Below are positions 1 through 36,421 of a DNA stretch of 36,421 bases, piece after piece. Under the pieces are notes generated by a model. It searched no databases. It worked only from the letters and a program-made list of their open reading frames with translations, and was not told the origin of the DNA. The DNA comes from Acidobacteriota bacterium (GTDB lineage: Bacteria > Acidobacteriota > Terriglobia > Terriglobales > Acidobacteriaceae), in assembly GCA_021804965.1 (NCBI GenBank), contig JAJZGG010000022.1, positions 1-36,421 on the forward strand, written 5' to 3'. The position numbers were made by a program, and so were the translations under genes. Position 1 is the stretch's first letter. Every line of letters starts with the position of its first letter.

Positions 1-1
1 G

Positions 2-202
2 CGGAAGACGATTCAGGGTTTGCTGCCGGGGTTCATGGTGGTGTTTGTGTTGCGGGATGTGGATGGTCTTTCGACTGAGGAAACGGCGGAGATGCTGGGA
101 CTGAGCGTTCCAGCGGTGAAGTCGAGACTGCTGCGGGCACGCCTGCAGTTGCGGGAACGACTGAGCCGATATTTCCGCTCGAAAAAGGCTGGTGAAAAGT
201 GA
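2..202 (+). CDS. ECF-type RNA polymerase sigma factor, C-terminal part (5' truncated by window edge)
   Basis: Only the last 66 residues are visible; the frame is open from base 2 and the rest lies upstream of the window. The segment is a typical sigma region 4: a first helix with the phrase VFVLRDVDGLS, then a helix-turn-helix (TEETAEMLGLSVPAVKSRL) that would contact the -35 element, and a basic end (RSKKAGEK). Family knowledge: ECF sigma factors recruit RNA polymerase to stress or envelope regulons and are usually held inactive by a co-transcribed anti-sigma factor. That fits here, because the stop codon overlaps the GTG start of a small zinc-finger protein (GTGA junction). The regulon and inducing signal cannot be read from this fragment. 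Confidence 0.9.
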   Translation, partial: RKTIQGLLPGFMVVFVLRDVDGLSTEETAEMLGLSVPAVKSRLLRARLQLRERLSRYFRSKKAGEK

Positions 203-435
203 CCTGCACGGAATTTCTAGCGAAGCTGGACGAGCTGATTGAGGGGTCGGTCTCTGCGGAGATGCGGAAGCAGCTTGAGGAACATCTGGGCGGGTGCGCG
301 CATTGCACGGTGACGCTGAACACGACGCGCAAGACGATCGAGGTGTATCGATCCAACGAACTGTATGCCCTTCCCAAGAGCGTGCGCGACAGGCTGCATG
401 CGGCGATTGTGGCGCGCTGTAAACACGGCTGCTAA
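199..435 (+). CDS. small zinc-finger anti-sigma factor (zf-HC2/ZAS type)
   Basis: A 78-residue soluble protein whose GTG start overlaps the sigma-factor stop (GTGA), implying translational coupling and roughly equal amounts. It carries the ZAS zinc motif H29-x3-C33-x2-C36 (HLGGCAHC), preceded by a helix of the form EFLAKLDELIEGSVS that is typical of the sigma-binding N-terminus. There is no transmembrane segment, so it would be a cytoplasmic anti-sigma factor. The C-terminal helix (PKSVRDRLHAAIVARC) and a terminal C-x3-C pair (CKHGC) are further features; whether these Cys sense redox state is not known. Family knowledge: such proteins bind the sigma factor and release it on thiol oxidation or another signal. 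Confidence 0.85.
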   Translation: MTCTEFLAKLDELIEGSVSAEMRKQLEEHLGGCAHCTVTLNTTRKTIEVYRSNELYALPKSVRDRLHAAIVARCKHGC

Positions 436-449
436 GCCCCGCAGCAGCC
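427..449. terminator. weak hairpin at the end of the anti-sigma gene
   Basis: A 7-bp inverted repeat (GGCTGCT / AGCAGCC) with a 9-base loop spans the anti-sigma stop codon, between that gene and the convergent small gene at 565-879. There is no T-run, so termination is only a possibility. The rest of 436-564 holds nothing I can recognise. Confidence 0.2.
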
Positions 450-564
450 AGCGACTTCCCTGCCCTGATGGCTTGGGCCTATTCCATTCCTTTGTGCCTG
501 GCCGGATCTGTGCCTGCCATCCCTCGCCGCAATGATTGAGCGATGCGATCGGGCGCGCTGAAAA

Positions 565-879
565 CTACATCACCTTCCGCCACCAGGCAGTCCGCTCATC
601 GCTGATGAAGTGCGTGCGGTCGCCGCGCGACAGGTAAAAGTCCAGGATGTCGTTCTTCTGGAAGGAATCGCAGTCCGGCCAGGAGGTGTCGATGTCGAGC
701 CGGACTGTATTGTTGTGTTCGTCGGCCAGAACGATCTCCGTGGGCGAGCAGGCAATGACCCGCTGCGCCTTGAGCGTAAAAACCGTGCCGGGCGGCGGCG
801 GTGGCGCCACATTGCTGGCAAGTTTGCTGAGCACAAGAATGAAGAGCATGACGGCGGAGATGCTGAGAATGCGCTTCAT
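565..879 (-). CDS. small membrane-anchored or exported hypothetical protein
   Basis: A 104-residue protein beginning MKRILSISAVMLFILVLSKLAS, a clear signal peptide or N-terminal anchor, followed by a proline stretch (APPPPPGT) and a compact mixed domain ending in ERTAWWRKVM. The first half of the mature part (GTVFTLKAQRVIACSPTEIVLADEHNN) looks like an OB-like beta structure, and two Cys (in IACSP and WPDCDS) could pair outside the cytoplasm. I do not recognise a family. The gene lies 96 bases downstream of, and in the same direction as, the M48 protease, so it may be its operon partner. No strong Shine-Dalgarno precedes the ATG. The reading frame is supported by the signal peptide and by biased codon use. 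Confidence 0.6.
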   Translation of the reverse strand: MKRILSISAVMLFILVLSKLASNVAPPPPPGTVFTLKAQRVIACSPTEIVLADEHNNTVRLDIDTSWPDCDSFQKNDILDFYLSRGDRTHFISDERTAWWRKVM

Positions 880-975
880 GACGGAATCCAGACGGTGGGA
901 TGCAGGGGCTGCAACTCCTGCTGAAGATCATCATAACGCAGGAATCGATCCGCAATATTTCGGATATGGTCGGGG

Positions 976-2328
976 TCAACTGCCGGAGTTGTTGCTGGTG
1001 CTGGCTGTTTCGTCGGTCCGCCGATGCAGCGTGGGCTGATCGTCCCCATTGGTGGGCGGTGCATTGCCGTCCTGCGGCGTCGTGCTTGCCTTGCGCAGCG
1101 AAGGCGCATGCAGGCCGCGCTTGTCGAGCAGGCGACGCTTGTTTTCAATGCGTGCCAGGCGGGCCTTGACCTCGTCGAACTCCGAGGTGGTTACCAGATA
1201 ATCAGGCTTTGCCGGCAGGTAGTGGGCAATCTCATACTGGGAGTTTTCGATGCGATCCGGAGTCTGGGGATGGTCGGAGAAGGTCTTGGAGATGATGCCT
1301 GGCTTGCGCTTTTCCAGGGCTTCAATCTTCTCAAAGAACGCAATGAAGGCCTGCGGATCATAGCCGGAGCGGTACATGTACTCGATGCCGAGGAAGTCGG
1401 CCTGCGCCTCAAATTCGCGGGAAAAATGCAGGAAGGTGAGTGGAACCGCGATCGATGAGGCTTCGTAGAGCTCATAGCCGGTCATGCCGCCGAGGAAGAT
1501 GAGCGGCACGGTGCCGATCTGGGCGTAGTTCAGGCGGGTCATCTCGCGCGCGGCGTGGTGCGCGGCCACGTGGGCAATCTCATGAGCCATGACTCCGGCC
1601 ATCTCCGCCTCGGTATCTGCATTGAGGATGAGGCCGGAGTTGACATAAAAATAGCCGCCGGGCAGGGCAAAGGCATTGATCTCGTCGGAGTCAATCACCT
1701 TGATGGTGAAGGGCACCTTGGCATCGGAGTTTTTCACGATGTTCTGGCCGATGCGATTCACATACTCCGTCACGACCGGATCGGTAATGAAGCGGGCGCT
1801 TTTATCAATCTCCGCCGCATAGGTGTGGCCCATGCGGATCTCCCAGTCCGTGGAGTACCAGTTGCCGATGCCACGGCCACCGATCTGCCGGTTGCCCACA
1901 GCGTTCACGTCTTCAATGCTGCCGGGCTTGACCTTGTCCATGTCGCTGCCCGGCTCGGCGATGGAGATTGGCAGGCTGGCTGCGGCCACCTTTGCGTCTT
2001 TTTTGGCGGCCTTTCTGTCTTTGGTCGTATCGGCTGCTGCCGCGTTGCCGGAGGAGTTCCCGGTGGCAGACGGCTTCCCGGCTGCGGTCTGTTTTCCGGC
2101 TGGATCGGGCGATTGCGGACGCGTGGCGGTGGGTTGGGGCGAGCTGGGCAGCGGCTCCGTCGGCGATGCCGGGACGGGATTCTGCGGCTGGACTGGGGTG
2201 GGGGTTCCGGTGGGCGCTGGGGTGGGGGTTCCGGTGGGCGCTGGTGTGGTGGTTTGTGGCAGGGCGGACGACTGGCCCGCAAGCAGGGTGGTGGCGATCA
2301 GACAAGGAAGGATGAGGGTACGATGCAT
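976..2328 (-). CDS. exported M48-family zinc metalloprotease (BepA/LoiP-like)
   Basis: A 450-residue protein. The start at 2328 is chosen because an excellent AAAGGAGGA Shine-Dalgarno precedes it and a signal peptide (MHRTLILPCLIATTLLAG) follows. After a Pro/Thr/Ala-rich linker (about residues 25-115) comes an M48 domain with the zinc motif HEIAH at 249-253 and the third ligand E307 in SREFEAQAD. The stretch NAFALPGGYFYVNSGLI (about 218-234) is also family-typical. Family knowledge: periplasmic M48 proteases of this class degrade or help assemble outer-membrane proteins. There is no lipobox, so it is probably soluble in the periplasm. The C-terminal part (about 370-450) is charged and low in order. 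The downstream small gene at 565-879 may be co-transcribed. Confidence 0.92.
   Translation of the reverse strand: MHRTLILPCLIATTLLAGQSSALPQTTTPAPTGTPTPAPTGTPTPVQPQNPVPASPTEPLPSSPQPTATRPQSPDPAGKQTAAGKPSATGNSSGNAAAADTTKDRKAAKKDAKVAAASLPISIAEPGSDMDKVKPGSIEDVNAVGNRQIGGRGIGNWYSTDWEIRMGHTYAAEIDKSARFITDPVVTEYVNRIGQNIVKNSDAKVPFTIKVIDSDEINAFALPGGYFYVNSGLILNADTEAEMAGVMAHEIAHVAAHHAAREMTRLNYAQIGTVPLIFLGGMTGYELYEASSIAVPLTFLHFSREFEAQADFLGIEYMYRSGYDPQAFIAFFEKIEALEKRKPGIISKTFSDHPQTPDRIENSQYEIAHYLPAKPDYLVTTSEFDEVKARLARIENKRRLLDKRGLHAPSLRKASTTPQDGNAPPTNGDDQPTLHRRTDETASTSNNSGS
2195..2242. repeat. two exact 24-bp tandem copies inside the M48 protease gene
   Basis: Two identical head-to-tail 24-base units (2195-2218 and 2219-2242), with a partial third copy after them, encode the octapeptide repeat APTGTPTP in the linker between signal peptide and protease domain. 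The unit is a multiple of three, so copy-number change would alter linker length without a frameshift. Confidence 0.9.
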
Positions 2329-2530
2329 GCTGTCCGATCCTCCTTTCTGTCTTGTGCCCCTGCCGCCATGCGCTGCAGCCATCTGTGGACGGCTGTTTTC
2401 TTGCGTACGCGCCAACTGACCCTAGTATGCGCTGAAGGACAGGGATACGTCGATGGAATTTCCACGGGATCGAAGTGCCGGGCGGAATGGGAAGGGCAAA
2501 ATGACGACAAAATCCAACGCGATCAGGCTC

Positions 2531-2536
2531 TATACT
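2531..2536 (+). promoter_or_regulatory. -10 box (TATACT), probably giving a leaderless transcript
   Basis: TATACT lies 9 bases before the ATG at 2546 of the SpoIIE-type phosphatase gene. A start site 6-9 bases after a -10 box would fall at or next to that ATG. The same box and spacing occur before dedA and, with 7 bases, before the FAD oxidoreductase. No good -35 is visible. Confidence 0.5.
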
Positions 2537-2545
2537 GAAGCGCAT

Positions 2546-4762
2546 ATGACGAATCAGCCAAGGAGCTGGCACGGGAGCAGGGGCAGGGATTGTGCCGGTG
2601 GACGACTGTGGGCAATCGGGGCTGTACTGGCCCTGATGACAGGGGTTTGGATGCAGGCTGCCGGGGCGCAGCAGGCACCCGCAAGCTCGTCTCCCAGTCG
2701 GCATGCACCGCCGCCGGTGGTCCGGCTGATGCATGGACGCATCCATGCTCCGGGCGGGGAACTGCCCAAGCCCGGCGAGTCGACCGTCTTTGATGCGACG
2801 GAAATGGGTGCTCCGGTTGTGCTGGATCGCAACTGGAGACTGGGCATCTCTGCCGGCACCGATCCTGCCCAGGTGAACTTCGACGACTCCAAATGGCCGA
2901 TGCGGGATGCCACCGAGGCGCTGGACGAGATTGACGAAAGTGCAGCCGATCAGCCACCCGGAGCACCGCCGCAGGAGACCGGAATTGTCCACGTTCACCG
3001 GCATGGCAGGCCGTTTGCCTGGTTTCGACTGAAGGTGAAACTGCCTCCGCAGCACGAGCCGCTTTCGCTGATGGTGGAGGTTCCGGTCACGCGCAGCTCG
3101 CAGATGGTGGTCTTCAGCGGCGATGTGGGCATGGATTTGTATATCGACGGCAAGCAGGTGCAGCCGATCAGCCTGAGCGGGAAGCGCGCCGATCCCTTTG
3201 AGCAGGTGACGCGGCTGTATCCGGTGGAAATCCCGGCCAATGAATCCGTGATGACCCTGGCCGTGCGTACGCCATTCACCCCGGTGGGACTGGATGCATA
3301 CACCAGCTTTTTTGCGCATCGCAAGTTTGTGCTGGGAGCAGCCAGCGACCTGCCGGCACATGTGGAAGTCTGGCGCGACATGATGCTGATGCAGTGGCTG
3401 CCCACCCTGGTGGACAGCGGACTGAAGGTGCTGCTGGCGGTGTTTCTGCTGGCGCTCTTCTGGACACAGCGGGATCATCGGGAGTATCTGTGGCTGGGCA
3501 TCCATCTGCTGTTTATTGCGCCGCTCGCCTTTGTGAGCTATGCCGGCAGCATGGGCCTGGAATCCCAGAAGGTTGTCTTTGCCTGCACGGTGCAACTGCT
3601 GCTGATTTCCGCCTACTTTTACTTTGAGTTCCTCTACAGCTTTCTTTATCTGAAGCGGCGCTGGTTTGTGACTGCGCTGCGGTTTTCCGCGCCTCTGTTG
3701 CTGAGCTTCGGGCCCCTGCTGATGGGCATCCAGCGGGGTGAAGGCGTTGCACTGGCATGGGTGGGATCGCTGCTCTATGCGCTGGCATGGATCGTGGCCT
3801 GGATGATCTTTGTAGGCTGGCAGCTGACGCGTGCCGCGCTCCGCAAAAACTATGAGGCCGCGCTGCTGCTGCTGCCGCTGCTGCTGAGCGTGGTGGGTGC
3901 CGTGGAGTTGTCCTCCACGCTGGCTGCCTCCAGCCTGAAGGCCGTGCCGGTTGAGTCTCCGTTGACCTTCCAAGCCGGGCCAATTCCCGTCCATGTCTCG
4001 GATGTGGCGGATTTTCTGGGCATCGTGGTGATCCTGATCATCATCTTCGTCCGCTTCCAGAGGATTCATCGGGAGCGGCAGCGCGTCTCCAGCGAGCTGG
4101 CCGCCGCACGCAGCGTGCAGGAGGTGATGATTCCACTGGATGCGCCGCAGACGCCGGGCTTCGATGTGGACACCGTCTATGCGCCGGCCAATGAGGTGGG
4201 CGGCGATTTCTACCATATTCATCCGACCAGCGAAGGCGGATTGCTGGTGGTGATCGGAGACGTGGCCGGGAAGGGATTGCAGGCGGCCATGAATGTCTCC
4301 ATGCTGATGGGTGCGCTGCGGCTGACGCGTGCCACCTCGCCGGGCAAGATTCTGGCGGAGTTGAATCGGGTGGTGGCTGGCGGTGCCAGTTTTACCACCT
4401 GCGAGGCCGCCTACTTTGCTCCGGATGGCGAGCTGACCCTGGCCAGCGCCGGACATCCGGCTCCGTATCTGAACAGTCATGAAGTGGAGATGCCGGGCGG
4501 GCTGCCGCTGGGTGTGGTGCCGGAGACGCAATACGAGGAAGTGCACCTTTACATGCATCCGGGAGACAGACTGCTGCTGATCTCCGACGGCATTCCCGAG
4601 GCACGGCGCGTCACCGGCGAACTCTTCGGCTTTGATCGCATCCGCAACATCAGCACGGAATCCGCATTCTTCATCGCGGATACGGCCCGCAATTTTGGTC
4701 AGGAGGACGACATTACTGTCCTGACCATCCGCAGGCAGGCTGCCGCGACGGAGAATGCCTGA
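2546..4762 (+). CDS. membrane-bound PP2C/SpoIIE-type serine phosphatase with extracytoplasmic sensor region
   Basis: A 738-residue protein from the ATG at 2546, chosen for its TATACT box and a reasonable signal peptide (h-region WAIGAVLALMTGVWM, cleavage after AGA so that the mature chain begins QQAP). An ATG at 2501 has a GGAAGGG ribosome site and is the alternative. About residues 60-280 form an extracytoplasmic beta-rich, jelly-roll-like region. About 290-505 is a bundle of roughly seven membrane helices (7TMR-DISM-like layout). The C-terminal 230 residues are a SpoIIE/RsbU PP2C domain with metal-binding motifs GGDFY (D554), GDVAGKG (D572) and EDDITVL (D721-D722). Family knowledge: such enzymes dephosphorylate anti-sigma-factor antagonists (STAS proteins) in partner-switching cascades. 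No STAS or RsbW gene is nearby, so the target is unknown. Confidence 0.9.
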   Translation: MTNQPRSWHGSRGRDCAGGRLWAIGAVLALMTGVWMQAAGAQQAPASSSPSRHAPPPVVRLMHGRIHAPGGELPKPGESTVFDATEMGAPVVLDRNWRLGISAGTDPAQVNFDDSKWPMRDATEALDEIDESAADQPPGAPPQETGIVHVHRHGRPFAWFRLKVKLPPQHEPLSLMVEVPVTRSSQMVVFSGDVGMDLYIDGKQVQPISLSGKRADPFEQVTRLYPVEIPANESVMTLAVRTPFTPVGLDAYTSFFAHRKFVLGAASDLPAHVEVWRDMMLMQWLPTLVDSGLKVLLAVFLLALFWTQRDHREYLWLGIHLLFIAPLAFVSYAGSMGLESQKVVFACTVQLLLISAYFYFEFLYSFLYLKRRWFVTALRFSAPLLLSFGPLLMGIQRGEGVALAWVGSLLYALAWIVAWMIFVGWQLTRAALRKNYEAALLLLPLLLSVVGAVELSSTLAASSLKAVPVESPLTFQAGPIPVHVSDVADFLGIVVILIIIFVRFQRIHRERQRVSSELAAARSVQEVMIPLDAPQTPGFDVDTVYAPANEVGGDFYHIHPTSEGGLLVVIGDVAGKGLQAAMNVSMLMGALRLTRATSPGKILAELNRVVAGGASFTTCEAAYFAPDGELTLASAGHPAPYLNSHEVEMPGGLPLGVVPETQYEEVHLYMHPGDRLLLISDGIPEARRVTGELFGFDRIRNISTESAFFIADTARNFGQEDDITVLTIRRQAAATENA

Positions 4763-4819
4763 GCTGAGAGCTGCAGAGGTGCAAACAGGCACACCGGAGG
4801 CGGCGGTAACCGCAAGGAA

Positions 4820-4889
4820 AATCCAACGCAAACGAGGAAGGCGCGGCGATGATTGGCCGCGCCTTCCTCTGTTTGGTTCCCGTTGGATT
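4820..4889. terminator. long compound hairpin, likely bidirectional terminator
   Basis: It lies between the convergent phosphatase and inositol-phosphate synthase genes. A perfect 14-bp inner stem (GAGGAAGGCGCGGC 4834-4847 / GCCGCGCCTTCCTC 4856-4869) with an 8-base loop is flanked by AAAC 4830-4833 / GTTT 4871-4874 and by a 9-bp outer arm (AATCCAACG 4820-4828 / CGTTGGATT 4881-4889). There is only a short T-run on either strand. Confidence 0.75.
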
Positions 4890-4924
4890 CGATTGCGTGG
4901 AGCAGCAGGGATACTGCCGCAGCC

Positions 4925-6259
4925 TCAGTCGTAGTATTCCAGGCCCAGATGCGTGATCAGCTCCTGGCCCATGATGTGGCGCAGGGTGTTCTTCAGCTTC
5001 ATGGACTGGATGAAGAGATCGTGCTCGGGATACAGGCCGGGCGCGGTCTGCGGAGACTTCCAGTAGAAGCTGAGCCACTCCTGCACGCCCAGATTCGCCA
5101 GCTGCTGGGTGCGCTGTGCCAGATCCAGGAAGAGCACCAGGTCCAGCGCAATGGGAGCGGCAAGGATGGAGTCGCGGCAGAGGAAATCGACCTTGATCTG
5201 CATGGGATAGCCCAGCCAGCCGAAGATGTCGATGTTGTCCCAGCCTTCCTTGTTGTCTCCACGCGGCGGGTAATAGTTGATGCGAACCTTGTGGTAGATG
5301 TCCTTGTAGAGATCGGGGTACAGGTCCGGCTGCAGGATGTAATCGAGAACGCCGAGCTTGGACTCCTCCTTGGTTTTGAAGGATTCCGGATCGTCGAGCA
5401 CTTCCCCGTCGCGGTTGCCGAGGATGTTGGTCGAGTACCAGCCGGAGACGCCCAGCATGCGGGCCTTGAAGGCCGGAGCGAGGACGGTCTTCATGAAGGT
5501 CTGTCCGGTTTTGAAGTCCTTGCCGGTGATGGGCGCGTTGTTCTTGCGCGACAGCTCAATGGCGGCAGGAAAATCAACGGTCAGATTCGGCGCGCCATTG
5601 GCAAACGGCACCCCTTCGCTGAGCGCAGCGTAGGCATAGATCTGCGAGGGCGCGATCGAAGGATCATTGTCGACCAGTCCTTTTTCAAAGGCGGCGATGG
5701 ACTGGTGGACAGCGGTTGGTTCCAGGAAGATCTCCGTGGAGCCGCACCAGATGACGACGACGCGATCGACGGTCTTGCGGAAGGCGCGGATGTCGGCACG
5801 CACCTGCTCGGCCAGGTCCATCTTGTTCTTGCCGGTCTTCACATGGGTTCCATGCAGGCGCTTGACGTAGTGCTGGTCAAAGACGGCGGGCATGGGCTTG
5901 ATGGTTTCCAGGTAGGGCTTCAGCGCGGCGAGGGTCTCGTTGTCCAGCACCTTGGCGTGGGCGGCAGCCTCATACACGTTGTCCTCGAAGATGTCCCAGC
6001 CGGTGAAGACAAGGTCGTCGAGCCCGGCGAGCGGAACAAAGTCGCGGATGAGCGGCGTGTTGCCGTCGGTCCGCTTGCCAAGGCGGATGGTACCCATCTG
6101 GGTGAGCGAGCCAATGGGCTTGGCGAGCCCACGGCGAACGGCTTCGACGCCGGCGATAAAGGTCGTGGCGACGGCACCGAGACCGACAACCATGACGCCG
6201 AGTTTGCCTGTGGCGGGTGCGATGGCGGTCTTCTGGCCGCTTTGCTGTTCTGAAGACAT
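4925..6259 (-). CDS. ino1: inositol-3-phosphate synthase (myo-inositol-1-phosphate synthase)
   Basis: A 444-residue NAD-dependent enzyme that converts D-glucose 6-phosphate to 1D-myo-inositol 3-phosphate, the entry step for inositol lipids and related solutes. The N-terminus has the Rossmann glycine motif VVGLGAVATTFIAG (about residues 24-37). The family signature NILGNRDGE (about 283-291) is followed by the catalytic lysine region FKTKEESK. The segment NYYPPRGDNKEGWDNIDIFGWLG and the metal and substrate region VDFLCRDSILAAP match bacterial members. The length is as expected. It reads toward the phosphatase gene and shares the hairpin between them. The gap to dedA upstream (124 bases) suggests an independent promoter. 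A purine-rich stretch (GAAGGGAAGG) lies about 11 bases before the ATG as a possible ribosome site. Confidence 0.95.
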   Translation of the reverse strand: MSSEQQSGQKTAIAPATGKLGVMVVGLGAVATTFIAGVEAVRRGLAKPIGSLTQMGTIRLGKRTDGNTPLIRDFVPLAGLDDLVFTGWDIFEDNVYEAAAHAKVLDNETLAALKPYLETIKPMPAVFDQHYVKRLHGTHVKTGKNKMDLAEQVRADIRAFRKTVDRVVVIWCGSTEIFLEPTAVHQSIAAFEKGLVDNDPSIAPSQIYAYAALSEGVPFANGAPNLTVDFPAAIELSRKNNAPITGKDFKTGQTFMKTVLAPAFKARMLGVSGWYSTNILGNRDGEVLDDPESFKTKEESKLGVLDYILQPDLYPDLYKDIYHKVRINYYPPRGDNKEGWDNIDIFGWLGYPMQIKVDFLCRDSILAAPIALDLVLFLDLAQRTQQLANLGVQEWLSFYWKSPQTAPGLYPEHDLFIQSMKLKNTLRHIMGQELITHLGLEYYD

Positions 6260-6383
6260 GCTGATTGTGACCTTCCCTTCTAGGATGAAGCGCGGCGCAG
6301 AGGCTGCCGCGAAGGTTGAGCACGCAGGCCGGAAGGCTGAGGGTTCCGTTCAGCAAGCCGGCCAGCGGAGTGTTCGCAATGCG

Positions 6384-7043
6384 TCAGGCTACGGGAGCGC
6401 TTTTTGCGCGTCTCCAGTGCGTCCAGACAAACCAGAATACTGCGGCCACCAGTGCCAGTTCCACCACCAGGTGGAAGCGGTGAAAGGCCGCGTGAAAGGC
6501 CGGGTCCGTATTCCAGCGGTCGCCAAGCTGCTTGCCCACAAAGGCAAGCGCGAAGCACCAGGGCCAGGAGCCGACGAAGGTGTAGAGGTGAAATTTGCCC
6601 TGCCGCATGCGAGCAATGCCGGCAGGAAAGGCGATGAAGGTGCGTACGACGGGCAGCAGTCGTCCCAAGAGAACGGTGATTGCCCCCCATCGCTGGAAAA
6701 AGGCCGTCATGCGATCCAGATCATGAGGGCTGAAGAAAACAAACCGGCCGTAACGCATGACCAGCGGACGGCCACCCCAGGCGCCAATGGCATAGGCCAC
6801 AATGGAGCCGAGATTGCAGCCGATGGCACCGGCGGTGGCCACCAGCAGCAAACCTGCAAGGGAATTTCCGCCCCCGAAGCGGGCCGTGGAAACAAGGTAG
6901 CCGGCAAAGGGCAGAATCACTTCCGAGGGCAGCGGGATGCAGGCAGACTCAACCGCCATGAGCAGGACAACGCCCACATAGCCAGTCAGCGAGATGGTAG
7001 TGACAACGAGATGCACCAGACTGGCAAGAATCTGTTCGGACAC
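6384..7043 (-). CDS. DedA-family integral membrane protein
   Basis: A 219-residue SNARE-associated/DedA (VTT-domain) protein. Hallmarks are the early acidic and proline motif AVESACIPLPSEVILPFAG (about residues 29-47), the G-rich segment AGAIGCNLGSIVAYAIG, and the basic signature GRLLPVVRTFIAFPAGIARM (about 145-165), with several hydrophobic helices. Family knowledge: DedA proteins are involved in flipping phosphatidylethanolamine or undecaprenyl phosphate and in keeping the proton motive force. The frame is open upstream, but the GTG at 7043 gives the normal length and follows a TATACT box by 9 bases with no Shine-Dalgarno, so I infer leaderless translation. It is divergent from chdC. Confidence 0.9.
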   Translation of the reverse strand: MSEQILASLVHLVVTTISLTGYVGVVLLMAVESACIPLPSEVILPFAGYLVSTARFGGGNSLAGLLLVATAGAIGCNLGSIVAYAIGAWGGRPLVMRYGRFVFFSPHDLDRMTAFFQRWGAITVLLGRLLPVVRTFIAFPAGIARMRQGKFHLYTFVGSWPWCFALAFVGKQLGDRWNTDPAFHAAFHRFHLVVELALVAAVFWFVWTHWRRAKSAPVA

Positions 7044-7052
7044 AATACACTT

Positions 7053-7058
7053 AGTATA
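7053..7058 (-). promoter_or_regulatory. -10 box (TATACT) for dedA, probably leaderless
   Basis: On the minus strand TATACT is followed by 9 bases and then the GTG start of dedA. There is no ribosome-binding site, and no convincing -35. It has the same geometry as the box at 2531-2536. Confidence 0.5.
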
Positions 7059-7155
7059 AAGGTTCGCTGACGCCCTCCCTGGGACCTGGTTCCAACCAGA
7101 AGAGGCCGAATGAGGCGAATCGATTGCCTGAGTTGCAAGCCGAGAGGAAGTGACT

Positions 7156-7983
7156 GTGCCTGAGAATCCGCCTGTACCGCTGACACTGGAAGGCGCGAGC
7201 ATGCTGCATCAGATGTATCGCATGAACTGGAAGGCATGGCGCGCGTTGAACGAAGCCGAGCGGCAGCGTATCGGCAGCGCCGCAGCGCAGGGGCTGATGC
7301 AGATGGCCACGCCGGCGCAGAAGGGCGATGCCACCGTTGTTTACTCCATGCTGGGGCACAAGGGCGATCTGATGCTGGTGCATCTGCGGCAGAGCGTGGA
7401 AGAGCTGAACCGGGTGGAACTGGCACTGGCGCAGTTGGAGCTGCATGATTATCTGGAGCTGCGTCACTCCTACCTGTCCGTGGTGGAGCTGGGACTCTAT
7501 GAGTCCTCGGCCAAGACCTATGGAGCGCTGGCGGCTCAGGATGTGGCCCCGTTTACGCCGGAATGGACGAAGTCCATTGAAGAGACCCGCGCCCGGCAGG
7601 CACATGCCATGGCTTCGCGGCTCTACCCGGCAATTCCCGAGACCAAGTACATCTGCTTCTATCCCATGGATCGGAAGCGCGGCGAGGAAGTGAACTGGTA
7701 TACCGAGTCCATGGCCGACCGCCAGCGCATGATGCATGAGCATGGGATGATCGGACGGCGCTATGCCGACGAGGTGAAGCAGATCATCTCCGGCTCCATT
7801 GGACTGGACGACTGGGAGTGGGGTGTGGACCTGTTTGCGCAGGACCCGGTGGTCTTCAAAAAGCTGATCTACGAGATGCGCTTCGACGAGGTGAGTGCCA
7901 AGTTTGGCCTCTTCGGCGCATTCTTTGTCGGGGTGCATCTGCCGGTGGAGCGACTGGGCGCATGGCTGAGCGGAACCCTGTAA
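7156..7983 (+). CDS. chdC: coproheme decarboxylase (HemQ, chlorite-dismutase fold)
   Basis: A 275-residue enzyme that oxidatively decarboxylates two propionates of coproheme III to give heme b, the last step of the coproporphyrin-dependent pathway. The block FYPMDRKRGEEVNWY contains the radical-forming Tyr (Y169, the Tyr of YPM). MMHEHGMIGRR carries the proximal heme ligand H196, exactly 27 residues later as in Firmicute enzymes. Q209 occupies the distal Gln position (KQIISGSIGLDDWEWG). EMRFDEVSAKFG near the end is also characteristic. The GTG at 7156 is preferred because AGAGGAAG lies at good spacing; a GTG at 7150 is possible. The gene overlaps nth by 22 bases and faces the hemX-hemA-hemC-hemD operon. 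Confidence 0.95.
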   Translation: MPENPPVPLTLEGASMLHQMYRMNWKAWRALNEAERQRIGSAAAQGLMQMATPAQKGDATVVYSMLGHKGDLMLVHLRQSVEELNRVELALAQLELHDYLELRHSYLSVVELGLYESSAKTYGALAAQDVAPFTPEWTKSIEETRARQAHAMASRLYPAIPETKYICFYPMDRKRGEEVNWYTESMADRQRMMHEHGMIGRRYADEVKQIISGSIGLDDWEWGVDLFAQDPVVFKKLIYEMRFDEVSAKFGLFGAFFVGVHLPVERLGAWLSGTL

Positions 7984-8927
7984 AGCAAGGAAAACCGGCC
8001 AAGCGCGGAAAACCCGCCAAGCCCCGGCAAGCCGCCAGGCCCGATGCCGCTCCGGCGCAGCAGGCGGGAAAGACCGCTGCGGCAGGCTCTGTGGCGGCGG
8101 GCATCCGCCGCAAATCCGACTCCAAACCCACATCCCCGTCCAAACCGAAAATTCAGCCCATAGCCAAACTCAAAGCTGGGCCCAAAGCAGGGCTAAAACC
8201 CGCGCCCAGGGTCAGCGCAGCGGCAAAACGCCCTGCTGCTGCAGGTCGGCGTGCTGCTCTGGCTCCGGAGCGCGTGGCGGAGCTGCTGCGACGGCTGCAT
8301 GCGGAGTACGGAGACGCTCGGTGCGCGCTGGATCACAGCTCGGCATGGGAGCTGCTGGTGGCGACCATTCTCTCCGCACAGTGCACGGATGCACGGGTGA
8401 ACCAGGTGACGCCGAGGCTTTTTGCCGAGTATCCAACCCCGCAGGCAATGGCGGCCGCGCCGATCGAGGCCTTGGAGTCGCTGATCCGTACGACGGGGTT
8501 CTATCACAACAAGGCAAAATCCATTCAGGGTGCCGGACGGGTGATCAGCCGGGATTTTGGCGGACGCGTTCCGCAGACCATGGAGGAGCTGCTGACCGTG
8601 CCCGGGGCTGCACGGAAGACCGCCAACGTGGTGCTGGGGGTTGCCTTTGGCAAGGCCGAGGGCGTGGTGGTGGATACGCATGTCTTCCGCATTGCCCGCA
8701 GACTGGGGCTGGCCCGTGGCGAAACCCCGCAAAAGGTGGAGCAGGAGCTGATGAAGGTGATTCCACGCGAGCACTGGATCGGGTTTTCCCATGAGCTGAT
8801 TCATCATGGACGCGCCGTTTGCGTGGCGCGCAGGCCCCGATGCGCTGATTGCCTGTTGGAAAAACTCTGCTCGGCTCCGGATAAGAGCTGGCAGTCGGGC
8901 GCGATGGATCCGGCAGGGAGTGAATAG
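7962..8927 (+). CDS. nth: endonuclease III with long basic N-terminal tail
   Basis: A 321-residue DNA glycosylase/AP lyase for oxidised pyrimidines in base excision repair. The enzymatic core occupies about residues 105-321: helix-hairpin-helix VPGAARKTA with catalytic Lys K219, catalytic Asp D238 in VVDTHVFR, and the [4Fe-4S] ligands C287-x6-C294-x2-C297-x5-C303. E. coli Nth has 211 residues; here about 100 extra N-terminal residues are rich in Lys, Ala, Pro and Arg (KPAKRGKPAKPRQAARPD and similar), like a histone-H1 tail. The ATG lies inside the 3' end of chdC (22-base overlap), so translation is probably coupled. Its stop is 25 bases from the convergent hemD stop. Confidence 0.93.
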   Translation: MAERNPVKQGKPAKRGKPAKPRQAARPDAAPAQQAGKTAAAGSVAAGIRRKSDSKPTSPSKPKIQPIAKLKAGPKAGLKPAPRVSAAAKRPAAAGRRAALAPERVAELLRRLHAEYGDARCALDHSSAWELLVATILSAQCTDARVNQVTPRLFAEYPTPQAMAAAPIEALESLIRTTGFYHNKAKSIQGAGRVISRDFGGRVPQTMEELLTVPGAARKTANVVLGVAFGKAEGVVVDTHVFRIARRLGLARGETPQKVEQELMKVIPREHWIGFSHELIHHGRAVCVARRPRCADCLLEKLCSAPDKSWQSGAMDPAGSE

Positions 8928-8952
8928 CAGCGAGTGCTGCATACTTCAGAAG

Positions 8953-9768
8953 CTAGCGGGCGGAAAAGATCGACTTCGCAGCATCCAGCAGCGCTGGTAT
9001 GTCCGCACTGGCAGCTTCTGCCGCAGGCGACCAGTTGTGCTGGAGCAGCGTTGCGGTCGTGATGGGCCCAATCGAGATGGCTGGAAGCGGACGCAGGGGA
9101 AATTCCATGCCCGCCGCAGCCGCCAAAGCTGCCAGATGCGTGACGCTCGAGGAGCTGGTGAAGGTGGCCGCATCCATTCCCTGCTCTGCTGCCTGCACAA
9201 GCAGCGGGATGGAAGACTCCGGGACCACATTCCGATAGGCCTCTGCCAGCACCACCGTGGCACCGGCTGCGCGCAGACTGTCCGGCAGAATATCGCGGGC
9301 AGCTGCAGCGCGAACCAGCAGCAGGCGACGACCAGGAACGAGCGGGGCCAGAGCTGCTGCAAGCGACTCGCCCACAGCCTGCTCCGGTACCAGGGAAACG
9401 GAAAATCCTGCCTGACGCGCGGCTGCAGCCGTTGCCTTGCCAATGGCAGCAATGGCTGGAACGCCGCCCGTGTGGCTGGCTGGCAGCGGCAAGCCCAGTG
9501 CAGCGGCCCGCGCGACCATTGCCTGAACGGCATTGGCACTGGTGAGCAGCAGCCAGTCGAATGCCGGCTGCGAGGAGGCATTTTTCTGGTCAGCCAGTGC
9601 GGCGAGTGCGGCATCGAGCGAGGCAAAGTCCTGCGGGGGAGCAATCTCCAGCACCGGGACTTCAACCGGGATGGCATCGTGCTCGCGAAGCAGTCGGACA
9701 AGCTCTCCGGCCTGGTGCGGCGCACGCGTGACGAGGATGCGACGCCCGGCCAGTGGAGCAGCCGTCAC
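8953..9768 (-). CDS. hemD: uroporphyrinogen-III synthase
   Basis: A 271-residue enzyme that closes hydroxymethylbilane to uroporphyrinogen III with inversion of ring D. HemD proteins are poorly conserved in sequence. The call rests on the start (GRRILVTRAPHQAGELVRLL, typical of the family), the DWLLLTSANAVQAM segment, GKATAAAARQAGFSV, the second-domain pattern AATFTSSSSVTHL, and on position. It begins with GTG overlapping the hemC stop (GTGA), the last gene of a tight hemX-hemA-hemC-hemD operon. Alanine content is very high. It ends 25 bases from the convergent nth with no strong terminator between them. Confidence 0.9.
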   Translation of the reverse strand: MTAAPLAGRRILVTRAPHQAGELVRLLREHDAIPVEVPVLEIAPPQDFASLDAALAALADQKNASSQPAFDWLLLTSANAVQAMVARAAALGLPLPASHTGGVPAIAAIGKATAAAARQAGFSVSLVPEQAVGESLAAALAPLVPGRRLLLVRAAAARDILPDSLRAAGATVVLAEAYRNVVPESSIPLLVQAAEQGMDAATFTSSSSVTHLAALAAAAGMEFPLRPLPAISIGPITTATLLQHNWSPAAEAASADIPALLDAAKSIFSAR

Positions 9769-10685
9769 GACTGCGTCGCTCCTGTGCGGGTGGATTGCGC
9801 CAGCAGCGAGGCTGCACCCTGGGCAAGCAGTTCGCGGGAGACGGCCTCGCCCAGCCCATGCGGATCGGTGCCGGTGGAGGCGGCGCGCAGAAGCGGATGG
9901 CCGCTGGGATCGGCAACCACGGCCAGAATCTGCCAGCTCTCCGGAGTATGCCGACGGCAGTGGACTCCAACCGGAACCTGACAGCCTCCGCCCAGTGCAG
10001 CCAGTGCCGTCCGTTCCGCCGTGATGGCAAAGCGCGTATCCGGATCATCGAGAAAGGCAAGCGCCTGGAGCGTGGCGGCGTCATCGGCGCGGACTTCGAT
10101 GGCAAGCGATCCCTGACCGGCTGCCGGACAGAGCAGCATGGGATCGATTCGCTCGCGCACCCACTCGGTCTTTTCCAGTCGATCCAGCCCGGCTGCGGCC
10201 AGCAGAATGGCGTCCACCTGCCCCTCCGCCAGCTTGCGAAGCCGGGTGTCCACATTGCCGCGAAACTCCACCATGGCAAGGTCCGGACGCAGGGCGCGCA
10301 ACTGGGCGCTGCGGCGCAGGCTGCTGGTGCCGATGCGCGCACCCGCAGGCAGTTCCTGCAGGGAGTGGTGATGGACAGAAACCAGCACATCCCGCGGGTC
10401 CACACGGGGCGGGGTCGCCGCGAGCAGAAAGCCCTCCGGCAGCGTCGTTGGCAGGTCCTTCAGGCTGTGTACGGCCAGATCGATGCGACCCTCGGCGAGG
10501 GCCTGCTCAATCTCCAGCGTAAACATGCCCTTGGTGCCGACCTCGGCGAAGGTGACCTCCTGCAGGCGGTCTCCGGTGGTGCGAATGACCTCGATCGAAA
10601 CCGAATGACCGGCGGCGCGCAGACGGTCGGCGATGTGATGCGCCTGCCAGAGCGCGAGCTGGGAACCGCGTGTTCCAATACGCAT
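9765..10685 (-). CDS. hemC: hydroxymethylbilane synthase (porphobilinogen deaminase)
   Basis: A 306-residue cytoplasmic enzyme that polymerises four porphobilinogens into hydroxymethylbilane on a covalent dipyrromethane cofactor. It opens with MRIGTRGSQLALWQA. It has the catalytic Asp D77 in AVHSLKDLPT, the arginine-rich substrate site GTSSLRRSAQLRALRPDL (120-137) and FRGNVDTRLRKL (141-152). The cofactor-binding Cys is C235 in LGGGCQVPVG. The length is normal. The ATG shares its A with the TGA of hemA (TGATG), and hemD overlaps the end, so all are translationally coupled. Confidence 0.97.
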   Translation of the reverse strand: MRIGTRGSQLALWQAHHIADRLRAAGHSVSIEVIRTTGDRLQEVTFAEVGTKGMFTLEIEQALAEGRIDLAVHSLKDLPTTLPEGFLLAATPPRVDPRDVLVSVHHHSLQELPAGARIGTSSLRRSAQLRALRPDLAMVEFRGNVDTRLRKLAEGQVDAILLAAAGLDRLEKTEWVRERIDPMLLCPAAGQGSLAIEVRADDAATLQALAFLDDPDTRFAITAERTALAALGGGCQVPVGVHCRRHTPESWQILAVVADPSGHPLLRAASTGTDPHGLGEAVSRELLAQGAASLLAQSTRTGATQS

Positions 10686-12043
10686 CAGGAGCGACCTCGT
10701 AGCGAGGAGACAAGCGCCTCGCGGGAATCTTCAGAAGCAGGTTCAGGCGATGCCTGGGTGGATGCCGCCCTGGGCTCAACCGGAGTCAGGGACCACTCGG
10801 CGCATATCGCCGCAATCCGCTCGGAGTCGCCGGTGCGGGCAGCCTGCTTGAGTGCCTGCAGCGTGGGGTGCAGCATTTTGTTGATGATGGATCGGCAAAG
10901 CGCTTCAATCGCCGCGGACTGTTCCGGCGAAATGCTGCTGAATCGGGCCTGCATGCGGCGCAGTTCGGCCTGGCGCATCTGCTCGGCATGCTGCTGCAGG
11001 GCAACGATGATGGGTGCGATATCCACCGTGCGCTGTCGCTGCTGGAAGCGCTCGACCTCGGCGGCAATCATGGCCTCGGCATCGGCGGCTTCGCGGGTGC
11101 GTTCTGCCAGATGAGCGGCGGCTACGGACTGAAGGTCGTCAATGTCATAGAGGAAGATGCCTTCAATCCGGTTGATGGAGGAATCCACATCGCGCGGCAC
11201 GGCAATGTCGATGAAAAACATGGGACGATTCCGCCGTTTCTGCAGGAAGCTCTGGGCATGTTCCCGGGTGAAGATCGGGTGCGGTGCGCCTGTGGAGGTG
11301 ATGACAATATCGGCCTGGCTGGCCGCCTGATGCAGTTCCTCCCAGGGAACGACGCGCGGACGAATGGAGCCGCCCAGCCGTGCGGCCACGGCCTCTGCAC
11401 GGGATTGCGTCCGGTTGGTGAGCAGAATGGAGCTGGCGCCCTGCGCAATCAGGTGCCGGGCTGCCAGTTCGCTCATCTTGCCGGCGCCCACCAGAAAGAT
11501 GGTCTTCCCCTGCAGCGATCCGAAGATCTTTCGCGCCAGGTCCACGGCGACGGAGGCAATGGAGACGGTGGTGCTGCCGATTTCGGTTTCGGAGCGAACC
11601 TTCTTGGCTGCGGCAAAGGCAGACTGCAGCAGCGGATCCAGCTCTGCCGAGATGGTTCCGGCCTCGCGGCCCACCGTGTACGCATCCTTCACCTGGCCCA
11701 GGATCTGGGATTCGCCAATGACCATCGAATCCAGGCTGGCGGCTACGCGAAAGAGGTGACGCACGGCAGCCAGATCGTGGAACTGGTAGATGTGCGGCGC
11801 CAGCTCGGCGGGATCGATGGCAAAGTGGCTGGCAAGAAAGCCGTCGATGGAAACATCGGGCGAGTCTGTGGAGGCGAGAATCTCCACCCGATTGCAGGTG
11901 GACAGGATCATGGCCTCATGCACGCCGGAGGTGGTTGCCAGCTGCCGGGTAACCTCCGCCAGATGGTCGCGTGGGATGGCAACGCGCTCGCGCAGCTCAA
12001 TGGGTGCCGTCTTGTGGTTGATGCCAAGCAGAATGAGATTCAT
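10685..12043 (-). CDS. hemA: glutamyl-tRNA reductase
   Basis: A 452-residue enzyme that reduces glutamyl-tRNA to glutamate-1-semialdehyde with NADPH, the first committed step of the C5 tetrapyrrole pathway. Catalytic Cys C50 is in STCNRVEIL, and GINHKTAPIELRERVA is the usual start. SIASVAVDLARKIFGSLQGKTIFLVGAGKMSELAA contains the NADPH glycine motif. The C-terminal dimerisation helix follows (residues about 310-400). A loose Ala/Ser/Glu-rich end extends past the usual length (about 420). The frame is open further upstream, but the ATG at 12043 overlaps the hemX stop (ATGA) and gives the conserved start. As the entry enzyme it is the usual point of heme feedback, but no regulatory motif was seen. 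Confidence 0.97.
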   Translation of the reverse strand: MNLILLGINHKTAPIELRERVAIPRDHLAEVTRQLATTSGVHEAMILSTCNRVEILASTDSPDVSIDGFLASHFAIDPAELAPHIYQFHDLAAVRHLFRVAASLDSMVIGESQILGQVKDAYTVGREAGTISAELDPLLQSAFAAAKKVRSETEIGSTTVSIASVAVDLARKIFGSLQGKTIFLVGAGKMSELAARHLIAQGASSILLTNRTQSRAEAVAARLGGSIRPRVVPWEELHQAASQADIVITSTGAPHPIFTREHAQSFLQKRRNRPMFFIDIAVPRDVDSSINRIEGIFLYDIDDLQSVAAAHLAERTREAADAEAMIAAEVERFQQRQRTVDIAPIIVALQQHAEQMRQAELRRMQARFSSISPEQSAAIEALCRSIINKMLHPTLQALKQAARTGDSERIAAICAEWSLTPVEPRAASTQASPEPASEDSREALVSSLRGRS

Positions 12044-12888
12044 GGCACGGGGAACCTGTGAACCTGGCTGAACTGATTGGCCGCCCAGACGAGCATCATG
12101 ACCACGAAGACGCCGCTGGAGAGAAATGCCGCCTTGCGCCCGCGCCAGCCGTTGCTGCGACGGATGAACAGCAGCGCGACATAGAGCATCCACATGGCAA
12201 AGGAAAGCAGCACTTTGGGATCAAAAAAGTAGGCCGGGCCAACACTTTCCTGGGCCAGCAGCGAACCGACAAAGAGCCCCAGCGTCATGCAGGGAAAGCC
12301 GAACAGCAGCGTGGCATGGGCAATCCGCTCCAGGGTGTCGAGCGGTGGGAGCCAGTCCTGAACAAAGCTGTCCGAGGGTGCTGCGGAGGATTTCGTGCGC
12401 GCCGTGAAATGCCGCTTGATGTGGCGCTCCTGCAGCAGGTAGAGAAAGCTGGCCACCATGCTGAAGCCAAGACAGGCATAGGCTGCGAGCAGAAAACCGA
12501 TGTGGACCACCAGCCAGCCGATGCGGACGCCCGGCGACGGGAAGGTGTAACGATTTTCTCCAAGGGCTGGGACAAAGACCAGCAAAAACGCGGCTGGCAG
12601 GGCAAAGACGCTGAAGGAAAATGTCCCGTAAATCAAACGAATGACGAGAAAAATGATGGCGATGAACAGCGCAAGCAGGGATTCAATCTCCCCATAACCG
12701 ACCGGAAGCCACCGGTGCGCCAGTCCCAGCATCTCCACGGCAGAGACAAAATGAAAGAGGATGGCCAGGGCTGCTGCTGGCTGCCAGATGCGGCGCAGGC
12801 TCGGAAATGAGTACAGGACTGCGGGCAGAGCCGCGAGGCTCGCTATCGCATACAGCACCGCCGCCACTCTGAGCCAAACGAGATACAT
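12040..12888 (-). CDS. hemX: HemX/CcsA-like membrane protein (cytochrome c assembly family)
   Basis: A 282-residue protein with about eight membrane helices, beginning MYLVWLRVAAVLYAIASLAA. H46 (LFHFVSA) and H57 (LGLAHRW) lie in the first third, and the end DPKVLLSFAMWMLYVALLF...GWRGRKAA is typical of HemX-type members. The tryptophan-rich WWD heme-handling motif of true CcsA is not evident. Family knowledge: HemX of Bacillus lowers GluTR (HemA) abundance, while CcsA handles heme for cytochrome c. Being first in a hemX-hemA-hemC-hemD operon, overlapping hemA by ATGA, favours the HemX role. It is divergent from mutS and shares a palindromic -10 element. Confidence 0.88.
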   Translation of the reverse strand: MYLVWLRVAAVLYAIASLAALPAVLYSFPSLRRIWQPAAALAILFHFVSAVEMLGLAHRWLPVGYGEIESLLALFIAIIFLVIRLIYGTFSFSVFALPAAFLLVFVPALGENRYTFPSPGVRIGWLVVHIGFLLAAYACLGFSMVASFLYLLQERHIKRHFTARTKSSAAPSDSFVQDWLPPLDTLERIAHATLLFGFPCMTLGLFVGSLLAQESVGPAYFFDPKVLLSFAMWMLYVALLFIRRSNGWRGRKAAFLSSGVFVVMMLVWAANQFSQVHRFPVP

Positions 12889-12918
12889 GTCAATCTGAGA
12901 GTAAAAAGACCCTGTCTC

Positions 12919-12926
12919 AGTATACT
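12919..12926. promoter_or_regulatory. palindromic AGTATACT: shared -10 element for hemX operon and mutS
   Basis: The 8-base palindrome AGTATACT places a TATACT box on both strands midway between the divergent hemX and mutS genes. Leftward transcription would begin about 22 bases before the hemX ATG. Rightward transcription would begin near 12933, downstream of the GTG and ATG at 12927 and 12930, so those cannot be the mutS start if this promoter is used. Confidence 0.45.
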
Positions 12927-12977
12927 GTGATGCCGGTCACAGCAGTTTCACAGGCTGGCCAACCGGTCGGAAGGCCC

Positions 12978-15725
12978 ATGGACGGCGGATGCCTATCGCG
13001 GAAGGATGGAAGCAGTTTAATCTGGACTGCAAGCGTGACCAACCAGGGACCATCTGAGGCAGCATCGCCGGCCAGTCCGAAGCTCGATATCGGAAACCTG
13101 ACTCCAGCGATGCAACAGTACATGGCGGCCAAACGGCAGCATCCCGATGCGCTGCTTTTTTTCCGCATGGGCGACTTCTATGAGCTGTTTTATGAAGACG
13201 CGATCACGGCCAGCCGGGAACTGGAGATCACGCTGACCGCCCGCGATCGCGAGCGCTCGGTGCCCATGTGCGGCGTGCCCTACCATGCGGCCGAAACCTA
13301 CCTGCCCCGCCTGCTGCGCAAGGGGTTCAAGGTGGCCATCTGCGAGCAGATGGAAGACCCCAAGCTGACAAAAAAGATCGTCCGCCGCGAGGTGACGCGT
13401 GTCCTTACCCCGGGCACGGCACTGGATGCGACGCTGGAACAGGGCCGGAACAACTATCTGGCCGCGCTGAAACTGACGGCCACGGAAGCGGCTCTGGCAC
13501 TGCTGGATCTTTCCACCGGCGAGTTTATCGCCATGGAACAGACGGGCGCTGCGGCCGGATCAGCCATCACGGCCCGGTCTGCCATTCTGGATGAACTGCA
13601 GAAGGCCCAGCCCAGCGAAGTGCTGCTGGAGTCCGGACTGGCTGCCGAGCTGGCCGCGGAAGTGGATCTCGTGCTGGATCCCGGCCTGGCGCGCACGCGG
13701 CTGGAGCCATGGGTTTGGGAGCCGCAGCAGGCGCGCACGCTGGTGGAGCGGCAGCTTGGTGTGCAGTCCGTGGAGGGATTCGGATTGGCGGACCACCCGG
13801 CAGCCACCAGTGCCGCCGGTGCCATTGTGCACTATGTGCAGGATACGCAGAAGCTGGAGTCGGTGCCGCTCGATGCATTGCGCTTTGTGGAGCGCACGAG
13901 CGGGCTGCAAATGGATCAGGTGACCGTGCGTAATCTGGAACTGGTGGAGCCGCTGGTGGCCGGGCAGGACCAGAAATCCACGCTCTGGCGCACTCTGGAC
14001 CAGTGCATGACGGCGATGGGCAAGCGGTTGCTGCGGGCGACCATTCTGCGGCCATTGTCGGAGGCGGCAACCATCGAAGCCCGGTATGCAGCCGTCGAGG
14101 AGGCCACGCGGGATCTGATTCGGCGCGAAAGCATGCGGGCAACGATGCGCGGCATTCTGGACCTGGAGCGGCTGCTTGCGCGTGTGGCGCTGGAGAGTGC
14201 CGGTCCACGGGATGTGGTGGCCATTGCGGCCAGCGCCCGTCATCTGCCGGAGTTGCGGCAGCAGATGCAGGGCTGGCACACTGCGCTGTGGCAAAGGCTT
14301 GCCGGGCAAATGGACCCGCTGGACGATCTGGTGGCAGCCATTGAGCGGACGCTGGTCGCCGAGCCGCCGCTGACGATGACCGATGGAGGTGCGATTGCCG
14401 AAGGGGTGCATGAGGAGCTGGACCGGCTGCGCGGACTGAGTCGCGATGCCCGGCAGGCGATTGCCGCCATTGAAGAGCGCGAGCGGGTACGCACCGGTAT
14501 CGGTTCGCTGAAGGTGCGGTACAACTCGGTCTTTGGCTACTACATCGAGATCAGCAAAAGCAATCTGGCACTGGCTCCTGCCGACTACGAACGCAAGCAG
14601 ACGCTGGTGAATGCCGAGCGCTTCACCACGCCGGAGCTGAAGGCATACGAGCGCGATGTCTTGAGCGCGCAGGAGCGGTCGGTCGAGCTGGAAAAGATGC
14701 TGTTTGCTGCCTTGCGGAAGCAGCTGTTGCAGGCTTCCGGAAGAATCCGCGCCAGCGCCGCAGCTGTGGCGGAGACGGATCTGCTCACCTGCTTTGCACA
14801 GAATGCCAGCGAGCGCGGCTACGCGCGGCCGGAGTTGCTGGACGAAGTGGTGCTGGAGGCGCGGGCCAGCCGGCATCCGGTGATCGAGCAGGCCATGCGC
14901 ACCAGCGGCGTGGAGCGGTTTATTCCCAATGACCTGTATCTGCATGCCGATGGTCCGGCGCTGCTGCTGCTGACCGGGCCGAACATGGGCGGCAAAAGCA
15001 CCTATCTGCGACAGGCGGCGATGCTGGTTCTGATGGCGCAGATGGGCAGCTTTGTCCCGGCTGAGTCCATGCGTTACGGGCTTGTGGACCGGATCTTTAC
15101 CCGCATCGGAGCCAGCGACAACGTGGCTCGCGGCCGCTCCACATTCATGGTGGAGATGACGGAGACGGCAACCATCCTGAATACGGCTTCGCGGCGCGCC
15201 CTGATCCTGATGGACGAAATGGGCCGGGGAACGGCCACCTTTGACGGCCTTTCGCTGGCCTGGGCAGCGGTGGAGTATCTGCACTCGGAGATCAGCGCGC
15301 GCACCCTGTTTGCCACCCACTACCACGAGCTGACGCTGCTGGCCGAAACCCTGCCCAGGGCGCAGAATCTGCGCGTGGCCGTAAAGGAGTCCGCCGGACG
15401 CATTACCTTCCTGCATGCCATCGAGCCCGGGGCTGCATCGAAGAGCTATGGCATTGAAGTGGCACGGCTGGCAGGCCTGCCGCGCAGTGTGCTGGAGCGG
15501 GCGCGGCACGTGCTGCGACAGCACGAAAAGCAGGAGCGACGCAGCGTGCAGCAGGAGGAAGTGTCCATGCAGATGACCATGTTCACCCCGCTTTCGCAGC
15601 GGATTGTGGATCGACTGCGCGCGACCGAAATCAATTCCCTCACGCCGCTTCAGGCTCTGAACTTGCTCGAGGAACTCAAGCAGGAGTTGCATGAAACAGC
15701 CGGCGTGGAAGGCGGCAGGGCATGA
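12978..15725 (+). CDS. mutS: DNA mismatch repair protein MutS
   Basis: A protein of about 915 residues that recognises mismatches and recruits MutL. The mismatch-reading F-x-E motif is F67-Y-E69 in RMGDFYELFYEDA. The ATPase has Walker A GPNMGGKST (667-675, K673), Walker B LILMDEMGRGT and the downstream THYHELT signature. Start choice: the ATG at 12978 has GGAAGG three bases upstream and lies downstream of the predicted transcription start. A GTG at 13035 would remove 19 poorly conserved residues and is equally possible. Its stop overlaps the nagZ start (ATGA), making mutS the first gene of a four-gene chain that continues into peptidoglycan recycling. Confidence 0.97.
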   Translation: MDGGCLSRKDGSSLIWTASVTNQGPSEAASPASPKLDIGNLTPAMQQYMAAKRQHPDALLFFRMGDFYELFYEDAITASRELEITLTARDRERSVPMCGVPYHAAETYLPRLLRKGFKVAICEQMEDPKLTKKIVRREVTRVLTPGTALDATLEQGRNNYLAALKLTATEAALALLDLSTGEFIAMEQTGAAAGSAITARSAILDELQKAQPSEVLLESGLAAELAAEVDLVLDPGLARTRLEPWVWEPQQARTLVERQLGVQSVEGFGLADHPAATSAAGAIVHYVQDTQKLESVPLDALRFVERTSGLQMDQVTVRNLELVEPLVAGQDQKSTLWRTLDQCMTAMGKRLLRATILRPLSEAATIEARYAAVEEATRDLIRRESMRATMRGILDLERLLARVALESAGPRDVVAIAASARHLPELRQQMQGWHTALWQRLAGQMDPLDDLVAAIERTLVAEPPLTMTDGGAIAEGVHEELDRLRGLSRDARQAIAAIEERERVRTGIGSLKVRYNSVFGYYIEISKSNLALAPADYERKQTLVNAERFTTPELKAYERDVLSAQERSVELEKMLFAALRKQLLQASGRIRASAAAVAETDLLTCFAQNASERGYARPELLDEVVLEARASRHPVIEQAMRTSGVERFIPNDLYLHADGPALLLLTGPNMGGKSTYLRQAAMLVLMAQMGSFVPAESMRYGLVDRIFTRIGASDNVARGRSTFMVEMTETATILNTASRRALILMDEMGRGTATFDGLSLAWAAVEYLHSEISARTLFATHYHELTLLAETLPRAQNLRVAVKESAGRITFLHAIEPGAASKSYGIEVARLAGLPRSVLERARHVLRQHEKQERRSVQQEEVSMQMTMFTPLSQRIVDRLRATEINSLTPLQALNLLEELKQELHETAGVEGGRA

Positions 15726-16828
15726 CGGCCATGAGCCTTCGCGAAGCAGTGGGCAGCCTGCTGGTGGTGGGGCTGGAATCCACCACGCTGAGCGCCACCG
15801 AGCGCGCGTGGCTGCGCGTGGTTCGCCCCACGGGTCTGATACTGTTTCGCCGCAACATTGCAGACGCACAGCAGACGCGGGCACTGCTGCAGTCTGCCAG
15901 CGGCGAGTGCGCTGCCCATGCCATGCGATGCGTGGATCTGGAGGGTGGCACCGTGGACAGGCTGCGCGATGCACTGGCTCCCATGCCATCGGCACAGGCT
16001 GTGGCCCGGCATCGCAATGCAGCGCTGGCACGGGAGCAGGGGCAGCTGACAGCGCGTGCCGTGCGGCTGTTCGGAATGAACACGACGCTGGCACCCGTGC
16101 TGGATCTGGGCCTTGCGGAGTCGGCGCCGATTCTGGGAACGCGCACTGCCGCGCCCGATGCAACCGGCGTAACCGCATACGCGCGCGCCTTCCTGAGCGG
16201 GCTGCGAAGCATGCGCGTGACCGGATGCGGCAAGCACTTTCCCGGGCTGGGTGGCGGCACGCTGGATTCGCATCTGCAGATGCCGGAGATTGTGCGCAGT
16301 TGGGAGCAGCTGCAGGCTGAGGATCTGGAGCCGTATTGGGCACTGCGGCGGCAACTGCCGATGGTGATGATCAGCCACGCAGCCTATCCACGCACAAAGG
16401 GCGGCACGGTGCCGGCAAGCCAGTCCCGCTACTGGATGCAGGAGATCCTGCGCGACACACTGGGCTATCGCGGCCTCATCTTTTCCGATGACATGGAGAT
16501 GGGCGGCGTACTGGGTGCGCGACCGATGGAGGAGGCCGTGCTCACCGCCGTGGAGGCTGGCATGGACGTGATGGAGATCTGCCATCGCGAAGAGCTGATC
16601 CTGCGCGGCTTTGAGTCGCTGCTGCGGGAGGCGGAGCAGTCCGCTGCATTTCGCCGGCGCGTGATGCGGCAGGCGCGGCGTGTGGCAGCGTGGCGCAAGC
16701 GGCAGTATGGGAGTTTGGCCAGCGCAAGCGAAAGCATTCCGGCCAGCGACCTGGCAGCGCAGGAAGCTGCCCTGCGCGAAGAGATTCTGGCATTTGGCCA
16801 ACGCGTGTCACCGGAGCGTGCCGGATGA
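15722..16828 (+). CDS. nagZ: beta-N-acetylhexosaminidase NagZ (GH3)
   Basis: A 368-residue glycoside hydrolase family 3 enzyme that removes N-acetylglucosamine from GlcNAc-anhydroMurNAc muropeptides in cell-wall recycling. The signature KHFPG begins at K171, and the catalytic Asp-His pair is D182/H184 in DSH. The nucleophile is D256 in IFSDDMEMGG. Oddity: the usual His after KHFPG (KHFPGHG) is Leu here (KHFPGLG). There is no signal peptide, so it is cytoplasmic, as in Gram-negative recycling. It overlaps mutS upstream and anmK downstream with ATGA junctions. The C-terminal 60 residues are helical and basic. Confidence 0.94.
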   Translation: MTAMSLREAVGSLLVVGLESTTLSATERAWLRVVRPTGLILFRRNIADAQQTRALLQSASGECAAHAMRCVDLEGGTVDRLRDALAPMPSAQAVARHRNAALAREQGQLTARAVRLFGMNTTLAPVLDLGLAESAPILGTRTAAPDATGVTAYARAFLSGLRSMRVTGCGKHFPGLGGGTLDSHLQMPEIVRSWEQLQAEDLEPYWALRRQLPMVMISHAAYPRTKGGTVPASQSRYWMQEILRDTLGYRGLIFSDDMEMGGVLGARPMEEAVLTAVEAGMDVMEICHREELILRGFESLLREAEQSAAFRRRVMRQARRVAAWRKRQYGSLASASESIPASDLAAQEAALREEILAFGQRVSPERAG

Positions 16829-17997
16829 TTGTGGCTGGAATCATGAGCGGAACCTCGGCAGACGGTGTGGATGTGGCACTGGTGGAGATCCGCGCCCGCA
16901 GCCGGGAGGGAGTCGGCGTCACACTGCTGGCACACCGCGCATTTCCCTTTTCCCGCTCCATGCGGAATGCGATTCTGGCAGCCATGCAGGGCGAATCGAT
17001 GCCGGCGGCCGAATTTGCGCGATTGGGCTGGAGGCTGGGCATTGCCTATGCGGAAGCCGTGGAAGCGACGCTGCAGTCGCATCCCTGCGAACTGAAACTG
17101 ATTGGCTGTCACGGGCAGACGCTCTATCACCAGTCCACACCGGAGCGTTTTCTGGATCGGAAGTTTGCCTGCACCTGGCAGGCGGGTGAGGCTGCGCTGC
17201 TGGCTGCGCGGCTTCGGGTTCCCGTGGTTTCCAATTTTCGTCCCGCCGATGTGCTGGCCGGAGGACAGGGAGCACCGCTGGTTCCGCTGGCGGATTTTCT
17301 CTGCCTTCGGCATACGCGGCGTGCCCGCGTGCTCCAGAATATCGGCGGCATCGCCAACCTGACGGCAATTCCGGCCGGAGCCACCATCCAGCAGGTGCTG
17401 GCCTTCGACAGTGGACCGGGCAACATGGTAATCGATGCGCTGATGCAGCGGCTCTACGACCGCAGAATGGATGCCGGGGGCCGCGTGGCGGCACGGGGTA
17501 CGGTGCTGGAGTCCGTGGTACGGGAATCGATGCGCGCTGGATTCTTCCGCAGGCAACCGCCGAAAAGTGCCGGTCGCGAGGAGTTTGGCCGGGAGTATGC
17601 CGAAGCGCTGCTGCGCCGCTGTCGCAAGCTGAGCCAGCGCCCGGAGGATGCCGTGGCAACGGCCACAGCACTGACGGCCACATCGATTGTGGCGGCATAT
17701 CAGCGCTGGGTGGCGCCGCATCTGGGTTCGGCAGCCGTGGATGTGGTGGTCTCCGGGGGCGGCGCGCGCAATGCCACCCTGATGCAGCAGATGCAGGAGC
17801 AACTGAAGCCGCTGCCATGGCAGCTGACGACCAGTGATGCGATGGGATTTCCGGCAGAGGCCAAGGAGGCGATGGCTTTTGCCCTGCTGGCCTGGCAGAG
17901 TTGGCGCCGCAGGCCCGGAAACCTGCCGGCGGCAACCGGCGCCAGCGAAGCTGTGATTCTGGGCCAGATCACCCATGCTCCGGTGCCGCATGCTTAG
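16825..17997 (+). CDS. anmK: anhydro-N-acetylmuramic acid kinase
   Basis: A 390-residue kinase that opens and phosphorylates 1,6-anhydro-MurNAc to MurNAc-6-phosphate, acting on the product released by NagZ and an amidase. The ATG at 16825 overlaps the nagZ stop and gives the conserved N-terminus MIVAGIMSGTSADGVDVAL. GCHGQTLYH, NIGGIANLT, the catalytic region AFDSGPGNMVID and the late VSGGGARNATLM motif all match the family. Together with nagZ it forms a coherent recycling module. MurQ, AmpG and AmpD are not in the window. Its end overlaps the next gene by 8 bases. Confidence 0.96.
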   Translation: MIVAGIMSGTSADGVDVALVEIRARSREGVGVTLLAHRAFPFSRSMRNAILAAMQGESMPAAEFARLGWRLGIAYAEAVEATLQSHPCELKLIGCHGQTLYHQSTPERFLDRKFACTWQAGEAALLAARLRVPVVSNFRPADVLAGGQGAPLVPLADFLCLRHTRRARVLQNIGGIANLTAIPAGATIQQVLAFDSGPGNMVIDALMQRLYDRRMDAGGRVAARGTVLESVVRESMRAGFFRRQPPKSAGREEFGREYAEALLRRCRKLSQRPEDAVATATALTATSIVAAYQRWVAPHLGSAAVDVVVSGGGARNATLMQQMQEQLKPLPWQLTTSDAMGFPAEAKEAMAFALLAWQSWRRRPGNLPAATGASEAVILGQITHAPVPHA

Positions 17998-19597
17998 CTG
18001 GCGGCGCATCGGCTGGCTGGCTACGGCAGCCACATGCCTGCTGGTGGCCGGATGCCATGGAGCGCGGCGCGATCCGGGAACGATTGTCTTCCTGATTGAA
18101 AGCAGCCCGAATAGTCTTGATCCGCGCGTGGGTACGGATGCGCAGTCCGAGCGCATCGATCCGCTGATGTTTGATGGGCTGGTGCAGCGGGATGCACACT
18201 TTCACTTTCAGCCGGCCCTGGCCACGGACTGGACTCAGCCTGACCCGCTGACACTGATCTTTCACCTGCGCCGCGATGTTCGATTCTCCGATGGCCGCAG
18301 GCTGACCGCTGCCGATGTGGTCTGGACGCTGGAGTCAATGCGCAAGGGCTGGGTGGTCACGCCCAAAGCGGCAAGCTATGACGCGGTGGCGAGCGTGGAC
18401 GCTCCCGACTCCTGGACGGTACGGCTGCGACTGAAGCATCCCGACCTCTTTCTGCTGGGCAATCTCTCGTCTTCGGCCATGGGCATTGTGCCTGCCGGCA
18501 GCGGTGCGGATTTCTGGCAGCATCCGGTCGGCACCGGTGCCTTTCGGCTGGTCCGGCAGGAGATGGACAAGGAGGTTCTGCTCGAACGGAATCCCTATGC
18601 CTGGCAGCAGGCAGCCGGGCCTGCAACTGGACCTGAAACCAAGTCTGGAACCAAGTCTGAAACCGGGTCTGAAACCGGGTCTGAAACCGTGCAGCGCGTG
18701 CGCTTTGCCGTGGTGCCGGATGCAACCACACGAGCCCTGGCGCTGCGCAAAGGCACAGCCGATATGGTCAGCAATGCCCTGCCCTCGGACATGCTCCCGG
18801 CGCTGGCGCAGGATCCGAAGTTGGTCGTCGAGGATTCGCCCGGCACCGAGGTGCAGTATCTGGCCTTCAACCTGCGCGATCCTGTGCTGAAGCAGCGCGC
18901 CGTGCGGGCGGCCATTGCCTATGCCGTGGATCGCAGGCTGATCGTCCAGACGCTGCTGGGCGGCCATGCCCAGTTGGCGGCCAGCCTGCTGCCAACCACG
19001 CATTGGGCATACACGCAGCAGGTGGAACAGTACGGATATGACCCCGGCAGGGCACGCGCACTGCTGGACGCGGCCGGATTTCCGGCAGGGCGCGATGGGG
19101 TGCGCCTTCGCCTGACGATGAAGACCAGCACCGACGAAGGCACGCGCCTGCTGGCCGTGGCCCTGCAGCAGCAGCTGGCGCAGGTTGGGATTGCGCTGGA
19201 GATTCACAGCATGGAGACGGCAACGTTTTTTGCCGACATCACCCATGGAGCGTTCCAGATGTATTCCCTGCGCTGGGTGGGCGGCAATGAGCAACCGGAT
19301 ATCTTTTCCTACGCCTTTTCGACCGCCAGAATACCTCCGCATGGGGCCAACCGCGAGCACTACTCCAACCCCGAGGTGGATCATCTGCTGGACGAAGCCG
19401 GCCGCGTGAACGACGAAGTAGCGCGCCGGGCAGACTATGTCCGGGTCCAGCAGCTGCTGGCCGCGGAGCTGCCGGTGGAAAATCTGTGGTATCTCGACTC
19501 CATTCTGGTCATGAACCGCCGGATTCACGACGTCAGGCCCAGTCCTTCCGGCGACTATCTCTTCCTGCGTACCGCAAAAGTCTCCACTCCGGAGTGA
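17990..19597 (+). CDS. family 5 extracellular substrate-binding lipoprotein (oligopeptide/muropeptide ABC importer)
   Basis: A 535-residue lipoprotein. The ATG at 17990 gives a short lipoprotein signal with lipobox LVAG-C22. SBP_bac_5 features include NSLDPRVGTDAQSERI, the signature FHLRRDVRFSDGRRLTAADVVW (about 85-106) and the C-terminal half VRAAIAYAVDRRLIVQTLLGG. Family knowledge: these bind oligopeptides, dipeptides, nickel or muropeptides (OppA, MppA, YejA). Overlap with anmK and the upstream nagZ suggest, by inference, cell-wall peptides or muropeptides as cargo. No permease follows directly; a DppC-type permease starts at the far end of the window. Residues 210-233 are a GSET-type tandem repeat not expected in the family. 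Confidence 0.92.
   Translation: MLSWRRIGWLATAATCLLVAGCHGARRDPGTIVFLIESSPNSLDPRVGTDAQSERIDPLMFDGLVQRDAHFHFQPALATDWTQPDPLTLIFHLRRDVRFSDGRRLTAADVVWTLESMRKGWVVTPKAASYDAVASVDAPDSWTVRLRLKHPDLFLLGNLSSSAMGIVPAGSGADFWQHPVGTGAFRLVRQEMDKEVLLERNPYAWQQAAGPATGPETKSGTKSETGSETGSETVQRVRFAVVPDATTRALALRKGTADMVSNALPSDMLPALAQDPKLVVEDSPGTEVQYLAFNLRDPVLKQRAVRAAIAYAVDRRLIVQTLLGGHAQLAASLLPTTHWAYTQQVEQYGYDPGRARALLDAAGFPAGRDGVRLRLTMKTSTDEGTRLLAVALQQQLAQVGIALEIHSMETATFFADITHGAFQMYSLRWVGGNEQPDIFSYAFSTARIPPHGANREHYSNPEVDHLLDEAGRVNDEVARRADYVRVQQLLAAELPVENLWYLDSILVMNRRIHDVRPSPSGDYLFLRTAKVSTPE
18617..18688. repeat. six 12-bp tandem repeats inside the substrate-binding protein gene
   Basis: Six in-frame copies of a 12-base unit, ending in two exact copies of GGGTCTGAAACC, encode GPAT-GPET-KSGT-KSET-GSET-GSET. 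The upstream copies are progressively more diverged. The unit is a multiple of three, so slippage changes loop length only. Confidence 0.92.
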
Positions 19598-19726
19598 ATT
19601 CTTTCAACTTTTTTACGGACTGATTCGTCACAGAAGACAGAGTGCCCGGGCAGCAGCGAGCAAGGCGAAGCCGCAACGCAGGCAGAGGCGGCAACGACCC
19701 GGAGCGAAGTATCTGGAGCGAAGGCA

Positions 19727-21013
19727 ATGTCTGGCAAAGTTTGGAAAATGGCAGCGGGGACATGCGGCATCGTGCTGCTGAATCTGGCAGCAATGGCCGC
19801 CCGTCCACATCACGCGGCACAGGCTGCAGCAAATTCGGGAGCCAATCCCGGACATGTGGTCGGCGCCATCACGTCCCTGACCGGCAACACCATCGAGATT
19901 CGTACCGACCAGGGTACAAGCTATGCCGTGAGCATTCCTGCAGGAGTGAAACTGCTGCGCGTGGAACCCGGAGCCAAGACCCTGGGCAATGCACAGGCCA
20001 TCGCCGTCGGCGACATGGGCATTGGCGACCGCGTGCTGGTGCGACTGGCCGCCGGCGACAGCGCGCCCTTTGCCGCCACCTCGGTGATTGATATTCCGCA
20101 TGCAGCCATCGTGGCCCGTCAGCGGGAAGAACAGATGGAATGGCAGATGCACGGCGTGGGCGGGCTGGTAAAGAGCGTGGACGCAGCCAGCGGCACAATC
20201 GTGCTGACCACCGGTGCCGGCAAAACCTCCAAGGAAGTCACGCTGAAAACCAACACGGCCACGGTGCTGCGCCGCTATGCGGCCGACTCCGTCGACTATT
20301 CCAAGGCAACCGTTGCCCCGCTTTCGGCCATCCAGCCGGGCGACCAGCTCCGTGCCTTGCTGGACGCCACCGCTGCGGGCCCGGACAAAGTCGCGAGAGA
20401 GATTGTCTCCGGAAGCTTCCGGAACGTGGCAGGGCGCATCAGCAACGTGAACAGCAAGGCGGAAACCATCACACTGCGCGATCTGATGACCAGGAAGAAC
20501 GTCACGGTCCACATCAACGCAGTCTCCCAGATGCGGCAACTGACGGCTGAACAGGCCAATCAGATCGCTGCTGCCACCAAGGGCATCCCGGCTGGCCATG
20601 GCATGGGGCAGGGTGCGGGAGCCATGCATCCGGGAGCTCCCGGCCAGATGGGTGCCGGGCAGATGGGAGCCGGGCAGATGGGAGCCGGGCAGGGACAGGG
20701 CGGCTGGCAGCGACCTGCCGGGATGGCCTCCGGTGCGGCTTCCGGTGCCATGCATGCCAAGGGAGCCGGTGCTGCGCCGGGCGGCATGGACCCGCAGCAG
20801 ATTCTGCGCCGGGCGACCGTGATTCAACTCAAGGATCTGCATAAAGGGGATGCCGTGATGCTGGTGGGCACGGCAGGAGGCGACGACGTGACAGCCATAA
20901 CGCTGCTGTCCGGCGTGGAGCCGCTGCTCGAGTCCTCGGCATCGACGCAGAATGCGCTGATGGCGAACTGGAGCATGGGCTCCGGCTCCGATCAGTCGGA
21001 CGCAACACAGTAG
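19727..21013 (+). CDS. exported DUF5666-like beta-repeat protein
   Basis: A 428-residue protein with an N-terminal signal (MAAGTCGIVLLNLAAMA) and no lipobox. The mature part has at least three related beta units of about 80 residues (about 43-130, 143-225, 233-290), each opening with a phrase such as VVGAITSLTGNTIEIRTDQG, VGGLVKSVDAASGTIVLTT or VAGRISNVNSKAETITLRD, and a fourth, shorter stretch at about 365-410. This resembles the OB-like DUF5666 domain, whose function is unknown. Between the third and fourth lies a Gly/Met/Gln/Ala-rich linker with the pentapeptide GQMGA repeated. It sits 129 bases after the substrate-binding protein and 123 bases before the TonB-dependent receptor, in the same direction. 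GGAG lies 8 bases before the ATG. Confidence 0.75.
   Translation: MSGKVWKMAAGTCGIVLLNLAAMAARPHHAAQAAANSGANPGHVVGAITSLTGNTIEIRTDQGTSYAVSIPAGVKLLRVEPGAKTLGNAQAIAVGDMGIGDRVLVRLAAGDSAPFAATSVIDIPHAAIVARQREEQMEWQMHGVGGLVKSVDAASGTIVLTTGAGKTSKEVTLKTNTATVLRRYAADSVDYSKATVAPLSAIQPGDQLRALLDATAAGPDKVAREIVSGSFRNVAGRISNVNSKAETITLRDLMTRKNVTVHINAVSQMRQLTAEQANQIAAATKGIPAGHGMGQGAGAMHPGAPGQMGAGQMGAGQMGAGQGQGGWQRPAGMASGAASGAMHAKGAGAAPGGMDPQQILRRATVIQLKDLHKGDAVMLVGTAGGDDVTAITLLSGVEPLLESSASTQNALMANWSMGSGSDQSDATQ
20642..20686. repeat. three 15-bp tandem repeats in the DUF5666-like gene
   Basis: Two exact copies of GGGCAGATGGGAGCC (20657-20671, 20672-20686) are preceded by one diverged copy (20642-20656). They encode the GQMGA repeats of the linker and keep the frame. 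Confidence 0.88.
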
Positions 21014-21136
21014 GAAGCAGGCGGCAATCGTCGGTTCTGGCAAGCACAGGACCGGCGCAACGAGTGCCAGACCGAGACAAGGGAATACCATTCATCCCGA
21101 CGCAGCCTTGTGCCGCGTTGCATACGAGGGGACCGC

Positions 21137-24082
21137 GTGTACGCTAAGCTGAGATTTTTCCTGATAGGGTTTCTGATTGCCGTGGGATGCTGCGGTGCGC
21201 TGCAGGCGCAAAGCGGCACAAGCCAAGCCGGAGGCGCCACCGTCCATGGCCAGGTCGCCGATCCCACCGGGGCCTTGATCCCGGGAGCGGTGGTCACGGT
21301 GAACAATGCCAGCGGCAAGGCTGTGGCCACGGCCACGGCAGACGCCAGCGGTGACTTCGCCATCCACAATGTGGCTCCTGGCAGCTATGTGGTCATGGTG
21401 ACAGCACCGGGCTTTGCGCCCTTTGTCTCGCCTGCTCTCACGCTGGAGCCCGGCCAATCCAAAAAGCTCGATGTGGCCTTGGCCATCCAGCAGGCGGAGC
21501 AGAGTGTGGTGGTCAGCGACGATACGCCGACCATCAGCACGGAGGCCTCCAACAATGCCAACAGCGTCATCATCACGGGCAAGGATATCGATGCGCTCTC
21601 CGATGATCCGACCGAGCTGCAGAATGAGCTTTCGGCGCTTGCCGGTCCGTCTGCCGGTCCCAATGGCGGGCAGATTTACATCGATGGATTCGCCGGCGGG
21701 CAGCTCCCGCCCAAATCCTCCATCCGCGAGATTCGCGTCAACCAGAACCCGTTTTCCGCAGAGTATGATCGTCTGGGCTATGGACGCATCGAGATCCTGA
21801 CCAAGCCTGGTACCGACCAGCTGCACGGGCAGTTCTTCATCCAGGGCAACCCCAGCCAGTTCAACACGGCCAACCCGCTGATCAGGACTGGAATCCCCTC
21901 CTATTACAGCTATCAGTACAACGGCACGGTGAGCGGATCCATCAAGAAGAACACCTCCTTCTTTGTCTCCGCGGAGCATCGGAACATCAACAACCTGAGC
22001 GCGTATGATGCGCCCTGCTCGGCCACCGGTGATTGCTCGGTCGGCGTCAGCGGCACGATCAACAACCCGCACGTCCGCACGAATCTCACGGCGCGGCTGG
22101 ATCGACAGTTTGGCGAAAAGAATACGCTGACGGCGCGCTATCAGTACTACCACAACAACATTCAGGGAAGCCTGGGCGCAACCCAGTTGCCCACGCTGGC
22201 CACTGCCACCGCATCCAACTTCAACCAGATTCAGCTCGGCGACACGGAGATCATCAACGATCATTTCGTCAACGAGACGCGCTTTGAATACAATCGGTCG
22301 ATTTCGACGGGGACACCTGTCAGCACGGCCCCGGACCTGATTATTCAGCAGGGTGGATTCTCCACCGGCGGCGCATTCAGCCAGTCCAGCCACGATCACT
22401 TCGACCAGATGGAGCTGCAGAATCTCTCCACGCTTTCGCTCGGTGCGCATGCGGTCAAGTTCGGCTTCCGGGCGCGCGACTTCCGGGATGCGAACTTCTC
22501 GAACTCCGGCTTCAACGGAACCTTCATCTTCTCCAAGAACAGTGACTTTACCAATGCTGTGCAGAATCCCGCCACAGCCAACCCCATCCAGCTCACCTAC
22601 TCCACCGGGCAGCAGAATGCTCTGGCCAACGTCTTTGACGCAGCGCTCTGGGTCTCCGATGACTGGCGCGTGAGCAGCCGCCTGACCGTCTCCGGTGGTG
22701 TGCGCTGGGAGGCACAGAACCATGTGGCGGATCATAACGACTGGGCGCCGCGCGTCTCCATGGCCTGGGCACTGGATGGTCGCAACGGCAAGCCGTCGAA
22801 GACAGTTCTTCGTGCCGGCTATGGCATCTTCTATGACCGGTTCACGATCGAAAGCCTGTTGGGCATCAACCGCTCCCTTGAGCAGCAGCAGTACGCCGTG
22901 CTGAATAACAGCGCCGCCACGCAGGCAGCCCTGGCCAACTGCTTTGCCCAGAGCCAGACCACATTCAATCCGACGGCCTGCAACATCGGCCAGCCCACAA
23001 CGCGCACCATCAACCAGGTCACGCCCAACTATCACTCGCCCTATGCCCAGCAGTTCGCAGCCAGCCTGGAGCGGCAGTTGAGCAAGGGCATGACCGGCAC
23101 GGTGACGTACCTGCATACGACTGGCGATCATCAGCTGGTGGAGATCAACGCGAATGCACCGTACTTCCCCACCTACGATCCTGCGCAAGGCAATATCTAT
23201 CGCTACCTGAGCGAGGGATTCTTCAAGGAAGATCAGGTCATCTTCAACGCCCGCGCGCAGATCAATCCGCGCCTCGGCTTCTTCGGCTTCTACACCCTGA
23301 GCATTGCCGATACCGACGGTGCCTCGCAGAACAGCGTAACGACCAACAGCATCTCCCCGGTCTCCAACTCGCTGAACATTCATCAGGACTACGGCCCGGC
23401 AGGCTTTGTCTCGCGCCATACCGTCTTCGTGATTGGCAACTATCTGGGTCCCTGGGGCATCCGCCTGAATCCCTTTCTGCTGGCCCGGTCCGGACATCCC
23501 TTCAACATCACGCTGCCGAACGATCCCTACGGAGATACCTTCCTGAATCATCGTCCCGGACTGGCACAGACCTCGGACTGCACGGTCAACTCCACCCGTT
23601 ACAAGCAGACAGCCTATGGCTGCCTGGATACGGAACCGACGCTATCCCCGGGTGAGGCGCTCATCAAGAACAATGCCGGAAACGGACCCGCGGCTGTCGC
23701 ATTCAACCTGCGTATCAGCAAGGAAATCGCAGTGGGACCGAAGGTCAAGAGCATGGCCCACTTCGGCTATCCCGGTGGCGGTGGACGCCGAGGCGGCGGT
23801 GTAGGCGGCGGCTTTGGCGGCGGCGGCTTTTCCGGTCCGGGTGGCCCGGGAATCTTCGGCGGACCTGGAGTTCCCAGAAAGTACCATCTGAACTTCAGCA
23901 TCCAGGCCTTGAACCTATTCAACAACCATGACTACGGCACGCCGAACGGAACGGTCATTGCACCCGGCAACCTGGGCAGCGCGCCGGATCTCTTCGGCCA
24001 CTCCCAAAGCATGGCGCGAGGACTCTACTCCAACGGATCCGCCGTAAGGCGCATCTATGCCCAGGCGGTCTTCACCTTCTAG
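21137..24082 (+). CDS. TonB-dependent receptor, Oar-like, with carboxypeptidase-regulatory domain
   Basis: A 981-residue outer-membrane transporter. The GTG at 21137 is chosen because GAGGGG lies five bases upstream and a compact signal peptide follows (MYAKLRFFLIGFLIAVGCCGALQA, mature N-terminus Q25). Residues about 30-115 are a CarboxypepD_reg/CNA-B-like beta sandwich (VHGQVADPTGALIPGAVVTV). About 120-235 is the plug, with GGQIYIDGF and SIREIRVNQNPFSAEYDRLGYGRIEILTKPG. The remainder is a barrel with many aromatic strands, ending YAQAVFTF, a terminal-Phe signal for BAM insertion. A Gly-rich insert (about 885-915) precedes the last strands. I see no obvious TonB box. Family knowledge: Acidobacteria carry many such receptors, proposed to import sugars or peptides; the substrate is unknown. 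Confidence 0.95.
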   Translation: MYAKLRFFLIGFLIAVGCCGALQAQSGTSQAGGATVHGQVADPTGALIPGAVVTVNNASGKAVATATADASGDFAIHNVAPGSYVVMVTAPGFAPFVSPALTLEPGQSKKLDVALAIQQAEQSVVVSDDTPTISTEASNNANSVIITGKDIDALSDDPTELQNELSALAGPSAGPNGGQIYIDGFAGGQLPPKSSIREIRVNQNPFSAEYDRLGYGRIEILTKPGTDQLHGQFFIQGNPSQFNTANPLIRTGIPSYYSYQYNGTVSGSIKKNTSFFVSAEHRNINNLSAYDAPCSATGDCSVGVSGTINNPHVRTNLTARLDRQFGEKNTLTARYQYYHNNIQGSLGATQLPTLATATASNFNQIQLGDTEIINDHFVNETRFEYNRSISTGTPVSTAPDLIIQQGGFSTGGAFSQSSHDHFDQMELQNLSTLSLGAHAVKFGFRARDFRDANFSNSGFNGTFIFSKNSDFTNAVQNPATANPIQLTYSTGQQNALANVFDAALWVSDDWRVSSRLTVSGGVRWEAQNHVADHNDWAPRVSMAWALDGRNGKPSKTVLRAGYGIFYDRFTIESLLGINRSLEQQQYAVLNNSAATQAALANCFAQSQTTFNPTACNIGQPTTRTINQVTPNYHSPYAQQFAASLERQLSKGMTGTVTYLHTTGDHQLVEINANAPYFPTYDPAQGNIYRYLSEGFFKEDQVIFNARAQINPRLGFFGFYTLSIADTDGASQNSVTTNSISPVSNSLNIHQDYGPAGFVSRHTVFVIGNYLGPWGIRLNPFLLARSGHPFNITLPNDPYGDTFLNHRPGLAQTSDCTVNSTRYKQTAYGCLDTEPTLSPGEALIKNNAGNGPAAVAFNLRISKEIAVGPKVKSMAHFGYPGGGGRRGGGVGGGFGGGGFSGPGGPGIFGGPGVPRKYHLNFSIQALNLFNNHDYGTPNGTVIAPGNLGSAPDLFGHSQSMARGLYSNGSAVRRIYAQAVFTF

Positions 24083-24101
24083 GCTCGGACCACACCAAAG
24101 C

Positions 24102-24140
24102 AAAAAATCCCCGGCGCAGACTCTGCGTCGGGGATTTTTT
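24102..24140. terminator. strong bidirectional intrinsic terminator
   Basis: Inverted repeat with arms AAAAAATCCCCGGCGCAGA (24102-24120) and TCTGCGTCGGGGATTTTTT (24122-24140), one G-U mismatch. It has a six-T run on each strand, between the convergent TonB-dependent receptor and ATP-grasp genes. Confidence 0.95.
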
Positions 24141-24207
24141 CTGAAGCAAGTGCGGAATGCCGATTCTGGTCACAGCCTGGTCGAAGCGCAGGCTGTGCTT
24201 CCGTGCA

Positions 24208-25233
24208 TCAGTCCGCTGCCTTTTTCGGTGCCTGCTTCTGCTTTGCCGCGGATGCAGCCTTGGCCTTGGCAGCGGGCTTGGATTTTTTCGCAGCCGGTTG
24301 ATCCGGATTCAAAAAGCCAAACCAGCGAAGCTCCCGATATTCCACCGGCGATTTCTTCGCCTTCTCGATTGCCAGCGCCGCCACTTCCGAGACGATCCAC
24401 TCGAAGTTCTTTTCACCGACCGAATGCAGATCGGCGTCGGGAGCGGGATTCATGAAGTCAATGGCGTAGGGAATGCCCTTTTCCACGGCAAACTCCACCG
24501 TATTCAGATCATAGCCAAGTGCCCGGCAGAGCTTCAGCGCGTCCTGCTCCACCCGGCGCAACAGTGCCTTGCTGTACACCGGCGGATTCTGCAGATAGCG
24601 CTCGGCATGCGGCAGGCGCGGGTCATAGGGCATGATGTGAACCTTGCGCTGCCCCACGACATAGCAGCGGAAGTACTCCTGAAAATCCACGGCCTTCTGA
24701 TACATCATGCAGAGATCGCGGGACTGGTCATAGGCTTCAAAGAACTGCTGGCGGTTGTGGATGTGATAGACATCCCGCCAGCCGCCCCCATCGATGGGCT
24801 TCATGAATCCATGCTCGCCGACATAATCGAATACGGCGTCCCAATGAAGGGGGTATTCGAGATTGCGCATGGAGCGGTCCGTGGTGCCTTCCGGATGACT
24901 TTTGTGGGGCAGGATCACCGTGGGAGGAACCGCCACACCGATGCGGGCAGCGAGCGAGTAGTTAAAAAATTTGTCGTCTGCAGACCACCAGAATGGGTTG
25001 TTAATGATGGCAGTTCCCTGCAGCGCTGCATGCTTGAGCAGGGCCCGATAGAACGGAATGTCGTGGGAGATGCGATCCACGAGAACGGCATAGCGCGGCG
25101 GTGCATCGAGCCGGACAGCGCCCGTCTCCACAAACTCAGCCGAGATGCCCTCCACATGCAAGGCATTGATGCGCTCGACCAGCGCGCCGGGGAAGCTGTT
25201 TTCCATGCCAAAGAGGACACCGATCTTTTTCAT
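24208..25233 (-). CDS. ATP-grasp superfamily ligase-like protein with Lys/Ala-rich tail
   Basis: A 341-residue protein, well started (GGAGGG upstream of the ATG). The N-terminal part (MKKIGVLFGMENSFPGALVERIN) is a pre-ATP-grasp Rossmann-like domain. The central part shows an ATP-grasp core: the FMKPIDGGGWRDVY glycine loop (about 143-156), nucleotide-binding strand CMMYQKAVDFQEYFRCYVVG and the metal-binding end TVEFAVEKGIPYAIDFMNPAPD (about 245-266). Family knowledge: ATP-grasp enzymes form acyl-phosphates and ligate carboxylates to amines or thiols; the substrates here are unknown, though it resembles RimK and peptide-ligase-like proteins. The last 35 residues are almost all Lys, Ala, Pro and Gln. 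It is the last gene of a leftward set, 101 bases after terC, and shares a terminator with the receptor. Confidence 0.82.
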   Translation of the reverse strand: MKKIGVLFGMENSFPGALVERINALHVEGISAEFVETGAVRLDAPPRYAVLVDRISHDIPFYRALLKHAALQGTAIINNPFWWSADDKFFNYSLAARIGVAVPPTVILPHKSHPEGTTDRSMRNLEYPLHWDAVFDYVGEHGFMKPIDGGGWRDVYHIHNRQQFFEAYDQSRDLCMMYQKAVDFQEYFRCYVVGQRKVHIMPYDPRLPHAERYLQNPPVYSKALLRRVEQDALKLCRALGYDLNTVEFAVEKGIPYAIDFMNPAPDADLHSVGEKNFEWIVSEVAALAIEKAKKSPVEYRELRWFGFLNPDQPAAKKSKPAAKAKAASAAKQKQAPKKAAD

Positions 25234-25334
25234 GCTGAGAACCCTCCGGAAAGAATTGCATGCACACGCAGGAAGTCCGTACCCGTTCAGTGTATGTCAG
25301 TCCGTTCGGATTGCCGATGAGGCAGGGCTGCGAA

Positions 25335-26231
25335 TCAGTGACTGGAGCCATGGGAAGTACCAGAGTGAGAACGGTCCGGAAAGAACGCGGAAGCCGCGAT
25401 GGTGGTCAGCAGAATCGCGCCCAGAATACCCAGCGAGAGCACGATGGGAATCTCCACCCAATGGCGAAGCAGCATTTTGGCTCCCACAAAAACCAGCAGC
25501 ACGGCCAGCCCATGATGCAGAAACCGCACGCGATCCAGCAAGCCGGCAAGCACAAAATAGAGGGAACGGAGTCCCAGAACGGCGGCGATATTTGAGGTGT
25601 AGACGACAAACGGACTGTGCGAGAGCGCCAGGACTGCCGGGATCGAATCCAACGCAAACAGCAGATCCGTCAGTTCCACTGCGAGGATGACCCAGAGGAT
25701 GGAGGGAGCACGCTGCTGCAGTCGACGCAGCCAGTTCGGTGCAATCGCCTCCTCGGCCGGCTTCTGGCGCAGCAGGCGCATGGCCAGCACGATCAGCAGC
25801 ACCCCGAGAAGATCATCCATCCATGCAAGCCGATGCAGCAGTACAATCCCCAGGCTGATGAAAAGCGCTCGCAGAACGATGGCTCCACCCACGCCCCAAA
25901 GCAGGGCCCGGCGCTGGCTGCGCACATCCAGCCCAAAGCTGCGAAACAGCAGGAGAAACACAAACAGGTTGTCGATGCTCAGCGAAGTTTCCACCAGATA
26001 GCCGCCCAGAAACTCCAGCGCCGGCTGGTGCCCCTGGCGTAGATTCAGCCAGAACGCAAAGCCCAATGCGCAGAGTGCGATGGCCAGGCTGGATAGCGCG
26101 GCCAGGCCTGTTGTGCGGCGTGCGGAGGAGGCAATGGGCAGCGCAGCATCCAGCAGGAGCAGCAACAGAACCACTGCATGAAAACCAATCCACCAGGACA
26201 ATGGCGCACCGGCAATGGAGTGGGAAAGCAT
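25335..26231 (-). CDS. terC: TerC/Alx-family integral membrane protein (probable manganese exporter)
   Basis: A 298-residue protein with about eight to nine membrane helices. Both family metal-site motifs are present: ETSLSIDNLFVFLLLFRSF (about 80-98), with conserved Glu and Asp-Asn, and AVELTDLLFALDSIPAVLAL (about 185-204), with Asp pairs. Family knowledge: TerC/Alx proteins (MeeF and MeeY in Bacillus) export Mn(II) and help load metal into secreted enzymes. That fits its place 33 bases downstream of an exported glutaminyl cyclase and the Tat genes. A weak TACCAT box lies 7 bases before the ATG, but operon transcription is the simpler reading. It ends with a His/Ser-rich tail (DRSHSGTSHGSSH). 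Confidence 0.93.
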   Translation of the reverse strand: MLSHSIAGAPLSWWIGFHAVVLLLLLLDAALPIASSARRTTGLAALSSLAIALCALGFAFWLNLRQGHQPALEFLGGYLVETSLSIDNLFVFLLLFRSFGLDVRSQRRALLWGVGGAIVLRALFISLGIVLLHRLAWMDDLLGVLLIVLAMRLLRQKPAEEAIAPNWLRRLQQRAPSILWVILAVELTDLLFALDSIPAVLALSHSPFVVYTSNIAAVLGLRSLYFVLAGLLDRVRFLHHGLAVLLVFVGAKMLLRHWVEIPIVLSLGILGAILLTTIAASAFFPDRSHSGTSHGSSH

Positions 26232-26264
26232 GGGATCGATGGTATCGCAGATGCTGCAGCCAGC

Positions 26265-27176
26265 CTATGGGCGCTGGTTCAGCAGATGGATCGACTCCAG
26301 CAGCACATCTCCCACAATGGTCAGGCTGTGTGCGCTGATCTTGTCCATCGTGTCCTCGGCGGTGTGATGCCAGCCATCCGGCATGGCCATCGTGTGCGGT
26401 CCGTAGTCGCTGTCGATGATGTCCACGGCCGGCACTCCGCGCTGCAGGAAGGGATCATGGTCGTCCCCTTCTGCGCCCTGCTGCTTGTAAAAATAGCGTG
26501 CGTGGCCTGTAATGCGCGCTGCCTGACCGACCAGATCAGAAAGCCAGAGCGTGGATGTGGTATCGCGCATGATATCGAGATCCTTGTCGCCCAGCATGTC
26601 GGTCAGCAGAAAGGCCTTGATCCGCGAGAGCGTCCCGTCCTGCGCCCACTTTGCAGCCAGATGACGGCTGCCATAGGTATGATCTTCGCCCTGCCAGCTT
26701 TGGAATGCCTCTTCCCCATCGAGGAAGACCAGCCAGACACTGTAGCCGTCGAGTTTGCCGCCAACCATATGTGTCCGCAACTCATTGGCCATCTCAAGCA
26801 GCAGGCCTGTGGTAGAGCCGCCATCATTGGCTCCTACGAAGCCGATATTGCGCAACGGATAATTCGTCTCGTAATGCGTGGCCAGGACGATAATGCCGTT
26901 TTTGCGTCCAGGGAAGCGGGCAATAAAGTTACGCATCGGAACCGGACCGATCACGGTATTGGCCGTGAAGGCATCCTCTTCCAGATTGTCGTGGCGAAGC
27001 TGTGCACGCAGGTACGCTTCTGCCTTCGCATGCCCGGGACCAAGACACCATCGCGGGCCAATGGCGACAAAATCCCGCGCATAGTCATAGGCGCGATCCC
27101 CGGAAAAATGCTCCTGCGCTGCGGCAAGCGATGGAAGAAGGGAGAGCAGCAGAAGGATGGACATCAGTTGCTTCAT
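26265..27176 (-). CDS. secreted glutaminyl-peptide cyclotransferase-like M28 enzyme
   Basis: A 303-residue protein with a signal peptide cleaved after AAA20, leaving its own N-terminus as Gln21. The M28 fold carries D118 (GANDGG), E155/E156 (FLDGEEAF), D193 (LLTDMLG), D238-D239 (GDDHDPFLQRGVP) and W269-H270 (GWHHTAEDT). The combination FLDGEEAF...YGSRHLAAK...DDHxPFLxRGVP...WH matches animal-type glutaminyl cyclases, which convert N-terminal Gln to pyroglutamate, more closely than M28 aminopeptidases. By analogy with human QC, E155 would be the acid-base and D118, E156 and H270 the zinc ligands. The ATG overlaps the tatC stop (ATGA) and has an AAGGAGA site. Aminopeptidase activity is the main alternative. 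Confidence 0.87.
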   Translation of the reverse strand: MKQLMSILLLLSLLPSLAAAQEHFSGDRAYDYARDFVAIGPRWCLGPGHAKAEAYLRAQLRHDNLEEDAFTANTVIGPVPMRNFIARFPGRKNGIIVLATHYETNYPLRNIGFVGANDGGSTTGLLLEMANELRTHMVGGKLDGYSVWLVFLDGEEAFQSWQGEDHTYGSRHLAAKWAQDGTLSRIKAFLLTDMLGDKDLDIMRDTTSTLWLSDLVGQAARITGHARYFYKQQGAEGDDHDPFLQRGVPAVDIIDSDYGPHTMAMPDGWHHTAEDTMDKISAHSLTIVGDVLLESIHLLNQRP

Positions 27177-27982
27177 GCAGACTTCTCCTTTGCATTACGT
27201 CGCGATGGATGCACCCACCACGCCACAGCAATACTGATGAGATAGAGCAGCAGCATCGGAATGGCAAAGGCAAACTGGGTGGGAATATCCGGCGACGGGG
27301 TGATGATCTCCACAATGATAAAGATGATGAGAATCGCGTAGCGGATGTTCTTCCAGAGGAATCTGGGACTTACGATGCCGAAGAGCGCCAGAAAGAAGAT
27401 GACGACGGGCAGCTCAAACGTGGCTCCCATGCCGAGAATCAGCGAGAAGAAAAAGCTGGTGTACTCCTCCACACTGATGATGGGATGAACCCCCAGATTG
27501 TGGCTGAGATCGATGATCAGGAACTTGAGCATTCCCGGAAACACGAAGAAGTAGCCCAAGCCAGCACCGGTAAGAAACAGTCCGACCGCTGAGCCCATGA
27601 ATGGGATCACGAATCGCTTTTCGCGCTGATACAGTCCAGGCGCAATGAACAGCCAGACCTGAAAGAGGATATAGGGCGAGGCCAGAATGGCTGCGCCAAC
27701 CAGCGGAATCTGAATATAGCGCAGGTTGACGAGATCAGCCGGGTGGGTAAAGTTGAGCTGAATGCCGATTCGTGTGAGCGGAGCCTGCATCAGGCTATAG
27801 AGCTGCGGCGCAAAGATGACAGCCACCAGGTAGCCCAGAACCAGTGCAATCGCAGAGTGAATCAGGCGTCGGCGCAGCTCGTCAAGATGCTCAAAGAGCG
27901 ACATCCCGGGCAGCTCTGCCCGTTCGCTGACGGCAGCCTTAGCGCGATCAATGATGTCGGGATTTGGCGTGGAGCTATTCAT
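27173..27982 (-). CDS. tatC: Sec-independent protein translocase TatC
   Basis: A 269-residue polytopic membrane protein, the signal-peptide receptor of the twin-arginine translocase. The conserved N-terminal motif MSLFEHLDELRRRLIHS (about residues 27-43) precedes six hydrophobic helices. PADLVNLRYIQIPLVGAAILASPYILFQVWLFIAPGLYQREKRF is typical of the central region. The end is basic (HPSRRNAKEKSA). It overlaps tatB by 8 bases upstream and the cyclase gene by 4 bases downstream, so all three are probably translated together. No obvious twin-arginine substrate lies in the window. Confidence 0.97.
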   Translation of the reverse strand: MNSSTPNPDIIDRAKAAVSERAELPGMSLFEHLDELRRRLIHSAIALVLGYLVAVIFAPQLYSLMQAPLTRIGIQLNFTHPADLVNLRYIQIPLVGAAILASPYILFQVWLFIAPGLYQREKRFVIPFMGSAVGLFLTGAGLGYFFVFPGMLKFLIIDLSHNLGVHPIISVEEYTSFFFSLILGMGATFELPVVIFFLALFGIVSPRFLWKNIRYAILIIFIIVEIITPSPDIPTQFAFAIPMLLLYLISIAVAWWVHPSRRNAKEKSA

Positions 27983-28580
27983 GATTTTCCAGCGGTTCGG
28001 GGCTGAGCGGTGCCGTAAATTCCGCAGTGGCGACGATCGATTCCTTTGAGGAGTCCGTGCTGGCTGCAGACTGTTCTTCGACTACCGAAGGTGGCACAAG
28101 CCCACGGAAGGCGCGGGGCACAACACTGCCCTGGGCAGGCGGCTGAATGCTGGGAAATGCGGATGCCGTCGGCTCAGGTTCTGCCGTCAATCCCGCAGCA
28201 TCTGCCTCGGCTGGCAGCAGAGCGCCGGACTCGGATACAGGCAGGGATGCACCTGCCTCCGTGGAGACTGCCGGCTGGCCCCCTTGTGCAAAGTCGGGAG
28301 CTGGCGGCGGTGTGTGCGGCGCTTCTGCGGTGGCGGCAGAGAGCTTGCGCTGGCGCTCGACTTCCTCGCTCAGCCGCAGCTCCTCTTCCATCTGGAATTT
28401 GAAGTCGTTGGAGATCTTGCGGAACTCATACATGAGCTTGCCGATCTGACGGCCAATCTCCGGCAGGCGGCGAGGGCCAAAGACCATGAGGGCAAGCAGC
28501 ATGAGCAGCATCGTGTCGGGGATACCGATGCTGGCCGCAGATACGGCAGACGGAATGGCGGTTGGCAGTAACATCAACAT
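27975..28580 (-). CDS. tatB: TatA/TatB-family twin-arginine translocase subunit
   Basis: A 201-residue protein: an N-terminal membrane helix (PDTMLLMLLALMVFG), the family hinge FGPRRLPEIGRQIGKLM, and an amphipathic helix EFRKISNDFKFQMEEELRLSEEVERQRKL. It then has a Pro/Ala/Glu-rich disordered tail of about 120 residues. The length and charged helix favour TatB over TatA, but one protein may do both jobs. The start at 28580 (ATG) has no clear ribosome site; ATGs at 28574 and 28667 are alternatives. It is first of tatB-tatC-cyclase and overlaps tatC by 8 bases. The FAD oxidoreductase ends 217 bases upstream. Confidence 0.9.
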   Translation of the reverse strand: MLMLLPTAIPSAVSAASIGIPDTMLLMLLALMVFGPRRLPEIGRQIGKLMYEFRKISNDFKFQMEEELRLSEEVERQRKLSAATAEAPHTPPPAPDFAQGGQPAVSTEAGASLPVSESGALLPAEADAAGLTAEPEPTASAFPSIQPPAQGSVVPRAFRGLVPPSVVEEQSAASTDSSKESIVATAEFTAPLSPEPLENHE

Positions 28581-28637
28581 TCGGGAAAGCCTGGGACAGG
28601 TGCTCCGTGCGGCGAAACTCTGGTTATCTTCCACTCC

Positions 28638-28667
28638 ATGATACGCGGCAAAGTTGGCTGCCTCCAA
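28638..28667 (-). promoter_or_regulatory. possible tatB promoter with overlapping dyad
   Basis: On the minus strand TTGGAG (28662-28667), an 18-base spacer and TATCAT (28638-28643) lie 57 bases before the tatB ATG. A 6-bp inverted repeat AGTTGG/CCAACT (28652-28657, 28664-28669) overlaps the -35. The -35 match is poor. Nothing else recognisable lies in the 217-base gap 28581-28797. Confidence 0.25.
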
Positions 28668-28797
28668 CTGCAGGATCTTCCCACTGCAGGATTGAGCGCC
28701 GCCATTGGAAATACGCCGGAATCAAAGCTCCGGATGGCTCCTCCTGCCGGACCAAGTTCTCTGGGCGGGCTCGGATTCTCGAAACCACCGCTATGAT

Positions 28798-30135
28798 TCA
28801 GCTGCGCTCTGCCGCCAGAATCCGCTCCGCAGCCAGTCTGCCACTGACGAGAGCCCCCTGAATCGAGGGACTGGTCAGGTGATCGCCGCAGAGCACAATG
28901 CCGCTGTCCGTAGGCGCTGCTGAAACCACAGGCAGCACCGAGGTCATAGGGAGCGCGTACTGAATGGGGTAGCCTGCCAGAACCTGCCACTGATGCACGG
29001 CATTGCCGAACCAGCGGCGCAGGTGGTTGCGTGTCTCCTGCTCCAGCGTGTGCATGGATTCATCGGTCTCCGGAGCAGCTCCCACGATATTGGCGCAAAT
29101 CAGATGCGCACCTGCCGGAGCGTAGGCTGCCGAGGCTTGCGACATCACCGCCAGATGGTTCACCGGGCCAGCCGTCGGACCCTCCCCGTTGAGCGCCAGC
29201 ACCGGCTCCTCCAGCGGGGAGTGGCTGGCTGCGTAATAGAACGTGGTGGTGCGGTTCCAGATGCGCGCCGGAGCCACGCCCGGCGTACGGACAGAGGCCA
29301 TCAGCTTGCGGCTGACGGGTTCCGGCGTGGCCAGAATCAGACGCCGCGCCGCAATTGCCTGCCCCGAATCCAGATGAACGATCCAGGAATCCACCCCTTT
29401 TCCCGCAGCCGTTTTGCGCTCCAGCCGCTCCACGCGCTGGCCGCACTGCAGCATTCCCGATGGCAGCGCATCGGCCAGTTGCTGCGGGATTGCCTGCATG
29501 CCCAGCCGCGGCACCACCGCATTGCCCGTGGCAAAGAGCCGGAAGAGCCAGCGAAACCACCGCGACGAGGTGCTGAGATTTCTCTCCAGAAATACCCCGC
29601 CGAAAAACGGGGAGAAGAAACGATCCAGAATCGCGGAAGAGAACCCTCGGTTACGCAGAAAGTCCCGTGCCGACTCGTCAAATTCGGTATTGTCCGTAAA
29701 CGGATCGAAGCGCAGCACATCCCGGCGCAGACGCGCGACCAGCAGCTTGTCCTGTAGTGGAAGAATGGGATCGATGGCAAAGCGCAGCGCGCGTGCCGGC
29801 TCGCGATAGGGATCGGCAAAGCGATGAAATCGCCCGCCGTGAAAGACCATGGCGCCCGGGCGAAAGGCGCACAGATCCAGCGCCTGATAATCCAGCACCG
29901 CCTGCGCCTCCGGATATCCGGTAAGCAGAACCTGAAATCCGCGATCCAGCCGGAAGCCGTTCATCTCGTCGGTTCGGACGCGTCCGCCAACGGAAGACTC
30001 CGCCTCGATCAGCTGCACCCGCAGGCCGGAGGCGGCCAGTCGCCGCGCACAGGCCAGACCGGCAATGCCGGCACCCACAATGACAACATCCTTGGAATCG
30101 GCAGCAGTCAGTTCAGGTTGCGATGGGGTTGTCAT
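28798..30135 (-). CDS. FAD/NAD(P)-dependent oxidoreductase of the amine-oxidase/phytoene-desaturase superfamily
   Basis: A 445-residue flavoprotein. The dinucleotide motif DVVIVGAGIAGLACARRL (G21-x-G23-x2-G26) ends in Glu of LIEAESSVGGRVRTDE, the classic FAD ribose contact plus GG-R motif. The signature LDRGFQVLLTGYPEAQ and a C-terminal FAD loop (VLCGDHLTSPSIQGALVSGRLAAERIL) complete the fold. The substrate is unknown; it is not a clear match to protoporphyrinogen or coproporphyrinogen oxidase. The start at 30135 is chosen because TATACT lies 7 bases upstream with no Shine-Dalgarno, suggesting leaderless translation. It is divergent from the AhpD-like gene. Confidence 0.88.
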   Translation of the reverse strand: MTTPSQPELTAADSKDVVIVGAGIAGLACARRLAASGLRVQLIEAESSVGGRVRTDEMNGFRLDRGFQVLLTGYPEAQAVLDYQALDLCAFRPGAMVFHGGRFHRFADPYREPARALRFAIDPILPLQDKLLVARLRRDVLRFDPFTDNTEFDESARDFLRNRGFSSAILDRFFSPFFGGVFLERNLSTSSRWFRWLFRLFATGNAVVPRLGMQAIPQQLADALPSGMLQCGQRVERLERKTAAGKGVDSWIVHLDSGQAIAARRLILATPEPVSRKLMASVRTPGVAPARIWNRTTTFYYAASHSPLEEPVLALNGEGPTAGPVNHLAVMSQASAAYAPAGAHLICANIVGAAPETDESMHTLEQETRNHLRRWFGNAVHQWQVLAGYPIQYALPMTSVLPVVSAAPTDSGIVLCGDHLTSPSIQGALVSGRLAAERILAAERS

Positions 30136-30142
30136 CGTCCTG

Positions 30143-30148
30143 AGTATA
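30143..30148 (-). promoter_or_regulatory. -10 box (TATACT) for the FAD oxidoreductase, probably leaderless
   Basis: On the minus strand TATACT is followed by CAGGACG and then the ATG at 30135. There is no ribosome site with room to act if transcription starts at the usual distance from the box. Confidence 0.5.
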
Positions 30149-30158
30149 CGATGCGGGG

Positions 30159-30185
30159 TTGCTGGTTGCGTTTGCGCAATATAAA
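30159..30185 (+). promoter_or_regulatory. candidate promoter with operator dyad for the AhpD-like gene
   Basis: TTGCTG (30159-30164) and TATAAA (30180-30185) are separated by 15 bases that hold the inverted repeat TTGCG-TTTG-CGCAA (30166-30179). A repressor dyad between -35 and -10 is a common arrangement. The short spacer makes the promoter assignment tentative. Confidence 0.35.
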
Positions 30186-30227
30186 GCCGAAACCTATGAT
30201 GAGGAGGCAGGAATTGGAGGGTAGACA

Positions 30228-30803
30228 ATGTCCAGGATTCGTCGTGTGGAACGGGAAGAAGTATCTCCGGAGATGGTGGCGCTCTATGACGAAATTTTCG
30301 CCCAGCGCGGGAATGTGCCCAACATGTTTCGCACCATGGCGCATCGACCGGAGATCTTCCGCACCATGATGGCGCATTTCTCTGCCGTGCTGCACACCGG
30401 CACGGTCTCCACCGCGCTGAAGGAACTGATCATTGTGCGCACCTCGCAGATCAACGAGACGCCCTACTGCCTGGCGTCGCACACGGTGCTGGCGCGCAAC
30501 CTGGGCTGGTCGGACGAGCAGCTGAGCCATCTGGCGGAGTGGCCGGAGCGCAAGGATTTTTCTGCTGCAGAAAAAGCAGCGCTGCGGCTGGCTGAGACCG
30601 TCACGCGCAATGCCCATGCGCTCACCGAGGAGCAGTTTGCCGAGCTGCGCGAGCACTTCTCCGAGGGAGAGATTGTCGAACTCCTCTGCGCAATCGGGCT
30701 GTTCAACTACTTCAACCGCTTCAACAACGCCCTGCGCATGGAGCCGACCAAACCGGGCGAAGGTGCGCCTGCAAAGCCGCAAGCCGAGACGCAAACGGCC
30801 TGA
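30228..30803 (+). CDS. carboxymuconolactone decarboxylase/AhpD-like protein lacking the first Cys
   Basis: A 191-residue all-helical protein of the CMD/AhpD family. GGAGGG stands before the ATG. The family active site E-x11-C-x2-C-x3-H reads here as E66-x11-T78-P-Y-C81-LAS-H85: the proton-relay Glu, second Cys and His are kept, but the first Cys is Thr. Family knowledge: AhpD-type peroxidases need both Cys for peroxide reduction, so this member may act in another way or be a CMD-like decarboxylase or structural homologue. The C-terminal half (FSAAEKAALRLAETVTRNAHALTEEQFAEL, FNYFNRFNNALRMEP) is typical. A short Pro/Ala/Gln tail follows. It is convergent with the S53 protease across a perfect hairpin. 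Confidence 0.9.
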   Translation: MSRIRRVEREEVSPEMVALYDEIFAQRGNVPNMFRTMAHRPEIFRTMMAHFSAVLHTGTVSTALKELIIVRTSQINETPYCLASHTVLARNLGWSDEQLSHLAEWPERKDFSAAEKAALRLAETVTRNAHALTEEQFAELREHFSEGEIVELLCAIGLFNYFNRFNNALRMEPTKPGEGAPAKPQAETQTA

Positions 30804-30820
30804 AGCGCGACGCAGAGGCA

Positions 30821-30864
30821 AAAACAAGAGCGGGAGACGCCATCACGTCTCCCGCTCTTGTTTT
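30821..30864. terminator. perfect 19-bp bidirectional terminator
   Basis: Arms AAAACAAGAGCGGGAGACG (30821-30839) and CGTCTCCCGCTCTTGTTTT (30846-30864) pair without mismatch around a 6-base loop, with a T-run on each strand. It serves the convergent AhpD-like and S53 protease genes. Confidence 0.95.
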
Positions 30865-30881
30865 GTCGCCAGCGAATCTCG

Positions 30882-33800
30882 TCAGTTGACGGTGACGGTG
30901 ATGGTCGTGGTGGGTGCAGGGGTGATGGCCGGATTGCCTGTGCCAGTAACTGTGAAGGTATAGGAGCCGGCTGTGACGCCAGTGCTGCCGCCGCCGCCCG
31001 ATCCGCTGCTGCCACCACTCCCTCCGCAGGATGCCACGCCACCCACGAGGCCCACCAGCAGCAGCAGGCACCCCAGAAGAGCTGACCATCCCCGACGGCG
31101 ACGCGGCACACCCAGCAGCGCCAGGATGCCGAATGCCATGCCGCCAACCAGCACGCCTGTACTGCGGCGGCTGGCGGGTGTGGTGGTCGTGGTGCTGATG
31201 GTCACAGTTCCGGTGCTACTGGTCGCCGAACTGGAGAGCACAATGGGAGTGGTGGAAGCCGAACAGGTGGGCAGTACCGTTGCTCCGGTGGGAGACGCGG
31301 TCAAGGCGCAACTCAGGTTGATGTAACCGGCGTAACCACTGGTGCTGGAGACTGTAATCGTGGATGCGCCGCTGGAACCGGTGTTGATGGTTCCCAACGC
31401 GGAAGCGGCCACAGTATAGGTCGCTGTGGACGGAGTAATGGTGATTGAGGGCGTCTGGATGAGGCTGTTGTAGTAGGCATCCCCGCCGTAGCTGACCGTG
31501 AAGGTCTGCGTTCCTGTAGCAAAGGTGAAGCCCGGAATCGTCACCGTAACAGTGCCGCCACTCAGGGTTCCCCCATACGCGTAGGAACCTGCGCTGATCG
31601 TCACTTGTCCGGTAGGCGTGTTCCCTGCCGCGGAGGCTACGGTGACGGTGACTGCAAGTGCAGTGTTGGCAGAGATGCTGGTCTGCGCCGTACTCACGGT
31701 CATCGTGGGATTGGAAAATGCAGCCTGGGCAGTTGCCGTGCGGCTTGCCGCAGCATATGAGGTGTCCCCACTGTATTGAGCCGACAGGGTGGAAGCGCCG
31801 CCGAGGAAGAATCCGGCAGGCGCGCTGAAGGTGTATGTACCGGAGGCAAGCGTTCCGGTCAATCGCATGGAACCTGGCAAGGAACCATCCATCAGGGTAA
31901 GCGTCCCTGTCGGAGTTGCGCCCGAGCCGGTCACGGTGACCTGTACCTGTCCGGATGTCGTGGTGGTCAGCGAGGACGTGAGCACCTTGACCGTCACGGT
32001 CGGGGTAAGCACAGTCGCCGTGATCTGGACGGTTGCAGTGGCACTGTTGTAATTGCTGTCGCCGGAGTAGCTTGCCGTGATCGTATCCGTGCCATTGGTG
32101 AGTGTACCCGTGAATGTTGGCGTGCAGGAGCCACTGACCAGCGTGCAGGGCTGGAAGGTCAGTCCGCCACCGGAAAAGGTGATGGTCCCTGTGGGTGTCG
32201 GGAGCGTACCGGTTCCGCTTCCAGCGACAGCTCCACTAATCCGGAAGGCCTGATTGCCTGTGATGGTCGTCGAGTTGGGAGTCAGTGAAAGCGTGGCCGT
32301 GAACTTCATGACGTTGATGGTGACGGTCTGCGTTTCCAGCGGATAGTTCGCATCTCCGGAGTAGCTGACGGTGAGCGTATCGGCTCCTGCGGGCAGGGTT
32401 CCCGACGCCACCGAAAACGTGTACGCCCCGTTCGTGAGCGGTTGCGCCTGCGCCGTCAGTCCCGGCCCGGAAAGTGCCACCGTACCGGTCGGAGTTGTGC
32501 CCTTTGCGGAGACTGCCACCTGGATCGTCAGCGACTGACCCAGTTGGATGGATGTGGCCGAAGGTGTAAGCGTGAGTGCGGCCGATCCACTCCCAAGCGC
32601 TGACGTCCACGCATTCACCACATTGGCAACGTTCAGTGAGCCAAGACCGGTCGCATTGTCAAATCCTGTGGTTGCGCTGTAGCCATTCAGCACGCCATAG
32701 CCGTCACCACTGGTTTTAATAGTGCAGTCGTGCGAGTTAACGCCACAGGGCATGGCATTGGTGCCGGTATCAATGTCGTTGAAGTAGCAGCTTGTGCTTG
32801 TCGTCAGCCCTTCTGTTCGGCAGGCCGAATAGGTCTGCTTGGCACCCAGCCGGTAAAGCTCCGGATTGGCCAAGCCTTGTGCCGAGCCGGTTTTCTGGTT
32901 GATGAGCGCCATCACACCGGCCATCGCAGGTGACGCTACTGAGGTCCCGCCAACCTCATCGCCTGAATACACTACATTTGAAGACGCAGAGCTGACGCAG
33001 CTGCCGTTGTCGGCGACGCAGATCAGATACGCGCTGCCGAGGAATCCGTTGGAGGCAAAGAAGGAGACATCCGGCAGATCACGTGCACTGTCTGAGGGAA
33101 TGCCCGTGACTCCGCTCTGCCACGCGGGTTTGGCGTAGCCTCCGGAGCAGCTGATGATCGACTGTCCATCACTGGTTGTGCAACTGCTGGCTCCGCCGCT
33201 TCCACCTACAGTGTCGATCAGAAAGGAAAGATCCACCTGGCCGTTGGTATCGTTTTTGATTGTCGTGTAATACTGCGAGACGAAGTTACAGGCAGACTCC
33301 GCATCCGTGGGGCCGGTGGCGTTGACACCTATTTTTTGCAGCTGGCTGGCATAGTTTTGCAGCGCACCCAGAATCAGCGGATTGGTGCAGGTATCATTCC
33401 ACGGAACTTCCGGCATGTAGTTGAGTGCGCTGGCTCCGGTGGTGGAGTTGTTGCTGGTGTTCCAGTAGGGCGAAGCCGTGGTGCCCCAATTCAGATCTGT
33501 GCCACCCACTGCCGTGTTATACGGCGTGGAGGCAAAGCCGCTGACCGTGGTGCCAAAAAGCGCGCCATAGGGCAGGCTGGTTGCCAGTCCCTGATCACAG
33601 CTTGCCGACCCGGAATCTCCGGCGGCCACAAAAACGGAGATCCCCTCCGTGGCTGCCGTCTCCCACTCGCTATTCAAAGCAGCGTTTCCACTTGTCCCCA
33701 ATTCCAGTTCGCAGGCACCATAGCTGACGTTCATGATCGGTGCCGTGCGGTTATCCACAATGTACTGAATGGAGGTAAAGAGCGTATCCGTGGTCTGAGA

Positions 33801-34886
33801 TTGCTGGCCGGAGACGACGAGTACGATCTGCGCGCCTTTGGCGACGGCCCCGGACCACTCCACGTCGAGCGAATTTTCAATCTGGTCGTCAATGGTGCAG
33901 CTGCCCGTGGTTCCCCTGCAGATCCCAGGATCGACTCCATTGGCAACGATTGTCTGGGGCGGAGAGCCGGCAGGCAATCCGAATACACTGCGGAAGGTGG
34001 CCACGTTATAGTTGCTGATGTCGCTGGTTCCGGCAATGGCGATGGTCTGGCCCGTACCGTCGATGTTGTTACTCCACAGCGGCAGCACGTTGTAGATGGT
34101 CGCAAAATCGTAAGGCGCAATATCTTCAATCTGGATGCTGTTGGAACCGGATCCATATCCAAACTGAGGAGCAACCTTCATGTCTGGCTGCGTGGCGGAT
34201 ACAAGCGACGGTGTCTGGTGCATCCAATGTCCGGTATGAGGATCGAAGACTGCCGTTCCGCCCAGGTGATGCGCCGGTCGCGGAAAGAAGTCGTGCAGAG
34301 CCTTGACGCCCACGACCACCGGTGCCAGCGCCGCGGGAAGCGTGGGATTCGTCATGTTGGCGATGTGGGGTACACCGCCCACGGAGAGCCGATGAATGCT
34401 GGCACCAAAGGCGGACTCCACCTCGGACGCAGTCCCGCTGAAGTGCAGCGTCATGTGGTCGCGGCTCATGCCATCCACATGGAGCCCATGCGACCCAAGC
34501 CAGCCGGTAACCACGGCAATATCCGCAGGTGCCGGCCCATAGAGCTGCCCGACGGCATCCGGCGTGAGCCAGTGATGATAGTTCGGAGAGGTCGGATCGT
34601 ACTGGCTGGCGACATAGGCATCAAAGGCTGCCTGCTGCTGCGGTGCGCGGCGCAGAACGAGCACCAGATCGGTCATGGGCATCGCCGGATCAACCGCTCC
34701 GCGATCATTGGCCGCAATGGCAGCCGGCGGAGTGTTTCCCGGGAGCGTGATGCGCTGCGCATCATTCCATTTTGCAGTAATCTGCGGGGTTGCCACAGGC
34801 AGGGTCTGAGCCGACAGGGGAAGCACAGCAGCCAGAGCGAGAAGGCAGAAAGTGGGGAGGCAGCCAGAGGGGATGCGAAATGTCAT
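30882..34886 (-). CDS. secreted S53 serine-carboxyl protease (sedolisin/kumamolisin type) with four Ig-like repeats and unusual C-terminal tail
   Basis: A 1334-residue protein. The signal peptide (FCLLALAAVLPLSA) leaves mature Gln27. A pro-kumamolisin activation domain (about 50-210) precedes the S53 catalytic domain, which has E337 and D341 (ENSLDVEW), oxyanion Asp D424 (FVAAGDSG), the nucleophile S649 (GGTSVASPAMAG) and the calcium-site end ATGFDNATGLGS. Four Ig-like repeats of about 97 residues follow (about 760-1160), each with YSGDxNY or a close variant. A further beta domain is next, then a hydrophobic helix, PRRRRGW, a second hydrophobic helix, VASC1287, a Gly/Ser run and a last beta stretch. 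Family knowledge: S53 enzymes are acid-active endopeptidases, suited to acidic soil. The ATG at 34886 best fits the signal peptide; no good ribosome site is near. Confidence 0.95.
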   Translation of the reverse strand: MTFRIPSGCLPTFCLLALAAVLPLSAQTLPVATPQITAKWNDAQRITLPGNTPPAAIAANDRGAVDPAMPMTDLVLVLRRAPQQQAAFDAYVASQYDPTSPNYHHWLTPDAVGQLYGPAPADIAVVTGWLGSHGLHVDGMSRDHMTLHFSGTASEVESAFGASIHRLSVGGVPHIANMTNPTLPAALAPVVVGVKALHDFFPRPAHHLGGTAVFDPHTGHWMHQTPSLVSATQPDMKVAPQFGYGSGSNSIQIEDIAPYDFATIYNVLPLWSNNIDGTGQTIAIAGTSDISNYNVATFRSVFGLPAGSPPQTIVANGVDPGICRGTTGSCTIDDQIENSLDVEWSGAVAKGAQIVLVVSGQQSQTTDTLFTSIQYIVDNRTAPIMNVSYGACELELGTSGNAALNSEWETAATEGISVFVAAGDSGSASCDQGLATSLPYGALFGTTVSGFASTPYNTAVGGTDLNWGTTASPYWNTSNNSTTGASALNYMPEVPWNDTCTNPLILGALQNYASQLQKIGVNATGPTDAESACNFVSQYYTTIKNDTNGQVDLSFLIDTVGGSGGASSCTTSDGQSIISCSGGYAKPAWQSGVTGIPSDSARDLPDVSFFASNGFLGSAYLICVADNGSCVSSASSNVVYSGDEVGGTSVASPAMAGVMALINQKTGSAQGLANPELYRLGAKQTYSACRTEGLTTSTSCYFNDIDTGTNAMPCGVNSHDCTIKTSGDGYGVLNGYSATTGFDNATGLGSLNVANVVNAWTSALGSGSAALTLTPSATSIQLGQSLTIQVAVSAKGTTPTGTVALSGPGLTAQAQPLTNGAYTFSVASGTLPAGADTLTVSYSGDANYPLETQTVTINVMKFTATLSLTPNSTTITGNQAFRISGAVAGSGTGTLPTPTGTITFSGGGLTFQPCTLVSGSCTPTFTGTLTNGTDTITASYSGDSNYNSATATVQITATVLTPTVTVKVLTSSLTTTTSGQVQVTVTGSGATPTGTLTLMDGSLPGSMRLTGTLASGTYTFSAPAGFFLGGASTLSAQYSGDTSYAAASRTATAQAAFSNPTMTVSTAQTSISANTALAVTVTVASAAGNTPTGQVTISAGSYAYGGTLSGGTVTVTIPGFTFATGTQTFTVSYGGDAYYNSLIQTPSITITPSTATYTVAASALGTINTGSSGASTITVSSTSGYAGYINLSCALTASPTGATVLPTCSASTTPIVLSSSATSSTGTVTISTTTTTPASRRSTGVLVGGMAFGILALLGVPRRRRGWSALLGCLLLLVGLVGGVASCGGSGGSSGSGGGGSTGVTAGSYTFTVTGTGNPAITPAPTTTITVTVN

Positions 34887-35090
34887 GCAGAGCAGCCGAG
34901 CCTTTCTTGGCTTTCCAGCACTCCCGGACACAGTCGAACTTCGCAGCATTCCGGAATGGAACTGGAAAGAATCTGGCAGGATTCTACCCTGAAAATGCCA
35001 GCGCTCGACAGAGATATTTCTGTGCACCCCCCGCAATCGATTTACTCCATCAACAGCTTGGGTGGCGACTGGCTGTTCCTCGGCCGGACT

Positions 35091-35948
35091 TCAGTACAGC
35101 AGGACGGCAACGCGATAGGCCGTGAATGCCGCCTGCTCCTGGGTGGGGGCGGCGTGGGGAGCGCACGCACCCACGGCCGCGCTCTGGTAGTGCCCCGAAC
35201 GGATGCGCTGCACCAGTGCGGAAGGCAGTTGACGCAGCGACCCACTCTGCCAGCGCATCACAAACAGCGGCTGCAGGCCGGGCGATGACGGAACTCCGGA
35301 GCCGGATGCGCAGGCGGCACGCGCCTGCTCCAGGGCCTTGCCGGTGCTGCGCGTGGCAATTCCCAGCGGCGTCAGCTGTTGGGCGACCATCGACTCCTGA
35401 TCCTCGAAGGTCAGCGTTCGTACGGCCTGCGCATAGTCGGCAACCGTATAGAGCACACCGCGGGCGGCAACCACAGCCACCCCAATGCGGTTGATCTGCG
35501 GATTCATCAGGTTTGCGTGATGCTCGGCGGAGTGCATCCAGAGCGTATGAATCTGCTGGGCGGAATCACCGATGGCGATGTTCTCTTCCACCAGATCAAA
35601 ATGGGCTCCAGCTGCAGCCGCCCGCTCGGCCAGCGACATTTCGCCGCCGTAGCGATGCGCGATCGGGCCTTCGGCAGCCATGCGGACAGCATGCGCGTGA
35701 GCCGCCACCGCCAGTGCATCGTCCCACTGCAGGGGTGGCAGTCCTGCCTGGGCGCGGGAGGCATTGGCCAGCGCTGCAATTTGATCCGCCACAGCGGCAA
35801 GCTGGTCTGGCTTCGGGGCACGGGCAGCCTGCGCCGGAAGACAGGCAAGCAGCAGGGACGCCAGCACCGCGAAGACAGCGTGCCAAGAAAGAGTCCGATG
35901 GCCGGATCCGGCCCCTGAGAACGGGAAAATGATGTGGAATGGGCGCAA
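35091..35948 (-). CDS. exported CAP/SCP-domain protein (PR-1 superfamily)
   Basis: A protein of about 285 residues. After a signal peptide (HAVFAVLASLLLACLPAQA) the CAP domain shows NASRAQAGLPPLQWDDALAVAAHAHA, HRYGG, EENIAIG and LWMHSAEHHANLMNPQINRIGVAVV, the standard CAP1/CAP2 motifs with the cavity His residues. A C-terminal segment of about 110 residues after ARGVLYTVADYAQ is unassigned and ends YRVAVLLY. Family knowledge: bacterial CAP proteins are secreted; lipid binding and other roles are proposed. The start is uncertain: a TTG at 35948 has GGAAGG six bases upstream, while an ATG at 35978 lacks a ribosome site. It is divergent from the permease gene; the S53 gene follows 204 bases downstream. 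Confidence 0.88.
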   Translation of the reverse strand: MRPFHIIFPFSGAGSGHRTLSWHAVFAVLASLLLACLPAQAARAPKPDQLAAVADQIAALANASRAQAGLPPLQWDDALAVAAHAHAVRMAAEGPIAHRYGGEMSLAERAAAAGAHFDLVEENIAIGDSAQQIHTLWMHSAEHHANLMNPQINRIGVAVVAARGVLYTVADYAQAVRTLTFEDQESMVAQQLTPLGIATRSTGKALEQARAACASGSGVPSSPGLQPLFVMRWQSGSLRQLPSALVQRIRSGHYQSAAVGACAPHAAPTQEQAAFTAYRVAVLLY

Positions 35949-35998
35949 GCAATACCTTCCGTACACGAAGAATCCCATCAACAGCTATGCTTGTGCAA

Positions 35999-36421
35999 GT
36001 GAGCTTCCGGAATCCCATCGCAAGCCAACCGATGCGACAGCTGCTGCAGCGCCTGCGCCGACAGCCCGTCGGCGCTCTCGGCGTGGTGCTGCTGGGCATC
36101 TTTGTGCTGTGCGGACTGCTGGCACCGTGGATTTCTCCCGGCAGTCCGGTGGCGATTGATCTGCTGCATCGGCTGCAATCCCCATCTCTGGCTCACTGGT
36201 GCGGCACCGACGAGCTGGGCCGCGACGTGCTGAGCCGTCTGCTTTGGGGGGCTCGACTTTCGCTCGCCGTTTCCGTCTCGGTCGTGGCCATTTCTCTCGC
36301 GCTCGGCCTTCTGGTGGGTGGCATCGCCGGATACTTCGGCGGCTGGGTGGATACGCTCCTCACAGTGGTTGCCATGAACACCTTTCTGGCACTGCCGGGC
36401 ATCCTGCTGGCAATCGCCTTT
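35999..36421 (+). CDS. DppC/OppC-type ABC transporter permease (3' cut by window edge)
   Basis: The first 141 residues are visible, with no stop before the window ends. The N-terminus has a basic helix (RQLLQRLRRQPVG), a first membrane helix (GALGVVLLGIFVLCGLLAPWI) and the DppC hallmark HWCGTDELGRDVLSRLLWGARLSL, followed by VVAISLALGLLVGGIAGYFGG. This is the inner-membrane permease of a peptide, nickel or muropeptide importer. The start is uncertain: GTG 35999 follows a TATGCT box by 7 bases; ATGs at 35987 and 36032 are in frame. There is no DppB gene before it, so the order differs from the common A-B-C-D-F operon. The nearest family 5 binding protein is at 17990-19597. Confidence 0.92.
   Translation, partial: MSFRNPIASQPMRQLLQRLRRQPVGALGVVLLGIFVLCGLLAPWISPGSPVAIDLLHRLQSPSLAHWCGTDELGRDVLSRLLWGARLSLAVSVSVVAISLALGLLVGGIAGYFGGWVDTLLTVVAMNTFLALPGILLAIAF

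What the first reader, a model, noticed from the sequence alone, without database searches (positions are those of the whole stretch)
26265..27176. Animal-type glutaminyl cyclase and an apparent 'Q-rule' for exported proteins outside Bacteroidetes
Seen: the M28 protein carries the glutaminyl cyclase block (FLDGEEAF, YGSRHLAAK, DDHxPFLxRGVP, WH). Seen by eye: predicted signal-peptidase-I sites put Gln at +1 in four exported proteins here: the cyclase (AAA/QEH), SpoIIE-type phosphatase (AGA/QQA), TonB-dependent receptor (LQA/QSG) and S53 protease (LSA/QTL). The CAP, DUF5666-like and M48 proteins do not fit cleanly. Known: in Bacteroidetes most signal-peptidase-I substrates start with Gln and are cyclised to pyroglutamate. 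Inference: this lineage may use the same N-terminal capping of its exported proteome.
Basis: partly seen in the sequence, partly recalled or inferred. Interest (0 to 1): 0.78.

Follow-up and report, generated by a model that had tools for sequence, protein, structure and literature searches.

The report
Pyroglutamate capping enzyme and Q-rule, Acidobacteriaceae
This soil bacterium carries an animal-like enzyme that seals the first amino acid of proteins, sits next to an export gene, and its exported proteins unusually often begin with the amino acid that the enzyme seals, a habit so far credited mainly to another bacterial phylum.

Summary
The gene at 26265-27176 (-) is an animal-type (type II) glutaminyl cyclase. 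Its model matches PDB 7d18, 'Acidobacteriales bacterium glutaminyl cyclase' (60% identity, TM 0.93), and it lies in a QC clade (100/99) apart from aminopeptidases. The enzyme is not new. The +1 Gln excess is real in the sampled part of the genome (229 kb of 2.97 Mb): estimated share 0.40 [0.21-0.51], background 0.042. Seven Acidobacteriaceae sets pooled give 0.54; E. coli 0.08; five same-phylum genomes without a detected QC 0.14; a small Bacteroidota control 0.32. The gene overlaps tatC by 4 bases, and tatC is directly upstream in 74 of 74 readable named loci. All 31 family genomes searched hold a type II or an unrelated type I QC. The two without type II lack it between tatC and TerC, hold type I and keep the excess. 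Against: a Cupriavidus megaplasmid, meant as negative control, scored 0.44, QC status untestable. Pyroglutamate was not observed. Best reading: a Q-rule in Acidobacteriaceae, served by either cyclase; papers seen call it Bacteroidetes-specific, apart from scattered high species elsewhere.

The parts
26265..27176 (-). Type II (animal-type) glutaminyl cyclase, 303 aa
   Evidence: M28 Pfam hit; nearest solved chain 7d18; QC clade 100/99; Asp118-Gly119, Glu155-Glu156, Trp161, Asp193, Asp238-Asp239, His271
27117..27176 (-). Predicted signal peptide of the cyclase, residues 1-20, cut AAA|Q
   Evidence: Site callers blind to +1
27114..27116 (-). Codon of the +1 Gln of the mature cyclase itself
   Evidence: of 80 named loci 68 precursors were readable, Gln at the blind +1 in 33, a compatible [AGS]|Q site in 41
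27173..27982 (-). tatC, its stop overlapping the cyclase start (ATGA)
   Evidence: Pfam TatC 1.8e-61; junction with AAGGAG before the start
27975..28667 (-). tatA/B-type gene (start not settled)
   Evidence: Pfam TatA_B_E 1.1e-10
25335..26231 (-). TerC-family membrane protein downstream of the cyclase
   Evidence: Pfam TerC 2.1e-44; same-strand within 2.5 kb downstream in 45 of the 74 named loci, downstream room not checked
21110..24082 (+). CarboxypepD_reg / OMP TonB-type receptor, leader LQA|QSG
   Evidence: the blind caller cut three residues earlier
2453..4762 (+). SpoIIE-type phosphatase with leader AGA|QQA (site by reading)
   Evidence: not called by the pipeline
30882..35036 (-). Pro-kumamolisin (S53-type) protein, internal start, leader LSA|QTL (site by reading)
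   Evidence: not called by the pipeline

Best explanation
Exported proteins of this Acidobacteriaceae bacterium are cut by signal peptidase I so that roughly half start with Gln. A periplasmic type II glutaminyl cyclase, encoded directly behind tatC and itself exported by a cleavable leader, then cyclises that Gln to pyroglutamate, which blocks aminopeptidases. Shown here: the enzyme family, the gene order, the +1 Gln excess in a sample, and the type I/type II distribution. Inferred: co-transcription, cyclisation in the cell, the protective role, and any link to Tat beyond co-location.
For: QC fold and residues. +1 Gln share 0.40 in the own genome and 0.54 in the family pool of 164 candidates, with the +2 and +3 columns at 0.16 and 0.21. 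Shuffling the 25 residues after the hydrophobic core gave mean 0.12, maximum 0.21 in 60 shuffles, against 0.48 observed on that pool of 142. All ten sampled genomes with a QC scored above all five without (exact Mann-Whitney P 0.0003; the margin is 0.20 against 0.20 after rounding, and six of the ten are one family). 31 of 31 family genomes hold a type II or type I QC. In G179 and G225 the gene is absent between tatC and TerC, type I is present, and the shares are 0.37 and 0.57.
Against: No pyroglutamate or enzyme activity was measured. The Cupriavidus megaplasmid scored 0.44; no record of that genus was among the plasmid records hit by either QC type, but its chromosome is not held. G027, with neither QC found, scored 0.20, like the weakest QC genomes; G217, a family genome with type II, scored only 0.21 [0.01-0.51] on 10 candidates. 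With sites chosen blind to +1, QC-bearing genomes outside the family do not differ significantly from QC-less ones (8 of 46 against 6 of 58, P 0.22). The Bacteroidota control is weak: 0.32 on 13 candidates, 0.11 on a strict subset of 8. No family genome without any QC is not significant alone: about 0.9 expected from the margins (my arithmetic).
Confidence: 0.74

Rival explanations
1. The +1 Gln preference is a property of signal peptidase I or of leader evolution in many Gram-negative lineages; the cyclase acts on a few proteins only.
For: Cupriavidus megaplasmid 0.44 and G027 0.20 without a QC having been found; PMC5837995 reports a continuum of Q-values, 2% to 77%, outside Bacteroidetes and Chlorobi (section 16 read).
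Against: Within the phylum the genomes without a detected QC are lowest (pool 0.14); the two family genomes without type II hold type I; E. coli 0.08 and S. meliloti pSymB 0.04.
Confidence: 0.2
2. The protein is an M28 aminopeptidase and the Gln excess is unrelated.
For: Pfam knows it only as Peptidase_M28, NCBIfam has no match; the residue before the zinc His is His, not Trp.
Against: 100/99 QC clade without any of the seven own paralogues or two aminopeptidases. Paralogue L001 matches aminopeptidases instead. 7d18 shares the His and is titled glutaminyl cyclase.
Confidence: 0.03
3. The cyclase serves mainly Tat substrates, as its place behind tatC suggests, and the Sec proteome only incidentally.
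For: tatC linkage in this family.
Against: No linkage in 20 of 20 QC loci outside the family, searched with the window's TatC. Of 15 Gln rows among the 33 candidates only one shows a twin-arginine pattern (SRRSFL in L066), by reading; Tat leaders were not tested by a program.
Confidence: 0.1

Closest known systems
PDB 7d18, Acidobacteriales bacterium glutaminyl cyclase
   Same: 60% identity, TM 0.93, same key residues including His before the zinc His
   Different: No paper on it was seen: 0 papers hold glutaminyl cyclase with acidobacteri, and none of the 20 listed of 59 holds 7d18.
Bacteroidetes Q-rule and its cyclases (PgQC; PMC5837995, PMC10653852, PMC7948796)
   Same: Many signal peptidase I substrates start with Gln; animal-type or plant-type QC, both types in only 63 Bacteroidetes species against 574 and 507 with the animal and plant type (passage)
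   Different: Other phylum; this QC has a cleavable leader, whereas PgQC is a lipoprotein (passage); Glu156 as in animals, where Bacteroidetes mostly have Asp; both QC types co-occur in 15 of 31 family genomes; gene behind tatC
Animal glutaminyl cyclases (QPCT, QPCTL)
   Same: Fold, Asp/Glu-Glu/Asp/His set, Trp161, DDH block
   Different: Asp118 followed by Gly as in bacteroidal QC instead of Ser; His instead of Trp before the zinc His
Type I (plant/Xanthomonas) glutaminyl cyclase, PF05096
   Same: Same reaction by family name; present where type II is missing in G179 and G225
   Different: Unrelated fold (PMC7948796, passages); not found in the window's assembly, which is 87.5% complete

Membership tests
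Type II glutaminyl cyclase | Groups with QCs apart from M28 aminopeptidases | tested here: met
   100/99 clade of 25 rows: animal, bacteroidal and acidobacterial QCs. The tool warns of long branches; all of those are aminopeptidase or paralogue rows, and the two outgroup rows do not form one side of a branch
Type II glutaminyl cyclase | Zinc and catalytic residues (human D159, E201, E202, D248; H330 recalled) | tested here: met
   Asp118, Glu155, Glu156, Asp193, His271 invariant in 21 sequences
Type II glutaminyl cyclase | Residue after the Asp is Ser or Gly, not Asn/Asp | tested here: met
   Gly119. Asn/Asp in 1cp7, 1amp and paralogues L001, L002, L003, L006, L007; Pro in L005, Met in L008. 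Not strict: QC rows L186 and L191 have Ala, L195 Pro
Type II glutaminyl cyclase | Pocket Trp (human W207, recalled) and DDH block | tested here: met
   Trp161 and Asp238-Asp239-His240; none of the nine non-QC rows has the Trp or the first Asp. Among QC rows L198 has Phe and L297 a gap at the Trp
Type II glutaminyl cyclase | Trp before the zinc His (PgTrp298) | tested here: not met
   His270; also His in 7d18, so not treated as excluding
Type II glutaminyl cyclase | Cyclises N-terminal Gln | not testable with these tools
   Needs the purified enzyme
Q-rule | Gln at +1 in a large share of signal peptidase I substrates | tested here: met
   0.40 own genome (31 candidates), 0.54 family pool (164); the same pipeline gives 0.32 on 13 candidates of a Bacteroidota control
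Q-rule | Exported glutaminyl cyclase of type I or II in the genome | tested here: met
   leader
Q-rule | Mature N-termini are pyroglutamate | not testable with these tools
   Needs mass spectrometry
Q-rule (as published) | Bacteroidetes-specific | tested here: not met
   Statements in passages of PMC5837995 and PMC10653852; excess seen here in another phylum. PMC5837995 itself lists scattered high species elsewhere

The most novel reading that the evidence does not exclude
A second Q-rule lineage at family level: Acidobacteriaceae cap their exported proteome with pyroglutamate, using either of two unrelated cyclases, with the type II gene locked behind tatC. The Cupriavidus result would then mean that the rule is a general, overlooked envelope trait of several phyla.
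Probability: 0.5. Interest if true: 0.68.

Novelty: new member of a known kind. Interest (0 to 1): 0.55.

Why it matters
PMC10653852 (passage) suggests that intense proteolysis in Porphyromonas gingivalis and related species may explain why the Q-rule applies to Bacteroidetes and not to other phyla. Finding it in Acidobacteriaceae would weaken that account and give a natural test: genomes with type II only, type I only, both or neither within one phylum. It is also a plain annotation fix, since Pfam calls the enzyme only a peptidase.

Tried and rejected
Two earlier signal-peptide callers seemed by eye to cut a few residues early; their Gln counts in the own genome were 8 of 26 and 8 of 30. That led to the EM estimate. 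Blind-site counts are still given, because EM favours any enriched residue. Named flanking loci (76 of 80 used, L199, L202, L203 and L261 left out as near copies or fragments) gave only 0.28 on 99 rows and 0.27 on 50 cluster representatives. By reading, the three biggest clusters there are a lipoprotein, an anchored membrane protein and the cyclase itself, so this set is not main evidence. QC loci outside the family gave 0.28 on 55 rows. A Runella plasmid stretch had only 3 candidates. The single-sequence fold was poor (pLDDT 43.5) and was replaced by an alignment-based one (88.9). Cupriavidus and Sinorhizobium were picked as negative controls without knowing their QC content; Cupriavidus failed as one. 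For E. coli only type I was checked, as a tool control. The Bacteroidota share lies below the published mean of 71%, so the pipeline may underestimate. The idea that type II alone predicts the excess was dropped because of G225 and G179.

Full report
What the gene is. The ORF at 26265-27176 on the minus strand codes 303 residues. Pfam gives only Peptidase_M28 (E 4.9e-27) and NCBIfam nothing. Among solved chains phmmer ranks 7d18 first (E 1.8e-114), then fly and human cyclases; the last three of 44 are peptidases of other M28 kinds (8vpl, 2ek8, 6hc6). An AlphaFold model from 21 family sequences (mean pLDDT 88.9) matches 7d18, titled 'Crystal structure of Acidobacteriales bacterium glutaminyl cyclase', at TM 0.93 (target length) and 60% identity. 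Of the 50 rows listed (404 had E <= 0.001), 47 are titled glutaminyl cyclase and three (two chains of 3tc8, and 4fuu) are entries that PMC7948796 (section 6 read) proposes to rename as QC. A tree of 34 rows puts all QCs in one clade (100/99) without any of the seven own M28 paralogues or the two aminopeptidases; within it this protein lies on the side of the animal enzymes (88/93, an open fork) and not with the bacteroidal ones (99/94). Paralogue L001 matches aminopeptidases.

Residues. Asp118, Glu155, Glu156, Trp161, Asp193, Asp238, Asp239 and His271 are invariant in 21 relatives. Trp161 and the first Asp of DDH are missing from all nine non-QC rows compared; among QC rows L198 has Phe and L297 a gap at the Trp. 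Glu156 is animal-like; Bacteroidetes mostly have Asp (PMC5837995, passages). Gly119 is bacteroidal-like (PMC7948796). Human residue numbers W207, W329 and H330 are recalled.

Neighbourhood. A tatA/B-type gene, tatC, the cyclase and TerC run in one direction; tatC and the cyclase share ATGA, with AAGGAG shortly before the start. The two sets overlap. Outside the family it is 0 of 20 loci, two of them of the same class. The named loci are Acidobacteriaceae or its genera, Acidobacteriales, or Acidobacteria/Acidobacteriota without a finer name; L199, MAG ZJ2.bin14, is identical over all 303 residues.

The +1 Gln question. No signal-peptide program is at hand, so I wrote one. It finds genes by codon usage, finds leaders by a positive n-region and a hydrophobic core, drops lipoboxes and multi-pass proteins, and picks a cut from -3 and -1 (with the hydrophobicity around the cut) without looking at +1; an EM step then estimates the +1 shares. 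The -3/-1 weights are recalled, not fitted, and the candidate lists contain false leaders. Own genome, 229 kb of 2.97 Mb: 31 candidates (2 dropped for a lipobox), share 0.40 [0.21-0.51], background 0.042; blind-site count 8 of 31. Others in the family: G217 0.21 (10 candidates), G225 0.57 (24), G179 0.37 (11), G241 0.42 (25), G281 0.51 (33; Terriglobus albidus, by its contig length), Granulicella tundricola megaplasmid 0.69 (30; QC status not tested). Pool 164: 0.54 [0.46-0.60]; +2 column 0.16, +3 column 0.21. Other families with a QC: 46 candidates, 0.31. Same phylum, neither QC found: 58 candidates, 0.14 (G027 0.20, G010 0.01, G029 0.01, G002 0.11, G011 0.06). E. coli 0.08 (26), S. meliloti pSymB 0.04 (15), Prevotella 0.32 (13), Cupriavidus 0.44 (22) (all). 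Blind-site counts: family 47 of 164 against no-QC 6 of 58, P 0.003; other QC families 8 of 46 against 6 of 58, P 0.22. Strict subsets: family 0.57 (68), no-QC 0.13 (26), E. coli 0.01 (8); Prevotella 0.11 (8) and Cupriavidus 0.50 (12). On the earlier pool of 142, a compatible site followed by Gln exists in 74, by Glu in 4, Asp in 10, Asn in 3, Thr in 27, Ser in 29 and Ala in 66.

Two cyclases. Type II is found in 108 of 297 phylum genomes, type I in 96 of 297, both in 44, neither in 137; the two go together slightly more than by chance (Fisher P 0.02), so there is no phylum-wide exclusion. In the family of 31: type II only 14, both 15, type I only 2, neither 0. In the two type I-only genomes, G179 and G225, tatC is followed by TerC with the cyclase missing (L170 and L173), while G241 and G281 of the same genus keep it between them. 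These two keep the Gln excess (pooled 0.53). This resembles Bacteroidetes, where animal-type QCs prevail in Bacteroidia and plant-type in Flavobacteriia (PMC5837995). The cyclase precursor itself mostly fits: 41 of 68 readable precursors have a compatible [AGS]|Q site.

Literature. PMC5837995 (abstract passages, section 16 and other passages) gives Q-values for Bacteroidetes, Chlorobi, Chlamydiae, Spirochaetes and Cyanobacteria; it calls the rule Bacteroidetes-specific but lists high species elsewhere (Ignavibacterium album 77%, three Chlorobi, a few cyanobacteria). Its main text holds no 'acidobacteri'. PMC10653852 (passages) speaks of Bacteroidetes but not other phyla. PMC3827258 (passages), a tatC operon survey with Acidobacteria, holds no 'cyclase'. 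Library searches for glutaminyl cyclase with acidobacteri (0 papers), tatC with glutaminyl cyclase (1 paper, on a copper amine oxidase), Q-rule with signal peptide (10 papers, listing seen) and related terms (listings) showed no report of a Q-rule in Acidobacteriota. The library lacks most subscription papers, and supplements were not read, so this is not proof of absence.

Limits. Samples are small, the leader caller is home-made, the ten QC genomes are not independent, and Cupriavidus shows that the excess also occurs where I could not show a cyclase. Nothing here measures pyroglutamate. The link between excess and capping is an inference from the known reaction of the enzyme family.

Noticed in passing
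L285, L291, L292 (Cupriavidus metallidurans megaplasmid): High estimated +1 Gln share (0.44, 22 candidates) in a betaproteobacterial replicon meant as a negative control; no plasmid record of that genus was hit by either QC type.
   Followed up: partly
L196, L197 (G072, G272, family f42): Some acidobacterial type II cyclases group with the bacteroidal branch and have Glu-Asp instead of Glu-Glu.
   Followed up: partly
L026 (G121, genus g5): The cyclase there is not next to tatC and its leader reads, by eye, as a lipoprotein leader (FSAC).
   Followed up: no
window 26364-26372 (-): Trp269-His270-His271: His stands where animal and many bacterial QCs have Trp before the zinc His, as in 17 of 21 relatives and 7d18.
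   Followed up: partly
window 24208-25233 (-): 341-residue ORF with no Pfam or NCBIfam match at E <= 0.001.
   Followed up: no
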